Source: Chitinophagaceae bacterium
GTDB lineage: Bacteria > Bacteroidota > Bacteroidia > Chitinophagales > Chitinophagaceae
DNA: 64,000 bases
Assembly: GCA_013140985.1 (NCBI GenBank)
Contig: JABFRU010000011.1
Span: 62,001-126,000, forward strand
Direction: 5' to 3'
The position numbers were made by a program, and so were the translations under genes. Shown here piece after piece: positions 1 through 64,000 of this stretch (its first letter is position 1; each line of letters opens with the position of its first letter). A model generated the notes under the pieces. It ran no database searches, had not been told where the DNA came from, and saw nothing but the letters and a program-made list of their open reading frames with translations.

Positions 1-43
1 ACAAGACATTATTGTTAGGGCAATTGATAAAAGCTCATTTAGG

Positions 44-104
44 GCCACCAATTAACACGAAATGACACGAAATCTTTTCGTGAAATTTTGTGTGTGTTCG
101 TGGC
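44..104. repeat. Intergenic imperfect inverted repeat (GCCACcAAttAACACgAAAtgaCACGAAAt / complementary arm)
   Basis: GCCACCAATTAACACGAAATGACACGAAAT pairs with the reverse complement of TTTTCGTGAAATTTTGTGTGTGTTCGTGGC, about 22/30 positions by eye. Confidence 0.75.
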
Positions 105-114
105 AAAACCAAAA

Positions 115-2385
115 ATGAAGAACATAGATTCATATACACATGTCCGCGGCGAATCGGTTTACCTTGATGATATTCCATTACAGGCAGGGACTTTATTTGC
201 CGCAGCTTTTGATTCTCCTATTGCGCATGGTAAGATAAAGTCGTTGGATACAACAGAGGCAGAAAAGTCTGAAGGAGTGGTGAGAATATTTACAGCTAAC
301 GATATTCCCGGCGAGAACCAGATCGGCGGTATCATTCCGGATGAAGAGTTGCTTGCATCAACCCATGTTCACTTTTGCGGGATGCCTATTGCATTGGTCA
401 TTGCTCATTCAGAAGAACAGGCGAGAGCGGCAGTAAAAAAGGTTACCGTTGAGATTGAGAAGTTAGAAATAATTACTGATCCAAGGTTCGCTAAAGAAAA
501 AGGAGAGCTGATCATTCCCCCAAGAACATTTCAAATTGGTGATACTTCCTCTGCATGGAAAGATTGCGAATACATATTTGAAGGAAGCACCGAAACCAAC
601 GGGCAGGAACATTTATATATCGAAACACAAGGCGCTTATGCAGTGCCGCAGGAAAATGGGGCAATAAGAATTTATTCTTCCACACAAGGACCAACAGCCG
701 TACAAAGAACAGCAGCAAGGGTATTGAATGTGGCCATGAATAAAATAGAAGTGGACACCACAAGACTGGGTGGCGGCTTTGGCGGCAAAGAAGACCAGGC
801 CACCACATGGGGTGTGCTGTGTGCACTCGCAGCCTATCATTTAAAGAAACCGGTAAAATATTGTTTGCACCGCATGGAAGATATGCGGATGACAGGCAAG
901 CGGCATCCTTATTCTTCCGATTTTAAAATTGGCCTGGATAAGAATCATAAGATCATTGCTTACGAAGCAACATTTTACCAGAATGCAGGAGCAGCAGCTG
1001 ATCTTTCTCCCGCCGTAATGGAAAGGACTTTGTTCCATTGCAACAATTCTTATTTTATTCCGAATGTAAAAGCAACGGCTTATAGTTGCAGGACACATTT
1101 GCCTCCCAATACAGCGTTCCGTGGTTTTGGTGGCCCGCAGGGAATGTTTGTGATCGAAGCAGCGATTGATAAAGCCGCGGCGGCATTGAATGTTCCGGCA
1201 TCTCTTATTCAGCAAAAGAATTTATTGAAGACCGGCGATGAATTCCCTTATGGCCAAAAAGCAGAAAGCGAAGCCAATGAATGCTGGAACAAGACCAATG
1301 AGGTTTTTAATATTCAGCAATTACAAAAAGAAGTAGCTGATTTCAATGCTACTAATAAATTATATAAAAAAGGAATGGCGATGATGCCGATCTGTTTTGG
1401 CATCTCATTTACCAAAACATTGATGAACCAGGCAAGATCATTAGTACATGTATATACCGACGGCAGTGTAGGCATCAGTACCGGCGCCGTGGAAATGGGA
1501 CAGGGGGTGAATACAAAAATGCTACAGGTAGCTGCAAAGATCTTTTCTATCAGTCCTGATAAAATAAAAGTAAATACGACCAATACGTATCGCATTGCCA
1601 ATACATCACCCACAGCGGCGAGTGCAGCTGCTGACCTGAATGGAAGAGCAACAGAAATTGCCTGTGCAGCAATATTGAAACGTTTGCAACAGGCGGCGGC
1701 TGAAGAATTAAAAATTTCTCCGGATCGCATTGAGATAAAAGATGAATGGATATATGCAAATGGAAAGAAAACGGAATGGGACTGGAAAAAATTAGTACTG
1801 GCGACCTATGTAAAGAGGATCAGCTTATCAGAACTGGCACATTATACTCCGCCCGGCATTCATTTCGATCCTTCTAAAGAAAAAGGTCATCCGTTTGCTT
1901 ATCATGTATATGGCACTTCTATTACTACTGTAACCGTTGATTGTCTCCGTGGCGTTTATGAAATTGATTCGGTGAAAGTGGTGCATGATTTCGGACAGAG
2001 CATGAATACGATGGTGGACATGGGACAATGTGAAGGAGGTATTGTGCAGGGCATTGGCTGGATGACGATGGAGGAAATTGTGTATGATAAAGAAGGTAAA
2101 CTTCGTAGTAATGCATTGAGTACTTATAAGGTCCCGGATATTTATTCTGTACCAAAAGAAATAACGATCCATCCCCTGGAAACACAAAAAGAAAATCTCG
2201 CTGTCTTTCAGAGCAAAGCTGTCGGTGAACCGCCATTGATGTATGGCATCGGCGCTTATTTTGCTTTGCGAAATGCAGTAAAAGCATTTAATCCTTCTGC
2301 TGATATTGCTTATAATGCACCGATGACACCGGAGAAAGTTTTAATGAGTTTATATACTTCCGTACATGATAATATATCCAAATAA
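115..2385 (+). CDS. xdhB: Xanthine dehydrogenase molybdopterin-binding subunit (XdhB-like)
   Basis: Molybdopterin-binding oxidoreductase motifs (RLGGGFGGKE, AFRGFGGPQG, GAVEMGQGVNTK, VGEPPLMYGIGAYFALRNA). Likely start is MKNIDSYTHVRGES at 115; the ORF start at 88 lies inside the upstream inverted repeat. Confidence 0.93.
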   Translation: MKNIDSYTHVRGESVYLDDIPLQAGTLFAAAFDSPIAHGKIKSLDTTEAEKSEGVVRIFTANDIPGENQIGGIIPDEELLASTHVHFCGMPIALVIAHSEEQARAAVKKVTVEIEKLEIITDPRFAKEKGELIIPPRTFQIGDTSSAWKDCEYIFEGSTETNGQEHLYIETQGAYAVPQENGAIRIYSSTQGPTAVQRTAARVLNVAMNKIEVDTTRLGGGFGGKEDQATTWGVLCALAAYHLKKPVKYCLHRMEDMRMTGKRHPYSSDFKIGLDKNHKIIAYEATFYQNAGAAADLSPAVMERTLFHCNNSYFIPNVKATAYSCRTHLPPNTAFRGFGGPQGMFVIEAAIDKAAAALNVPASLIQQKNLLKTGDEFPYGQKAESEANECWNKTNEVFNIQQLQKEVADFNATNKLYKKGMAMMPICFGISFTKTLMNQARSLVHVYTDGSVGISTGAVEMGQGVNTKMLQVAAKIFSISPDKIKVNTTNTYRIANTSPTAASAAADLNGRATEIACAAILKRLQQAAAEELKISPDRIEIKDEWIYANGKKTEWDWKKLVLATYVKRISLSELAHYTPPGIHFDPSKEKGHPFAYHVYGTSITTVTVDCLRGVYEIDSVKVVHDFGQSMNTMVDMGQCEGGIVQGIGWMTMEEIVYDKEGKLRSNALSTYKVPDIYSVPKEITIHPLETQKENLAVFQSKAVGEPPLMYGIGAYFALRNAVKAFNPSADIAYNAPMTPEKVLMSLYTSVHDNISK

Positions 2386-2917
2386 AATAAGCAATAAATA
2401 CGTTACAATAACCGCTATTGCAGTATTCAGTTCCTGGGTGCTGCATGAATTTTCTCATTGGGCTACAGGCACAGCCTTAGGCTATAAAATGGGCATGTCG
2501 CTTAATAAAACATTTCTTGCAAACGGCTCTTTCAACAGTTCTGCCGATTATCAACTGGTAAGCTCTGCAGGACCCGCATTTACCATATTACAGGCATTAC
2601 TTATTTTTTTGCTGATGAAAAAATACAGGAATTATTTACTGTATCCCTTTTTACTTACCTGCTTCTATATGCGGCTGTTTGCAACAGTCATCAGTTTCAG
2701 GCGCTATAATGACGAAGCAAGGATCAGCGACTTTTTTGGTATCGGGGCTTTTACACTACCTGTAATCGTTAGCGTCTTACTTTTCTTATTGGTATTTAAA
2801 ACATCAAAAGATTATGGATTCAGTCTTCGTTTTAATTTAACGACATTGGTCCTGGTAATACTTTTCAGCACTATAATAATATTGACAGATCAGTTTTTGC
2901 ATGTTCGTTTACTATAA
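2366..2917 (+). CDS. Small polytopic membrane protein with HExxH motif (M50-like putative metallopeptidase)
   Basis: WVLHEFSHWATG (HExxH) plus several hydrophobic segments; overlaps the xdhB 3' end by 20 nt and abuts xdhC. Confidence 0.6.
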   Translation: MIIYPNKISNKYVTITAIAVFSSWVLHEFSHWATGTALGYKMGMSLNKTFLANGSFNSSADYQLVSSAGPAFTILQALLIFLLMKKYRNYLLYPFLLTCFYMRLFATVISFRRYNDEARISDFFGIGAFTLPVIVSVLLFLLVFKTSKDYGFSLRFNLTTLVLVILFSTIIILTDQFLHVRLL

Positions 2918-3886
2918 ATGAAATCTCTTTTAACCTGGAAATTAATTGACAAAAGCCTGGAAAAAAAAATTCCAGTGATCCTGCTTTATGTTTTAGAAAG
3001 CAAAGGCAGCAGTCCGGGCAGACAAGGTTTCTTTATGACTGTAAACGCAAAAGGAGAGATGGAGGGTTCGATCGGTGGCGGTATTATGGAGCACAAGTTT
3101 GTGGAAATGGCCAAGGAAAGGCTCAGGGTACAAGGAGGCAAAGCACAAGAGTTAAGAAGGCAGATACATGATAAATCATCGGCAACTAATCAAAGCGGAA
3201 TGATCTGTTCGGGAGAGCAAACGATCCTGTTATATCCTGTTCAACAAAAAGATGCCGGCACAGTAAAGACCATTATTTATTCATTGGAACAAAATAAAAA
3301 TGGAACGCTGATCCTTTCTCCACCAGGACTTCAATTTGAAAATAATATCCTGCCAAAAGATTTTGAATATGATTTTCAATCGGAAGAAAATTGGTCATAT
3401 AAAGAAAGGACGGGGTATAAAAACAAACTCTTCATCATCGGCGGTGGTCATTGTGCATTGGCGTTTTCAAAACTGATGGCGGGAATGGATTTTTATATCA
3501 CCCTGTATGAAGAAAGGGAAGGGCTGAATACTGTTCTGCAAAATGAATTTGCCCAAGAGGTAAATATCGTTGATGATTATACAGCATTATCAAATCTTAT
3601 TCCTTCGGGACCCAATCAATATGTTGTGATCATGACCTTTGGTTATCGTTCGGATGATATTGCCCTGCGGGCATTGCTCAATAAGCAATTCAATTATTTT
3701 GGTGTGCTGGGAAGCAAAACAAAAATGGAAAAGCTATTTGCTGAATACCGCAACGATGGAATTACAGAAGAATTGCTGCAACGAATTCATACTCCCATCG
3801 GTCTTGCCATCAACAGCCAGACACCGGAAGAGATCGCTGTGAGTATTGCAGCGGAGATCATCAAAGTCAAGAACACGATTGACTAA
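2918..3886 (+). CDS. XdhC/CoxI family protein
   Basis: ESKGSSPGRQGFFMTV, GGGIMEHKFV, LFIIGGGHCALAFSKLM, GVLGSKTK; IHTPIGLAI C-terminus typical of XdhC family. Confidence 0.9.
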   Translation: MKSLLTWKLIDKSLEKKIPVILLYVLESKGSSPGRQGFFMTVNAKGEMEGSIGGGIMEHKFVEMAKERLRVQGGKAQELRRQIHDKSSATNQSGMICSGEQTILLYPVQQKDAGTVKTIIYSLEQNKNGTLILSPPGLQFENNILPKDFEYDFQSEENWSYKERTGYKNKLFIIGGGHCALAFSKLMAGMDFYITLYEEREGLNTVLQNEFAQEVNIVDDYTALSNLIPSGPNQYVVIMTFGYRSDDIALRALLNKQFNYFGVLGSKTKMEKLFAEYRNDGITEELLQRIHTPIGLAINSQTPEEIAVSIAAEIIKVKNTID

Positions 3887-3892
3887 AAAAAT

Positions 3893-4492
3893 ATGCTTAG
3901 TATGAAAAATCTATCTCTCATCTTTTTCTTTCTTCCTGTCCTTGCTAATGCACAGCGACAATATACTTCTGCTGAATTAAAGGACGGGAAGTTCAAAGAC
4001 GACAGCAGCTTTATTTATACGCTTCCCTTTGAAGAAAATAAAAAGATTTTCCTGGTGCAGGGTTATGAGAGTATGTTCAGCCACAAAGGATCAAAAGCAT
4101 TGGATTTTAAAGTAAAGACGGGTACCAATGTATGTGCAGCGAGGGGAGGTGTAGTGATCGCTATGAGAAAAGATTCTGACAAGAGGGGATTGAAAGAAGA
4201 GAACCTGTCAGATGGTAATTATATTTTTATAGAACATGACGATAAGTCGGTGGCCAATTACTGGCATTTTCAAAAAGATGGTGTGCTGGTCAACGTTGGT
4301 GATACGGTAACAACAGGGCAGATCATCGGGTTGAGTGGTAATACAGGTTATTCTGCTTTTCCTCATTTACATTTTGAAGTACAGGGCTATGATGCTACCG
4401 GCAATTATGTACAATTGCCAACAAGATTTTATACGCAGCGTGGCATTATTTATTTAAGGCCCGGAAAATTCTATAAGACCATTTATCATTAA
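3893..4492 (+). CDS. M23 family metallopeptidase (secreted)
   Basis: Signal peptide; HKGSKALDF, GLSGNTGYSAFPHLHFEVQ (HxH). Confidence 0.88.
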   Translation: MLSMKNLSLIFFFLPVLANAQRQYTSAELKDGKFKDDSSFIYTLPFEENKKIFLVQGYESMFSHKGSKALDFKVKTGTNVCAARGGVVIAMRKDSDKRGLKEENLSDGNYIFIEHDDKSVANYWHFQKDGVLVNVGDTVTTGQIIGLSGNTGYSAFPHLHFEVQGYDATGNYVQLPTRFYTQRGIIYLRPGKFYKTIYH

Positions 4493-4546
4493 TCGGTTTG
4501 TGTGACCGCATCATTTTGTTAACTTACCCGTTCTAAAATATCCACC

Positions 4547-5068
4547 ATGATCGCTGTCTATATTTTTATCGGGCTTGTTGTTATTATTTTATTGATCTCT
4601 TTCCTCATGCCTAAAACATATAATGTAGAAAGGTCCATTGTTATTAAAAGACCGGCAGAGGAAGTAAAAAGATATGTGGGTGATTTCAATTACTATGCTG
4701 CATGGAATCCGTGGCAGAAAATGGAACCTGCCTCAGTAAAGACTATTTCCGGAATGCCGCATTCACCGGGACATAAATATGAATGGAAAGGAAAAAAGAT
4801 CGGCGTCGGAAGCCTGACCATGAAAAACATGGATGACAAACATATTCATATTGATCTTGAATTTTTAAAGCCCTGGAAAGCAAAAGCCAAAGACAACTGG
4901 TTGTTTGAGTCGTGGGGCGATGGCAGTGAAACAAAAGTTACCTGGCAAAACAGCGGTGAACTTCCCTGGCCGATAGCAAGACTGATGGGACCAATGATCA
5001 GTAAAAACCTGAATCACCAGTTTGGTACTGGGCTGGAGAACCTGAAGAATATGTGTGAGGGCGGTTGA
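4547..5068 (+). CDS. SRPBCC family protein (polyketide cyclase-like)
   Basis: N-terminal TM helix then VERSIVIKRPAEEVKRYVGDFNYYAAWNPW; SRPBCC pattern. Confidence 0.82.
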   Translation: MIAVYIFIGLVVIILLISFLMPKTYNVERSIVIKRPAEEVKRYVGDFNYYAAWNPWQKMEPASVKTISGMPHSPGHKYEWKGKKIGVGSLTMKNMDDKHIHIDLEFLKPWKAKAKDNWLFESWGDGSETKVTWQNSGELPWPIARLMGPMISKNLNHQFGTGLENLKNMCEGG

Positions 5069-5092
5069 CATGTTAACATATGAACTTTTCAA

Positions 5093-5455
5093 CTATATCT
5101 TCTGCAATTGCTCCCTTGTCAACTCACTTCCCTGAACATTACCTGTATTCAACGTTGACGCCGGTTCAAATAATAATATCTCTACCTCTTCTTTTGCCAC
5201 CGGCTTGTGTTTAATTCCTCTTGGCATAATAATGAACTCTCCTTCATTTATTGTAATGATCTTATCCCGCATATGCATATCAAAACTTCCTTTTACCACA
5301 TAGAATAATTCGTCTTCATTATCATGATGATGCCAGATGAATTCCCCTTTGAATTTTACAAGCTTTACCTGCTGGCCATTTAACTCGCCGGCAATACGGG
5401 GATTGAAATGATCGCTGAAGGCTGAGAATTTCTCAGCAAGGTTTACCTTATCCAT
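5093..5455 (-). CDS. Cupin domain protein
   Basis: GEFIWHHHDNEDELFYVVKGSFDMHMRD ... EFIIMPRGIKHKP. Confidence 0.88.
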   Translation of the reverse strand: MDKVNLAEKFSAFSDHFNPRIAGELNGQQVKLVKFKGEFIWHHHDNEDELFYVVKGSFDMHMRDKIITINEGEFIIMPRGIKHKPVAKEEVEILLFEPASTLNTGNVQGSELTREQLQKI

Positions 5456-5556
5456 TGAAATCCGTTTTAAGAATCATAAGATACGCTGCTTTTCTTTTGC
5501 AAAGAATTAATCATTTATAAAGATGTGAATTTTATCAATGGCTTATTTTTACAAGA

Positions 5557-6156
5557 ATGAAAAACGCCTGGATACTATTTATCATATTCATTTCTGCCTG
5601 CTCAGTTAGTAAGGATCCTATGCGTACATATATAAAGAAATTACAGAAAGGAGAGGTCAAAGAAGACACCAGCTTTGTATATATGCTGCCTTATGAACAG
5701 GGAACTTCTCCTTTTATTGTGCAGGGATATTTTGGTCCTTTCTCACACAAAAACAGGGCGGCGATCGATTTTAAAATGAAAAGAGGGACAAAGATCGTTG
5801 CTGCAAGAGATGGTGTAGTGACCAGAGTAAAAGAAGACAGTGACAGGGGTGGATGGAATAAAAAATACCGTAGCGACGGCAATAATATAGTGATAACACA
5901 TGCAGATGGTTCCCGTGCCGGTTATTGGCACTTACAACAAAATGGCGCATTGGTAAATGTGGGTGATACGGTGAAGCAGGGACAAGTGATTGCCTTGAGT
6001 GGCAAAACCGGTTATGCTGCTATCCCGCATCTTCATTTTATAGTATGGAAATCCCAGCGGGGAAGCTGGCAACAGGTGGCTACAAGGTTCAACACTTCCA
6101 AAGGCATCCGGTATCTTAAAGGCTGGAAAAAATACAAAAGGCCGGCAGAGCAATAG
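5557..6156 (+). CDS. M23 family metallopeptidase (lipoprotein-like), paralog of the 3893..4492 gene
   Basis: Near-collinear similarity: DTSFVYMLPYEQ, NVGDTVKQGQVIALSGKTGYAAIPHLHF; lipobox-like ISACS. Confidence 0.87.
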   Translation: MKNAWILFIIFISACSVSKDPMRTYIKKLQKGEVKEDTSFVYMLPYEQGTSPFIVQGYFGPFSHKNRAAIDFKMKRGTKIVAARDGVVTRVKEDSDRGGWNKKYRSDGNNIVITHADGSRAGYWHLQQNGALVNVGDTVKQGQVIALSGKTGYAAIPHLHFIVWKSQRGSWQQVATRFNTSKGIRYLKGWKKYKRPAEQ

Positions 6157-6181
6157 TGTCTTCATTTGAAAAATAAAGGCC

Positions 6182-6254
6182 TCCCACAAAGGCACAAAAA
6201 CCACAAATGGTTTGATCAATAGAAATCCTTTGTGTTCTCCGTGGGCTTTGTGGG
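6182..6254. repeat. Solo palindromic element, ACAAAGGCACA/TGTGGGCTTTGTGGGA family
   Basis: TCCCACAAAGGCACAAAAACCACAAATGG ... CCTTTGTGTTCTCCGTGGGCTTTGTGGGA form imperfect inverted arms. Confidence 0.75.
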
Positions 6255-6328
6255 AAATTTTTTTGGAAACTAAATTGAAACTGATACACTACGGACAGAG
6301 TAGTTATTTTTGGTGAAAATAATATTCA

Positions 6329-6952
6329 TTGCCCGATTTCTTCAACCAGCTTGTCACCGATCTTGAACATTCTTCATGGCCTGAAAGAATAGCTGTCATT
6401 GCCGGCATTGCCAGTGTGTGGTTTAGCCGCAAGGAGAATATCCTTGTTTATCCTGTCGGTCTTATCAATACCATTATATATGTATGGCTTAGTTTTAAAG
6501 GAGATCTTCTTGGCGAAGCAGCTGTCAATTTCTATTATACAGTAATGAGTATTTACGGTTGGATATTATGGACCAAAAGAGATCAGCAGCAACATCATAT
6601 TGTGCATATTAGTTTTTCTGATAAGCGATGGTGGATATGGCAACTATTATTCTTTACCGCATTTTATATCGTTATTTTTTTTTCATTGACCTGGTTAAAA
6701 AAAGATTTTGCCCCCGGCGCTATTCCCTGGGCTGATGCTTTTGCTTCTGCCACTGCATTTACAGGTATGTGGCTTATGACAAAGAAAAAAGTAGAGAGCT
6801 GGTATTGGTGGATCGCAACAAATATTGCTTCTATCCCCTTATATTATGTAAAAGATTATGCGTTGACAAGTGTGTATTATGTTGTGTTATTAATAATGGC
6901 AGTTTTTGGTTTACAGGAATGGACGAAAAAAGCAAAAAGACGTCATGCTTAA
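6329..6952 (+). CDS. pnuC: Nicotinamide riboside transporter PnuC family
   Basis: Polytopic; YPVGLINTIIYVWLSFKGDLLGEAAVNFYYTVMSIYGWILW. TTG start. Confidence 0.9.
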   Translation: MPDFFNQLVTDLEHSSWPERIAVIAGIASVWFSRKENILVYPVGLINTIIYVWLSFKGDLLGEAAVNFYYTVMSIYGWILWTKRDQQQHHIVHISFSDKRWWIWQLLFFTAFYIVIFFSLTWLKKDFAPGAIPWADAFASATAFTGMWLMTKKKVESWYWWIATNIASIPLYYVKDYALTSVYYVVLLIMAVFGLQEWTKKAKRRHA

Positions 6953-7535
6953 AAAGATCGTCATCATAGGACCCGAAAGCACCGGCAAAAGCACTTTATG
7001 TGAACAGCTGGCTCAACACTACGATACAATCTGGTGCCCTGAATTTGCAAGAGAATATTTATTGACCAACGGAACCAACTATTCGTATGATGATCTTATA
7101 ATCATTGCTAAAGGACAGCTGGCCCTGGAAGATGAATATGCAACAATGACCGTGAATCGTCATTCGTCATTCGTCAATAGCGAGACTCCAAAAAATTCAC
7201 GATTGGCGATTGACGATTCACGACCCCTCTTTATCGACACCGATATGTATGTAATGAAAGTGTGGTGTGAATTTGTTTTTGGAAAATGCCACCGTTTTGT
7301 TTTGGATAAAATTATAGAAAGAAAATACGACCTCTACCTGTTATGCAATACCGATCTGCCCTGGACAAAAGATGAGTTGCGGGAATATCCAGACATTGAA
7401 TCAAGAGATAGGTTATTTAATATGTACAAAGACATTATGATGAACCAGGCAGTTCCCTGGGTGGAAATAAGTGGTAACAACAATGAAAGATTACAAAAAG
7501 CAATTGACACTATTGATTCATTACCGAAAAACTAA
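6945..7535 (+). CDS. NadR-like nicotinamide ribose/nucleotide kinase (AAA family ATPase)
   Basis: MLKKIVIIGPESTGKSTL Walker A; FAREYL; FIDTDMYVMKVWCEFVF; LYLLCNTDLPWTKDELREYP. ATG overlaps the pnuC stop; contains an in-frame palindromic insertion. Confidence 0.85.
   Translation: MLKKIVIIGPESTGKSTLCEQLAQHYDTIWCPEFAREYLLTNGTNYSYDDLIIIAKGQLALEDEYATMTVNRHSSFVNSETPKNSRLAIDDSRPLFIDTDMYVMKVWCEFVFGKCHRFVLDKIIERKYDLYLLCNTDLPWTKDELREYPDIESRDRLFNMYKDIMMNQAVPWVEISGNNNERLQKAIDTIDSLPKN
7151..7222. repeat. In-frame palindromic insertion inside the nadR-like CDS
   Basis: Perfect 12-bp inverted arms CGTGAATCGTCA (7151-7162) and TGACGATTCACG (7211-7222), with ATTCGTCATTCGTCAAT word repeats inside; encodes about 24 aa (VNRHSSFVNSETPKNSRLAIDDSR). 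Confidence 0.85.
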
Positions 7536-7557
7536 TTGTCATTATTTTCGCTGATAC

Positions 7558-9228
7558 ATGAAAGCTTTTCTCCAAAAAAACCATCGCCTCTTATTTTACG
7601 GCATGTGGCTGCTATTGGGAATTTTCCAGGCGGGCTTAACTGAATTGCAGGATGATGAAGCGTATTACTGGGTCTTCTCCAAATACCTTGACCTCGGCTA
7701 TTTCGATCACCCGCCGATGACGGCACTGCTGGTGAAAATGGGTTATACTATTTTTCCCAATGAACTGGGCGTCCGGTTATTTCCTTTATTGCTGAATGTT
7801 CTTTCGCTTGTCATTATTGAAAAGCTTACGGACAAAAAGAACCCTCTTCTTTTTTATGGCATTGCATTATCATTGGCCATATTGCAAATAAGTGGGTTCA
7901 CTGCTGTGCCGGATATTCCATTGATCTTTTTTACTGCGCTGTTCTTTTTATGCTATAAACGGTTTACAAAAAATTCTTCTTTACAAAATGGCCTTTTACT
8001 CGGTCTTTCGATTGCTTTGCTCTTTTATACAAAGTACCATGCTGTATTAATAGTCCTCTTTACGCTGTTGTCAAATATTAAATTGTTCAAAAAGCCGCAG
8101 CTGTATGTGGCGGGTTTGCTTGCATTTTTGTTATTTGTTCCTCATTTATTATGGCAATGGGAACATAACTGGATCAGCTTCCGCTATCATTTGTTTGAGA
8201 GTAATGTAAATGCTTATAAATTTTCTTTTACTGCTGAATATTTATTTGGTCAGCTGATATTGGCCGGACCCATCGCAGGTTTCATTTTACTACCCGCTGC
8301 TTTCTTATACAAAACCAAGAATGAAACAGAAAGAGCATTGAAGTTTACAATGACTGGCATCTATATTTTCTTTTTTCTGAGTTCATTCAGGGGAAAGGTA
8401 GAAGCTAACTGGACATCACCTGCTATTGTTTCATTGATCGTTCTGTCACATCAATATTTACAGGAGGTGTTCAGGTGGCAAAGACTGTTGTTCAAATTAT
8501 TGCCTATCACACTTTTTATAGTCCTGTTTGCAAGAATTGTAATGATAGAAGACATTTTGCCGGTAAAACAGATCAAAAAACGATACCATGCCTGGAAAGA
8601 GTGGCCGGCCATTATGAAAGAAAGAACAAAAGGGTTGCCGATCGTTTTCAGTAATTCTTACCAACGGGCCAGCAAGTATTGGTTCTATTCCGGGCAAATG
8701 ACATTATCGCAAAACCTATACAAAGAAAGAAGGAACAACTATAATTTCTGGCCGATAGAAGAAAAATTAATTGGCAAGCCGGTTTACTTTTTGGATATCT
8801 ATGACCTGCAACGTTTTCCTGACTCATTGAAAACACCGATCGGGTATGTTGGATACAAGTACGATTCTTCTTTCAACTCTTTTCAAACACTCAGCATCAA
8901 AACATCATTAAATAGCTATACAACCAAAGAAAAAGACTCTTTACAATTGAATTGCTCGGCTTTAATGACCCGTATGCAAATTGGTTACTTATGGGAACAC
9001 CCCGGTATTCCTCATACAATAACATTGGTCATCTTTCAAAAAAGAAAAGTTGTTGCTGAAAAAAAATTGACTTTAACACTTGATCAATTAGCTCATCGTC
9101 TGAATGATATTTACTTATCCATTAAACCCGATCTTCCTAAAGGAATTTATCAAATGATGTTTTCCATTGCTGTGTCAGGTTACAATTCTACACATAACAG
9201 CGAAAAAATAAAATTAATCGTTGAATAA
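7558..9228 (+). CDS. ArnT/PMT-like glycosyltransferase family 39 membrane protein
   Basis: DDEAYYWVFSKYLDLGYFDHPPMTALLVKMGYTIFPNELGVRL; multiple TM helices. Confidence 0.88.
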   Translation: MKAFLQKNHRLLFYGMWLLLGIFQAGLTELQDDEAYYWVFSKYLDLGYFDHPPMTALLVKMGYTIFPNELGVRLFPLLLNVLSLVIIEKLTDKKNPLLFYGIALSLAILQISGFTAVPDIPLIFFTALFFLCYKRFTKNSSLQNGLLLGLSIALLFYTKYHAVLIVLFTLLSNIKLFKKPQLYVAGLLAFLLFVPHLLWQWEHNWISFRYHLFESNVNAYKFSFTAEYLFGQLILAGPIAGFILLPAAFLYKTKNETERALKFTMTGIYIFFFLSSFRGKVEANWTSPAIVSLIVLSHQYLQEVFRWQRLLFKLLPITLFIVLFARIVMIEDILPVKQIKKRYHAWKEWPAIMKERTKGLPIVFSNSYQRASKYWFYSGQMTLSQNLYKERRNNYNFWPIEEKLIGKPVYFLDIYDLQRFPDSLKTPIGYVGYKYDSSFNSFQTLSIKTSLNSYTTKEKDSLQLNCSALMTRMQIGYLWEHPGIPHTITLVIFQKRKVVAEKKLTLTLDQLAHRLNDIYLSIKPDLPKGIYQMMFSIAVSGYNSTHNSEKIKLIVE

Positions 9229-9306
9229 AATGTCGCCCCTACAGGGCTGGTTGCCTTAAACAAAATTTCCTTCTACCAATATGTCGCCTCTACGAGGCTT
9301 GGGCCA
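9229..9306. repeat. Two copies of a small TGTCGCC-CTAC-GGCT hairpin repeat
   Basis: AATGTCGCCCCTACAGGGCTGGT (9229..) and ATATGTCGCCTCTACGAGGCTTGG (9280..), each a short hairpin. Confidence 0.7.
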
Positions 9307-9320
9307 TCACAATCTTAAAC

Positions 9321-10058
9321 CTACGGTGGCGCCATCCCTATTACTTTTCTTATATCCGGATCAGTCAACAAATTATTCATCTGCCGCATGATATGCGATG
9401 CCCGTTGGGAAACATAAGAGCCATTTATCTTGTATCGCTTTGGATTGGGCAAACATGCAGCGATCAATGCCGCTTCTCTTTGCGTTAAATTTTTTGCCGA
9501 TTTTTTAAAATAAATTTGCGAAGCCATTTCTATTCCAAATATCCCTTCGCCCATTTCTACCTGGTTCAAATACATTTCCAAAATTCTTTTCTTTCCCCAG
9601 ATGAGTTCGATCATAAAAGTAAAATATACTTCCAGCCCTTTTCGTATCCAGCTCCGGCCCTGCCATAAAAAAACATTCTTTGCCACCTGCTGGCTGATGG
9701 TACTTGCCCCTCTTATTCTGGCATTTTTCCTTTCATTGTTCTTTCTTGCCTTATCTATACTCTTCCAGTCAAACCCACGATGATCCGGAAAAAGTTGGTC
9801 TTCTGCTGATATGACCGCCAGTTTTGCATTAGGAGAAATACTTGTTCTGCATATATAGTCTCTTTTAAAACCATGTCCCCCAACCCAACTTACCAATTGT
9901 GTCATCGTAATGGGCGGATTCACCCATTTCAACAATACAATATAAAAAAGCTGGATGATGAATATCCAGAGGAAAATGCGTTTGGTCCACTTCCAAATTT
10001 TTTTTTGCAGTAGTTTTCGTTTACTTGTTTTATTATCAGATCCGTTCGCCATAAGCAA
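9321..10058 (-). CDS. mtgA: Monofunctional biosynthetic peptidoglycan transglycosylase
   Basis: AVISAEDQLFPDHRGFDWKSI, ASTISQQVAKNVFLWQGRSWIRKGLEVYFTFMIELIWGKKRILEMYLNQVEMG (GT51 motifs). Confidence 0.94.
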   Translation of the reverse strand: MLMANGSDNKTSKRKLLQKKIWKWTKRIFLWIFIIQLFYIVLLKWVNPPITMTQLVSWVGGHGFKRDYICRTSISPNAKLAVISAEDQLFPDHRGFDWKSIDKARKNNERKNARIRGASTISQQVAKNVFLWQGRSWIRKGLEVYFTFMIELIWGKKRILEMYLNQVEMGEGIFGIEMASQIYFKKSAKNLTQREAALIAACLPNPKRYKINGSYVSQRASHIMRQMNNLLTDPDIRKVIGMAPP

Positions 10059-10668
10059 TCAATCCCCAAACGAGGGCAATGCCGAAAATAATTAATAACA
10101 AGCCATTGAGGCGGTTAATGATATGAATATTATGTGGTGTGAGCCGGTTGCGGATCTTTCCGGCTAAAAAAACTTTTAATATATCCGTGCCCAGCATCCA
10201 CATAAGACAGGTTGTGAAAGCAATGATCTTTTGTTGCAATGTAAGGTCAATAATAACCGTTGATGCATATATCCAGAAAATAAATACGGAGGGATTCAGT
10301 GTATTCATGAAATAGCCGGATAAAAATATTTTGGCATAATCTCTTTTCCGGAACTTAAAGACCTGTTGTCCTTCTTCATTCACTTTTACTTTTTTGAAGA
10401 AAAGAAAGTAAATGCCGGTAGCAACCAGAAAAGCACAACCCGCAATTCCCACCAGGTATTTATGGCTTTTTAACTGTTCAAATAATGTGGTGAACAAATT
10501 GACAAGCAACACCATTGTTATGTCGCTGGCAGAAACGCCAAAAACAAAAGTGAGACCGCCCTTATGTCCATTGTTAAGACTTTGCTTGATAATAGTGAAC
10601 AAAACGGGGCCCACTGAGATACTCAGCAATAAACCGAAGGTCAGTCCTTTTACAATGGCCTCTATCAT
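10036..10668 (-). CDS. LysE family transporter
   Basis: GLTFGLLLSISVGPVLFTIIKQSLNNGHKGGLTFVFGVSASD. Confidence 0.9.
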   Translation of the reverse strand: MIEAIVKGLTFGLLLSISVGPVLFTIIKQSLNNGHKGGLTFVFGVSASDITMVLLVNLFTTLFEQLKSHKYLVGIAGCAFLVATGIYFLFFKKVKVNEEGQQVFKFRKRDYAKIFLSGYFMNTLNPSVFIFWIYASTVIIDLTLQQKIIAFTTCLMWMLGTDILKVFLAGKIRNRLTPHNIHIINRLNGLLLIIFGIALVWGLIAYGERI

Positions 10669-10685
10669 GCGAATAAGATAGCTAA

Positions 10686-10718
10686 AAGTAAAAAACCTCT
10701 TGCAGAATAAAGAGGTTT
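10686..10718 (-). terminator. Rho-independent terminator downstream of GH3 gene
   Basis: AAACCTCTT (10693-10701) pairs with AAGAGGTTT (10710-10718); minus-strand T run follows. Confidence 0.7.
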
Positions 10719-10724
10719 ACAAAT

Positions 10725-12257
10725 TTAAATATTACCTGTTTGCAGGAAACGGTTCCACTCGTCCAGCATTTTTCCTTTCATTACCCTGGGAAATTTATGC
10801 TGGCTCCCCAACTTTCCTTTAAGTTCCATGAATTTCAAGAATTTTTCTTCCGGCAATACTTCAAGGAATACTGCTTTCAATGCACTGTCCCTTTCCACAG
10901 CATAATCATCATTCAATACCCGGAGGTTCTCATCAATGCGTTTGCGTAATTGTTCCGCATCAATTTTATCATTCGTAGCCACATACCAGCGATGGGCAAA
11001 AAAGTTCTCATACGGAAATCCAACTACGGTAAATTCAGGAATACTAATATTGAATTCTTCGCTGACCAGTTCAATGGCCTTATTCATATTTTCAACACTA
11101 AGATGCTCGCCGGTAAGACTCAAAAAATGTTTTATGCGTCCGGTGATCACCACCTCACTTCTTTCCAGGTCAACAAATTTTATTGTATCGCCCAATATAT
11201 ATCGCCATGATCCGGCGTTGGTACTCATCAGCAGTACATATTCTTTTCCTTCTTCCACTTCATGGATCATTTTTGCATCGGGATTCGCAACGATATTTCC
11301 TTCATGATCAAAATTCTTTTCATCAAAAGGAACAAATTCAAAAAAGATATTATTGTTCAATATGAGTTGCATGCCTTTGGCATGTTCTCTTGTTTTATAA
11401 CCAACAAAACCTTCGCTGGAAAGATAGTTCTCGATATACACAATGGGTTTGCTTAATAGTTTTTCAAACCCTTTTTTATACGGCTCAAATGCTACACCGC
11501 CATGAACAAAAAAGCTGAAGTTGGGCCATATTTCATGAATGTTTTTTACTTTATAATGTTCGATCACCATTTCCATACACATCTGGCACCATGCAGGAAC
11601 ACCTACGATGTAACCAATATCCCATTCTTTTGCATGCTCAACGATCTCATTCAGTTTTTGATTCCAATCGCCTAATGCTGCAATGCGGCCACCTGGTTTA
11701 TAAAAACTCTGGAACCAGAATGGCCTTTTCTTCGCTAATATGCCGCTAAGATCTCCCGCATACCAGCCTGCATTTCCTTTTTTAAGATCTGTTGTTCCGC
11801 CGATCATTAAAAATCCTTTGGTCATGGCTCTTTTATTGGCCTCTTCATATCGTATCAAACTTAAAAGCTGGCGGAGGTAATTAACAGTATTGCTTCGCAG
11901 CAGATCTCTTGTAACGGGAATATACTTACTCGCTGCTTCGGATGTCCCGGAACTCAGCGCATAATATTTTATTTTACCCGGCCATGCAACATCCGGAACC
12001 CCGTCCAGTGTTTTTTTCCACCACTCATTATATATTTTGTTATAGTCATGCACCGGTACCAGCTCCTGGAATTTTTTTGCGGGATGGCGGTTCAACAAGG
12101 CTTCATCAAAACGATAATGCTGGCCGAATTCAGTGAACCTTGCTTTTTTCAACAATTTTTTTAATACCCTTATCTGCTGGCGCTTCGGATCATTGGGTGG
12201 GATACGTAGTGCTGCAGCTATTGCCCTGGGAAGTTTGATATCGATGATAGTTGCCAT
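10725..12257 (-). CDS. GH3 auxin-responsive promoter family protein (acyl-adenylase-like)
   Basis: YYALSSGTSEAASKYIPVT, MIGGTTDLKKGNAGWYAGDLSGIL, YLSSEGFVGYKT, YILGDTIKFVD. Confidence 0.9.
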   Translation of the reverse strand: MATIIDIKLPRAIAAALRIPPNDPKRQQIRVLKKLLKKARFTEFGQHYRFDEALLNRHPAKKFQELVPVHDYNKIYNEWWKKTLDGVPDVAWPGKIKYYALSSGTSEAASKYIPVTRDLLRSNTVNYLRQLLSLIRYEEANKRAMTKGFLMIGGTTDLKKGNAGWYAGDLSGILAKKRPFWFQSFYKPGGRIAALGDWNQKLNEIVEHAKEWDIGYIVGVPAWCQMCMEMVIEHYKVKNIHEIWPNFSFFVHGGVAFEPYKKGFEKLLSKPIVYIENYLSSEGFVGYKTREHAKGMQLILNNNIFFEFVPFDEKNFDHEGNIVANPDAKMIHEVEEGKEYVLLMSTNAGSWRYILGDTIKFVDLERSEVVITGRIKHFLSLTGEHLSVENMNKAIELVSEEFNISIPEFTVVGFPYENFFAHRWYVATNDKIDAEQLRKRIDENLRVLNDDYAVERDSALKAVFLEVLPEEKFLKFMELKGKLGSQHKFPRVMKGKMLDEWNRFLQTGNI

Positions 12258-12304
12258 TGAGTGGTTCAGGTGATGCGATAAAGTTAAGCAATGTTATAGC
12301 AATG

Positions 12305-12773
12305 AGCAATTGACAATAGACAATTGGCAATTGGCAATTATTCCGTTCTTATATTAATATTTTTCTGGGTTGTTTATCATGTGATTTAACAATCTGCCAA
12401 TCTCTGCATTTTTGTCCAGAAATGCCTTATATATAATTTCATCGATATAATTACAGGCAAAAGCAAAATCCAGCCAACCAGAGGTCTCTGAATTCTCCAT
12501 ATCGCTGTCTGTTATCTTAGAAACAAAGTGTGCCGGATATTTTTTCTTTCTGTATGCTTCCAGTAAACAAATACAAACGCTTCTCGAAGACCTCCTGATC
12601 TGATCGGTCAGGGAATACGTTTCTTCTTTAGGAAATTTTTTAGAGATTTGAAAAATTTCCATCGCTAACTCGAAAGCAAGTTTAAATACTTTGGTTTCTT
12701 TTACACTTTTTGCAGCCATTATTTAGACTTTACTAATTGCAATCATTGTATATTGCTTATCGTCAATTGCCTA
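12305..12773. repeat. Inverted-repeat-flanked cassette carrying a four-helix-bundle gene
   Basis: Left arm AGCAATTGACAATAGACAATTGGCAATTGGCAATTA (12305-12340); right arm reverse complement TAGGCAATTGACGATAAGCAATATACAATGATTGCAATTAG (12733-12773). Confidence 0.75.
12354..12719 (-). CDS. Four helix bundle protein (23S rRNA-intervening-sequence protein family)
   Basis: KVFKLAFELAMEIFQISKKFPKEETYSLTDQIRRSSRSVCICLLEAYRKK. Confidence 0.9.
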   Translation of the reverse strand: MAAKSVKETKVFKLAFELAMEIFQISKKFPKEETYSLTDQIRRSSRSVCICLLEAYRKKKYPAHFVSKITDSDMENSETSGWLDFAFACNYIDEIIYKAFLDKNAEIGRLLNHMINNPEKY

Positions 12774-12782
12774 TTTTTCACA

Positions 12783-14726
12783 TCAGCCGCCGAGGTTGCG
12801 GTACATTCTCCATAATAATTTCAGATCGCCGGCAGGTTCATAATCCCGGGCATACCAGTAGTCCATCATTTGCAGGCTTTCCAAAGGAAGGTTTTGTTTT
12901 AATGAGAGAGCAACTCCATTACAAGCTATCACTCCTTTGCGCAAATAAGGCAGTCGCTTTTCTTCCATGGCATAACCCACCCATGTTTTTTTAGCAACCA
13001 TCACAGCAAAACAATTAGCAAAAAAGTGAAATGGCTTTTTGACAATAAAAAGATGAACAGGAAAAATGATCAGTCCAAAAAAAGAAACAAAAAGGTCGAT
13101 TAGTCTTTTTAACCGCCGGTTATATGGATCAGCCAGCTTGTACCCATTTTCTTTTGATACTGCTTCTCCCGATGTGTTCCTTGAATCACTCCCAACTATA
13201 CTATTACTACCTGAAGCATGAAACTTGATCCTTATTCCCGGAGATAACTGTTGTACTGCCTGGATGATCTTTGAAAATGATAAGACACCTTCGCAAAAGA
13301 TCAATTCCCTGAAAGGAATAGAAAGTGACAGTTCATCAATTTTTTGGAGATTGCCCACTGCTGCATGGTCATTTTCTTCAACAGCCACTCTTCCCAAAAT
13401 TTTTTCCTGTAGCCCCGCCTCTTTTATCAGTGCCGTAGTTTGCTTGTATTCCTCCGGGGAACCAACAATAAGGGTATTGGCGTTTTCTTCCCGGTGTTCG
13501 TTGCTGCTCAAGACAGCAGAACGGATCAATATCCATCTTAATATGCTGATGAATAAAAATGCAAGCAACGATCCGAATAAAAGAATCCCTCTTGAAAAAC
13601 GAACGCTTTCCGGTAATAATGCATAGGCCGCCAGTAATATTATCGTTGCAAATAAAGTTGAGCTTACCAGTTCTGATCTTTTATACCACTTGTCATACAA
13701 ACCGGCAAAATAAGCTGCCAGTAAATAAAACACTGTATAAGCAGGAAAAGCAAACCATAGTAATCTTTGTTCATACTCAGTTTCCGGCCTGACCCATGTG
13801 GCCCAAACATTTTTCATCAGCCAAAAAGAAAGGAGAATGATGCCCGCATCAATTAACGGCAAACCGATACGCCGGATAAAATGTCCTGTAGCGGATACAA
13901 CAGCGCCCAATAAAATACCGATCTGTAATAAAAAATTGAAGAGACCTGCCCGGTTACCTTTATAATGTTTACGAACAAAAATGCTCATGGCTTTGTAAAA
14001 CATCCGCACATAATTCATACTTCCTTTGCGGGTACTTTCGCCTTTGAAATGTATGACGCTGCTTCCTGAAAAGTAATAGTTTTTGTATCCTGCTTTTTGA
14101 ATGCGATAACTCAGGTCAATATCTTCTCCATACATAAAGAACACTTCATCAAAGCCACCGGTCTTATCCAGTACTTCTTTTTTGATCATCATGAATGCGC
14201 CGGCCAGCACATCCACTTCATGATCTTCCTTTTCATTCAAGTGACCGAGATGATATTTTGCAAATGTCTTTGACCGGGGAAATAATTTTGACAACCCGAA
14301 TAACTTATACAAAGATGTGGCCGGCGAAGGAAAAGCTCTTTTTGATTCTTTGAGGAAACGGCCACGGCCATCAAGCATTTTTATTCCAACAGCCCCTGTA
14401 TCCGGATGTGATGCGAAAAAACAGGTGCATTGTTGAAAACAATCTTCCGGCACCAATGTGTCGGGATTTAAAAACAAAATGAATTTTCCTTTTGCTTCTG
14501 CCAATCCCCGGTTACATCCTTTTGCAAAACCAAGATTCTCTTTATTGACAATAAATTTTACAGAAGGAAACAACGGGACAAGGTATTCAATACTATTGTC
14601 TGATGAATTATTATCAACCACTATTACTTCCGCCTCCATGCCTTTTATTGCTTTTTGTACAGAATAAAGGCATTGCTCAAGGAAATGCTTGACGTTATAA
14701 TTAACTATGACAACAGACAGGGTCAA
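12783..14726 (-). CDS. GT2 glycosyltransferase fused to TM region and a degenerate sugar-phosphotransferase-like C-terminus
   Basis: LTLSVVIVNYNVKHFLEQCLYSV..., MYGEDIDLSYRIQKAGYKNYYF; C-terminus RRLKRLIDLFVSFFGLIIFP...DLKLLWRMYRNLGG. TTG start proposed at 14726; the ORF is open to 14783. Confidence 0.8.
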   Translation of the reverse strand: MTLSVVIVNYNVKHFLEQCLYSVQKAIKGMEAEVIVVDNNSSDNSIEYLVPLFPSVKFIVNKENLGFAKGCNRGLAEAKGKFILFLNPDTLVPEDCFQQCTCFFASHPDTGAVGIKMLDGRGRFLKESKRAFPSPATSLYKLFGLSKLFPRSKTFAKYHLGHLNEKEDHEVDVLAGAFMMIKKEVLDKTGGFDEVFFMYGEDIDLSYRIQKAGYKNYYFSGSSVIHFKGESTRKGSMNYVRMFYKAMSIFVRKHYKGNRAGLFNFLLQIGILLGAVVSATGHFIRRIGLPLIDAGIILLSFWLMKNVWATWVRPETEYEQRLLWFAFPAYTVFYLLAAYFAGLYDKWYKRSELVSSTLFATIILLAAYALLPESVRFSRGILLFGSLLAFLFISILRWILIRSAVLSSNEHREENANTLIVGSPEEYKQTTALIKEAGLQEKILGRVAVEENDHAAVGNLQKIDELSLSIPFRELIFCEGVLSFSKIIQAVQQLSPGIRIKFHASGSNSIVGSDSRNTSGEAVSKENGYKLADPYNRRLKRLIDLFVSFFGLIIFPVHLFIVKKPFHFFANCFAVMVAKKTWVGYAMEEKRLPYLRKGVIACNGVALSLKQNLPLESLQMMDYWYARDYEPAGDLKLLWRMYRNLGG

Positions 14727-14822
14727 ATCACACAAAGTATTAGCTACGAAGTACGAAGTTTTCAGGAAGAGTTCAAAATACAAGCTCTTTTAAATCAAGG
14801 TGGCCAATGGTTATCTTTGCCC

Positions 14823-15602
14823 ATGCTCAAATCCACATTGATCAACGCTGCAAAAGCAGGTGCTTCAGAGATATTACGCTTCTTTAACCGGGAGTTTACG
14901 GTCAGCAATAAAGAAGGCGTCAACAACCTTGTTACCGAAGCCGATCATGCTTCAGAAAAAGCGATCATTGAAGTAATTAAAGCCGCTTTTCCTGGTCATC
15001 ATATCCTGAGTGAAGAAGCTGGCGAGATCATCCGGGATTCTGATTATAAATGGATCATTGATCCCATTGATGGCACGATCAACTTTGCACATGGCATTCC
15101 ATTGAACTGTGTTTCGATCGGCGTTGAATACAATGCAGAAATAATAATGGCAGCAGTGTATAATCCGCATATCAATGAGTTGTTTTTCGCAGAAAAAGGA
15201 AAAGGCGCAACACTTAACGACAAACCGATCCGTGTCAGCGAACAAACAAAAGCCATTCATGCCTGTTTGGTAACAGGCTTCCCTTATACCTATATTAATA
15301 TACCGAATGGTCCGCTGGAAATATTTGAGCGTTTTGTTCGCAAAGGTGTTCCTGTACGAAGATTAGGTTCTGCTGCTATTGATCTTTGCTGGGTAGCCTG
15401 CGGAAGGTTTGATGGATTTTATGAACATAAATTAGAAGCCTGGGACAGTGCTGCCGGCTATCTGATAGTTGAAGAGGCAGGAGGAAAAGTAACCGATCTT
15501 GCAGGAAATAAATTTTCCGTTTACCAGCATAAAGTGCTTGCCACAAATGGAAAGATACATGAGGAGATGGTTGAAGTGATCAATGGGAGGAAAGAGCTGT
15601 AA
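14823..15602 (+). CDS. Inositol monophosphatase family protein
   Basis: EADHASEKAIIEVIKAAFPGHHILSEEAG, WIIDPIDGTINFAHGIP, LEAWDSAAGYLIVEEAGG. Confidence 0.93.
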   Translation: MLKSTLINAAKAGASEILRFFNREFTVSNKEGVNNLVTEADHASEKAIIEVIKAAFPGHHILSEEAGEIIRDSDYKWIIDPIDGTINFAHGIPLNCVSIGVEYNAEIIMAAVYNPHINELFFAEKGKGATLNDKPIRVSEQTKAIHACLVTGFPYTYINIPNGPLEIFERFVRKGVPVRRLGSAAIDLCWVACGRFDGFYEHKLEAWDSAAGYLIVEEAGGKVTDLAGNKFSVYQHKVLATNGKIHEEMVEVINGRKEL

Positions 15603-15606
15603 ATAT

Positions 15607-16147
15607 TTTTGATTTGGGGTTTTGGATTTTAGATTGCTCTTTATAGCTCTTGATTTCCTGGCGGTGAAAAAACGATAACCCGGCGTGTTTTTCACCTCAA
15701 AAAATTCTTTCGCAGGTTTTAGTTTGAGTTAAAACTAAAACTTATGACAGAAAAAGAACTTAAGGCAAGAACAAAATCGATTGCCATTGCTGTAGCAAGA
15801 TTGGCAATTAAATTAAGCAGTAACAAGATAAACAATACGTATATCGGACAAATTTTACGAAGTTCTGCATCAATGGGTGCAAATTACAGAGCAGCATGCA
15901 GGGCAAAGTCAACAAAGGATTTTATTTATAAATTACAGGTGGTTGAAGAAGAAACTGATGAAACGATGTATTTTTTAGAATTACTTGCTGAATTCAATGA
16001 GAATCATAGGGTGGAAATGAGAAATATTTATAAAGACTCGGAGTTGATACTTAAAATAATAGTTAGCTCGATAAAAACCTCTCAAAAAAAAGAGGATATA
16101 ACGATCAGCAGGCAATCCAAAATCAAAAATCTAAAATCAAAAAAAAG
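15607..16147. repeat. Inverted-repeat-flanked cassette carrying a second four-helix-bundle gene
   Basis: Left TTTTTGATTTGGGGTTTTGGATTTTAGATTGC (15607-15638) vs reverse complement of the right arm TTTTTGATTTTAGATTTTTGATTTTGGATTGC (near 16111-16147): 27/32 matches by hand alignment. Confidence 0.8.
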
Positions 16148-16154
16148 TGAGTAG
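15744..16154 (+). CDS. Four helix bundle protein (23S rRNA-intervening-sequence protein family)
   Basis: IAIAVARLAIKLSSNKINNTYIGQILRSSASMGANYRAACRAKSTKDFIYKLQVVEEETDETMYFLELL. C-terminus RQSKIKNLKSKKSE is encoded by the right inverted-repeat arm. Confidence 0.9.
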   Translation: MTEKELKARTKSIAIAVARLAIKLSSNKINNTYIGQILRSSASMGANYRAACRAKSTKDFIYKLQVVEEETDETMYFLELLAEFNENHRVEMRNIYKDSELILKIIVSSIKTSQKKEDITISRQSKIKNLKSKKSE

Positions 16155-17193
16155 TGAACAGCGTACAGAAATAAACAGCCTGGGGGAATTTGGTTTGATC
16201 GAATATTTGACCAAAAATATTGAATTGCAAAATGCCTCTTCAATATTGGGAGTGGGCGACGATGCAGCCGTTATAGATCATTTCGGAAAGCAAACTGTCA
16301 TTACAACCGATCTGCTGGTGGAAGGTGTTCATTTTGATTTGATGTACACACCCCTCAAACATCTTGGCTATAAAAGTGTGGTTGTAAACCTCAGTGATAT
16401 CTATGCGATGAATGCTGTGCCAACACAAATTGTTATCGGGTTGGCGATCAGTAATCGTTTTAGCCTGGAAGCGATCAATGAATTTTACGAAGGTGTGTAT
16501 GCGGCTTGTGAAAAATATGATGTTGACCTGGTAGGCGGAGATACTGCTTCTTCACAAAAAGGTTTTATTATCTCCATTACAGCAATCGGGGAAGTAGCTC
16601 CTGATAAATATGTAAAAAGAAACACAGCACAAAAAGGAGACCTGCTTTGTGTGAGTGGTGATCTTGGTGCCGCTTATGTAGGTTTATTGTTTCTGGAAAG
16701 AGAAAAAAAGATCTTTATGGAAAGTCCGGGTGTGCAACCGGACCTGGAAGGCGAATCGTATGTAATAGGGCGGCTATTGAAACCGGAAGCCAGAAGAGAC
16801 ATCATTGATTTTTTTGCTGAGAAAGAAATTGTTCCGACATCTATGATCGATATCAGTGATGGATTAAGCTCAGAGATAATGCATATTTGCAAACAAAGCC
16901 AGTTGGGTTGTGTATTGTATGAAGAAAAAATACCGGTGGCAGAAGAAATGAAAAAAGCAGCTTTCAAATTTGAAATAGATCCAACTGCCTGTGCGTTAAG
17001 CGGCGGAGAAGATTATGAATTGCTGTTCACTATTCCACAATCAGAATATGATAAACTAACAATGAATGAGCAGATCAGTGTGGTAGGATATATGACAGCT
17101 GCAGAGGAGGGAGTACAGATTATTACCAAGGGCGGAAATAAACATCCCATTACAGCACAAGGCTGGAATCATATAACTAAGAACCACGATTAA
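16147..17193 (+). CDS. thiL: Thiamine-monophosphate kinase
   Basis: GVGDDAAVIDHFGKQTVITTDLLVEGVHFDL, HLGYKSVVVNLSDIYAMNA, LVGGDTASS, ALSGGEDYELLFT. GTG start. Confidence 0.95.
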   Translation: MSSEQRTEINSLGEFGLIEYLTKNIELQNASSILGVGDDAAVIDHFGKQTVITTDLLVEGVHFDLMYTPLKHLGYKSVVVNLSDIYAMNAVPTQIVIGLAISNRFSLEAINEFYEGVYAACEKYDVDLVGGDTASSQKGFIISITAIGEVAPDKYVKRNTAQKGDLLCVSGDLGAAYVGLLFLEREKKIFMESPGVQPDLEGESYVIGRLLKPEARRDIIDFFAEKEIVPTSMIDISDGLSSEIMHICKQSQLGCVLYEEKIPVAEEMKKAAFKFEIDPTACALSGGEDYELLFTIPQSEYDKLTMNEQISVVGYMTAAEEGVQIITKGGNKHPITAQGWNHITKNHD

Positions 17194-17210
17194 AAGGATA
17201 AAGAAAGATT

Positions 17211-18722
17211 ATGAGGAGATTATTGATATTGCTTTCCATTCCCTTTGTTTTACTTAGTTGTGGAGTAAACAAATCTTCTTTTTCCCCCTCTAAAAAATAT
17301 TCTCCTGAACAGCTAGCAAAAGATTACTCCCTTTATCAAAATATCCTCGAAGAGCATCACCCGAGTTTATATTGGTACACTCCAAAGGACAGCATGGATT
17401 ATTATTTCGATTGGGGCCGGCAGCATTTAAAAGATTCAATGACAGAGCCCGAGTTTCGCAAAGTGTTGAATTATGTCACGGCCAAGATCAATTGCGGTCA
17501 CACTACTGTACGAACATCTAAAGCATGGTCGAAATACAGCGATACGGTAAGACCGGGTAAGATCTTTCCGTTGAGTGTAAAAGTATGGGAGGATGCCATG
17601 GTGGTAACTACCAATTTAAACAGGCGGGATTCGATACTAAAAAGAGGAACAGTTATTACAAAAATAAATGACAGAACTAAAACTGCGCTGATTGATACAA
17701 TGCTCGATTATATTTCTACTGATGGCTACAATCGTACTCATAAACATCAATCGTTGAGCAACCGGGGTTATTTCGGTTCTCTTTATACTTCCCTGTTTGG
17801 TCTCCGGGAAAAATACAATGTTGAATACATTGCTGCTGATGGGCAAATAAATAATATAACGATCCCTGTTTATAATCCCGCTGCAGATACTGTCGGACGA
17901 ACAGGCACTCGTCCATTACAAAGAGTTCCGCAACCATCCAGGAGAGAAAGAAGGCGGATGGAAAAAGCAGCGGCAAGACTTCTTCAGGTTGATTCGGTAA
18001 ATCACACGGCCATGATGAACCTCAACACCTTTGGGAGGAATGCTGGCTTGCGAAAATTCTTTCGACAATCATTTCGCACCCTGAATAATGGCAACATCGG
18101 TCATCTTATCATTGATGTAAGAAGTAATGGTGGCGGAAGTGTTACCAACTCCACTTTGTTAAGCAAATACATCGCTGATCAGAATTTCAAAATTGCAGAT
18201 TCTTTGTATGCCTTAAAAAAGGGCAGCCGGTATGACAAGTATATTAAAGATCAGTTCTGGAATAAACTATTCATGACCTTCTTCACCAAAAAAAGAAAAG
18301 ATGGCTATTACCATTTCGGTTATTTTGAAAACCGCTATTTCAAACCGAAAAAGAACAAACACTACGATGGTAAAGTTTATATCTTGACTGGCGGCAATTC
18401 TTTTTCCGCTACTACATTATTTGTAAGCTCCGTTGTTAAGCAAGACAATGTAACAGTGGTTGGTGAGGAAACAGGAGGCGGTGCTTATGGTAATTCTGCC
18501 TGGTTGTTACCGGATGTAACGCTTCCTGAAACCGGTGTCCGTTTCAGGCTTCCCTTATTCCGGTTAGTTATAGATAAAACAGTTCCTAAAATTGGAAAAG
18601 GATTACAACCAGAGGTAGAAGCACTTCCAACCGTTGATGCCATTCGGCGCAATGCCGATTTCAAAGTGGAAAAAGCAATGGAGTTGATAAAATCAGATAA
18701 GGAAAAGCCGAAGTCAAATTAA
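17211..18722 (+). CDS. S41 family peptidase (lipoprotein)
   Basis: Lipobox VLLSCG; IIDVRSNGGGSVTNS, YILTGGNSFSATTLFVSSV, VGEETGGGAYGNS. Confidence 0.88.
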   Translation: MRRLLILLSIPFVLLSCGVNKSSFSPSKKYSPEQLAKDYSLYQNILEEHHPSLYWYTPKDSMDYYFDWGRQHLKDSMTEPEFRKVLNYVTAKINCGHTTVRTSKAWSKYSDTVRPGKIFPLSVKVWEDAMVVTTNLNRRDSILKRGTVITKINDRTKTALIDTMLDYISTDGYNRTHKHQSLSNRGYFGSLYTSLFGLREKYNVEYIAADGQINNITIPVYNPAADTVGRTGTRPLQRVPQPSRRERRRMEKAAARLLQVDSVNHTAMMNLNTFGRNAGLRKFFRQSFRTLNNGNIGHLIIDVRSNGGGSVTNSTLLSKYIADQNFKIADSLYALKKGSRYDKYIKDQFWNKLFMTFFTKKRKDGYYHFGYFENRYFKPKKNKHYDGKVYILTGGNSFSATTLFVSSVVKQDNVTVVGEETGGGAYGNSAWLLPDVTLPETGVRFRLPLFRLVIDKTVPKIGKGLQPEVEALPTVDAIRRNADFKVEKAMELIKSDKEKPKSN

Positions 18723-18723
18723 T

Positions 18724-19584
18724 TTACTCTTCGTTTGCATTGGAGATCATAAACCTGTCGGCATCTTTTAAAAAAGGAAGTTTTGTTCTTACCGTTTCAA
18801 GATGCGATCTGTCAAGTGTAATTGTATAAATATCTTCTTCCTCTTTTTTAGTATATAACACTTCCCCTAACGGATCAATAACCATACTGTCACCACTATG
18901 ATGAATATTGTTCCCATCATCACCCACCCTGTTCACTCCTACCACATAGCATTGGTTCTCGATTGCTCTCGCCTGCAATAGTGTTTTCCAGGCATGGTTT
19001 CTTTTTTCGGGCCAGTTGGCTACATATAATAATATATCATACTCGGCCTCACCCCCCAAGCGATGCTCCTTCCCTTCTCCCGCCTCTTTGGCGGGATCGG
19101 GAACTCCTGGCGGAGAGGGAGCCTGTCTTGCCCAAACAGGAAACCGCAGGTCATAACAAATTTGTAAATTGATCTTCCACCCTTTTACAGAAGCGATCAA
19201 TCTTTTTTTGCCCGGGGTATAATGCTCATCCTCTCCGGCAAATGCAAAACAATGTCGTTTATCATACATTCCATATTCACCATTGGGTAACATCCAGATA
19301 AGGCGGTTGTAGTAATCTCCTTCTTCTGATATGATAACACTTCCTGTAAGAATGATCTTTTTTTCTTTTGCAATTCTTTTCATCCATTGTACCGTTTCCC
19401 CTTCCATGGTTTCTGCAAGCAATTCCGGTTTCATGCTAAAACCGGTACTGAACATTTCGGGCAACACAACTATTTCCGTTCTTCCTTTAATGCTGTTGAT
19501 CTTTTCTTCCAGCATTTGAAGATTGGTTATTTTATTTTCCCAATGAAGGTCGGTTTGGATAGTAGTGATAGTAAGCACTGACAT
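18724..19584 (-). CDS. Nitrilase/omega-amidase family hydrolase with in-frame insertion
   Basis: EIVVLPEMFSTGFSM, INLQICYDLRFPVWARQ, LLYVANWPEKRNHAWKTLLQARAIENQCYVVGVNRVG. Confidence 0.92.
   Translation of the reverse strand: MSVLTITTIQTDLHWENKITNLQMLEEKINSIKGRTEIVVLPEMFSTGFSMKPELLAETMEGETVQWMKRIAKEKKIILTGSVIISEEGDYYNRLIWMLPNGEYGMYDKRHCFAFAGEDEHYTPGKKRLIASVKGWKINLQICYDLRFPVWARQAPSPPGVPDPAKEAGEGKEHRLGGEAEYDILLYVANWPEKRNHAWKTLLQARAIENQCYVVGVNRVGDDGNNIHHSGDSMVIDPLGEVLYTKKEEEDIYTITLDRSHLETVRTKLPFLKDADRFMISNANEE
19046..19124. repeat. In-frame GC-rich palindromic repeat inside the nitrilase CDS
   Basis: Minus-strand CAGGCTCCCTCTCCGCCAGGAGTTCCCGATCCCGCCAAAGAGGCGGGAGAAGGGAAGGAGCATCGCTTGGGGGGTGAGGC; hairpin CCCGCC/GGCGGG at 19079-19084 and 19090-19095; encodes about APSPPGVPDPAKEAGEGKEHRLGGEA. 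Confidence 0.85.
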
Positions 19585-19643
19585 TTTCTTTTCGTAGCAG
19601 GTAAAATTAGCAGATTTAATTCAATGAAGATTGACCGGGTTTA

Positions 19644-19679
19644 TAAACAAAAAAGCAGCCCCCGCTTATTGGGGCTGCT
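19644..19679 (-). terminator. Rho-independent terminator downstream of the porP/sprF-like gene
   Basis: AGCAGCCCC (19654-19662) / GGGGCTGCT (19671-19679), then a minus-strand T run (TTTTTTG). Confidence 0.85.
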
Positions 19680-19705
19680 AACCTTTAACCATCTGCTTTT
19701 ACAAA

Positions 19706-20599
19706 CTATTTTGAAAGATTATAACGCAATAACATTTCATGACCGTTAGCTCCTGCATCATAAACGCTGACCGGGGTTTTATAAATATCAAAGGAGTAAC
19801 CGATCGTAAATTTCTTTTTGATATGAAGGCCTGCTGAAAGGATCCAACTTTGCTTTGCCCTGTATCCCACTCCCCACCAGAAAGTTTCGTTGTGCTCAAC
19901 CCGCAGGCCGCCCTGGTATTCAGTAGGAGCATTAGGCATATATATCACCATCAAACTGGGGATAAGGTCTGTACTGGGATCCACTTCCCATTTGTAGTTT
20001 CCATGAAAATAATAATGACGGTACAAACGCCCTTCTTCTTTCCTTGTCAGGTTGCCTGTATAAAAATCAAGCTTGGATTGAACAAGATGTGAAGCGGATG
20101 CCCCGATCTGGAATTTTTTTCCTGTATAAGAAATTCCAAACCCTGCATCGAAAACAAATTTGTTATCGCTGGTGCCGATAGCAGGATCAGCTCCTAATGT
20201 TGCTGTTAGTTTTTCCCTGTCCAAAGAATATTGTTGTCCTCTTGCTTCAAGACCTAATGAAAAAGTTCCGCCATTACCTGTTGGTATATGTTTGGCAAAA
20301 GCTAATTCGATCCCGGTTCTTGAAGTAGGGCCGGTTTTATCATTATAGATATAACCACCTAAACCGATCTTAAGACCCGGCAAGGCAAATGATCCGAAAA
20401 CAGTTGCCGTCTTAGGGCTTCCGCTGAAACCTGACCACTGTGTGCGGTAACTTACACCAACCGCTCCCCCTCCCACACCGGCGGTAGATGGATTATGAAA
20501 AACTCCCTGCAGATCACTCATTGATGATGTTTGCAATTGTTGCGCATTTGTTTGCTTGATGCAAGCCAGCGCAAAAAGGATGAAAAAATATTTTTTCAT
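19706..20599 (-). CDS. PorP/SprF family type IX secretion system membrane protein
   Basis: NAQQLQTSSMSDLQGVFHNPSTAGVGGGAVGVSYRTQWSGFSGSPKTATVFGSFAL. Confidence 0.9.
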   Translation of the reverse strand: MKKYFFILFALACIKQTNAQQLQTSSMSDLQGVFHNPSTAGVGGGAVGVSYRTQWSGFSGSPKTATVFGSFALPGLKIGLGGYIYNDKTGPTSRTGIELAFAKHIPTGNGGTFSLGLEARGQQYSLDREKLTATLGADPAIGTSDNKFVFDAGFGISYTGKKFQIGASASHLVQSKLDFYTGNLTRKEEGRLYRHYYFHGNYKWEVDPSTDLIPSLMVIYMPNAPTEYQGGLRVEHNETFWWGVGYRAKQSWILSAGLHIKKKFTIGYSFDIYKTPVSVYDAGANGHEMLLRYNLSK

Positions 20600-20636
20600 G
20601 TTTATATTTTTTATTGTGTTTGGTCACATGTAATTC

Positions 20637-20687
20637 GCCATAAAATTTTCATCGCTGTTATATAAGATAGCTCGAAAATTTTATGGC
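20637..20687. repeat. Perfect 14-bp inverted repeat GCCATAAAATTTTC...GAAAATTTTATGGC
   Basis: Left arm 20637-20650, right arm 20674-20687; same family as 52505-52555. Confidence 0.8.
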
Positions 20688-20715
20688 TTATTTCATGATT
20701 ATAAATTGTTATTGG

Positions 20716-23700
20716 TTATCTCAAAATTGTTACGTCACCTTTCAGTGTTACATAAGCACCATTCATCAGCAGGTAGTTGACAACATAATAATAAGTGCCG
20801 TCAGCCACCGGCTTGCCATTATAAGTGCCCTCCCAGTTGTTGGCATAGTTGTCATTTTTGTAAACAATATTGCCATAGCGGTTGAACACCGTTACATAGA
20901 CTTGCTTTACACAAAGCCCACCGTTGTTAGTTACCACCCATCTATCATTCATGCCATCGCTGTTGGGTGTAAAGGCATCCATTACTTTCAAACAATAAGG
21001 TAATACAGTAACGATCACATTGTCTGAAGAAATACAACCATTCACATCTGTAACTGTCATGGTATAAGTTGCAGTTACTGGTGGTTTAGCAACCGGAGTG
21101 AAAGTAGTAGCGCCTGATGTAATAGTGGTAACAGGCGTCCATGCAATAGTAGCAGGAGTACCTGTGCTGCTTCCAGATAAGTTTACATTATCTCCTTCTA
21201 CAATGGTTTGATCTTGTCCTGCATTTACAGCGGGAGACGGTTTTACCGGAACTGTTACAGCTTTTGTTACGATACCACATGCTGCATCTTTTATTGAAAT
21301 TGTTTTTGGACCAGGTGCAAGGTTGCTGAATGTATTAGAAGACTGAAAGGGTCCGCCATTGATACTATAAGTATAAGGTGCGATCCCTCCTGTCGCAGTA
21401 ATAGTAATTACACCCTGCGTTGCATTATCGCAACTGGAAACAATGGATTCCGATGTTGAAACATTCAGCAATGTGGTATCACCGTACTCCAATATATGAT
21501 TGCTGAAAACACCCACGGAAAACAATCTTCTGTTCGCTGCAGGGGTTCCTGCGGGCACATTCTTCGGTGCAAAGCTTAAACTGGTATGGTTAGTGGGTGA
21601 AGGAGGTACGTCTATCCTCCATGTAGCACCGCCGTTATTTGTTACAAGGAATCCGCCGGCACAACCTATATACCCATTATTTAAATCATGAAATACAACT
21701 GAGTTAAAGTTGCCCACAGGGAAAATGGAAAGAATATTACCTGTTATATCCTGCCAGGTATTGCCGCCGTCTGTTGTTCTGAAAACTACTTTGCGGGGGA
21801 AACCATTACCTACAAGAAATACGGTGTTTACATTCAGCGCAAACATGTCATTGTAGGTTATCTGTGGGGTTACACCCGGAGTAGGTAACGGCAGTTTACT
21901 CCAGGTTGCACCTCCATCTGAGGTTTTCCATATAGTATCCCTTGTGCCGCATACATAGCCAACAAGGCGAGTGGGGAATTCAATATGTCTGAAATTTTGA
22001 AAGTTCGTTCCGGTATGAAAGCCATTAAAAGTTGTCCAGGTAGTTCCTCCGTTTGTTGATCTGAATATTTTGGGTGACCTGTTAGCGGCAGGAACTGAAA
22101 ATCCACTATAGCCACAAACCCACACACTGTCATTACCAATCGCTGCCACATCAAACATTTGTTCGTTGCCATTTGAAAATACCGGGTCAATCGTTGGGAG
22201 TGCTGGCTGCGCAACATTCATATCAGTCGTTCTGTAAATATTGCCAACACTTGTGGCAAAATAGGCTTTGGCCGGGTTGTTAGTGGCATAAGCGGCTGAG
22301 TTAATTGAAATATTCAGGTTAATGAAATCCTGTCGCACAATCTGGTCCCATGTTTTACCGCCATCATTGGTTCTGGCTATGGTTCCGCCACCGGCAGCAA
22401 TAGCATTATTGCAATCTGCGAAATCAATTTTATTAAAGGCCCCGGTTGTTCCCTGCACATAAGTGCTGCTCCATACGCCACCGGGTATTGAATCGGCCAC
22501 AACACCATTCTGACCTGCAGCAACAAATTTACCTGATGGTAAAATGTCCATTGCCTGGCCACCAAATGCACTGTAGTTTCTTCCGGTTGGCAGCCACCTT
22601 TCTTCTACCCAGGTAGTACCATTATCAACAGATGTCATCATCCTGTTGACTGGGTTTAATGCGGGCGAAAGAACAGGAACAAATATTTTTCCATTAGCTG
22701 CCCTTATAATATTGGAAGGATTTAAGAATGTAAAAATTGGATTGACCGCCGGAATTGTAGGAAACCCTGTTGGGGGATTGGTAAGGTTTACCAGTTGATA
22801 TCTTCCCCTTTCGTTTAATCCGTTTGCCATATTCAGGGTAACGTCATTTGCTCCTGTATAAATTCTTATTGCAGTATTGTTGGTATTGGAAATTAATAAT
22901 ATGGTGGTTTGATCAAGAATAAGCATAGCTCTGTATGACTGTGTGGCTGCCGTAACAGTCCTGTATAAACCGGCAGATCCGCTACAGGGTACAGGTGGAG
23001 TTACTGTATTACCCGAAAAACCCAACCTTTCTTTGGTAATGGAATAATCTGTAAGTGTGCCATTTGAAAATTTCCATACCATAGATGCATGTTGCGCACC
23101 AAGAGCCGAGGTTTGTCCGCCGGTGGGAAGGCAGGTTGCTGCATTTACAGCAGGAATTTGTATGGTCGGGCCACCGCTTGAATGTTGTGAGTTTCCGGTA
23201 ATATACCCGGTGTTATCATCAAAGAACATGATACGCTGTATTTCTTTTCCTTTCCCTGTTACCGTGTATAATTGAGGCGCAACGTTGGGGTTATTAATAT
23301 ATCCTATCCGTGTAATGGTGCCACCGGATGGAGAAACTAAAGAATCCCATGTAGCGCCGCCGTCATTGGTAAAGTAAACTTTGGGAATTGAATCTAAAGT
23401 ATTCCACTCTCCACCGATATATCCCTTGTTATCATTGACAAACCATGCGGTGTTAATATTTTTTGCATTGGCAAACAATGGTGTGATTACACGACTCCAT
23501 GTAGCGCCACCATCTGTGGTTTTGGCCATACATCCGCCCGAACCCACTGCATAGGCGATACTAGAAGAAACAAAATGAACATCCTGAAAAGATGTCGAGG
23601 TTTGTAACCCCACAGCATTCATAAATGAAAAATTTCCATAGCTCCAGGTAGTACCCCCGTTCTTAGTATAGGCAATGCCACCACTGGCACCAACAGCGAT

Positions 23701-23877
23701 CCCGTTGTTATTATCAAAAAAATCAAGGTCAATAACATTAAACCCGAATTTTTGGGGGTTACTGAACCGCCAGTTAGTAGTGTTGTAAAAACTTTGGCTT
23801 GCGGCAAGCAAGGAGGAGAAAGAGATCAAAATTACCAGCAGGAATTTTGATAATTTCCCAAAGCAGTGCTTCTTCAT
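20716..23877 (-). CDS. YCF48-like repeat (beta-propeller) secreted protein with CHU_C-type (T9SS type B) C-terminal domain
   Basis: Repeated TxDGGxTW motifs; C-terminus VMDAFTPNSDGMNDRWVVTNNGGLCVKQVYVTVFNRYGNIVYKNDNYANNWEGTYNGKPVADGTYYYVVNY. Confidence 0.9.
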   Translation of the reverse strand: MKKHCFGKLSKFLLVILISFSSLLAASQSFYNTTNWRFSNPQKFGFNVIDLDFFDNNNGIAVGASGGIAYTKNGGTTWSYGNFSFMNAVGLQTSTSFQDVHFVSSSIAYAVGSGGCMAKTTDGGATWSRVITPLFANAKNINTAWFVNDNKGYIGGEWNTLDSIPKVYFTNDGGATWDSLVSPSGGTITRIGYINNPNVAPQLYTVTGKGKEIQRIMFFDDNTGYITGNSQHSSGGPTIQIPAVNAATCLPTGGQTSALGAQHASMVWKFSNGTLTDYSITKERLGFSGNTVTPPVPCSGSAGLYRTVTAATQSYRAMLILDQTTILLISNTNNTAIRIYTGANDVTLNMANGLNERGRYQLVNLTNPPTGFPTIPAVNPIFTFLNPSNIIRAANGKIFVPVLSPALNPVNRMMTSVDNGTTWVEERWLPTGRNYSAFGGQAMDILPSGKFVAAGQNGVVADSIPGGVWSSTYVQGTTGAFNKIDFADCNNAIAAGGGTIARTNDGGKTWDQIVRQDFINLNISINSAAYATNNPAKAYFATSVGNIYRTTDMNVAQPALPTIDPVFSNGNEQMFDVAAIGNDSVWVCGYSGFSVPAANRSPKIFRSTNGGTTWTTFNGFHTGTNFQNFRHIEFPTRLVGYVCGTRDTIWKTSDGGATWSKLPLPTPGVTPQITYNDMFALNVNTVFLVGNGFPRKVVFRTTDGGNTWQDITGNILSIFPVGNFNSVVFHDLNNGYIGCAGGFLVTNNGGATWRIDVPPSPTNHTSLSFAPKNVPAGTPAANRRLFSVGVFSNHILEYGDTTLLNVSTSESIVSSCDNATQGVITITATGGIAPYTYSINGGPFQSSNTFSNLAPGPKTISIKDAACGIVTKAVTVPVKPSPAVNAGQDQTIVEGDNVNLSGSSTGTPATIAWTPVTTITSGATTFTPVAKPPVTATYTMTVTDVNGCISSDNVIVTVLPYCLKVMDAFTPNSDGMNDRWVVTNNGGLCVKQVYVTVFNRYGNIVYKNDNYANNWEGTYNGKPVADGTYYYVVNYLLMNGAYVTLKGDVTILR

Positions 23878-23944
23878 TTTAATTATTTTTTGTTTGGTTT
23901 GTAAAAGAGAGGGGCAAGGTTAGGCCAACCTTATATTTCCATTT

Positions 23945-23960
23945 GTAGAATTAATTCTAC
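23945..23960. promoter_or_regulatory. 16-bp perfect palindrome GTAGAATTAATTCTAC in a divergent intergenic region
   Basis: Self-complementary; between the divergently transcribed starts at 23877 (-) and 23988/24006 (+). Confidence 0.4.
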
Positions 23961-23987
23961 TTCGTATATTTTTTATTTGGCAGAATA

Positions 23988-26900
23988 TTGTTCTTTGTTA
24001 ATACCATGTGCCTAAGGATCTCTTTCATACTTATCATTCTTTCTTTCAGTGCAATGACCTTCGCACAGGATAAATCCAACAAGGGCAAAGAGTTTTGGCT
24101 GGGATATGGTTATAATTCATGGTTCTTTGTTCCAGATGGGGCCCTTCCTCCAAATTCACAGGAACTGAATCTTTATCTGTCCACTGAAGCTGCGGCTACG
24201 GTAACTGTTTCAATACCTAATACAGGCTGGAGCCAGACGCTTACTATCCCGGCCAATACCGTTGATGCCAGCATCCTTGTTCCTAAAACAGGGGCTAATG
24301 ATGCCCGGATAATAAGTGAGGGTTTATCTAACAAAGCAGTACATATTGTGAGTGATACTCCTATCGTGGTGTTTGCTCATATGTACAATACACAAACATC
24401 TGGTGCCACTATGCTTATCCCGGTGGAGACCTATGGGTATAAATATTATTCGCTGAACTATTCACAATCACAATCCAATTCAAGAGTTCCTTATTCCTAT
24501 TCCACCACGACAGCCAATGCTCCTAACTGGCATTCCTGGTTTTATGTAGTGGCATCCGAAGACAATACAAGGCTGCTGATAACCCCTTCAGATACTACTC
24601 AAAGCGGAATGCTGCCCGGTCAAACTTTTACTGTCAACCTGAACAAGGGGGAAGTGTATAATGTGATGGGCAAAATTGTAAATGGTGGAAATCAGCTCTG
24701 GCAGGCCAGCAAGGATCTAACAGGAAGCAAAGTAGTTTCTGTTCCCGGCAATGATGGTAATTGCCACCCTTTTGCCCTTTTTTCCGGCAGCGGGGGGATA
24801 CGCCTTTGTTATTTTGACGGCGGAGAAGTGATGATGCAGCAGGCTTTTCCTGTGCAGGCATGGGGTACCCGTTACCTCACCTACCATATGCTCAACAATA
24901 CGAATACTGATATCAATGATCCTTTCAAGAATTTCTACCGGATCGCCGTTGATGACCCAACTACTGCTGTGCTGCGGAACGGCATACCGCTGACAGGGCT
25001 TACAAATAATTTTTATTACGAGATCGTTGACAGTACCGGGGGCGATTATATCACCGCTGATAAACCAATCATGGTGGCACAATACACACCGGGCGGCAAC
25101 CGCTGCTGGAACAACAGCCAGTTTGCCTATGGTGATCCGGAAATGATCTACCTCAGTCCGCTGGAACAAGGAAGTAAGGATGCACTGTTCTATGCCAACC
25201 GGAAAACCTTTATTGATTTCAATTACCTGAATGTACAAGTGAAAACAGCCGGCATACCCTCACTCAAACTGGATGGCAATCCATTTGATCCGGCCAATAT
25301 CATTACACATCCTAATAACCCGGCGTATTCCGTTGCGGTGGCCCGAATAACAGGGGCGGCGGGTCAGCACCGGCTTACCTGCGATTCCATTTTTAACGCC
25401 ACTATTTACGGACTCGGATATTTTGAAAGTTATGGTTACAACGTAGGCACCTTTGTTAATAACCTGAACAATTACACAGAAATAAAAAATACACTGAACA
25501 CAAACGGCCAGATTGATACATTCACTTGTCCTAATACACCGGTTCGGTTGTTTGCAAAACTGGCTCATCCTGCTACTTCTATCACATGGAAATTAAGCCA
25601 GGTGCCGGGCATAACTCCCAATGCTGATTCTGTTATTACCAATCCAGTTCCGATCAGAATTGAAGTGATCAACGGAAGAACGTATTATGTATATACCCTG
25701 CAACAGGATTTTACATTTTCAAGTCCCGGAGTGTATAAAATACCGGTCTCCTATTCTGCTACTGTAATAGAAAATTGTAATCAAACAGAGAAAGCGGAAT
25801 TGACCATTTTGGTAAAACCGGGGCCTGCTGCTGATTTTTCTATTTCCAATCAATTATGTTTGGCAGATACCGTTCGTTTTACCGGAACAACACCGGCAGG
25901 CTTGTTTAATTATACCAGTTATCTCTGGAACTTTGATGATGCCACCACCCAGAATACAGTCAATGCTAAAAAAAGATTTGCTACTACCGGTCCGCATGAT
26001 GTTCGCTACAGGGTTTATGCAGACAATGGATGTATTGGCGATACAACAAAAACGATCACTATTGTAAACGGAACCGGCCCGGCACTTACATTAAATATTA
26101 CCGGCAACAGGTGTAAAGACAGTGTACTCAGTTTTACTTCATCAATTGTTCCTTCCGCTAATCCTACCACCTGGTATTGGGATTTTGGCGGAGGACAAAC
26201 TATTACTTCAACTACGAATAATATAGCCACGCATAGTTATCCTGCAGCCGGCACCAATATTCTTGTGAGGCATTCTGCTACGCTTACTACCGGTTGCAAT
26301 CCTGATACAATTGATGTGATCATCCCGGTCATTCATAATAATCCTTCGGCATCATTCAGTATTGTTACCGATACGCTTTGTGCCAAAAAACCAATTCAGT
26401 TCCTTTCTACTACAACAGGTGTTGCATCATGGCATTGGGATTTTAGCAATGGTACGGGTAACGATGTGCCGCCATTTTTTCACACTTATAATAGCGCCGG
26501 CCCTTATACGATTACGATGACGATAAGAGATGCGAATGGTTGTGGTTCTGCCCCGGTCAGCAATACGATCACTATAAATCCTTTGCCCGCTATCAATGCC
26601 GGTCCTGATAAAGTTTTCAGTTTGGGGGCTTCAACAACACTGGATGCTACGATCAGTAACCCTTCCAATTATACTTTTTTATGGACACCTTCCACATTTC
26701 TTAATTCAGCAACCATATTGAACCCGGTTTCAACACCTGATATATTGACCACTTATACCATTACCGCAACAGATAAAATTACTTTCTGTACCAATAAAGA
26801 TGGAGTGATAGTGAATCCTGTTTCAAAATTATTTATACCTACTGCCTTTACTCCGAACAATGATGGCAAGAATGACAGATGGAATATCCCGGGATTAGCT

Positions 26901-27098
26901 TTGTATCCTGAAGCGCTGGTGACCGTATTTGACAGGGCAGGGCAAAAAATGTTTGAGTCAAAAAATTACTTCAACAACTCCTGGAACGGCAGCTATGGTG
27001 GGGGCGGCATTCTTCCCGGCGGCGTTTATGTTTATATCATCCTGTTAAATGATGATAAGAAACAGGTGTTGAAAGGAACTGTAACTTTAATACGATAA
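23988..27098 (+). CDS. IgGFc-binding-like N-terminal domain + PKD repeats + CHU_C T9SS sorting domain
   Basis: NKGKEFWLGYGYNSWFF...; PKD-type YLWNFDDATTQN, WHWDFSNGTG; C-term LFIPTAFTPNNDGKNDRWNIPGLALYPEALVTVFDRAGQKMF. Start may be 24006. Confidence 0.88.
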   Translation: MFFVNTMCLRISFILIILSFSAMTFAQDKSNKGKEFWLGYGYNSWFFVPDGALPPNSQELNLYLSTEAAATVTVSIPNTGWSQTLTIPANTVDASILVPKTGANDARIISEGLSNKAVHIVSDTPIVVFAHMYNTQTSGATMLIPVETYGYKYYSLNYSQSQSNSRVPYSYSTTTANAPNWHSWFYVVASEDNTRLLITPSDTTQSGMLPGQTFTVNLNKGEVYNVMGKIVNGGNQLWQASKDLTGSKVVSVPGNDGNCHPFALFSGSGGIRLCYFDGGEVMMQQAFPVQAWGTRYLTYHMLNNTNTDINDPFKNFYRIAVDDPTTAVLRNGIPLTGLTNNFYYEIVDSTGGDYITADKPIMVAQYTPGGNRCWNNSQFAYGDPEMIYLSPLEQGSKDALFYANRKTFIDFNYLNVQVKTAGIPSLKLDGNPFDPANIITHPNNPAYSVAVARITGAAGQHRLTCDSIFNATIYGLGYFESYGYNVGTFVNNLNNYTEIKNTLNTNGQIDTFTCPNTPVRLFAKLAHPATSITWKLSQVPGITPNADSVITNPVPIRIEVINGRTYYVYTLQQDFTFSSPGVYKIPVSYSATVIENCNQTEKAELTILVKPGPAADFSISNQLCLADTVRFTGTTPAGLFNYTSYLWNFDDATTQNTVNAKKRFATTGPHDVRYRVYADNGCIGDTTKTITIVNGTGPALTLNITGNRCKDSVLSFTSSIVPSANPTTWYWDFGGGQTITSTTNNIATHSYPAAGTNILVRHSATLTTGCNPDTIDVIIPVIHNNPSASFSIVTDTLCAKKPIQFLSTTTGVASWHWDFSNGTGNDVPPFFHTYNSAGPYTITMTIRDANGCGSAPVSNTITINPLPAINAGPDKVFSLGASTTLDATISNPSNYTFLWTPSTFLNSATILNPVSTPDILTTYTITATDKITFCTNKDGVIVNPVSKLFIPTAFTPNNDGKNDRWNIPGLALYPEALVTVFDRAGQKMFESKNYFNNSWNGSYGGGGILPGGVYVYIILLNDDKKQVLKGTVTLIR

Positions 27099-27119
27099 TC
27101 CACGGAGAAAAGCTCAATA

Positions 27120-27776
27120 ATGGAAACCAGTACATACGATAAAGAAAAAAATTCGACAGAACGGGAGAAAAAAACAAGCATCCTTATTGCTGATGATCAT
27201 AGTATGATCAGAAAAGGCCTTAAGCTGAACATGCAGCTGACCCTTGGCTATAATGATATAGAAGAAGTGGCTACCTGCAGCAGCCTGATGAATGAGCTGG
27301 TAAAGAAAAAATACACTCATCTTGTTCTCGATATTATTTTATCTGATGGAAGCACTTTGGAAGTGATCCCCAATATCCGCCGTGTATATCCCGATCTGCA
27401 AATTCTTATCTTTTCCATGCAGCCCGCCGAGATCTATGGCGAAGCATTGAAACAATATGGCATCAATTATTATTTGTCAAAATCTGTGGGTGATGAAGAA
27501 ATGATACAGGTGTTGCAAAGATTTTTACAAAACGAAAAACCGGTGCGCCGGAATACTATTCCGCATCACGACAATCCTTTTACAACCCTTGCGCCAAGGG
27601 AACTGGAAATACTTCATTACATATTAAAAGGAGCCGGCACTAAAGAAATTGCCGAGATACTGAACCTGAAAATGAATACCGTTTCCACCATCAAGACCCG
27701 CATCTACGAAAAAACAAATGCGGCCAATATCAAAGAACTGATGGAACTGGCCACTCTATATAATGTGAACTATTAA
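27120..27776 (+). CDS. NarL/LuxR-type response regulator
   Basis: ILIADDHSMIRKGLKLN; VLDIILSDGS; LAPRELEILHYILKGAGTKEIAEILNLKMNTVSTIKTRIYEKTNA. Confidence 0.93.
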   Translation: METSTYDKEKNSTEREKKTSILIADDHSMIRKGLKLNMQLTLGYNDIEEVATCSSLMNELVKKKYTHLVLDIILSDGSTLEVIPNIRRVYPDLQILIFSMQPAEIYGEALKQYGINYYLSKSVGDEEMIQVLQRFLQNEKPVRRNTIPHHDNPFTTLAPRELEILHYILKGAGTKEIAEILNLKMNTVSTIKTRIYEKTNAANIKELMELATLYNVNY

Positions 27777-27810
27777 AAGGGAATCTGTAATTTGGACAGG
27801 CAAAGTCTTT

Positions 27811-30800
27811 ATGCCCCGCTTCTTTCTTTTGTTCTTATGCTGCTCCATCATTAGTGTTCCTGTTTTTACTCAAACAGGAATACGGCACCATATTGAGCAA
27901 TTCACCACAGAGAATGGCCTGCCTTCGAACGGTATCAAGGGTTTACAATGGGATAAACAAACGGGTTTTTTATGGATCGCTACAGAAGCTGGTATGGTGC
28001 GTTACAACGGCATGGAGTTTAAAACCTATACCAGCGGGGACGATTCGCATATCTCGAATGAAAGGATACTTTTTCTGGTAAGGAATAATACAGGCACTAT
28101 TTACACTGCAGACAATACGGGTAATCTTTTTTCTGTCAACAAGAACCGCCTCTCCTTCATAGAAAAAAAATTTATCTCCAATAATCCCCGCAGCAATGTA
28201 ATGACCTTGGGCATATCTGATATTTTTTACAATACCAGGCGGGAGATCAGTACAGGTCAATTCCCAGTTCAATTTATAAGAGTAATGCCGGTGAATGATA
28301 CAGCTGCATATATATGGTTGGCGGCTAGGCTATATTATTTTTCTATATCCATGAACGGTCCGCAGCAGATTAAACTGCCGATCCAAACAATCCCGCAGGC
28401 TTTTAAAACCGGTGGAGAGATTTTTATCGCTGACACAGTAAATAATATATGGCGGGTTGACAAGGGTGATCACCATTTGTCAAAGACCGATCTTCATTTT
28501 GACATTGGACCCGATAAAGGCAAGAGTGTTTTTCTTTGGGAAAACGGGATGGAACTGCCTTTGCTTTTGAATGGAAGCAAAATATGGAAGATCGTTTTTG
28601 CGAATGGAAAATTAAGTGCTGAACTTATTTCCGACCAAATACCACTGGATGTTTTGATACGGTACGCCCAATATGATGAATTCATGGGCACATTATTTCT
28701 GGGCGCCGATTCAAAAGGTCTTATTATTCTGAAAAAGGACAGGATCGAACAACTCAGGAAAAACAGAACTACTATTAGCGAAAGGACCTCTTATTACTCT
28801 CAACTTGAATTACCGGATGGTAATATCCTGACCAACGAAGGTCATTTGCTTGGAAAAAATGACCCCGAAAAGTCATCAGTTCCCTTCACGGGAGGGTTTA
28901 GTGTAAGCACATTTATGCAGGGTGATTCTCTTTTCTGGACCATGATGCGGGGAGCAGATATCACCTCGTTCTGCCTGCACAGTTATAATTTAAAAACCCA
29001 TCAATTAAAAGCTTATCCCAGGATCAGGAATATTTATTCGCAACTGGCCATAACATATTCAGGGGGGCATTTGTATATGGTGGGAGAGCCGGGTATTTAT
29101 AGACTGGAAGGAGATTCTCTCAGGACACTCCATACTTATCCTTCGGTGAGTACTCCGAGAATACATTTTGATCTGAAAGAAATTAAGCCCGGGCTGCTGG
29201 GTATGGCAACCTGTAATGCTTTGTTGACCTATGATATCAGGGCGAATAAAGTTGATACTGTTTTTTCATCAGAAAATTATTGTGTCCGCACCCTCTGGCA
29301 ATACAAAGACTATACATTTTTTGGCACTTATGGAAATGGTCTTTATATAAGCAGGAATGGAAAAACAAAAGCATTGCCCCTGGATAAGAATCGGCATTTG
29401 CTTTATACCCATTGCTTTATTGAAGATGACAATGGCTATTGCTGGATCAGCACCAACCGTGGATTGTTCAAAGCAAGCATTGCAGAAATGATCAATGCAT
29501 ATGAAACGAATGCTGCCCAGGTCTATTATCATTATTTCGGCCGTAATGATGGAATGGATATGACGGAAATGAATGGCGGGTGTATGCCATGTGGGTTAAC
29601 CATGAAAAATAAAACCATTTCTTTTCCAACGATGGAGGGATTGCTTTGGGTAGAACCCGGCAAGGCGATGCCCCGCCTGCCTGATGGTGAGATCTTTATA
29701 GATGAAATAAAAGTAGATAACAGGCAAATAGAATTATCTGTTTTGGAAAAGGAAAAACTTAGCCCCTCGAAGCATGACATTCTCGTCAGGCTTGGCTTTG
29801 CTGCCTGGTGTAATAAAGAAAATGTTTACCTGCAATACCGCCTCAACGATAAGGGAGATTGGAAACCTGTGAACATAGATAACGGCGCAGTTATAGAGCT
29901 CAATAATCTTAGCAGCGGTGATTATATATTGAAGATCCGTAAGCTGAATGGATTTGGCGTTAACAATTATTCCTATAAAGAAATCCATTTTAGCATACCA
30001 AGGCCATGGAACCAGCAGTGGTGGTTTTACCTATTGAGCCTGGCAGCAGCAGGGGGTATCATCGTAATGTATTTCAGGTATCGTACCAACCAGTTCAAAC
30101 TCCGGCAACACAAACTGGAAAAACAAGTTGCCGAAAAAACAAAAGAGCTGCAGGAGCAAAACGAGATCCTTGAAAAAAATAATTCTATAAAGACAAGGCT
30201 GATCTCTATTATCAGTCATGATATTGTTACTCCATTAAAGTTTGTAACTGTTGCCGGTAACAGGTTACTGGAAAAAAGAGAGGTAATGCCGGAAGTGTTG
30301 CAACAAGAGACGATAAAAGAAATGACCAACACTTCGCAGGAGTTGCAATTGCTTTCTACCAACATTCTTAACTGGATAAAATACCAGAATGAGAACCGCC
30401 GGATGGTAAAAGAAACATTTGACCTGCATGAAATGGTGAAACAGGTTTTTGGCATCCTGCAATCGCTGGCAAAGCAAAAAGGTTTGATCATTAATAATGA
30501 AGTGCCTGCTGATATGCCGCTATACCAATATTATGAGCCTGTAAAGATCCTTGTCTATAACCTGATGACAAATGCGATCCAGTTCACAGAAAAAGGATCT
30601 ATTTCAGTAAACGCTGCCAGGGAAAATTGGTTTATTACAGTGTCCGTAAAAGATGAAGGCATTGGGATGACGCCGGAACAAATTCAAAGACTGATGGCAG
30701 AAGAAGTTGTTATTACTTCAGCAAACGTTGATAATAAAAGAGGGCATGGCCTTGGCTTCCTTATCATTAAAGACCTGGTAAAAACAATGGAAGCCTCTCT

Positions 30801-30876
30801 TACCATTGAAAGCAAAAAGGATGGAGGAACAACCATTTCGGTAAGAATACCTGCTGCAAAAAATGGAGGTAACTGA
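27811..30876 (+). CDS. Two-component propeller (Reg_prop) sensor histidine kinase
   Basis: TENGLPSNGIKGLQWDKQTGFLWIATEAGMVRYNG; ISIISHDIVTPLKFV; VKDEGIGMT; GHGLGFLIIKDLV. Confidence 0.92.
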   Translation: MPRFFLLFLCCSIISVPVFTQTGIRHHIEQFTTENGLPSNGIKGLQWDKQTGFLWIATEAGMVRYNGMEFKTYTSGDDSHISNERILFLVRNNTGTIYTADNTGNLFSVNKNRLSFIEKKFISNNPRSNVMTLGISDIFYNTRREISTGQFPVQFIRVMPVNDTAAYIWLAARLYYFSISMNGPQQIKLPIQTIPQAFKTGGEIFIADTVNNIWRVDKGDHHLSKTDLHFDIGPDKGKSVFLWENGMELPLLLNGSKIWKIVFANGKLSAELISDQIPLDVLIRYAQYDEFMGTLFLGADSKGLIILKKDRIEQLRKNRTTISERTSYYSQLELPDGNILTNEGHLLGKNDPEKSSVPFTGGFSVSTFMQGDSLFWTMMRGADITSFCLHSYNLKTHQLKAYPRIRNIYSQLAITYSGGHLYMVGEPGIYRLEGDSLRTLHTYPSVSTPRIHFDLKEIKPGLLGMATCNALLTYDIRANKVDTVFSSENYCVRTLWQYKDYTFFGTYGNGLYISRNGKTKALPLDKNRHLLYTHCFIEDDNGYCWISTNRGLFKASIAEMINAYETNAAQVYYHYFGRNDGMDMTEMNGGCMPCGLTMKNKTISFPTMEGLLWVEPGKAMPRLPDGEIFIDEIKVDNRQIELSVLEKEKLSPSKHDILVRLGFAAWCNKENVYLQYRLNDKGDWKPVNIDNGAVIELNNLSSGDYILKIRKLNGFGVNNYSYKEIHFSIPRPWNQQWWFYLLSLAAAGGIIVMYFRYRTNQFKLRQHKLEKQVAEKTKELQEQNEILEKNNSIKTRLISIISHDIVTPLKFVTVAGNRLLEKREVMPEVLQQETIKEMTNTSQELQLLSTNILNWIKYQNENRRMVKETFDLHEMVKQVFGILQSLAKQKGLIINNEVPADMPLYQYYEPVKILVYNLMTNAIQFTEKGSISVNAARENWFITVSVKDEGIGMTPEQIQRLMAEEVVITSANVDNKRGHGLGFLIIKDLVKTMEASLTIESKKDGGTTISVRIPAAKNGGN

Positions 30877-30972
30877 CATTTCGTAAACCCCCTTCGTAAT
30901 TTTCTTTTGGATTGCCCGGCTACTTAAAGGGTTCGGGCATTGAATTTGATACTTTACAGCAAACCATTTGCT

Positions 30973-32658
30973 ATGAAGAAAGTTCTATTCTCTCCGCTTG
31001 CGGTCTTATTCTTTTTTATATTTCAGTCAAACACAACAACCGCTCAGCCGGTTCTTACATTTAATAGTTTTGCTTCTGGTTTGTCATCGCCGGTTGATAT
31101 CACCAATGCAGGTGATGGAAGTAACCGGTTATTTATTGTACAACAAGGTGGAACTATACGCATACATGATGGCACATCGCTATTGGTAACTCCCTTCCTC
31201 AATATCAGCAGCATCATTACTTCCGGGGGCGAAAGAGGTTTACTCAGTCTCGCTTTTCATCCTGATTATGAAACTAATCGTTACTTTTTTGTTTACTATA
31301 CCAATCTCAGTGGCGATATCACTATTGCCCGTTATCAAACACAAGCCGGTGATCCTAACCTGGCTGATCCGCTGAGTGGTGTAGTATTATTAAACATACC
31401 AAAGCCCTTTTCCAATCATAATGGCGGTGATCTGAATTTTGGCCCTGATGGTTATTTATATTTTGCAACGGGTGACGGGGGCAGCGGTGGCGATCCGAAT
31501 AATTATGCCCAAACCGGCACTTCATTATTGGGGAAGATGATCCGCATTGATGTAAGTAATTTTTCAACTGCACCCTATTATTTTATTCCTGCTGATAATC
31601 CTTATGTGGCCGATCCGCTGGTAGATGATCGTATATGGGCTCTTGGTCTTCGCAATCCATGGCGCTGGAGTTTTGACAGATCAACAAATGATATGTGGAT
31701 CGCTGATGTGGGGCAGGGTGCATGGGAAGAAGTGAATTTTCGCTCAACCGGAGCAACCGGGGGTATCAATTATGGCTGGCGTTGCTATGAAGGCAATGCT
31801 GCATACAATACAGCCGGTTGTCAGCCGCAAAGCAGCTACATCTCTCCCATTTTTGTCTATCCGCATTCGTTTGCTACGGGAGGATTTTCCATCACTGGTG
31901 GTTTTGTGTATCGGGGTGCTGAACATGCAGGGCTTTTTGGTTATTATATCTGCGCCGATTATGTATCCGGAAATGTTTGGCTTATTAATCCTGATGGCGG
32001 TGGCGGATGGACAGCAACTATGCAATCCGGTTTGCCGGGAAATATTTCTGGTTTTGGCGAAGCAGAAGATGCGACACTATTTGCTGTATCGCTGGGCGGA
32101 ACTGTTTATAAAGTAGATCTGTCCGTAGTATTTCCTTTTACATTACTTTCTTTCAGTGGTCATAAAATGAATGGATACAATGAGCTGAAATGGAAAACAA
32201 GTGATGAGCAAAACATGAACAGGTATATTGTTGAGTACAGTACCGATGGTGTGTATTTCCAGTATGGTGGCGAGGTGGCGGCCCGCAACCAACCCGGTGT
32301 TCAGCAATATCGTTTCATGCATTTTACTACCGGGTCAGGAAAAATATTTTATCGATTGAAAGCCGAAAACCTGGATCGTTCTATTAATTATTCTGCTGTA
32401 ATTGGCATTGATCTGAAAGAAGGTCATATTAAAGTTTCGCCAACTTTTATTTCAGATAATTTACTTCGTATTTCATCTGAAAAAGTGATGAACAGGCTAA
32501 TTATCACTGATAGTTACGGAAGAATAGTATTAAGGAAAGAATTAAACGGTCAGCAAGGTTTTTTAACAGTACAGCTGCCAACAGTAGCAAAGGGTATGTA
32601 TTGGGTAAAATTTGAAACGGCTACAGGCTTTGAAGTGTTCAGGATCGTAATTGGCTGA
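30973..32658 (+). CDS. PQQ-dependent sugar dehydrogenase (GSDH-like), secreted, with T9SS type A sorting domain
   Basis: FASGLSSPVDITNAGDGSNRLFIVQQGGTIRI, ERGLLSLAFHPDYETNRYFFVYYT, HNGGDLNFGPDGYLYFATGDGGSGGDPNNYAQ; C-terminal sorting domain. Confidence 0.92.
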   Translation: MKKVLFSPLAVLFFFIFQSNTTTAQPVLTFNSFASGLSSPVDITNAGDGSNRLFIVQQGGTIRIHDGTSLLVTPFLNISSIITSGGERGLLSLAFHPDYETNRYFFVYYTNLSGDITIARYQTQAGDPNLADPLSGVVLLNIPKPFSNHNGGDLNFGPDGYLYFATGDGGSGGDPNNYAQTGTSLLGKMIRIDVSNFSTAPYYFIPADNPYVADPLVDDRIWALGLRNPWRWSFDRSTNDMWIADVGQGAWEEVNFRSTGATGGINYGWRCYEGNAAYNTAGCQPQSSYISPIFVYPHSFATGGFSITGGFVYRGAEHAGLFGYYICADYVSGNVWLINPDGGGGWTATMQSGLPGNISGFGEAEDATLFAVSLGGTVYKVDLSVVFPFTLLSFSGHKMNGYNELKWKTSDEQNMNRYIVEYSTDGVYFQYGGEVAARNQPGVQQYRFMHFTTGSGKIFYRLKAENLDRSINYSAVIGIDLKEGHIKVSPTFISDNLLRISSEKVMNRLIITDSYGRIVLRKELNGQQGFLTVQLPTVAKGMYWVKFETATGFEVFRIVIG

Positions 32659-32672
32659 TGTAATTGTAGCAT

Positions 32673-33140
32673 TTATTTTTTCTCATTGAGGATGGTGATG
32701 ATAAGCGCTGGCTCAAATCCTTTTGTAATGAGATAGTCCAATGTTTTTTTCTTGCGGATCAAATATTGCTCATGCTTTAACGCCGCATATTTTTCTTTAG
32801 CTAGTTTATGCAGCATTTTTAAATACTCTTCCTCATCAATTTGCTTTAATGCTTTTTTGATGGAGTATTCGCTAACCTGCTTTTGTTTTAGCTCATATTT
32901 TATTTTCACCCTGCCCCATTGCTTGATCCGCCATTTACCCCCGGCATAAGCAATCGCAAATCTTTCTTCATTCAAATAACTTTCTTCGATCAATGCAGCA
33001 ATGATCTCATCATGATCCCTTTTCCAAACGCCAAGTGAGTATAATTTTTCTTTTACCTCACTGTGACATCTTTCCTGGTAGGCGCAGTAGTGTTTTAGTT
33101 TTTGCAATGCCTGTTCTTTGGTCAGTTGTTTTTTATACAT
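32673..33140 (-). CDS. recX: Regulatory protein RecX
   Basis: ALQKLKHYCAYQERCHSEVKEKLYSLG, LIEESYLNEERFAIAYAGGKWRIKQWGRVKIKYELKQKQVS. Confidence 0.92.
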   Translation of the reverse strand: MYKKQLTKEQALQKLKHYCAYQERCHSEVKEKLYSLGVWKRDHDEIIAALIEESYLNEERFAIAYAGGKWRIKQWGRVKIKYELKQKQVSEYSIKKALKQIDEEEYLKMLHKLAKEKYAALKHEQYLIRKKKTLDYLITKGFEPALIITILNEKK

Positions 33141-33148
33141 CGCTGTAA

Positions 33149-33179
33149 AAATAAAAAGCCCCGGCGAAGTTCACCGGGG
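33149..33179 (-). terminator. Rho-independent terminator closing the five-gene surface-protein operon
   Basis: CCCCGG (33159-33164)/CCGGGG (33174-33179); minus-strand GGGGCTTTTTATTTTT tail. Confidence 0.75.
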
Positions 33180-33210
33180 TGAGAGTAGATTTGTTTTCAT
33201 GCACCGGGTT

Positions 33211-34185
33211 TTAATTTCTTTTCCAGGGTATGTCGAGTATTCTTGCCGACGGTCCCGATTTTCTTATGTCTGCCGGCCGCCTGTCAACAAAAAATATAAT
33301 GGGTTCGGTAATTCCGTCACCATTCACATCGCCATCACCAAAGGGACGGCCCTGTGAATCGAATGTTTGAATGGTCCATATAAATGCATAAGCATCCGGC
33401 TCCATATCCGGGCCGATCGTTCTTCTCGTTGTGTCTTTCAATCTTTCTGCATCTCCATCATCATCTGTATCTATGCAACATTTTGTCATTCCCAATTGCG
33501 GCTGCCATATATATTGCGTAGTGCCAACAACATCTTTTGCCAGCAAAGGTTGATTGCTCCGCAATGCCTGCATAGCTGTTTGATTTTCCAATATCTCAAA
33601 AACAGTAACACGATAGGTAATGATCTCTGCAGGTCTTGGTGATACGGGTGTCCAGCGGAAAGTAATTGTTGATTGCGCTTTTTCGATATCCAATACCGAT
33701 TCATTAGCCGGCATCATGGGTATCGGTAATTGATATGCGGCAATATTGAAATTCCTGCATCGTACTTCGCTCAATACACGGTAATCAATTTGATTTACCA
33801 ATTGCACACATATTTGATAATTATCTGCCGGAAGCTTTCCCGTTTTGTCCAATGACGATTTGAATTTACCATTGAAGATCATTACATCAAGCGGCAGGAC
33901 ATCCGCTGCATATAATATAAGACTGCTTCCTCCCACATTTATCGGTCTTGCCCTGGCAAGATCGGTAGTGCCCACCACTGTTCCATCAAGCAATTTTATT
34001 TCTGTTTTGATCAATGCTTTAAAACTTACACCAATCGGGCTGGAAACAATATAGGTGAGTGTCTTAATGTCCCAGTCTATCAAAGTGCCTGGCGGCATCG
34101 GTACTATCGTAAGTTGTGTGCTCAGTTGTGCCAGAGATGTTTTAGTAACAAAACAAATGGCTGCTATTAGAAATAATTTTTTCAT
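33211..34185 (-). CDS. Secreted protein with FRWTP...YRVTVFEI module and acidic DTDDDGD / DGDVNGDG loops
   Basis: Signal peptide; ITFRWTPVSPRPAEIITYRVTVFEILENQTAMQALRSNQPLLAKDVVGTTQYIW similar to modules in 41515..44232 and 44270..45859. Confidence 0.8.
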   Translation of the reverse strand: MKKLFLIAAICFVTKTSLAQLSTQLTIVPMPPGTLIDWDIKTLTYIVSSPIGVSFKALIKTEIKLLDGTVVGTTDLARARPINVGGSSLILYAADVLPLDVMIFNGKFKSSLDKTGKLPADNYQICVQLVNQIDYRVLSEVRCRNFNIAAYQLPIPMMPANESVLDIEKAQSTITFRWTPVSPRPAEIITYRVTVFEILENQTAMQALRSNQPLLAKDVVGTTQYIWQPQLGMTKCCIDTDDDGDAERLKDTTRRTIGPDMEPDAYAFIWTIQTFDSQGRPFGDGDVNGDGITEPIIFFVDRRPADIRKSGPSARILDIPWKRN

Positions 34186-34236
34186 ACTTTTTTATTTAAC
34201 CCCCGTCAGCGTTTTCAACGGCTGGTAGGGTAATTA

Positions 34237-35976
34237 TCATTTACCAAATCTGTAAAGCAATCCTGTGCGGACATTGCTTTCGAGATAGCTTGCATTATTA
34301 GGTGTTATTTCATTGCCGTATTTAAATTGGTTGGTACATACAAAAACATTCCATGTCACCCGATCAGAGATTTTCCAATCATCACTGAATGTGAAAATGA
34401 TATTATTGTTGCCCTTAAAACTATTGGTCTTTGAATAGTTGTATTGCAATTGTGCCCGCAGGTTCATTTTCTTTTTGGCCGCCTGCATGGAAGCTCCTGC
34501 GCTAACAGTAAATAATGTCAATTTAAACCCGGGTACTGAATTATAGAAATACATAGCTGTAAAGTCAGGAGATATATTTCCTTTTAAAAATGTAGGTACA
34601 TAGGTAAGCAGGCCCGTGTGTGTATTGTTAGATGTAGTAAGGCCTGTCAGCACATCTCTTTCTTCATACTTGCTGTAATTATAATTCAGGCTGAGCAAGT
34701 GGATCACTTTATCATTACCCCATGTGTAGGATGGATTGATACCAAGATCATTGCTTACATTTTTTATTCCATAAGGATTAATACCTCCGGGTGCCTGGAA
34801 TCCAAAATTGTTAAAGCTGATATTCAGATTCCAGTGATCATTGAACTGTGTGAACCAGTTCAGGTTGCCAATAAATTGTTTAGCCCTGAGTGTTGTATTG
34901 CTCACATTGTTCACCCGTTGACCAATACTTGCTACCACATTCATTTTGTGGCCGCCATTTTTATCTTTCACCGCATTGAATCTTGTATTCAATGTATAAT
35001 CAAATCTGTCGGGCAATAAAAAAGGATAGCCCGGTGTTTGAAATCCCGCACCCAGGTATTTAAGCTTTATACCAATATCAACGTTCTGCGTCTTTCTTCC
35101 TGCACCAAAGTCAGCGGCATAATCCTTTACGGTAGATGTATGTCCGTCAATAAAAGGTTTGAATGATGGCTTGCTGCTATCCTGCGGAAGCAATAGATTT
35201 TTTGTATAAATAGATTGTGCTGCTTCTCCATTCACATACCATCCGCCTTTTATCATTGCCTTTCCGGATACACTCATCGTAAATCCTTCCTGGGGATTGA
35301 TCCCAACTGGCGGCGTGTTGACAGATGTTGTATCATCTTTTGCTTTTACAAAATTAACCGCCGCTTCATATTTGCCTTCTTTTGCCACACCCAGCGAAGA
35401 CATCCAGTTCCATCGCTGATACGAACCGGTAGTTGCCGGCGGGCCTGTAAAAAAGTTTATGCCTTGTTGTGATACCCCGGTAAAAAATTTGATCATGAAT
35501 ATTCCCGGGCGAAGATCAACACCTCCGCCAAACACGCCAATATCGCCGGTGCTAAGCGCTGAATAATTCAAGTATTGTGTTCCTAATTGAAGCTCTGCCC
35601 ACTTATATTTTGGATTTAATCCAAAACTATTCATCGGGTTGGTGATGAACTGGCCAAAGCTTTGTTTGCTTATTCCGCTATAAGGTCCCGCATAATTTGT
35701 CGGCTTCATTGCAAAATTGAAATTGAAAGGCAGCGAGAAATTTTTTCCAAACTTCATGTTCGGGGAAAAATTAAACCGTACCTGGTTCCAGGGTTTGCGG
35801 GGCATAAATCCTGTCCAGCCGCCGGGTTTGCGATGCAATCCATAATATTCATAACTCACTCCCATAGTACCGCTGATACTGAGTTTTCCTTTTGCAGAAT
35901 CTTCTTGTGCATCGGCAACATTAAAGCAGCCAATGAATAGCAGAAAGATGATCGGTGGTTTTATTAGCTTTCTCAT
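34237..35976 (-). CDS. Putative outer-membrane beta-barrel protein
   Basis: Signal peptide (FNVADAQ), alternating beta-strand-like composition, ends in ...RTGLLYRFGK. Family not recognised. Confidence 0.65.
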   Translation of the reverse strand: MRKLIKPPIIFLLFIGCFNVADAQEDSAKGKLSISGTMGVSYEYYGLHRKPGGWTGFMPRKPWNQVRFNFSPNMKFGKNFSLPFNFNFAMKPTNYAGPYSGISKQSFGQFITNPMNSFGLNPKYKWAELQLGTQYLNYSALSTGDIGVFGGGVDLRPGIFMIKFFTGVSQQGINFFTGPPATTGSYQRWNWMSSLGVAKEGKYEAAVNFVKAKDDTTSVNTPPVGINPQEGFTMSVSGKAMIKGGWYVNGEAAQSIYTKNLLLPQDSSKPSFKPFIDGHTSTVKDYAADFGAGRKTQNVDIGIKLKYLGAGFQTPGYPFLLPDRFDYTLNTRFNAVKDKNGGHKMNVVASIGQRVNNVSNTTLRAKQFIGNLNWFTQFNDHWNLNISFNNFGFQAPGGINPYGIKNVSNDLGINPSYTWGNDKVIHLLSLNYNYSKYEERDVLTGLTTSNNTHTGLLTYVPTFLKGNISPDFTAMYFYNSVPGFKLTLFTVSAGASMQAAKKKMNLRAQLQYNYSKTNSFKGNNNIIFTFSDDWKISDRVTWNVFVCTNQFKYGNEITPNNASYLESNVRTGLLYRFGK

Positions 35977-35979
35977 GTG

Positions 35980-38900
35980 TTAGAATGGCTTCTTGCTTTT
36001 TATTACAAATTCGAAACAGGCGATCACTTCACATTCCTTGCAATGCTCATCCCGGAAAGTGAACTTCACACAGATCCTTCCTTTGAACTCACAACAATCA
36101 ATAGCTGGTGGCGGCGGCAACAGGAAGTTCATAGCTATCGGTGAATTATTATTAAGAATAAATGTACTGCCATTGCTCCATACTATTTCTCTCGGATTCT
36201 TATATACTCCCGGTCCTGTTGGATTGAATGGATGAACTGTTGAATTAAACATAGTGATCTTAGGCTGTGCCGCCGGTATGCCAATACTGTTTGCTGATAA
36301 AACACTGGCCCATGTGTAGGGAAGGTTCACACACTTCATACATTCCTTATTATAATTATCAGTAATTGTATAACTCAGTACTTCGGCCCTTACTTCTGTC
36401 AACGGCACTCCTGCCAGCCCATTGATCACAAAATTTTCGCTGATCACTGTGGCATTGTATTGCTGGTTAAAGTTAGAAGTGATCTTTGTTGTATCAACCT
36501 TGATAGCATAAGGACAACAACTGGTATCCTTCGGACATTCTGTTCTGAACCTTACAACACAGCTATCACATTTTGCCGTGCCGCACCAACCGTATAATGT
36601 AACAGTATAAATTCCTGTTTGATTCGGAATGAATGTCAGCGGTGCATTACCAGAGATCGGTGACCCGCTTGGCATCTGCAATGTATAAGTAACATTGGCC
36701 GGGCAATTGTTGGGATCAGGACAAATATAAGTGGCCTGCACTGTTACCGGTTGATTGCATTTTACCGTATAATCCTTCTTACACTCAAATGGTTTACTTT
36801 GATTTTGCGTTGTATATGCTTTAGTTCCCCACTTGCTTCCTTTGCAATCACAGGCAGCCGGTTCGCAGTTTACGGTAAGGTCAATGACGCAACTATCGCA
36901 GATCTTATTTCCGCACCATCCATATAGTGTAAGTGTATAAACCCCGTTTTGTGAGAATGTATAACTGAACGCAACATTACCCGCTATTGGCGATCCGCTT
37001 GGCGGTTGTAGTGAATAAGTAACTTTCGGGGGACAATTCGCAGTATCCTTGCAGATATAGGATGCATTGAAAGTATAAGTCTGGTTGCATTTCAATACAT
37101 AGTTGTTCTTGCAGTTTAATTTTAAAGGTCCGCTGCCGCCGCCAGGGTTTCCAATATTTGCTTTCGCTTTGCCGGGAATGTTTTCTCCTTCTGTTAAAAT
37201 AATATCGCCCCAGCTGCTTTCATCACAATTACAGGTGTCACAGGAAGGAACAACAATTGAATAAGTAGCGCTGGTGTCTTTACAGCCTGTTATCGGATCA
37301 GTAACTACAATATGATAGGTTCCTGTTGCTGCAGGGCTATAGGTTGGGTTGGGTCCATTACTTCCAACCGCACTTCCATTTAAATACCATTGAATAGTAT
37401 AGTTCGATGCAAATTGCCCGATCAATGGTTTGGGTGCATAGATGGTGAAATTACCGGTAGAGTCACGACAGGTACATGGAATACTATCGCAATAATGAGG
37501 GAACAGGTCTGTCGGCGGCCTTGGATTGATCTTAATGCTCTTACTACTGGTACATCCGGTTACAGGATGAGTATAAGTGGCTGTATAAACTCCTGCAGAG
37601 AAAACAGTGATACTTGTTGTAGCCGCACCAGTATTCCATGTTATATTATTTGCGTAATTAGTAACAGCTAATGTGATCGGTACTCCTTCGCAAAGGCTGG
37701 CCGGTGCTGCAATGACAGGTTGTGCCGGAATGGGATTCACTGTTATCGTTAACGAGCAAGTATCAGAGCAACCATACTCATTGGTAAGTATAAGATTGAA
37801 TATGGTTGTAACGCCAACCGACGTCATATACATTTGCCCTGATGCCAATTGCGAACCGTAATTGCCATTCGCATACCAGTCGGAAGTATATCCCGGTAAA
37901 TGATTAGGACTGCTCAGCATTACATTACCCGGTCCGCATAATTTGGATGAAGGTGATGCGGCAATTAATGCTTTAGGTTTTGTAACCGCTTTTACTTCTA
38001 CTTTATTGCTTGTGCACTTACAGAAACCGGGGCCGGGGCCGGTGATCACTACACGATAGAAACCAACAACCGTAGTTGAATACGTTATCGTATTGTTTGT
38101 TCCCGGTGCTGCAACCCAGTTACCCGGAGATGATTCATACTCCCACAAATAAGTGGCGCCGGCAATATTGGGTGCTGTTAATGTAGCAGAACCACCCGGA
38201 CAGATATATCCTGGCAATATTGTGCAGGGTCCTATGCCGGGTTGTACATTGATGCTATCAGTAGCAGTGCAGGTATTTCCCAATCCATCAACAATGGTTA
38301 ATGTAACAGTGAATGGCCCTGATGAATTATAAATATGTGTGCTTGATGGAGTATAGGCAGTAAACCCATCGCCAAAATTCCATGTATAGCTTGTTATGGT
38401 AAAAGATGGTGAACCGGAAATACTGAATGTTGTTGGCACGCCTGTACAAACAGGAGATGGAACAACACTTATTGCCAATGGTACATAGTTGACGGTATGT
38501 GTTGCTGTGCTGGTACAGGTTACCTGTCCGTCATTGTAAGTGATCGTTAACGTAATTGTATAAGTACCGGCGTTGGCATAACAATTCGGTCCGGGATTTT
38601 GTGCTGTTGATGTATTACCATCACCAAAATTCCATAGGTAGCTTATATAAGATGGATTGGCGATAACTGTTGATGTGTTGGTCACATTCAAACATCCGTT
38701 ACAACCTAATGTATATAAGAATGCTGCCTGTATCGGAACAGTAACTGTTGTTGCGGTGCAATTACCGGTACAACTTGTCGGATTAGGTGAAGGAGGCCCT
38801 ACACAGAATGTAACGCAATAAACTCCTGCACTATTATATACATGTGTGACCGGCACGCCAGATGCACCAGTTGCTGTATTACCATCACCAAAATTCCAGG

Positions 38901-41508
38901 TGATAGTAGCACCAGTTGGGTTTGGCGTAGTGCCGGTGAAAGTATAACTGTTGCAGCTGTTCCTGACCACACTGGTGATCTGCGGAGTGTTTACATCCGG
39001 GCAACAAACTTTCTTCACATTAAATTGAAGATATTTTGTACAGTTACCATAGGTCACTATCACATAATAATTACCATGTGATGGTGTTGTATAGGTTGAA
39101 TTGGTAGCTCCGCCAATAAGTGAGCCCGAAGGATGTGTTCCGGTGTACCATTGATAAGTAAATGTTCCGGCAATTGGTTTTACTACTGTTACTCCAAGCA
39201 CTTCATTCGTTGCTGTTCCGTTACAGGTACCCACACCGCAGGTAACTGGTATGATCGCAAATGGATCTTCAACAATATAAGTTGCCACATCACTACAACC
39301 ACCTTTTGTAACAGTAACAGTATAAGTACCCGGTGTAGTAATATTATTGATGTTTGTCGGAGACCAGGTGATTGTTGCTCCGCCTGGCGCCCCGTTTACT
39401 GATAATGACACTCCTCCCGGAGAACAAATATCAATTCCTGATGCCACTATTGAAACATTGAACTTGGGCCAAACCTGTACACCTGTCAATGGTGTTGCAT
39501 TGCCACATGCTGTTGACGCATTGATAGTAGCAGGCCACGGACCTGTACCCGGAGTACCGTGCCATAGTACAGTAATATTGCTTGTTCCTTGTCCGGATAT
39601 GATCGTTCCCTGGCTGGCGGGAGAGATGCTCCATGTAATCGTTTCTCCCGGTGGCAAAGTGCCGCCTGTTAATGTATAGGTTCCGTTTCCATCCACACAT
39701 ACATTCATCGTGCCGGTTATGTTTCCAACTGTTGCAAGATTTACATTGAGTGTGGCAGGTGCTGATGGACATGATGGGAAACCATTGGCTTGCAGCACAA
39801 CAGATATCGTTCCCGGCACTGTTGCCCAAATAATATTGGCTGAATTACCTGTTGTTGTTGCAAGATTACCCGGTTGAAATGATCCGGATCCTCCTGTGAT
39901 CGACCACAAATAATGGTAACCGCTTGGTGCACTCGTACTCATTGTATAAGTGTACTGCGAACCGATACAAACTGTGATCGGGCCGTTGATAACTCCCGGT
40001 GTTAATGTAGGTAATACAGTGATCTTTATTTGCTGTGGATTTGCAATACCGCTGTTGCAATAAGTATTGGCCGTTTCAATTACCTGTACAGTATATGTTC
40101 CCGGAATTGTAAATATTGGGTTGAAGGTTGGTCCCGTGAATGTCAGTGGGCTTGCGCCGGTATTCACTGGTAATATGCTCCAGTTAAATGTTCCTGCTGC
40201 CGGAAATACGGAAAGGTTTGCTCCGGGAGGCCCTGTACAAACCGTCTGATCATAATAAGCCGTCCATTTATCTGATGGATTAATAGTGAGAGAACCACTG
40301 CTGCTGCAACAGATATGTTTGTTATCAAGATTAACGGTCAATTGATAAGTGCCCGGAGGCGCTGCTGACCAATTTATCCATACTGTATTATTATCGGGAT
40401 AGGTATTAATTAAATTATCATGATTGGTTGCGTTGGTAATATTGTTCAGCGTCCAGGTATAAAATGTTCCGGGTAACACTGGTAAAGTATAAGACGTTGT
40501 TGAAGTATTGCATGGACTTGTGTTACCAATAATAACAGGGTTCGTTGGAATGATCGGAACAGGAACAGATGCGATACATCCGCCGGGGCATTGCGCCTGT
40601 ATCTGACCTTGTGGAGTACCATTACCCCAAACAATAGTGATCGTATTCGCTGTTGATGCGATCATGGTTCCGCCCACAACAGGAAGCCATGTTACACTCG
40701 GGCAACCCACTGCTGTATATTTCACCGTATCACCCGGGCAGACCGTACTGATACAATCGATCTTCAATACTCCCGGTACAATAGTTACTTGCTTAGTTAT
40801 CGTATCTGCACAACATGTTTTGATCATTGTGCTTGAATCAGGAGGATTGCCGCCACTGCTGCTTACAGTGATAAAGCTGTAAGTGATCAGCGTAACCGTA
40901 TAGGTTCCAGGTGAATTATACTGATGCGTAACAGGAGTATTTCCTGAAACAGTAGCATAATTATTACTTCCGGAAGGAATATCTCCAAAATTCCAGGAAT
41001 ACATAAAGCTGCCGGAGTATGTTGTCGTTCCGGTAAATGTTATCGTAGAACCGGCGCAAACATTATTCGGTGTAAATGTAAAACCGGCAATGGGTTTGTC
41101 TTTCACTGTTACTTTAAGACAAGAGGTAAACACATTGCCCGATGGATCCGTTGCAGTAAGCGTCAATGTAAATATTCCTGTTTGCGGCCATGTGATGCTT
41201 ATACCCGGACTTGTATTGTTGGGATTGATCGTTACCGGCGCAGGCCCGGTCGCTGTCCAGTTGTAAGTCCATCCTCCTCCTGTTATGGAAGAAGCGTAGT
41301 TATAAGATACACCAAGGCATACAGCGACCTCCTTGCATTCTTTTCCATTGGAAATGCCGGCCTGGTCATGCGGATCTCTCTCATAACAGTCGTTGCCTTT
41401 GTATAAGATCTCTACCTGGTTACAGGTTTGTGCGGATAGTTTGTTATTCGTCGCAGTGAATAGTGCTGCAACGAAAAGCGTTATCGCTAAGATGATAGTC
41501 TTTTTCAT
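35980..41508 (-). CDS. Giant (1842 aa) secreted PKD-repeat protein with Cys-rich modules
   Basis: Signal peptide; many PKD-type 'YxWNFGDGNT...VTHVYNSAGVYCVT' motifs; two about 105-aa Cys-rich modules; Cys-rich C-terminal domain. Confidence 0.85.
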   Translation of the reverse strand: MKKTIILAITLFVAALFTATNNKLSAQTCNQVEILYKGNDCYERDPHDQAGISNGKECKEVAVCLGVSYNYASSITGGGWTYNWTATGPAPVTINPNNTSPGISITWPQTGIFTLTLTATDPSGNVFTSCLKVTVKDKPIAGFTFTPNNVCAGSTITFTGTTTYSGSFMYSWNFGDIPSGSNNYATVSGNTPVTHQYNSPGTYTVTLITYSFITVSSSGGNPPDSSTMIKTCCADTITKQVTIVPGVLKIDCISTVCPGDTVKYTAVGCPSVTWLPVVGGTMIASTANTITIVWGNGTPQGQIQAQCPGGCIASVPVPIIPTNPVIIGNTSPCNTSTTSYTLPVLPGTFYTWTLNNITNATNHDNLINTYPDNNTVWINWSAAPPGTYQLTVNLDNKHICCSSSGSLTINPSDKWTAYYDQTVCTGPPGANLSVFPAAGTFNWSILPVNTGASPLTFTGPTFNPIFTIPGTYTVQVIETANTYCNSGIANPQQIKITVLPTLTPGVINGPITVCIGSQYTYTMSTSAPSGYHYLWSITGGSGSFQPGNLATTTGNSANIIWATVPGTISVVLQANGFPSCPSAPATLNVNLATVGNITGTMNVCVDGNGTYTLTGGTLPPGETITWSISPASQGTIISGQGTSNITVLWHGTPGTGPWPATINASTACGNATPLTGVQVWPKFNVSIVASGIDICSPGGVSLSVNGAPGGATITWSPTNINNITTPGTYTVTVTKGGCSDVATYIVEDPFAIIPVTCGVGTCNGTATNEVLGVTVVKPIAGTFTYQWYTGTHPSGSLIGGATNSTYTTPSHGNYYVIVTYGNCTKYLQFNVKKVCCPDVNTPQITSVVRNSCNSYTFTGTTPNPTGATITWNFGDGNTATGASGVPVTHVYNSAGVYCVTFCVGPPSPNPTSCTGNCTATTVTVPIQAAFLYTLGCNGCLNVTNTSTVIANPSYISYLWNFGDGNTSTAQNPGPNCYANAGTYTITLTITYNDGQVTCTSTATHTVNYVPLAISVVPSPVCTGVPTTFSISGSPSFTITSYTWNFGDGFTAYTPSSTHIYNSSGPFTVTLTIVDGLGNTCTATDSINVQPGIGPCTILPGYICPGGSATLTAPNIAGATYLWEYESSPGNWVAAPGTNNTITYSTTVVGFYRVVITGPGPGFCKCTSNKVEVKAVTKPKALIAASPSSKLCGPGNVMLSSPNHLPGYTSDWYANGNYGSQLASGQMYMTSVGVTTIFNLILTNEYGCSDTCSLTITVNPIPAQPVIAAPASLCEGVPITLAVTNYANNITWNTGAATTSITVFSAGVYTATYTHPVTGCTSSKSIKINPRPPTDLFPHYCDSIPCTCRDSTGNFTIYAPKPLIGQFASNYTIQWYLNGSAVGSNGPNPTYSPAATGTYHIVVTDPITGCKDTSATYSIVVPSCDTCNCDESSWGDIILTEGENIPGKAKANIGNPGGGSGPLKLNCKNNYVLKCNQTYTFNASYICKDTANCPPKVTYSLQPPSGSPIAGNVAFSYTFSQNGVYTLTLYGWCGNKICDSCVIDLTVNCEPAACDCKGSKWGTKAYTTQNQSKPFECKKDYTVKCNQPVTVQATYICPDPNNCPANVTYTLQMPSGSPISGNAPLTFIPNQTGIYTVTLYGWCGTAKCDSCVVRFRTECPKDTSCCPYAIKVDTTKITSNFNQQYNATVISENFVINGLAGVPLTEVRAEVLSYTITDNYNKECMKCVNLPYTWASVLSANSIGIPAAQPKITMFNSTVHPFNPTGPGVYKNPREIVWSNGSTFILNNNSPIAMNFLLPPPPAIDCCEFKGRICVKFTFRDEHCKECEVIACFEFVIKSKKPF

Positions 41509-41514
41509 TGCAGT

Positions 41515-44232
41515 TTAATTTGATTTGTCTTTAGTTGGGTTATCTGTACCGCTTCCGGTATCTGTTCCTCCACCGCCTGTTGGAAGGCAGCCGGTCTTTT
41601 TCTTCTGGTAGCAAACTACTTTGCTGCAGACCGTACAGTCGGTGAATTCAATTTTGTACCGTATGCACCATCGGAACAAAGTGCTGCAACATGGCATAAG
41701 TGGTGTGGTGATGCCAATACTGAGGCTTGATTGCGGTCCGTTCCATTGCTGGCTGTTGGTACCATTCAAAAAATGTCCATACAGTGTTGCGTCTTTGTCG
41801 CAGGGAATGCACTGGTCATTCTCAGGTATCATTTCAAAATACACCAGTTCTGCTGTGATGGTCTTGATCGTTTTCGGCGGCGTAGTTGTAACAGTTATCG
41901 ATTGATTGAATGAAATGCCGCTGTTGGTAACAGATATCTGTCCCGGCGCTGGTGTCTTCAGTATAAAATTCTTTTCGTCACATGCGTCGCAGCGGCAATG
42001 CAATGTATCCGCTTCCACTTCTGTTTCCGTGATCGCATTGTCAACAGGATCTTCTGCTGCTACCCATATGCGGATGATCTTCGCTGTATCAATACAATTT
42101 ACCTGGCCAGTAAAGATCTGTGAGCCATTGCCCGGGATATTCACAGGAGGCAGAGGTGTAAGTGGTGATGGGATGATATTCGCTGTTACCCCGTTTATCT
42201 TATCGATCTTGATTTGAGTGATCTTGACAGGAGTGGCGAGGTTATTTTTTATTTTAAGATAGATATTTTGTTTGCCATCCTTACAGCATTCAACATTGAA
42301 ACTGTCAATTTGTATATCAATATCATTATTGGCAATTTTAAATACGGCTGGTTCGCTGGTACAGGTGCTGCGCCCTGATGCATCCATCATTTCAACAGCC
42401 CAGATAAAATCGCAGAGATAAGGTGGTTTGCAGGGACCCGTTAAAAAACTGCTTATAGTTACTTCATTTGCATTTCTTACTTCTCTTGTAACAATAGGAT
42501 TGTTTGTCTTCATCGCCTGTGTACCATTCTGTCCCTGCATCAGTTGCCATACCTTTAACCTGTAAGCAGGAGCTTCTCCCGCTGTTGATGCTTTTGTCCA
42601 TTTGAATGTTATTCCTTGTTTAGCATCTGCTAAGCGAAATTCTTTTTTGTCTTCCGGTAATGCATTGGCCGGGCATTTTGCCGGCTCTTCTTCTGTTATT
42701 TTAAATGTTGTCGGCTCGCTACTACAAGTAACAGCGCCTGATGCATCCATCATGTCAACAGCCCAGATAAAATCGCAGAGGTAAGGTGGTCTGCAGGGGC
42801 CTGTGTAAATTCCACTGACTGTTGCTTCTGAAATATCAACTACATCTTTTGTTACAATTGGGTTGTTGGTACGCATCGCTGCTGTTCCATTCTGTCCCTG
42901 CATCAATTGCCATACTTTCAAGCGGTAGGTTACCGGTTCCCGGGGCTTGGGTACCAATGCTGTCCAACGGAATTTTATTGATTTATCTATTTGTAATTCT
43001 TTAGGGTTGTATTGTGCTCTGTTCTCAGGCATTGTATTCGCCGGACACTTGGATGTTTCTCCTGTTATTTTAAATGTTGTCGGCTCGCTGCTACAAGTAA
43101 CAGCGCCTGATGCATCCATCATATCAACAACCCAGATAAAATCACAGAGATATGGCGGTCTGCAGGGACCGGTGTAAATACTGTTGATGCTTATTTCATT
43201 TACATTTCTTGCTTCTCTTGTAACGATAGGATTGTTTGTTCTCATCGCCTGTGTTCCATTCTGGCCTTGCATCAGTTGCCATACTCTTAGCCGGTATGTT
43301 GCAGCTTGTCCTGCTGTAGCGGTGTTTGTCCATTTGAAGGTTATCGCTTTGGCATCTGCCGGAAGAATTTCTTTTTTGTCTTGCGGCAATGTATTGGCCG
43401 GGCATTTCGAATTCTCTTCTGTTATGCCAAATGTATATGGCTCACTTGTCCCGTTATTATTCCCCATGGGTTTACCGGCACGGTTCAACGCTTGCACATT
43501 CCAGATAAAATCGCAGAGATAGGGCGGTCTGCACGGGCCTGTCAATATACTACTGACTGTCGCCTGCGTAAGATTATCAACATCTTTTTGTATCAATGGG
43601 GTATTTGTTCTCATGGCCTGTGTTCCTGTTTGTCCCTGCATCAGTTGCCATACTCTTAAGCGATAAGTAACGGGTTCTCTTGGTTTGGGAACTAATGGTG
43701 TCCAGCGAAACGTAACAGGGCCTTCCAATTGTGCCGGGCTAAATTTCTTTTCGCTCTCGGGAGTGATCAATGTAGGCGGCGCATATTCAACATTCGCTGG
43801 TTCTACTTTAAAGTCTTTGCATACTTCACGGCTGATAGCGATCTTATCGAGATTGAAGAACTGTGCGCAGATAGTATATGTGCCTTCTTTCAGTTCATGA
43901 CAGTTGGTAAGCATGCCCACCAGGTCGGCCGTATTGAAAGTTCTTACATCAAAAGGATCGATCGGTCTTGCGGTGGCGACTGTGGTACCACAGATCATAG
44001 CGCTGCCGCTTCTTATTTGTAAGACCAACAAGGTTTCTTTTATTCTTGCACCGGGCACTTTTTGTGCCACCAGTATCAGTGCGGCGGGGGTAGAGACCCA
44101 GCTGTCAACGGTTCCCGGTAAAGTGTTCTTTACCGTGAATGTGGGGATATTGATCTGGTTGAGCTGGCCTGCCTGGCCATTTGCTAACAAACAAAATGGC
44201 AAACAAAGCAGCAGGAGTTTTAGTTTCTTCAT
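41515..44232 (-). CDS. Secreted protein with four tandem FRWTP/WQLMQGQ/GPCxPPYLCDFIW modules and Cys-rich C-terminal domain
   Basis: Four about 120-aa repeats, each with YRL(R/K)VWQLMQGQ and TGPC(R/K)PPYLCDFIW; signal peptide. Confidence 0.85.
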   Translation of the reverse strand: MKKLKLLLLCLPFCLLANGQAGQLNQINIPTFTVKNTLPGTVDSWVSTPAALILVAQKVPGARIKETLLVLQIRSGSAMICGTTVATARPIDPFDVRTFNTADLVGMLTNCHELKEGTYTICAQFFNLDKIAISREVCKDFKVEPANVEYAPPTLITPESEKKFSPAQLEGPVTFRWTPLVPKPREPVTYRLRVWQLMQGQTGTQAMRTNTPLIQKDVDNLTQATVSSILTGPCRPPYLCDFIWNVQALNRAGKPMGNNNGTSEPYTFGITEENSKCPANTLPQDKKEILPADAKAITFKWTNTATAGQAATYRLRVWQLMQGQNGTQAMRTNNPIVTREARNVNEISINSIYTGPCRPPYLCDFIWVVDMMDASGAVTCSSEPTTFKITGETSKCPANTMPENRAQYNPKELQIDKSIKFRWTALVPKPREPVTYRLKVWQLMQGQNGTAAMRTNNPIVTKDVVDISEATVSGIYTGPCRPPYLCDFIWAVDMMDASGAVTCSSEPTTFKITEEEPAKCPANALPEDKKEFRLADAKQGITFKWTKASTAGEAPAYRLKVWQLMQGQNGTQAMKTNNPIVTREVRNANEVTISSFLTGPCKPPYLCDFIWAVEMMDASGRSTCTSEPAVFKIANNDIDIQIDSFNVECCKDGKQNIYLKIKNNLATPVKITQIKIDKINGVTANIIPSPLTPLPPVNIPGNGSQIFTGQVNCIDTAKIIRIWVAAEDPVDNAITETEVEADTLHCRCDACDEKNFILKTPAPGQISVTNSGISFNQSITVTTTPPKTIKTITAELVYFEMIPENDQCIPCDKDATLYGHFLNGTNSQQWNGPQSSLSIGITTPLMPCCSTLFRWCIRYKIEFTDCTVCSKVVCYQKKKTGCLPTGGGGTDTGSGTDNPTKDKSN

Positions 44233-44269
44233 AAAAGAGTTTTATCAGAAAAAAATCAAATCCTTTTTA

Positions 44270-45859
44270 TCATTTACACTCCAACCAGCCACAACCGGCA
44301 GAATGAAGTGGATTGTGGCAGTACACTGTTTTACAATTTTTACTTGGATCGTCGCCCCAGGACGGTATGCCCGGCTGATATGCGGATCCGGATATACTTT
44401 TGCTTCCCGCTACTACTACTTTTGGCGAAGGCATAGCTGTGCTTTGCTTCAATACTATCTCAACAATATTTCCGGCAGCATCATAAATAATTTTTTCAAT
44501 TGGCAGAGAAACAGGGTGTAAATCCTGTTTGGCGTTCATGCTTTTTGCCGTTGGCTGATTTTTGTCCAACTCTTTATCCAATGCTTTCGATTGAGGCTGA
44601 TTTTTGTCTAGTTCTTTATCCAATGCTTTCGATTGAGGCTGATTTTTGTCTAGTTCTTTATCCAATGCCTTCGATTGAGGCTGATTTTTGTCTAGTTCTT
44701 TATCCAATGCCTTCGATTGAGGCTGATTTTTGTCTAGTTCTTTATCCAATGCTTTCGATTGAGGCTGATTTTTGTCTAGTTCTTTATCCCGTCTTTGGGT
44801 AGCCCCTAATTTTATATCTACTCCATGCACAGGATCTCCATTCGCTAAGTTTTTTGATCCGAGTTTAATGTCAACACCATGAACGGGATCACCATTTGCA
44901 CTCACTGACTTAACTCCAAGCTTTACATCTACTCCATGTGCAGGATCGCCATTGGCATTAGTAGCCATTACAGTTACTATGATTTCGACGTTTTGTATTT
45001 GATCAACATCTTCTTTCTTTCCTTCAAATCCCAATTTGATATCAACACCATGGATAGGATCGCCCTGCGCACTGGCAGACTTGACCCCGAGTTTTACATC
45101 CACTCCATGTACAGGATCTCCGTTGGCGCTGACTGATTTAGTTACGGCTCCCAGTTTTACATCCACCCCATGTACAGGGTCTCCATTAGCATTCGTAACC
45201 TTTATCGCTGAACCCAGTTTTATATCAACACCATGCACCGGATCGCCGTTAGCATTTTTTGCGATCGCTCCTAATTTTATATCAACACCATGTATCGGAT
45301 CACATTTTGTTTCAAATCCCAATTTTATGTCCACGCCATGGATCGGGTCGCCCTGTGCATTCACTGACTTAGCTTCGTTGATCATAAATGAAAAGGCGCC
45401 GCTTCTTCCGTAACTCTTTGTTGCATCACTACTGCTGATCGCTTCTACAGCCCAGATAAAATCGCAGAGATAAGGAGGTTTGCAGGGGCCTGTCAATACT
45501 GTAACAGACGCCTGTGTTACGTTCGATACATCTTTTGTAACAACAGGTTGATTGGCGCTCATGGCTTGTGTGCCGTTTTGTCCCTGCATCAGTTGCCATA
45601 CTCTCAACCGATAAATGACCGGGCCTTGTGGTCTTGGTACTACCGGCGCCCAGCGAAACAGGATCGGTTTATTTATTTCAGTTGCTTCAAATCCTTTTGC
45701 ATCTGCGGGGCTGATCAGGTTGATCTGTCCGCTGCTATTGGGATTGCCTGTGTTGGTTTGCCCGGTTTCTGTTTTAGTGGGAGGATTATTTTCTTTTGTC
45801 CGCTGTGAAAAAGCGGCAAAGGATAAAGTGAGGAAGAGAATGGTAGTTAGCTTCTTCAT
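44270..45859 (-). CDS. Secreted repeat protein: one FRWAP/WQLMQGQ module, nine GDPxHGVDxKLG repeats, six DKELDKNQP repeats, Cys-containing C-terminus
   Basis: Signal peptide MKKLTTILFLTLSFAAFSQ (start proposed at 45859); repeats counted directly in the translation. Confidence 0.85.
   Translation of the reverse strand: MKKLTTILFLTLSFAAFSQRTKENNPPTKTETGQTNTGNPNSSGQINLISPADAKGFEATEINKPILFRWAPVVPRPQGPVIYRLRVWQLMQGQNGTQAMSANQPVVTKDVSNVTQASVTVLTGPCKPPYLCDFIWAVEAISSSDATKSYGRSGAFSFMINEAKSVNAQGDPIHGVDIKLGFETKCDPIHGVDIKLGAIAKNANGDPVHGVDIKLGSAIKVTNANGDPVHGVDVKLGAVTKSVSANGDPVHGVDVKLGVKSASAQGDPIHGVDIKLGFEGKKEDVDQIQNVEIIVTVMATNANGDPAHGVDVKLGVKSVSANGDPVHGVDIKLGSKNLANGDPVHGVDIKLGATQRRDKELDKNQPQSKALDKELDKNQPQSKALDKELDKNQPQSKALDKELDKNQPQSKALDKELDKNQPQSKALDKELDKNQPTAKSMNAKQDLHPVSLPIEKIIYDAAGNIVEIVLKQSTAMPSPKVVVAGSKSISGSAYQPGIPSWGDDPSKNCKTVYCHNPLHSAGCGWLECK
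44555..44790. repeat. Tandem 42-bp coding repeat (about 5.6 copies) encoding DKELDKNQPQSKAL
   Basis: Units at 44555, 44597, 44639, 44681, 44723 and partial 44765: CTGATTTTTGTCTAGTTCTTTATCCAATGCTTTCGATTGAGG with few substitutions. Confidence 0.95.
44806..45361 (-). repeat. Nine interspersed GDPxHGVDxKLG peptide repeats
   Basis: GDPIHGVDIKLG, CDPIHGVDIKLG, GDPVHGVDIKLG, GDPVHGVDVKLG x2, GDPIHGVDIKLG, GDPAHGVDVKLG, GDPVHGVDIKLG x2. Confidence 0.9.
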
Positions 45860-45937
45860 ATGCGGAAGGTTGATGGTGACTTGCAAATAATTTAGCCAAT
45901 GTAAAAATGGGAAGAAGAATTGCCTGTTTTTGCCGGA

Positions 45938-45970
45938 TTGTATATGTGTGAGGGGTGGTTGTATATGTGT
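45938..45970 (-). promoter_or_regulatory. Candidate LytTR-type binding site: two perfect 12-bp direct repeats ACACATATACAA, 21 bp apart
   Basis: + strand TTGTATATGTGT at 45938-45949 and 45959-45970, between the LytTR regulator gene and the repeat-protein operon. Confidence 0.55.
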
Positions 45971-45973
45971 ATA

Positions 45974-46750
45974 TCAGGATTTCCTCCTGATCCACTTCTC
46001 AAATCTTGCCAAGAAATCTTCCTTCCGCCTGGAAGCAACGGGAATTTCTTTTCCGTTCTCCAGCAGCACTTCACCACCGTTGCCTTTGACATATTCTTTT
46101 ATATAACCAAGATTGATGATATACTTGTCATGAATCCGGGTAAAATTATTTTCCGGCAATAATTTTTCGTATTCGCCCAATTGCCTTGACACAACGATCT
46201 TTTTATCATCCTTCATATAAAAATGAGTATAGTTGCCGCTGCTTTCGCAATACATGATGTCTGCGATCTTGACGAACAACAATCCGTTGCTGGTGGAGAG
46301 AGGGATTTTGTCCGGCGCTGATTGCCTTGAATTGTGCTCAAGCAAACTGAACAAATTCTTATTGACATTTTTCTCTTCTATTCTTTTGGCGGCCACATTT
46401 ACCGCTGCAATTAGTTTTTCTGTATTGATAGGCTTGGTAATATAGCCGGTAGCATGATGTTCAAAAGCTTCAATGGCATAATGGCTATAAGCGGTAACAA
46501 AGATCACTTCAAAAGGAATCGGCTCTAATTTTTTCAGCAGATCAAATCCATTCAGGTGCGGCATTTCCACATCAAGGAATAATAGCTGCGGCTGTTTATC
46601 TTCCAGTAATGTCAATCCTTTTTTTGCATCGCTTTCTGTCGCCACCACTTCCGCCTGCGGACAATGTGCCGCCAGCATTTTCTGGAGCAGCTGAATATTC
46701 TTCGGCTCGTCATCAATGATTATGGTGGAAATGGTTCTCATTAAAAACAA
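45974..46750 (-). CDS. LytTR family response regulator
   Basis: TIIIDDEPKNIQLLQKML; LFLDVEMPHLNGFDLL; LytTR domain IMYCESSGNYTHFYMKDDKKIVVSRQLGEYEKLLPENNFTRIHDKYIINL. Confidence 0.95.
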   Translation of the reverse strand: MFLMRTISTIIIDDEPKNIQLLQKMLAAHCPQAEVVATESDAKKGLTLLEDKQPQLLFLDVEMPHLNGFDLLKKLEPIPFEVIFVTAYSHYAIEAFEHHATGYITKPINTEKLIAAVNVAAKRIEEKNVNKNLFSLLEHNSRQSAPDKIPLSTSNGLLFVKIADIMYCESSGNYTHFYMKDDKKIVVSRQLGEYEKLLPENNFTRIHDKYIINLGYIKEYVKGNGGEVLLENGKEIPVASRRKEDFLARFEKWIRRKS

Positions 46751-46766
46751 ATTACATTAAAGCGCC

Positions 46767-46895
46767 AGATAAAAACTAAAAGATAATAGATAAAAGTTCT
46801 TTATGATCCGGTTCTTTCCGCATTTGAAAAATTCCCTAACTATAAAGTGACCAGCAGTAAAAGAATTTTTAACTGTTAGTTTTTATCTTTTATCT
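46767..46895. repeat. Inverted word-repeat element between lytTR regulator and sensor kinase genes
   Basis: AGATAAAAACTAAAAGATAATAGATAAAAGTTCTT (46767-46801) vs reverse complement of 46861-46895 AGATAAAAGATAAAAACTAACAGTTAAAAATTCTT: 28/35 matches by hand. Confidence 0.8.
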
Positions 46896-46897
46896 AC

Positions 46898-49789
46898 TTA
46901 TGGTTTCAGTTCTAATGGTATGCTGACAATAATTGTTGTTCCGCTTGCAATTCCTGCTCCATCTTTTTTATCAATCACCTGTTGTTGTATATTATACAAT
47001 TCCGCTCTTCTCCTGCTCAACTGCATCCCCCGGCTCTGGTACTCAATATGCATACTGCTTTTTAGCTGCGCTGCTTTTTCTCTCCCGATACCGTTATCAT
47101 CTATTTCGCAAACAAGGAAGCCATCTTCTTTTTTCGCCCTGATACTTATCACACCTTTCTTATCCTCTAAAAACCTTACGCCGTGTCGTATCGAATTTTC
47201 TACATAGGGCTGCAACAACATGGCTGGTACATACGTTTGGAGTACATCAACACCCGGTTCCGCATTGATCGCATAATCAAACTTATCGCCGAATCTAAGT
47301 TTTTCCAATTGTAAATAAGTGTCTAAATATTTTATTTCTTCTTCCAGCGAAATAATGGCCGCATCTGCATTGTCCATCGTACTGCGGAGCAATTCAGAGA
47401 ATTTATCCAAATATTTATCGGCCTGTTCATAATTTTTATCATAGATAAATCCTTTGATAGAATTCAGGCAATTAAAAACAAAATGCGGGTTGATCTGTGC
47501 TTTCAATGCCTGCATTTCCAGTTCAGCGATCTTTTTTTCCGTTACCACTTTGGCTACTGCTGCTTTTTGCCTTTGTTTATTTCTTTTTTGTATAAAATAA
47601 ATAATGGCGCCGAATGAAAGGAAAACCAAAATGGTCCAGAATACCGGGTTTTTCCAGAAAGGTGTTTTGATCTTTATATTCACTGTTGCCTGCTGCTCCG
47701 ATGCGGTGCCATCTCTTTTAATAGCTCTTACTTTAATAGTATAGCTTCCCGGTGATAATTCTTTGAGTTCGATCTTATCTGTCTGTTTCCACTCGCCGTT
47801 GTTAACGCTATATTTAAATATGGGAACAAAACCGGTGAGATCCACGCCTGAGAATTCAATAGTAACATCATTCTTACTGAATGGTACGGAATAACTTTCT
47901 TTCAGCTCCTGGTCCTGCCCATTAATGCTGATGCGGGTAATGAATGTAGCAATATCAGCCACCGGCAATGAAAGATTGACCGGCAAATAACTGATCCCGC
48001 CACTGGTTGCCGTATAAATAGTATCGCTGTTGAATGTTATATCATTTACCTGTTCACCGATCAGTCCATCGGCTGTACCGAAATAGGTATTGCTGTAAGT
48101 GAATTTGTCATTGACAAATCCATAGTGAATTCTGTTCAACCCTTTATTAGTTCCAAGCCAGAGTTCTCCTGTCTTATTGCAAAAAAGAGATTTACAGATA
48201 TTGCCGGGAATATCGCTACCTAATGATAATGCAGCAATGAGCTTATCATCTTTCAGCGCTAACAATGAATCTGATCCTAATCCAACCCAGATAATATCAT
48301 CGGGAGAACAAGTCATCGTGTTGACCCGGTATCCAAATGTTTTTTGCTGTGAGCTAAATGCAAACAACGAATCTTTATCCCAACGGTACAGCCCATCATT
48401 GGAGCCGATATAAACTTTACCTGATCTGTTTGCAGTAATTGAAATGACTCTTTTGACAATGCTGTCCGTATATTTTTCTGTGTTGATATTATACTTTGAT
48501 GCCAGCGAGTGAGTGCCCATCGCCAATATGCTGTCATTCAGCAGCACGGCGGTTTTGGAAGCCTTGTTTTGTCCGAATGGAAATTTCTGTTTGATCTCCA
48601 ATGTTGTTCCATCCAAAAAAAATGAACCGGTTTGTGTAGATACATAAATCCCCTTTGAAGTATTGATGATCTTTCTTACCCATGCATCAATATTCCTGTT
48701 ATCCGTCAATGAAATGCGGCGGATATTATACAGCCCGTCATAGACAAATACTTCCCCATTATTGGTACCGGCAAGGATGCTCTTTGTTTTCAGCAATGCA
48801 TTGAAGTTTTGTTGTATCTCCGGAACACTGGTAAAAGAAGAAATTCTTTTTTGCTGGATCTTTATCAACCCGTTTTCCATGGTAGAAAGCCATGTGTTGC
48901 CTTCCCTGTCCTGCAATACATTTCTTACCTGCACCTGGTTATAGACATTTTCTTTAATATCGAGAGTGGCTGTGTCAACGAGATAAGTGTTGCCGCTGAT
49001 AGATGTTATCGCAAAGCCCTTGCTGGTGTTGCAAAAAATTCTTATTTCAAAAGGATATTCTTTCTCCCCGGTATTTTGAAAATTTCCTTTGTCATCTACG
49101 GTATAAGTAAGAATGCTTTTGCTGCGAACGAGAAACACTTTATTATTGATGTATTCTGCAGCGATGAGCACTGTCTTTAATGGAAGGCTGCGGGTAATTT
49201 TTCCATTGCTGAAATAGCGAATGGTATCTTCTCCAAAAAAAAGGAATTGATCCGGCGCATATTCTACGATCTTTTGAATCACTCCCGTTTTTGCAGGCAT
49301 GAATTCTTTATAAACAGTTGTTTTCCCCTTCTTATATATAAATAAATTGCGAAGATTATTGCTGAAAGCAATACCTCCATACCGAAGCACATGTACTTTG
49401 TGTGTATTGGCGAGATCGATCTTATTCAGCTCCGGGTCTGTATTTTCATTTTCGAAGCGGTCTTTTTTCTCATTGTAATAACAGGGCGACCGGCGAAATG
49501 GAATAGACCAGATAATGCCGCTGCTGTCAATAAAAAGATCAACTGTTTCATTATCGGTCAACCCTTTGGCAGTAGTGTATGTTTCAAATTTTCTTCCATC
49601 GAAGCGGCACAAACCATTTTCTGTGGCTATCCATAAAAAACCCCGTTTATCAATAGCAGTACGATAAACTGAATTGGACGATAATCCTTCTTTGGTAGTA
49701 TAGGTTATTACCTGCGTGGTTTGCGCTTTTACCTGTTGCTGGTAAAAAAATAAAATAACAATAATACTATGCTTAAGCAGTTGTCTCAT
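46898..49789 (-). CDS. Reg_prop two-component propeller sensor histidine kinase (LytS/YehU-type His_kinase)
   Basis: TTKEGLSSNSVYRTAIDKRGFLWIATENGLCRFDGR; ALKAQINPHFVFNCLNSIKGFIYDKNYEQADKYLDKFSELLR; LQPYVENSIRHG. Confidence 0.94.
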   Translation of the reverse strand: MRQLLKHSIIVILFFYQQQVKAQTTQVITYTTKEGLSSNSVYRTAIDKRGFLWIATENGLCRFDGRKFETYTTAKGLTDNETVDLFIDSSGIIWSIPFRRSPCYYNEKKDRFENENTDPELNKIDLANTHKVHVLRYGGIAFSNNLRNLFIYKKGKTTVYKEFMPAKTGVIQKIVEYAPDQFLFFGEDTIRYFSNGKITRSLPLKTVLIAAEYINNKVFLVRSKSILTYTVDDKGNFQNTGEKEYPFEIRIFCNTSKGFAITSISGNTYLVDTATLDIKENVYNQVQVRNVLQDREGNTWLSTMENGLIKIQQKRISSFTSVPEIQQNFNALLKTKSILAGTNNGEVFVYDGLYNIRRISLTDNRNIDAWVRKIINTSKGIYVSTQTGSFFLDGTTLEIKQKFPFGQNKASKTAVLLNDSILAMGTHSLASKYNINTEKYTDSIVKRVISITANRSGKVYIGSNDGLYRWDKDSLFAFSSQQKTFGYRVNTMTCSPDDIIWVGLGSDSLLALKDDKLIAALSLGSDIPGNICKSLFCNKTGELWLGTNKGLNRIHYGFVNDKFTYSNTYFGTADGLIGEQVNDITFNSDTIYTATSGGISYLPVNLSLPVADIATFITRISINGQDQELKESYSVPFSKNDVTIEFSGVDLTGFVPIFKYSVNNGEWKQTDKIELKELSPGSYTIKVRAIKRDGTASEQQATVNIKIKTPFWKNPVFWTILVFLSFGAIIYFIQKRNKQRQKAAVAKVVTEKKIAELEMQALKAQINPHFVFNCLNSIKGFIYDKNYEQADKYLDKFSELLRSTMDNADAAIISLEEEIKYLDTYLQLEKLRFGDKFDYAINAEPGVDVLQTYVPAMLLQPYVENSIRHGVRFLEDKKGVISIRAKKEDGFLVCEIDDNGIGREKAAQLKSSMHIEYQSRGMQLSRRRAELYNIQQQVIDKKDGAGIASGTTIIVSIPLELKP

Positions 49790-49882
49790 GCATATTAAAA
49801 ATAGAAAAAGCGGGGCAGATTACTGCCGGGATTGTTTATTCGTAGCTGGTTGCTGTATATCTGCGGTAATGATTATGCCAAT

Positions 49883-50983
49883 TTATTCTTCCAGTCGTTG
49901 TGTGCAACTATATTGCGTTTTTAGAAAATCATCATAGTAATCTGCCTTTTGAAAAAGATTGCGGAAAGCATCTGCACCGTTCTCTTTCGTCATATCAAGA
50001 TCATAAATGATACAGCTTAATACGATGTTTTGTTTGACGCAGCTTAAAACAAGACCTTCTGTCCGGTAATTTTCTTCCAGCAAAAATTGATACAGCGGTT
50101 TGATCTTCGTTGCATCGGCGGGCATCTGGCAGAGATACGCATCGCCGGCAATAAAATAGTTCTCTGCGTTATAAGCGATCTTGATCTTTGCAGAACCTTC
50201 TTTCACACTCCAGTTGTTTACTCCTTCTCTTGCCAGCCTTACATCTTTGCCCAATTCTTTTAAAATTTCTTCAATGGTTTTCGCAGCGCCAACGGGTTCC
50301 ACTTCCTTTTCCGGCACTTCCGGAAGTTTTACTTCAGTGCCGCAGCTTGGACAATATTTTGTTGAATCAATATTGGAAGATGTCACTAAATAATCACAGC
50401 TGAAGCAACGGGTGGAGGCATGGCCTTTGTTGGGTAAATATAATTGCAATGCTTCCCGCAAATAATTTACCGGCAATGCAAACCCTAAATTGTCGCCGCC
50501 ACGAATGATAAACGAATTGACGCCGATGATCTCTCCTTTCATATTCACCAATGGACCGCCGCTGTTACCGGGATTGATAGCTGCATCGATCTGAATAAAC
50601 TTCAGGCCGTCACGGATGCGATCCACTTTTGATATCACACCTTGTGTGGCTGTATAATTTAATCCATACGGATGGCCAATGGCAACCACCACATCTCCGT
50701 CTTTCATTTGGTCGTATTGTCCTAATCTTACCTCCGGCAGTTCTATATTTTTTGGCGCTTCCAAAAAAGCAAGATCATGCTTGCGGTCGGTGTACCAAAC
50801 TCTTGAAAGGGCTTTGTCAAATGCTTTTCCGGCAATCGTTACTTCTGCGTTATCCGCCACCACATGGTCGTTAGTAACGATCATGTCATATTCCTTTACA
50901 TAAAAACCGGTGCCGGTGCCGCCTGATGTAGCGATCTGGATAATTGCTTTCTGGTATTGTTCTATTATTTGTTGGGGATCCAT
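49883..50983 (-). CDS. Cytoplasmic trypsin-like (HtrA-type S1C) protease with zinc-ribbon and C-terminal YbjN-like region
   Basis: MIVTNDHVV, KHDLAFLEA, INPGNSGGPLVN (H/D/S triad); CFSCDY...KYCPSCGTEV; no signal peptide. Confidence 0.83.
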   Translation of the reverse strand: MDPQQIIEQYQKAIIQIATSGGTGTGFYVKEYDMIVTNDHVVADNAEVTIAGKAFDKALSRVWYTDRKHDLAFLEAPKNIELPEVRLGQYDQMKDGDVVVAIGHPYGLNYTATQGVISKVDRIRDGLKFIQIDAAINPGNSGGPLVNMKGEIIGVNSFIIRGGDNLGFALPVNYLREALQLYLPNKGHASTRCFSCDYLVTSSNIDSTKYCPSCGTEVKLPEVPEKEVEPVGAAKTIEEILKELGKDVRLAREGVNNWSVKEGSAKIKIAYNAENYFIAGDAYLCQMPADATKIKPLYQFLLEENYRTEGLVLSCVKQNIVLSCIIYDLDMTKENGADAFRNLFQKADYYDDFLKTQYSCTQRLEE

Positions 50984-50984
50984 G

Positions 50985-52307
50985 TTACTTAGCGTCGGTG
51001 TTTAAGAGTTCCATTTCAACGGTGAATGAGTAATTGAAATTTACAAGATTGTCAAACTTCAGGTTCTGCGTTTTAAAATCCAATAATGGATATTTATCCT
51101 TCCATCGGGTTTGTATCTCTTTTATTTTTTCAACGATACTGTCCGTGTCAAATTTGTTATTCCCCGTATCGTAATACATTATTTTATAGCCCAATGCTGT
51201 AAAATAGTCCGCATGATTTACCATCATATATAAATGAAACAATTCGGTAATGGCTTTCGGCAAACTGTAAGAATACTGGCAATAAGACATCCCGTATTCG
51301 GAAATATGATTGGCAAAAAGAGGGTAATTGTTATCCCTGTACCAAAACATATTCTGGTTGGCCCCGTGAATGGAATCTGCAATGGTTTTATACTGCTGCG
51401 GCGCAACGATGGCGAATGTATATTTTGAACGGAATAAGTATTTGAAAACTTCCTCCCTGGATAATGCCTGTATCTTTTTGAATTCGCTGACCATGTCCCT
51501 GTTCTTTTCTATGACAGGCCGTTCATCTTTTTTAAAATAGATCCCTGCGATCTTTTCCAGGTCATTCAGCATTTTTCCTTCCGGTGCTATCAAATAATCA
51601 AGGCGATATATCAGTGACAACAGCATATACGCAATGCCACCGGAAAATTTATCTGCATCTACCGCTGCAATACTATCCAATGCCTGTTTGATCCATTTCT
51701 GCAGAAATTCATACTTCACTTCTTTTTCCACATCAGGAACAGAAATTACATGTTCACTGTCGGCCGATTGTAACATGCTAAAGTCCTGTACCAGCAGATC
51801 GTCCTGTTTATCGGCTTTAGTAGCTACTTCTTTTAATCCATAATATAATTTGCTGGGGCTTGCTGTTTCTATATCGCTGTCGAAACGCATACAAAGCCGG
51901 TCGCTGTCGAGAGCAAAGCGGCTATAGTATAAGCTGAAATTCATTTCCAGCAAACGTCTCATCACCGGCACAGATGGTTGAGGCATCCGGGCAAGTGTTA
52001 CTTCCGCTTTCAGTACTTCATTATTGAAATGGCCTCTTATTATCTTGGAGCCCTGGTAAAATTCAAAGCGGCCTTCGGCGCCATTGCGTTCATACACCAC
52101 ATTCTGTACGGTATCATCTCTCAGGTAATCAAAAAAAGCGTCGAAACTGTCAGTATATTTTTTCTCTTTAAAAAGATTATCGGCCTCCGTCCAGCGGTTT
52201 ACTTTAGCCAACGGTTTATTATTATCTGAGTAGCGGCCAAAAAATATATCGGGCCCGGATTTAGATTCCTCTTTTTTCTTTCCCCTTCCAAAAAGCTTAT
52301 CAAACAT
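50985..52307 (-). CDS. Hypothetical protein translationally adjacent to the HtrA-like gene
   Basis: MFDKLFGRGKKKEESKSG start; stop 1 nt before the next ORF start. Confidence 0.7.
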   Translation of the reverse strand: MFDKLFGRGKKKEESKSGPDIFFGRYSDNNKPLAKVNRWTEADNLFKEKKYTDSFDAFFDYLRDDTVQNVVYERNGAEGRFEFYQGSKIIRGHFNNEVLKAEVTLARMPQPSVPVMRRLLEMNFSLYYSRFALDSDRLCMRFDSDIETASPSKLYYGLKEVATKADKQDDLLVQDFSMLQSADSEHVISVPDVEKEVKYEFLQKWIKQALDSIAAVDADKFSGGIAYMLLSLIYRLDYLIAPEGKMLNDLEKIAGIYFKKDERPVIEKNRDMVSEFKKIQALSREEVFKYLFRSKYTFAIVAPQQYKTIADSIHGANQNMFWYRDNNYPLFANHISEYGMSYCQYSYSLPKAITELFHLYMMVNHADYFTALGYKIMYYDTGNNKFDTDSIVEKIKEIQTRWKDKYPLLDFKTQNLKFDNLVNFNYSFTVEMELLNTDAK

Positions 52308-52504
52308 GTTTGTTTTTTTGAGAAAAGGCAAGATAATAAAGAAGGCACAAGGAACAAGGGACAACTTAGGGTTCTGCCACCTAGTTTAGCATCGAATTTT
52401 GAAAAAAAGAGCTTGTTGGCAAGTAATCCACTTCTGGCCCGAAACTGTTGGCTGTAAAGCAAAAATCAGTAGTTTCGCCACAAACCAATTGACGATGAAA
52501 TGAG

Positions 52505-52555
52505 GGATAAAAATTTTCGAGCAACTTACCCTTCTGCGATGAAAATTTTTATGCC
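52505..52555. repeat. Inverted repeat ATAAAAATTTTC...GAAAATTTTTAT upstream of dnaN
   Basis: Perfect 12-bp arms at 52507-52518 and 52541-52552; shares TTTTCATCGC...GCTCGAAAA with 20637-20687. Confidence 0.8.
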
Positions 52556-52593
52556 GAATTCCATCTGGCTAAAGAACAAATAAAATTTTTCAG

Positions 52594-53709
52594 ATGAAAT
52601 TCATTGCCTCTTCTTCCTCTTTACTGAAACAACTGCAGCATATTGCCGGTGTTATTAATGCCAATACAGTGCTCCCGATCCTCGAGGATTTTTTATTTGA
52701 GGTGGAGAAAAACAAACTGACCGTTGTTGCCACCGATCTTGAAACAGTGATGAGGGTTCAACTCGACATTGAAGCAAAAGACAGCGGAAAAGTTTGTATC
52801 CCTGCCAAAATTTTAATGGATTCATTAAAAAATCTTCCTGATCAGCCGCTCACTTTTAATATTGATAAGAATTTCGGTATCGAGATCACCAGTGATAATG
52901 GTAAGTATAAAGTAATGGGAGAAAATCCGGACAATTTTCCAAAAGAACCGGTTGCCGATGATACTACTTCCTTTACAATGACCGCTTCTTCGCTGGTAAC
53001 GGCGATCAATAAGACGATCTTTGCTACCAGCAATGATGATCTGCGTCCTGCCATGACAGGTGTTTTCTTTGAGCTGGATAAAAAAGGATTACAATGCGTG
53101 GCTACCGATGCTCACCGTTTGGTTCGTTATAAAAGAACAGATGTAAAATGCCCGAAGAATGATTCTTTCATTGCGCCAAGAAAACCGTTGAATCTTTTAA
53201 AGATCGCTATTCCTTCCAATGAAGATGAAATAACCGTGAGCTACAATAGCAATCATTTATTTGTAAAGCATGGCACCACGCAGATGAGTTGCCGGCTGAT
53301 AGATGCCCGTTTCCCTGATTATAAAGTGGTGATCCCTGTTGACAACCCTTATCGTTTAACCGTTAATAAAAATGATTTTCAAAGCGCCTTGCGCCGTGTA
53401 AGTGTATTCAGTAATAAAAGCACCAACCAGGTTGCCCTCAGCATCAGCGGAAGTGAATTGCAACTGGCGGCCCAGGATGTTGATTTTAGTTTTGAAGGAA
53501 ATGAAAGAATGAAATGCCAGTACAATGGCGAAGACCTGATGATAGCTTTCAATGCCCGTTTCTTAATAGAAATGCTCAGTGCTGCGGAAAGTGATGAAAT
53601 AAATGTTGAATTATCAACTCCGACGAAAGCCGGCATCATTAAACCATCCGACCAGGATGAGAATGAAGAATTACTAATGCTGGTGATGCCGTTGATGCTC
53701 AACCAATAA
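52594..53709 (+). CDS. dnaN: DNA polymerase III beta subunit (sliding clamp)
   Basis: MKFIASSSSLLKQLQHIAGVINANTVLPILEDFLFEV; TGVFFELDKKGLQCVATDAHRLVRY; VMPLMLNQ C-terminus. Confidence 0.96.
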   Translation: MKFIASSSSLLKQLQHIAGVINANTVLPILEDFLFEVEKNKLTVVATDLETVMRVQLDIEAKDSGKVCIPAKILMDSLKNLPDQPLTFNIDKNFGIEITSDNGKYKVMGENPDNFPKEPVADDTTSFTMTASSLVTAINKTIFATSNDDLRPAMTGVFFELDKKGLQCVATDAHRLVRYKRTDVKCPKNDSFIAPRKPLNLLKIAIPSNEDEITVSYNSNHLFVKHGTTQMSCRLIDARFPDYKVVIPVDNPYRLTVNKNDFQSALRRVSVFSNKSTNQVALSISGSELQLAAQDVDFSFEGNERMKCQYNGEDLMIAFNARFLIEMLSAAESDEINVELSTPTKAGIIKPSDQDENEELLMLVMPLMLNQ

Positions 53710-53752
53710 TAGAACCGGATTTATTGGATCAAAAAATTATTAGGAAACAAAA

Positions 53753-53784
53753 GAAACTCACACTGGCTGTGGGTTTCTTTTTTT
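53753..53784 (+). terminator. Rho-independent terminator of dnaN
   Basis: GAAACTCACA/TGTGGGTTTC hairpin followed by T7. Confidence 0.75.
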
Positions 53785-54402
53785 ATGCAAACCCTTCTTT
53801 TTTATCCGATGTATGAGATACCCGGCGAAAAGCAGATTAGGAACCCAACCCAGCCATGCGACCAACCTGTACACATCCATCGGAGGAAAGACGAGTGAAC
53901 TATCAATATGATCTGCATTGGTGATAAGATATTTCCATATTCTTAAAGTGATGGCTGATAAAGTAAGCGCATAGCTGCGGATCATATAATTGCGGTGAGC
54001 TTTAAAATCTTTTTGTCTTGCTTTTATCAATGCCATGGCGGTAAAAAATATCCAGAGCAAGGCCAATGTAACAAATGCAATTCTTGATGGAATGCCGCCA
54101 TTCGCATAAAAACCCATCAGCAGTCCGGCGGGACCGGTTATCAATAGAACATTAACCACATAGATATATCCCATGCTGCGGTGAAGCTTTGGATTATTGC
54201 GCTGTATCCATTTTGAAAACTGTGTGAACCCGGCCAATAACACCCAAAGACTGGCATAGACATGAATGAAGAAGGCAGTCCGCCAATGGTCAATACCAAT
54301 ATATTGTTGCTTGATGCGCAAAAAGCCTACATCCGTATTGTATGGAATATAATTGATCGTTATTCCCGCCATCAGCCAGGTAAAAAAAGCCAGGGTGAGC
54401 AA
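53758..54402 (-). CDS. DUF2306-like membrane protein
   Basis: HVYASLWVLLAGFTQFSKWIQRNNPKLHRSMGYIYV ... AHRNYMIRSYALTLSAITLRIW. Confidence 0.85.
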   Translation of the reverse strand: MLTLAFFTWLMAGITINYIPYNTDVGFLRIKQQYIGIDHWRTAFFIHVYASLWVLLAGFTQFSKWIQRNNPKLHRSMGYIYVVNVLLITGPAGLLMGFYANGGIPSRIAFVTLALLWIFFTAMALIKARQKDFKAHRNYMIRSYALTLSAITLRIWKYLITNADHIDSSLVFPPMDVYRLVAWLGWVPNLLFAGYLIHRIKKKGLHKKRNPQPV

Positions 54403-54493
54403 AAGGCCCGCATTCCAAATATTTGTGTGCCGTAAAATTTGTCTTACTTTTAAAATGAATATTTCTCTTCCTTACAAATTTAAACCATTCACC

Positions 54494-55270
54494 ATGAGAA
54501 AACTTTTGTTCGCACTGCTGGCTGCTTCGTTACTGATCGCCTGCAACAATGATAAGAACAAAGATGGCTCCGAAAGCAAATCGGCCACTGAAAAAACAAA
54601 TGAAACATCCGCTCCTGTCAAAGAATCAAACCTGGCTGCTCTGCAGGCCGCTTCAAAACCTTATGAAAAAATGCTGGGGTCTTTCGTCGGAGCTTTTGGC
54701 GACAACAGGATAACCATGCTTATCACCACTATTGCAGCTGATTCTGTAGTGGGCCGCACCATTGTAGGTGGAAACGACCGGCCTTTCAAAGGAACATTCA
54801 GTAAAAACGGAACCGTATTCAGTTTCGATGCCAAAGAACCGGGCGATCACAAGGACGATGGCGTATTTAAATTTACCATTGATGAAACAAAGCCGGATAT
54901 GGTAGCTGGTACATGGAAAGCTAACGATACAAAAAGATCAGCGAAAGAATACAGCCTTAACAGAAGGAAATTTGAGTACAAAGCTGATGCAGGAACATTT
55001 CCTGAAGCATCCCAACGCCTGCTTAAAGCCGATGATGTGGACAATATGATGAAAGAGGACCTGGAATTTATGCGGAATGAGATATTTGCCCGTCATGGTT
55101 TTTGTTTCAGCAGCAAAAGTCTGCGCCAGCGCTTTGAAATGGAAGACTGGTATATACCCAACACGGTTGACATCAAAGGTTTTTTGACAGACATAGAAAA
55201 AAAGAATATAGAACTTATCAAGCGATATGAAAAATATGCGGATGAGTATGGAGATGAGTATGGCAGGTAA
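54494..55270 (+). CDS. YARHG domain lipoprotein
   Basis: Lipobox LLIACN; DLEFMRNEIFARHGFCFSSKSLRQRFEMEDWYIP. Confidence 0.9.
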   Translation: MRKLLFALLAASLLIACNNDKNKDGSESKSATEKTNETSAPVKESNLAALQAASKPYEKMLGSFVGAFGDNRITMLITTIAADSVVGRTIVGGNDRPFKGTFSKNGTVFSFDAKEPGDHKDDGVFKFTIDETKPDMVAGTWKANDTKRSAKEYSLNRRKFEYKADAGTFPEASQRLLKADDVDNMMKEDLEFMRNEIFARHGFCFSSKSLRQRFEMEDWYIPNTVDIKGFLTDIEKKNIELIKRYEKYADEYGDEYGR

Positions 55271-55281
55271 AATTGAATTGA

Positions 55282-55989
55282 ATGGCAGAAGAATTTCTAT
55301 TATTTCATAAATTTCCGGACGAAGACAGCGCCAAAGATTTTGCTGTCGATCTTGAAAAAGTTGGCATTGTGTATAAGATAGAGACTGTGCCCTCTTTCAT
55401 GGATTCGAATATTATGGGTGCGCTGGCAGATTCCTATTTTATTGTAAAAATTCCTTCTTCTGATTTTGAAAAAGCCAATACTGCGCTCCGTGAATATTAC
55501 AAAAATTTCATTGAGACGGTTGATAAGGATTATTATCTTTTTAATTTCTCCCATACAGAATTACTTGAAATCATTGCCAGGCCTGATGAGTGGGGTTATT
55601 TTGATTACCAATTAGCGCAAAAGATACTGGCTACCCGGGGTACACCCGTTAATGAAACGACAATGACTCGTTTGAAGGAATCAAGAAAGATAGAATTGGC
55701 TAAACCCGAAAAAGATCAGTGGTATTTACTTGTTATTGGTTATATTATAATTGGCCTCGGCTTTTTATATCATTTCAGGCCGGGTGGTTTTGTATTATCA
55801 TCGTATGGTGTTGTATTTTCCTTTTTGATCGGCTCAATATTAGCCTTCCATAAAAAACTTTTACCTGATGGATCTAAAGTATATTCTTATAATAAAGAAA
55901 CCAGGCAGCATGGAAAAATAATTATAGCCTTATCTATCGTTGTTCTGTGTTTTACGGTGGCCGACTTTATAATATTTAACAATGAATAA
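55282..55989 (+). CDS. Hypothetical membrane protein (DUF2007-like N-terminus)
   Basis: FHKFPDEDSAKDFAVDLEKVGI...; two C-terminal TM segments. Confidence 0.6.
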   Translation: MAEEFLLFHKFPDEDSAKDFAVDLEKVGIVYKIETVPSFMDSNIMGALADSYFIVKIPSSDFEKANTALREYYKNFIETVDKDYYLFNFSHTELLEIIARPDEWGYFDYQLAQKILATRGTPVNETTMTRLKESRKIELAKPEKDQWYLLVIGYIIIGLGFLYHFRPGGFVLSSYGVVFSFLIGSILAFHKKLLPDGSKVYSYNKETRQHGKIIIALSIVVLCFTVADFIIFNNE

Positions 55990-56023
55990 TAGCAACTGAT
56001 TTCCTTCGTATCTTTTCAACTGA

Positions 56024-56860
56024 TTGTTTTCTATGTGGGATAATATTATCAATTATTTTCAAACACTGGAAGAAAGACCATTGGAACGAATGGCTTTTTT
56101 GGTCGGCGGTCTTCTATTCTTTTGGATACTGGAAGGCGCTATTCCATTATTAGGTTTACGTTTCAGAAAAACAAGGTTGCGTCATGCCGGGGTGAATTTT
56201 GGATTGACAGTTATCCACCTTATCATTCATACTTTTCTCGCTATTATTATTGTGTTGATCAGCGATTGGTGTGCTGCCAACCAGTTTGGCCTGGTTCATT
56301 GGTTTGAAACGGGAATTCTTGCAACTATTCTGATCACCATTTTTGTTGTTGATTTTTTTGGCGGCTGGCTGGTGCATATCACCGAGCATAAATGGAAACT
56401 GCTCTGGCGTTTTCATGTAGTGCATCATGCGGATACGAATGTGGATGTAACTACCGGGCTGCGCCACCATCCGGTTGAAAGTGTGTTAAGAGGTGTTTTC
56501 TTTTTCATGGGCATTCTTGTTACCGGTGCGCCAATGTTTGCTGTAATGATCTATCAAACCATATTGGTTTTCTTTACTGAATTTGAACACGCCAATATCA
56601 GTTTGCCTAAATGGCTGGATAATGCGATGAGTTATATTTTTATTTCTCCCAATATGCACAAAGTGCATCATCATTGGAAACAACCTTATACAGACAGTAA
56701 TTATGGCGCTATTTTTTCTATCTGGGACCGTTTGTTTGGTACGTATAAATTTCTTGAGCCCAAACAGCTTCGCTATGGAATTGACAAAGATTACCCGGAT
56801 GAAAAAGATGAGGACTTTTTACTCTTGCTGAAAAAACCATTTCAAAAAACGGATCCCTGA
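56024..56860 (+). CDS. Sterol desaturase/fatty acid hydroxylase family protein
   Basis: Histidine boxes HITEHKWKLLWRFHVVHHAD, HHHPVE-type LRHHPVES, NMHKVHHHWKQPYTDSNYGAIFSIWDRLFGT. Confidence 0.92.
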   Translation: MFSMWDNIINYFQTLEERPLERMAFLVGGLLFFWILEGAIPLLGLRFRKTRLRHAGVNFGLTVIHLIIHTFLAIIIVLISDWCAANQFGLVHWFETGILATILITIFVVDFFGGWLVHITEHKWKLLWRFHVVHHADTNVDVTTGLRHHPVESVLRGVFFFMGILVTGAPMFAVMIYQTILVFFTEFEHANISLPKWLDNAMSYIFISPNMHKVHHHWKQPYTDSNYGAIFSIWDRLFGTYKFLEPKQLRYGIDKDYPDEKDEDFLLLLKKPFQKTDP

Positions 56861-56884
56861 TCTTCCACCTGCTAAATTTTTGCT

Positions 56885-57667
56885 ATGAGAAAAATTCTTT
56901 TGTTGTCATTCATTATTCTTTCGTTTGATTGTTTAGCGCAACCTTTCGGCGCTTTTTATGTATCGGCCAGAACAGGTTTAAGCATTCGGGAAAAGCCGGA
57001 TGCCGCTTCTAAAGTGCTGGAAAAAATTCCTTATGGTACAAAGATCACCACTCTTGATGATGGCGGCGAATGGAAAGATATTGTAACAGAAGGCATGACC
57101 GGCTATTGGAGAAAAGTAACATTCAATAACAAAACCGGATATATTGTTGACAGCTATTTATCTCCCTGGGCTCCGCCGAAACTCGCTACCATTAAAGACA
57201 TGAAACAATACCTGGGACAGGTTTCTCTTCCGGCCGGGGCAAAAGTAGTGACCAGATCCGGCACGATGACCCAAATAACAGAAAGCGGATGGGAGCTTAC
57301 CAAACAGTTGTATAAAAATGGCGCCGAATATCACCAGTTCTATGCTTATGAATATAGCGCTGATACCTATTTTTTACCCGGCTATTCTATTCAGCAGGGG
57401 TTTGTGCTTTGCCGCCTGATCCCGGAGTTTAAAGACATATTCGGAGAAAAAGATGAGTTCCCCCTCACCAGCAAAAAATTTACCAAAGACGGAAAGGAGT
57501 ATGAAATAAAAGTTCATCGCCCTATGGGAGACGGCGCCGATTCCGGTGATACAAGTCCTTTCTCCATAGAAAAAATTGAAATAAGTTTTGAGGACGGCGC
57601 TTATTACCAGTTTGAAATGTATATGCTGGAAAATCAGCTGGTGATCTTTTTTAGCGCAGGAGTATAG
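56885..57667 (+). CDS. SH3 domain-containing secreted protein
   Basis: Signal peptide; VSARTGLSIREKPDAASKVLEKIPYGTKITTLDDG. Confidence 0.8.
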   Translation: MRKILLLSFIILSFDCLAQPFGAFYVSARTGLSIREKPDAASKVLEKIPYGTKITTLDDGGEWKDIVTEGMTGYWRKVTFNNKTGYIVDSYLSPWAPPKLATIKDMKQYLGQVSLPAGAKVVTRSGTMTQITESGWELTKQLYKNGAEYHQFYAYEYSADTYFLPGYSIQQGFVLCRLIPEFKDIFGEKDEFPLTSKKFTKDGKEYEIKVHRPMGDGADSGDTSPFSIEKIEISFEDGAYYQFEMYMLENQLVIFFSAGV

Positions 57668-57690
57668 GCTATTAACAAATTACTATTTGA

Positions 57691-58407
57691 ATGAAGAAAG
57701 TTGCAATGATACCGGCAAGATATGCCGCCACAAGGTTCCCTGCGAAGTTGATGCAAATGCTCGGTAATAAAACTGTTATCCGTCATACCTATGATAATAC
57801 GGTAGCTACAGGCTTATTTGATGAAGTGATCGTTGTAACCGACAGCAAAATTATTTTTGATGAGATCGTTTCCAATGGCGGCAAAGCAAAGATGAGTGTA
57901 AAAGAACATGAAAGCGGTAGTGATCGTATTGCAGAAGCTGCGGCTGATATGAATGTTGACATCATTGTAAATGTGCAGGGCGATGAGCCTTTTGTAAAAA
58001 AAGAACCGCTGGAGAAATTATTAAAACAATTTGATGATCCTTCCGTACAGGTCGCTTCATTGATGCAAATAATTACAGACCGGGATGATATCATGGATCC
58101 GAATTTTGTAAAAGTGGCGGTGGACAAGCAAATGAATTCGCTTTTCTTCAGCCGCAGTGTGATCCCCTATCCGAGAGACAGAGAATATCCAACCAATTAT
58201 TATGAACATATCGGTGTATATGCTTTCCGCAAGCAGGCTTTGATGAATTTTACACAATGGCGAATGTCGCCGCTGGAAGCAGCAGAAAAAATTGAATGCC
58301 TTCGTTATTTGGAGAATGGCATTCCTCTCCGCATGGTGGTGGTAGATTATATGGGAGTAGAGATCGATACTCCGGAAGACCTAGAAAAAGCCAATCGGTT
58401 ATTATAA
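57691..58407 (+). CDS. kdsB: 3-deoxy-manno-octulosonate cytidylyltransferase
   Basis: MIPARYAATRFPAKLMQMLGNKTVIRHTYDNT; VNVQGDEPFV; FSRSVIPYPRD; GVYAFRKQALMNF. Confidence 0.95.
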   Translation: MKKVAMIPARYAATRFPAKLMQMLGNKTVIRHTYDNTVATGLFDEVIVVTDSKIIFDEIVSNGGKAKMSVKEHESGSDRIAEAAADMNVDIIVNVQGDEPFVKKEPLEKLLKQFDDPSVQVASLMQIITDRDDIMDPNFVKVAVDKQMNSLFFSRSVIPYPRDREYPTNYYEHIGVYAFRKQALMNFTQWRMSPLEAAEKIECLRYLENGIPLRMVVVDYMGVEIDTPEDLEKANRLL

Positions 58408-58410
58408 ATG

Positions 58411-58895
58411 TTTAACCACCAAGAACACAGAGTTGATTTTCACTAAGAACACAAAGACATGGCTTATCAGAATATCCCCAAGAGTTAAACCAGCTTTCAA
58501 ATGAAATAATCGGGTTGGCAATAAAGGTACACAAGACTCTGGGTCCGGGGCTTCTGGAACCTTCTTATAAAGAATGTCTTTTTATGAAATATCAGCTGCT
58601 GGATATTTTGTAGAAAAAGAGAAGCCGCTTCCCCTTGTTTACGAAACGGTCAAACTTGATATTGGTTATCGTATTGACCTCCTGGTGGAAAACAAATTGG
58701 TTATAGAAACTAAGGCCGTAGAAGCTTTGGCAGACATACATACAGCACAAATATTAACCTATCTTAAATTATCTGGTAATCGCTTGGGGCTTCTTATTAA
58801 TTTTAATGTCGCCTTACTAAAAAATGGTATCAAGCGGTTGGTATTATAACTTTGTGCCCTCTGTGCAAAGAGCTTTGTGCTCTTTGTGGTAAAAA
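58411..58895. repeat. Inverted-repeat-flanked cassette carrying a GxxExxY gene
   Basis: TTTAACCACCAAGAACACAGAG (58411..) vs reverse complement of the right end TTTTACCACAAAGAGCACAAAG (to 58895): 18/22 matches. Confidence 0.78.
58443..58849 (+). pseudogene. GxxExxY family gene, frameshifted at T5 run 58579-58583
   Basis: Upstream frame ...[34 protein letters not shown] then the +1 frame [88 protein letters not shown]; one missing T restores the family sequence. Confidence 0.82.
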
Positions 58896-58902
58896 GTAAT
58901 TT

Positions 58903-59976
58903 ATGAAGTTTCGCAATTTTAAAATGGTCGGCTATGTAGTATATGGTCGTGGTTGTTTTGGCCAATTAGATGAGATCATTGCACCGCATCGAAAAGATGG
59001 AAAGCCGATGATCTTTTTGGTAGATCACTTCTTCAATGGAAAACCATTGGTTGAAAGAGTTCCTGTTCGTGGAAATGATACAATCATTTTTGCTGATGTG
59101 ACTTATGAACCCAAAACAACTTATGTTGATCAACTGGCCCAACAATTAAAAGATGAATTCGGGACTGTGAGTGGTGTGATCGGTATTGGCGGCGGCAGTA
59201 CCATGGATCTTGCCAAAGCAGTTTCATTGATGATGAATAATCCTGGCTCTTCTGCTGATTACCAGGGATGGGACCTGGTGAAATTTCCGGGAGTTTATAA
59301 AGCAGGCATTCCTACACTCAGCGGAACCGGTGCGGAAGTTTCAAGAACAACGGTGTTAACCGGCCCAACAAAAAAATTAGGAATGAATTCTGACTTCACT
59401 CCTTTTGATCAAATTGTTCTTGATCCTGAATTAACAGCCAATGCTCCGGCCAATCAGCGTTTCTATACCGGCATGGATTGTTATATCCATTGCATTGAAA
59501 GTTTGGAAGGCACTTATCTCAATGAGTTCAGTAAAAGTTATGGCGCTAAAGCATTGGAATTATGCCGTGAAGTATTTGTAAAAAGCAATGAATGGAACAG
59601 CGACTGTGATGATAAATTAATGATGGCTTCTTATGCCGGCGGAATGAGCATTGCTTATTCGCAGGTAGGAGTGGCACATGCGGTAAGTTATGGTTTGAGT
59701 TATTTACTCGGCACCAAACATGGCATTGGTAATTGTATTGTGATGGATCATCTTGAAGAATATTATCCCGAAGGCGTGAAAGAGTTCAAATACATGGTGG
59801 AGAAAAACAATATTGATATTCCCAAAGGCATTTGTAAAAATTTAAGTGATGGTGATTTTGAAAAGATGATGAATGTATCTCTTGGTATGAAACCTCTCTG
59901 GGAAAATGCATTGGGAAAAGATTGGGAAAAGATCATGACGAGGGAAAAACTGAGAGCTTTGTATGAAAAACTATAG
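58903..59976 (+). CDS. Iron-containing alcohol dehydrogenase, KdnB-like (Kdo 8-oxidase candidate)
   Basis: YGRGCFGQLDEIIAPHR, VIGIGGGSTMDLAKAVSLMMNNPGSSADYQGWDLVKFPGVYKAGIPTLSGTGAEVSRTTVLTG; adjacent to kdsB. Confidence 0.83.
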   Translation: MKFRNFKMVGYVVYGRGCFGQLDEIIAPHRKDGKPMIFLVDHFFNGKPLVERVPVRGNDTIIFADVTYEPKTTYVDQLAQQLKDEFGTVSGVIGIGGGSTMDLAKAVSLMMNNPGSSADYQGWDLVKFPGVYKAGIPTLSGTGAEVSRTTVLTGPTKKLGMNSDFTPFDQIVLDPELTANAPANQRFYTGMDCYIHCIESLEGTYLNEFSKSYGAKALELCREVFVKSNEWNSDCDDKLMMASYAGGMSIAYSQVGVAHAVSYGLSYLLGTKHGIGNCIVMDHLEEYYPEGVKEFKYMVEKNNIDIPKGICKNLSDGDFEKMMNVSLGMKPLWENALGKDWEKIMTREKLRALYEKL

Positions 59977-59981
59977 GCTTC

Positions 59982-60566
59982 ATGCCTCTTGAAAAAAATA
60001 TCACAGCCATCATCCTCGCCGGAGGCAAAAGCTCCAGGATGGGAACAGAAAAGGGATTAGTGATCTTTAATGGCAAACCGCTTGTTCAACATGTCATTGA
60101 TGCACTGAAAAAAATAACGGACAATATTATTATCATTACGCAAGATCCGGCTTACTCAACATTTGGGCTATCTTGTTATCCCGATATCTATAAAGACAAA
60201 GGAGCACTTGGTGGCATTTATACGGGGTTGGTTAATTCCCCTTCTCAAAAAAATATTGTTGTTGGCTGTGATATGCCATTTCTTTCCCAAAATATTTTGA
60301 ATGGTTTGATTAGTGGCTCTGGTGGCGTTGATGTTCTTTTAACCATGCATAAAGACAAAGCAGAACCACTCTGTTCCATATATGATAAAAGCTGTATCCC
60401 GCATTTCAAAAATTTGATTGAAAAGGATCAACTGAAAATCACTGATGCCATGGCGGGATTGAAACCGGGGACAATTAGTTTTGATAAAGAAGAATGGTTT
60501 ATTGGAAATGAACTTGCCAATATCAATTCAATAAAGGAACTGAAGGAATTTGAAAACAACGGTTAG
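59982..60566 (+). CDS. mobA: Molybdenum cofactor guanylyltransferase
   Basis: ITAIILAGGKSSRMGTEKGLVIFNGKPLVQHVIDAL; GCDMPFLSQNILNGLI. Confidence 0.9.
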   Translation: MPLEKNITAIILAGGKSSRMGTEKGLVIFNGKPLVQHVIDALKKITDNIIIITQDPAYSTFGLSCYPDIYKDKGALGGIYTGLVNSPSQKNIVVGCDMPFLSQNILNGLISGSGGVDVLLTMHKDKAEPLCSIYDKSCIPHFKNLIEKDQLKITDAMAGLKPGTISFDKEEWFIGNELANINSIKELKEFENNG

Positions 60567-60660
60567 TACAATTCGCCTGAAACTATATGGTTCCTGTTAT
60601 GGAAGAACAGGAGTTTTGTAAATAAGAAGGAATAGTAATATCTTTTAAAAAAATAACCTG

Positions 60661-63600
60661 GTGCCGGCTCGCCTCATCATATCTGGTTGCATTTGCAGTT
60701 TGATCTTGCATGCAAATGCCTGTTTGGCACAGCCGGCCTCACCTAAACTGATGCTGCCTATCGGCAGCAAGCTTGAATTATTATCTGCACAGTTCAGCCC
60801 TGACGGAAAAAGAATTGTAACAGCATCCGCAGATAAAACCGCGATGGTCTGGGACGCCGGTTCGGGAAACCTGCTGCTGGTGCTGGATGATCATAAAGAC
60901 CAGGTGTCTTATGCAGAATACAGCCCGGACGGAGAAAAGATAGTAACAGCCTCCTATGATAATCTCATAAGAGTGTGGGATGCTGAAACGGGAGAACAAT
61001 TATATGCACTGAAAGGACATAAAGATTCTGTGTTCTCGGCCCGGTTTAGCCCCGATGGGAGAAAAATTGTTTCCGCATCGGCTGATGGCACAGCCAAATT
61101 ATGGGATGCCGCCACCCGAAGGCTTATTGCAAATTTAGATGGCCATGAAGCCAAAGTAAATGTTGCGGAGTTTAGTCCTGACGGAAAAAAAATAGTTACT
61201 GCCTCGGTAAATGGTACTGTTGCTATCTGGGATGCAAAGACCGGGGAGGGAAAATATTTAGGAGGTAAACCCGAAGACCAGCACAGGCGTTCGGTAACAT
61301 CGGCAAAATTCAGCCCGGATAACAATTTTATTGTAACTGCCTCATGGGATAAAACAGCAAAGATCTGGGACGTTAAATCCGGAAAACTTTTACAAACACT
61401 GCAAAAACATTCTGATTGGGTGAATTCAGCAGCATTCGGTCCTGATGGGAAAAAAGTGGTAACATCCTCCACGGATAAAAAAGCAATGATTTGGAATGCG
61501 GCTGATGGAAAATTGATATGGACATTGGAGGGTCATAGCAAATCAGTAAGATCTGCCCAATTTTCACCGGATGGAAAAAAAATTATCACCACCTCGTTTG
61601 ATTTTACCAGCAGAATATGGGATGGGGCAACTGGTCATGCTGATACGATCTTGACGGGACATAAAAGAACTGTTTGGTCTGCTGCATTCAGCAAAGACAG
61701 CACAAAAGTTGTTACTGCTTCTTATGATGGCACAGCCAAAGTGTGGGATTGGGCAACCGGCTCTTTGTTAACCGATCTGAAAGGGCATACTAATTGGGTT
61801 TACTCTGCTTTATTTTCTCCTGATGGGAAAAAAATTGTAACGGCTACAGATGATAGTACAGCTAAAATATGGGATGCAGTAACAGGAGATCTCCTGGTAA
61901 ATTTGAGAGGAAATAGCGGATGGGTGCTGTCGGCGAAGTTCAGCCCCGACGGGAAAAAAATAATAGCCACCTATAAAGACAGTACAGTTAAAATCTGGAA
62001 TGCCGGCAGCGGAATTATGGAAACCAGTTTTAGCACCAGGAGATCGAGATTTAAATATGCTGATTATAGTGAGGACGGAAAAAAAGCGGCACTTGTCACG
62101 GGCACGGATTCAATCAGGATTTACGATGCGTTTACTTTTGATACCATCCATGCAAGACTCTGGCATAACGGGGTTTCATCAGCCAAATTCAGCCCGGATG
62201 GTTTAAGAATTATTATAGCATCAGAAAGAGATTCAACAGCAAGGATCTTTGAAACAACAAGCGGAAAATTATTACAAACATTAACCGGTCATGATGATGG
62301 GATGTTATTTGCTGCATTTGGCCCGGACAATAATAAAATTGTAACCACCTCTTTAGACCGGACAGCCATAATCTGGAACAGCGCCGGCATTGCGCTGGAT
62401 ACTTTGATAGGTCATACTGAAAAAGTGATCTGCGCTTCTTTCAGTCCCGATAGTAAAAAACTTGTTACCGCTTCAGAAGATAAAACGGCAAAAGTCTGGA
62501 ACCTGGTCAGCGGCAAACTTCTGTTTACACTAAAAGGCCATAAGGATTGGGTCAATACTGCACAGTTTGATTCCGCAGGAAAAAAAATAATTACAGCATC
62601 AGGTGATAATACCGTTAAAGTCTGGAATGCGGATAATGGAAAGCTGCTTTATACTTTTTTTGCCGTGGACAGTACCGATTATTTAGTGGTTGATCCTTCC
62701 AATCATTTTGATGGCACCGAGAATGCCCGCAACCTTCTTTATTTTACCTGCGGTTCAGAAAAAATAGGCCTCGACCAGGTAAAGGGAGATCTCTGGGTTC
62801 CCAATCTTGCTGAAAGGTTGAATAAAGGTGAGATTATCAAAGAAAAAACGCTGGACCAGCTTGATGTGTGCGGACGCATACCAGAAGTAGAAGTCACCGG
62901 GAGTTCAAACAATGTTTTTCAGTTTAGCATCACCCCCGGCCGCGATAGTTTAGGTGAAACCGTCTTATTCGTTAATGGCATTGAAACGGCCAGGTATAAA
63001 AAAGAGCAGCTGAAAAATAATAACGCTGTGTTTGAATTAGACGTAAGCATGGATTCGCTGAAAAGATTCCTTGTGGCCAATGAAGATAATCTTGTATCCG
63101 TAAAAACATATACGGCAGGCAATACCATTTCTTCCAATGAAGCTAAAATCACAATTGAAAAAGATAGTATCCGGTCTGTTGATAAACCCAATTTTTATGC
63201 AGTACTGATCGGCACCAGCCAGTATAAAAAGCAAATTACAAACAGCGAAACCTTTTTTGACGCGGACATAAGCCTTACTTACCCGGCCATTGATGCAAAA
63301 GCTGTTTCTCAAACAGTGGAAAGAGCCGCCAAAAAAATGTATGGTGATGATCATGTCTTTATGTTCACCCTGACAACCGACAGCACCGATGTACTGAGAC
63401 CTGATAAAAGAACTATAAAACTTATCCTGGATTCCATAGGAAAAAAAGCAACGGCCAATGATATCCTGCTCCTGTTTTTATCCGGACATGGAGTAGTAGA
63501 TGATGAAGACAATGCAGGCCGGTTTTATTACATGACGAAAGATGCGTCCAGTCTCATGGATGAAAAACAATTTTCTGAAGTGGGTATAAGTACTGAAACA

Positions 63601-64000
63601 TTGATGGAATGGATCAGCCCAAAAAACATCCCTGCGCAAAAAAGGATCTTGATACTGGATGCCTGCCATAGCGGCCAGGTCATTAATGACCTGCTGGGGG
63701 CGCATGAGGTCAAAGTAATGGATAAACTGAGCGAAAGGTCGGGCCTGTTCATTTTATCTGCATCGGCCAGCAAACAAAGTGCTTTTGAATCTGATGAGTA
63801 TGAGCATGGCTATCTCACCTATTCTTTATTAAAGGTCATTAAACAACAACCGGATATACTGGATTCAGGAAAAAACCTGAATATAAGCCGGTGGTTCAAT
63901 GCGGCAGGAAGATCGGTGAATGCAATGGCTGAAGAAGAAGGCCGCAGCCAGAAGACCCAGATCTTTTCAGTGATCGATTTCAATATCGGCGAAGTGGACT
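60661..64000 (+). CDS. WD40-repeat caspase-like (peptidase C14) protein, truncated by window end
   Basis: Continuous open frame from GTG 60661 to 64000; about 15 WD40-like units ('FSPDGKKIVTAS.D.TAKIWDA'); caspase p20-like FYAVLIGTSQY..., LLLFLSGHGVVDDED, RILILDACHSGQ. Confidence 0.9.
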   Translation, partial: MPARLIISGCICSLILHANACLAQPASPKLMLPIGSKLELLSAQFSPDGKRIVTASADKTAMVWDAGSGNLLLVLDDHKDQVSYAEYSPDGEKIVTASYDNLIRVWDAETGEQLYALKGHKDSVFSARFSPDGRKIVSASADGTAKLWDAATRRLIANLDGHEAKVNVAEFSPDGKKIVTASVNGTVAIWDAKTGEGKYLGGKPEDQHRRSVTSAKFSPDNNFIVTASWDKTAKIWDVKSGKLLQTLQKHSDWVNSAAFGPDGKKVVTSSTDKKAMIWNAADGKLIWTLEGHSKSVRSAQFSPDGKKIITTSFDFTSRIWDGATGHADTILTGHKRTVWSAAFSKDSTKVVTASYDGTAKVWDWATGSLLTDLKGHTNWVYSALFSPDGKKIVTATDDSTAKIWDAVTGDLLVNLRGNSGWVLSAKFSPDGKKIIATYKDSTVKIWNAGSGIMETSFSTRRSRFKYADYSEDGKKAALVTGTDSIRIYDAFTFDTIHARLWHNGVSSAKFSPDGLRIIIASERDSTARIFETTSGKLLQTLTGHDDGMLFAAFGPDNNKIVTTSLDRTAIIWNSAGIALDTLIGHTEKVICASFSPDSKKLVTASEDKTAKVWNLVSGKLLFTLKGHKDWVNTAQFDSAGKKIITASGDNTVKVWNADNGKLLYTFFAVDSTDYLVVDPSNHFDGTENARNLLYFTCGSEKIGLDQVKGDLWVPNLAERLNKGEIIKEKTLDQLDVCGRIPEVEVTGSSNNVFQFSITPGRDSLGETVLFVNGIETARYKKEQLKNNNAVFELDVSMDSLKRFLVANEDNLVSVKTYTAGNTISSNEAKITIEKDSIRSVDKPNFYAVLIGTSQYKKQITNSETFFDADISLTYPAIDAKAVSQTVERAAKKMYGDDHVFMFTLTTDSTDVLRPDKRTIKLILDSIGKKATANDILLLFLSGHGVVDDEDNAGRFYYMTKDASSLMDEKQFSEVGISTETLMEWISPKNIPAQKRILILDACHSGQVINDLLGAHEVKVMDKLSERSGLFILSASASKQSAFESDEYEHGYLTYSLLKVIKQQPDILDSGKNLNISRWFNAAGRSVNAMAEEEGRSQKTQIFSVIDFNIGEVD

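What the first reader, a model, noticed from the sequence alone, without database searches (positions are those of the whole stretch)
33211..45859. Candidate undescribed five-gene surface-protein operon built from shared modules
Seen: five minus-strand genes, with gaps of 37, 6, 3 and 51 nt, end at a clear terminator (33149-33179). All five begin with signal-peptide-like N-termini. Three of them share one module: one copy in 44270-45859, four in 41515-44232 and one variant in 33211-34185. The 1842-aa and 905-aa proteins share a Cys-rich C-terminal domain, and the fourth gene looks like an outer-membrane barrel. The organisation recalls TANFOR-domain-type surface proteins of Bacteroidota, but I cannot confirm family membership. 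Inference: a co-assembled extracellular structure or surface complex with its own barrel and its own LytTR/sensor pair upstream.
Basis: partly seen in the sequence, partly recalled or inferred. Interest (0 to 1): 0.85.

Follow-up and report, generated by a model that had tools for sequence, protein, structure and literature searches.

The report
TANFOR-type surface operon with unnamed barrel
Five adjacent bacterial genes appear to encode a surface fibre system built around a large, so far unnamed outer-membrane barrel; the same barrel family turns out to be the missing gene partner of a known class of Bacteroidota toxins (TANFOR proteins) whose way out of the cell is unknown.

Summary
In detail: five minus-strand genes (A-E), gaps 37/6/3/51 nt, one terminator. 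Shared modules (A 1, B 4, E 1 variant) and the Cys-rich end shared by B and C (identical Cys spacing) are real. B-C-D-E gene order is conserved in every related locus with enough flank, mostly Chitinophagaceae, also two Flavobacterium species. Gene A is confined to this genome. The LytTR/sensor pair is conserved only in part.

The TANFOR guess is half right. No protein matches the curated TANFOR model, but E is a full-length remote homologue of TANFOR N-termini (hhalign E 5e-23) and B a partial one. None carries a toxin domain.

Main new result: D is a predicted ~25-strand barrel with no Pfam/NCBIfam/PDB sequence family. Its family sits next to most TANFOR-like genes across Bacteroidia and co-occurs with them genome by genome (35 both, 7 TANFOR-like only, 6 D only, 248 neither; p 3e-32). 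The only TANFOR paper found in the library searched does not mention it.

Best reading: D plus a TANFOR-type adaptor is an outer-membrane unit that exports or anchors exchangeable giants. Here adaptor (E) and giant (C) are separate genes; elsewhere they are fused. Export mechanism is inferred, not shown.

The parts
44270..45859 (-). gene A, 529 aa: signal peptide, one module (aa 48-165), HGVD repeats, 14-aa repeats, Cys-containing tail; found only in this genome
45365..45718 (-). shared fn3-like module in A (aa 48-165)
   Evidence: matches four places in B, best E 7e-39
44803..45366 (-). nine DPxHGVDxKLG units in A
44553..44789 (-). 42-bp tandem repeat, 5.6 copies, 97% matches, in A (14-aa unit)
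41515..44232 (-). gene B, 905 aa: TANFOR-like N-terminal region, four modules, Cys-rich end
43408..43770 (-). module 1 of B (aa 155-275)
43072..43368 (-). module 2 of B (aa 289-387)
42628..42993 (-). module 3 of B (aa 414-535)
42310..42657 (-). module 4 of B (about aa 526-641)
41587..41997 (-). Cys-rich C-terminal domain of B (aa 746-882)
35980..41508 (-). gene C, 1842 aa: PKD and Ig_7 domains, Cys-rich end
   Evidence: Pfam PKD_4 8e-50, PKD 6e-48
35983..36576 (-). Cys-rich C-terminal domain of C (aa 1645-1842)
34237..35976 (-). gene D, 579 aa: outer-membrane barrel, about 25 strands, no plug domain
   Evidence: AlphaFold2 pLDDT 87; no Pfam/NCBIfam/PDB sequence family
35539..35670 (-). signature region of the D family (aa 103-146, consensus PFNxxGxSPxYKWxxxHLG), partly outside the strands
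   Evidence: 44-sequence alignment and its conservation profile
33211..34185 (-). gene E, 324 aa: stand-alone TANFOR-type adaptor, two Ig/fn3-like domains
   Evidence: hhalign to TANFOR N-termini E 4.9e-23; AlphaFold2 pLDDT 86
33159..33179 (-). intrinsic terminator
45974..46741 (-). LytTR response regulator, partly conserved neighbour
46898..49789 (-). Reg_prop / Y_Y_Y / His_kinase sensor, partly conserved neighbour

Best explanation
The operon encodes a surface-display system of the TANFOR superfamily. D is a dedicated, plug-less outer-membrane barrel of about 25 strands. E is a small TANFOR-type adaptor, encoded directly behind D, that docks to it. Together they export or anchor the operon's long proteins: C, a PKD/Ig fibre, and B, an adaptor-headed chain of modules; the Cys-rich end shared by B and C probably joins them to each other or to the D-E unit. 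In most other Bacteroidia loci the same adaptor domain is fused to the giant it serves (TANFOR giants and toxins), so this operon is a split, non-toxin version. Shown: homologies, gene order, co-occurrence, predicted barrel fold, absence of known T9SS sorting domains and toxin domains. Inferred: docking of E on D, transport or anchoring by D, extracellular location of B and C, role of the Cys-rich ends.
For: D-E adjacency in 32/32 loci and conserved B-C-D-E order. E and B are remote TANFOR homologues. D family beside TANFOR giants in 14 of 17 class-sample loci; 36 of 53 strong TANFOR-like places have D within 12 kb and 11 of the other 17 have D elsewhere in the genome; genome co-occurrence p 3e-32. 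Fission/fusion series: adaptor fused to giant (e.g. L048-L060), adaptor plus separate giant (window, L096), bridging loci with TANFOR giant, F, D and E (L150-L152). D and E diverge in step (r 0.85, against 0.60 for D and RecX). D is a confident large barrel without plug. No A-E protein has a type A or B T9SS sorting domain.
Against: No physical interaction is shown. T9SS is present in the genome and some D-linked loci include proteins with T9SS sorting domains (L104 partner; Flavobacterium giants), so D may only assist T9SS. Six genomes of the sample have D without a strong TANFOR-like gene. Foldseek similarity to known barrels is only size-class.
Confidence: 0.5

Rival explanations
1. T9SS-dependent variant: B and C leave through the SprA translocon using their Cys-rich end or the TANFOR-like domain as an unrecognised sorting signal, and D acts afterwards as shuttle or surface anchor, as PorP/SprF does for type B substrates.
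For: SprA (2380 bits) and 55 Por_Secre_tail matches in the genome; published guess for TANFOR proteins (PMC7073777); PorP/SprF barrels are encoded beside and needed by their own substrates (PMC9143113, PMC12618676); some D partners carry a T9SS sorting domain.
Against: No known sorting domain in A-E; D is not PorP/SprF by NCBIfam and has about 25 strands, not 14.
Confidence: 0.32
2. B and C stay in the periplasm as an envelope scaffold beneath D, and nothing is exported.
For: Only Sec-type N-termini are evident; no known outer-membrane export signal.
Against: Long PKD/Ig/fn3-like chains are typical of exposed proteins (general knowledge); the barrel is shared with TANFOR proteins, for which a periplasmic role was judged unlikely (PMC7073777).
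Confidence: 0.1
3. D is an uptake channel (for example for a polymer bound by B and C), and the TANFOR linkage reflects shared surface regulation rather than export.
For: Large barrels of Bacteroidota are often uptake channels; some Foldseek matches are TonB-dependent receptors.
Against: No plug domain or SusC/TonB-type Pfam match; no enzyme or binding-lipoprotein genes in the operon; linkage to toxins and giants of other kinds.
Confidence: 0.06

Closest known systems
TANFOR-domain polymorphic toxins of Bacteroidota (TIGR02542; Jana, Salomon and Bosis 2020, PMC7073777)
   Same: E and the N-terminus of B are remote homologues of the TANFOR region; the D barrel family adjoins TANFOR genes; PKD and fn3 proteins nearby, as in that paper's Table 1.
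   Different: TIGR02542 does not match A-E; no toxin domain and no immunity gene (the next gene is recX); adaptor and giant are separate genes; the barrel is not mentioned in the paper.
PorP/SprF shuttle barrels with type B T9SS substrates (SprB)
   Same: A barrel gene beside a giant repetitive surface protein in Bacteroidota.
   Different: PorP/SprF are 14-stranded FadL-type barrels and their substrates carry type B sorting domains; D has about 25 strands and no partner here has such a domain.
Chaperone-usher (FimD/PapC) and MtrB barrels
   Same: Nearest solved structures by fold; barrels of 24-26 strands that hold or pass a protein.
   Different: TM-scores 0.3-0.5 and about 10% identity; D has no plug or terminal usher domains, and no chaperone or multihaem partner is encoded.
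D-like barrel, ~370-aa adaptor and PA14/YD-like giant loci (L029, L225-L238)
   Same: Same pairing of a D relative with a TANFOR-like adaptor.
   Different: Barrel relative mostly longer (530-1090 aa), another kind of giant, and a LolA3-family gene in the four loci tested.

Membership tests
TANFOR domain family (TIGR02542) | match to the curated model over its 67-bit cut-off | tested here: not met
   no hit at E<=1 for A-E. Caution: none of the class or Flavobacterium TANFOR hits passes the cut-off in this search either
TANFOR domain family (TIGR02542) | homology to the N-terminal region of TANFOR proteins | tested here: met
   E over 268 columns, prob 99.5, E 4.9e-23; B in part, prob 98.6
TANFOR polymorphic toxins | C-terminal toxin domain and downstream immunity gene | tested here: not met
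   no toxin family in Pfam or NCBIfam for A-E; downstream gene is recX
T9SS substrate, type A or B | Por_Secre_tail (TIGR04183/PF18962) or type B sorting domain (TIGR04131) | tested here: not met
T9SS substrate, type A or B | T9SS present in the genome | tested here: met
   SprA 2380 bits, 55 Por_Secre_tail matches
PorP/SprF shuttle family | family model match and 14-stranded FadL-type barrel | tested here: not met
   no NCBIfam match at E<=1; about 25 strands; 14 strands per PMC9143113
chaperone-usher | plug and terminal usher domains, periplasmic chaperone gene | tested here: not met
MtrAB-type conduit | multihaem cytochrome partner (CXXCH motifs) | tested here: not met
   no CXXCH in A-E
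D barrel family defined here | homology over the barrel, signature PFNxxGxSPxYKWxxxHLG, linkage to a TANFOR-like or F gene | tested here: met
outer-membrane export unit | physical D-adaptor complex and D-dependent surface display of cargo | not testable with these tools
   no complex modelling or experiment available

The most novel reading that the evidence does not exclude
D plus the TANFOR-type adaptor is a previously unrecognised outer-membrane export or display system of Bacteroidota, distinct from T9SS, that serves several kinds of giant cargo: TANFOR toxins, PA14/YD-like giants of about 1900-2600 aa (with a longer D relative and a LolA3-family gene), and the modular PKD fibre of this window.
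Probability: 0.3. Interest if true: 0.9.

Novelty: new variant of a known kind. Interest (0 to 1): 0.68.

Why it matters
How TANFOR toxins cross the outer membrane is an open question; the published guess is T9SS. One unnamed barrel family linked to them across the class gives a concrete gene to delete. The split operon in this window puts barrel, adaptor and fibre in separate genes, so their roles can be tested one at a time.

Tried and rejected
TANFOR model in own genome and relatives: no hit, so homology was tested profile against profile. Membership of D in usher or MtrB families was rejected despite fold hits, and PorP/SprF was rejected. The Bacteroidota promoter pattern gave one chance-level match elsewhere and sigma-70 sites were at chance level, so no promoter is claimed. 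DUF2520, DUF481 and other weak Pfam hits of A-E were treated as chance. Fold search of E gave generic Ig/fn3 matches and PDB sequences only chance hits. Searches for TANFOR, its model number or such a barrel in papers found no description of the barrel.

Full report
Observation. The shared modules are real: A carries one, B four and E one variant. The Cys-rich ends of B and C are homologous with identical cysteine spacing, CC-x6-C-x9-C-x2-C-x4-C. All five begin like Sec-exported proteins and none has a lipobox. C is a PKD/Ig protein; A, D and E match no named family over cut-off, and B has only a marginal, unlikely DUF2520 hit.

Conservation. In the same genus the order sensor, regulator, B, C, D, E, recX recurs in several genomes. 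A scan of GTDB genomes gave 33 loci with a close D, mostly Chitinophagaceae MAGs (Ferruginibacter, Flaviaesturariibacter and unnamed) plus Flavobacterium erciyesense and F. muglaense. E follows D in 32 of 32 loci where the sequence continues. A TANFOR-like gene lies two genes upstream of D in 24 loci; three more (L134, L148, L159) have an extra gene; the rest end at contig edges. Gene A was not seen in any of them, and its repeat region was found in no other of 59 genomes. D is patchy: 28 of 199 genomes of the family, 41 of 296 of the class. A regulator or sensor adjoins about half of the operons with visible upstream flank (my count).

TANFOR link. The curated TANFOR model does not match. But an alignment of N-termini from class-wide TANFOR hits aligns with the whole of E (prob 99.5, E 4.9e-23) and with part of B; E and B align with each other. 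So E and B are remote members of the superfamily, not of the curated family. Jana et al. 2020 (PMC7073777) describe TANFOR proteins as polymorphic toxins and guess T9SS export; A-E carry no toxin or sorting domain.

The barrel. The neighbourhoods of 17 TANFOR hits show a D homologue immediately upstream, with at most a small ORF between, in 14. Conversely, 35 of 46 class-sample D loci have a TANFOR-like gene within three genes, and 39 of 46 have either that or a third family, F (about 690 aa, fn3-like). Some of those loci had been chosen by TANFOR search, so I repeated the test from the other side with one adaptor profile over the same 296 genomes: 36 of 53 strong TANFOR-like places have D within 12 kb, and 11 of the remaining 17 have D elsewhere in the genome. 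By genome: 35 both, 7 TANFOR-like only, 6 D only, 248 neither; Fisher p 3e-32. The genomes are related, so the p-value overstates independence; on the other hand two of the seven exceptions (G121 in L240, G245 in L056) do have an adjacent D that the narrower profile missed. In Flavobacterium, TANFOR loci come in two forms: D, giant, F; and F, SprB-type giant with a T9SS sorting domain, TANFOR protein, small genes, a PKD-like lipoprotein, then D. The second form resembles the loci of Jana et al.; the word barrel does not occur in that paper.

Structure. D is confidently modelled (pLDDT 87, pTM 0.76) as a barrel of about 25 long strands with no plug domain. The closest solved folds are MtrB and the FimD/PapC ushers, with TM-scores of 0.3-0.5 and about 10% identity, so only the size class is informative. 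No PDB sequence is related. E is two Ig/fn3-like sandwiches.

Mechanism. Three lines suggest that D and the adaptor act together and that the giant is exchangeable: the invariant D-E pair; the correlated divergence of D and E (r 0.85 in 32 taxa, against 0.60 for D and RecX in 19 taxa); and the fission/fusion series from adaptor-fused giants to adaptor plus separate giant, with bridging loci L150-L152. A barrel of this size without a plug would leak unless filled, which fits a protein partner in or over it (inference). I favour D-E as an export or anchoring unit for B and C, confidence 0.5. The main rival is that T9SS does the export and D only shuttles or anchors, as PorP/SprF does, confidence 0.32. 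Sequence alone cannot separate them.

A further class. Small TANFOR-like adaptors of about 370 aa sit next to a 1900-2600-aa giant in the 14 such loci examined (L225-L238), and in nine of these a D-profile match of 530-860 aa lies nearby; one of them is another locus of the window's own genome (L225). A LolA3-family gene follows the giant in the four loci tested. This suggests that the D-adaptor pair serves several cargo types, and it underlies the novel case.

Limits. No complex modelling, no expression data; most genomes are MAGs; start codons are unverified; the profiles used for linkage were built from loci found here.

Noticed in passing
L225 (own genome, contig C39): 10560-12989, 9423-10526, 1582-9399, 780-1577, minus strand: A second barrel-adaptor locus in the same genome: D relative (809 aa), TANFOR-like adaptor (367 aa), giant with PA14 domain (2605 aa), then a LolA3-family gene (99 bits, over its cut-off).
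   Followed up: partly
L227, L234, L235 and L225: LolA3 is described as a LolA homologue whose deletion affected neither gliding nor amylase secretion in F. johnsoniae (PMC11885536). Here LolA3-family genes follow a giant in barrel-adaptor loci in four of four tested, which may point to their function.
   Followed up: partly
L052:16435-18561, L050:16620-18713 and about 30 further loci: A third family, F (about 690 aa, fn3-like), accompanies D and TANFOR giants; it has no named family over cut-off.
   Followed up: partly
L191:2494-3837, L196:2038-3381, L216:1319-2683: A 447-454-aa lipoprotein-like gene with PKD-type similarity sits directly beside D in Flavobacterium TANFOR toxin loci.
   Followed up: no
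window 44803-45366 and 44553-44789: Gene A carries nine DPxHGVDxKLG units and a nearly identical 42-bp tandem array; no relative of the first region was found in 59 genomes.
   Followed up: partly
L101, L103, L104, L106, L107, L113: D homologues next to an 818-1194-aa secreted protein instead of a TANFOR gene; the one tested (L104) has a T9SS type A sorting domain, and these genomes carry a TANFOR-like gene elsewhere.
   Followed up: partly
window 30940-32658, plus strand: Neighbouring 572-aa secreted protein has a weak, sub-cut-off T9SS sorting tail; it is not part of the operon.
   Followed up: no
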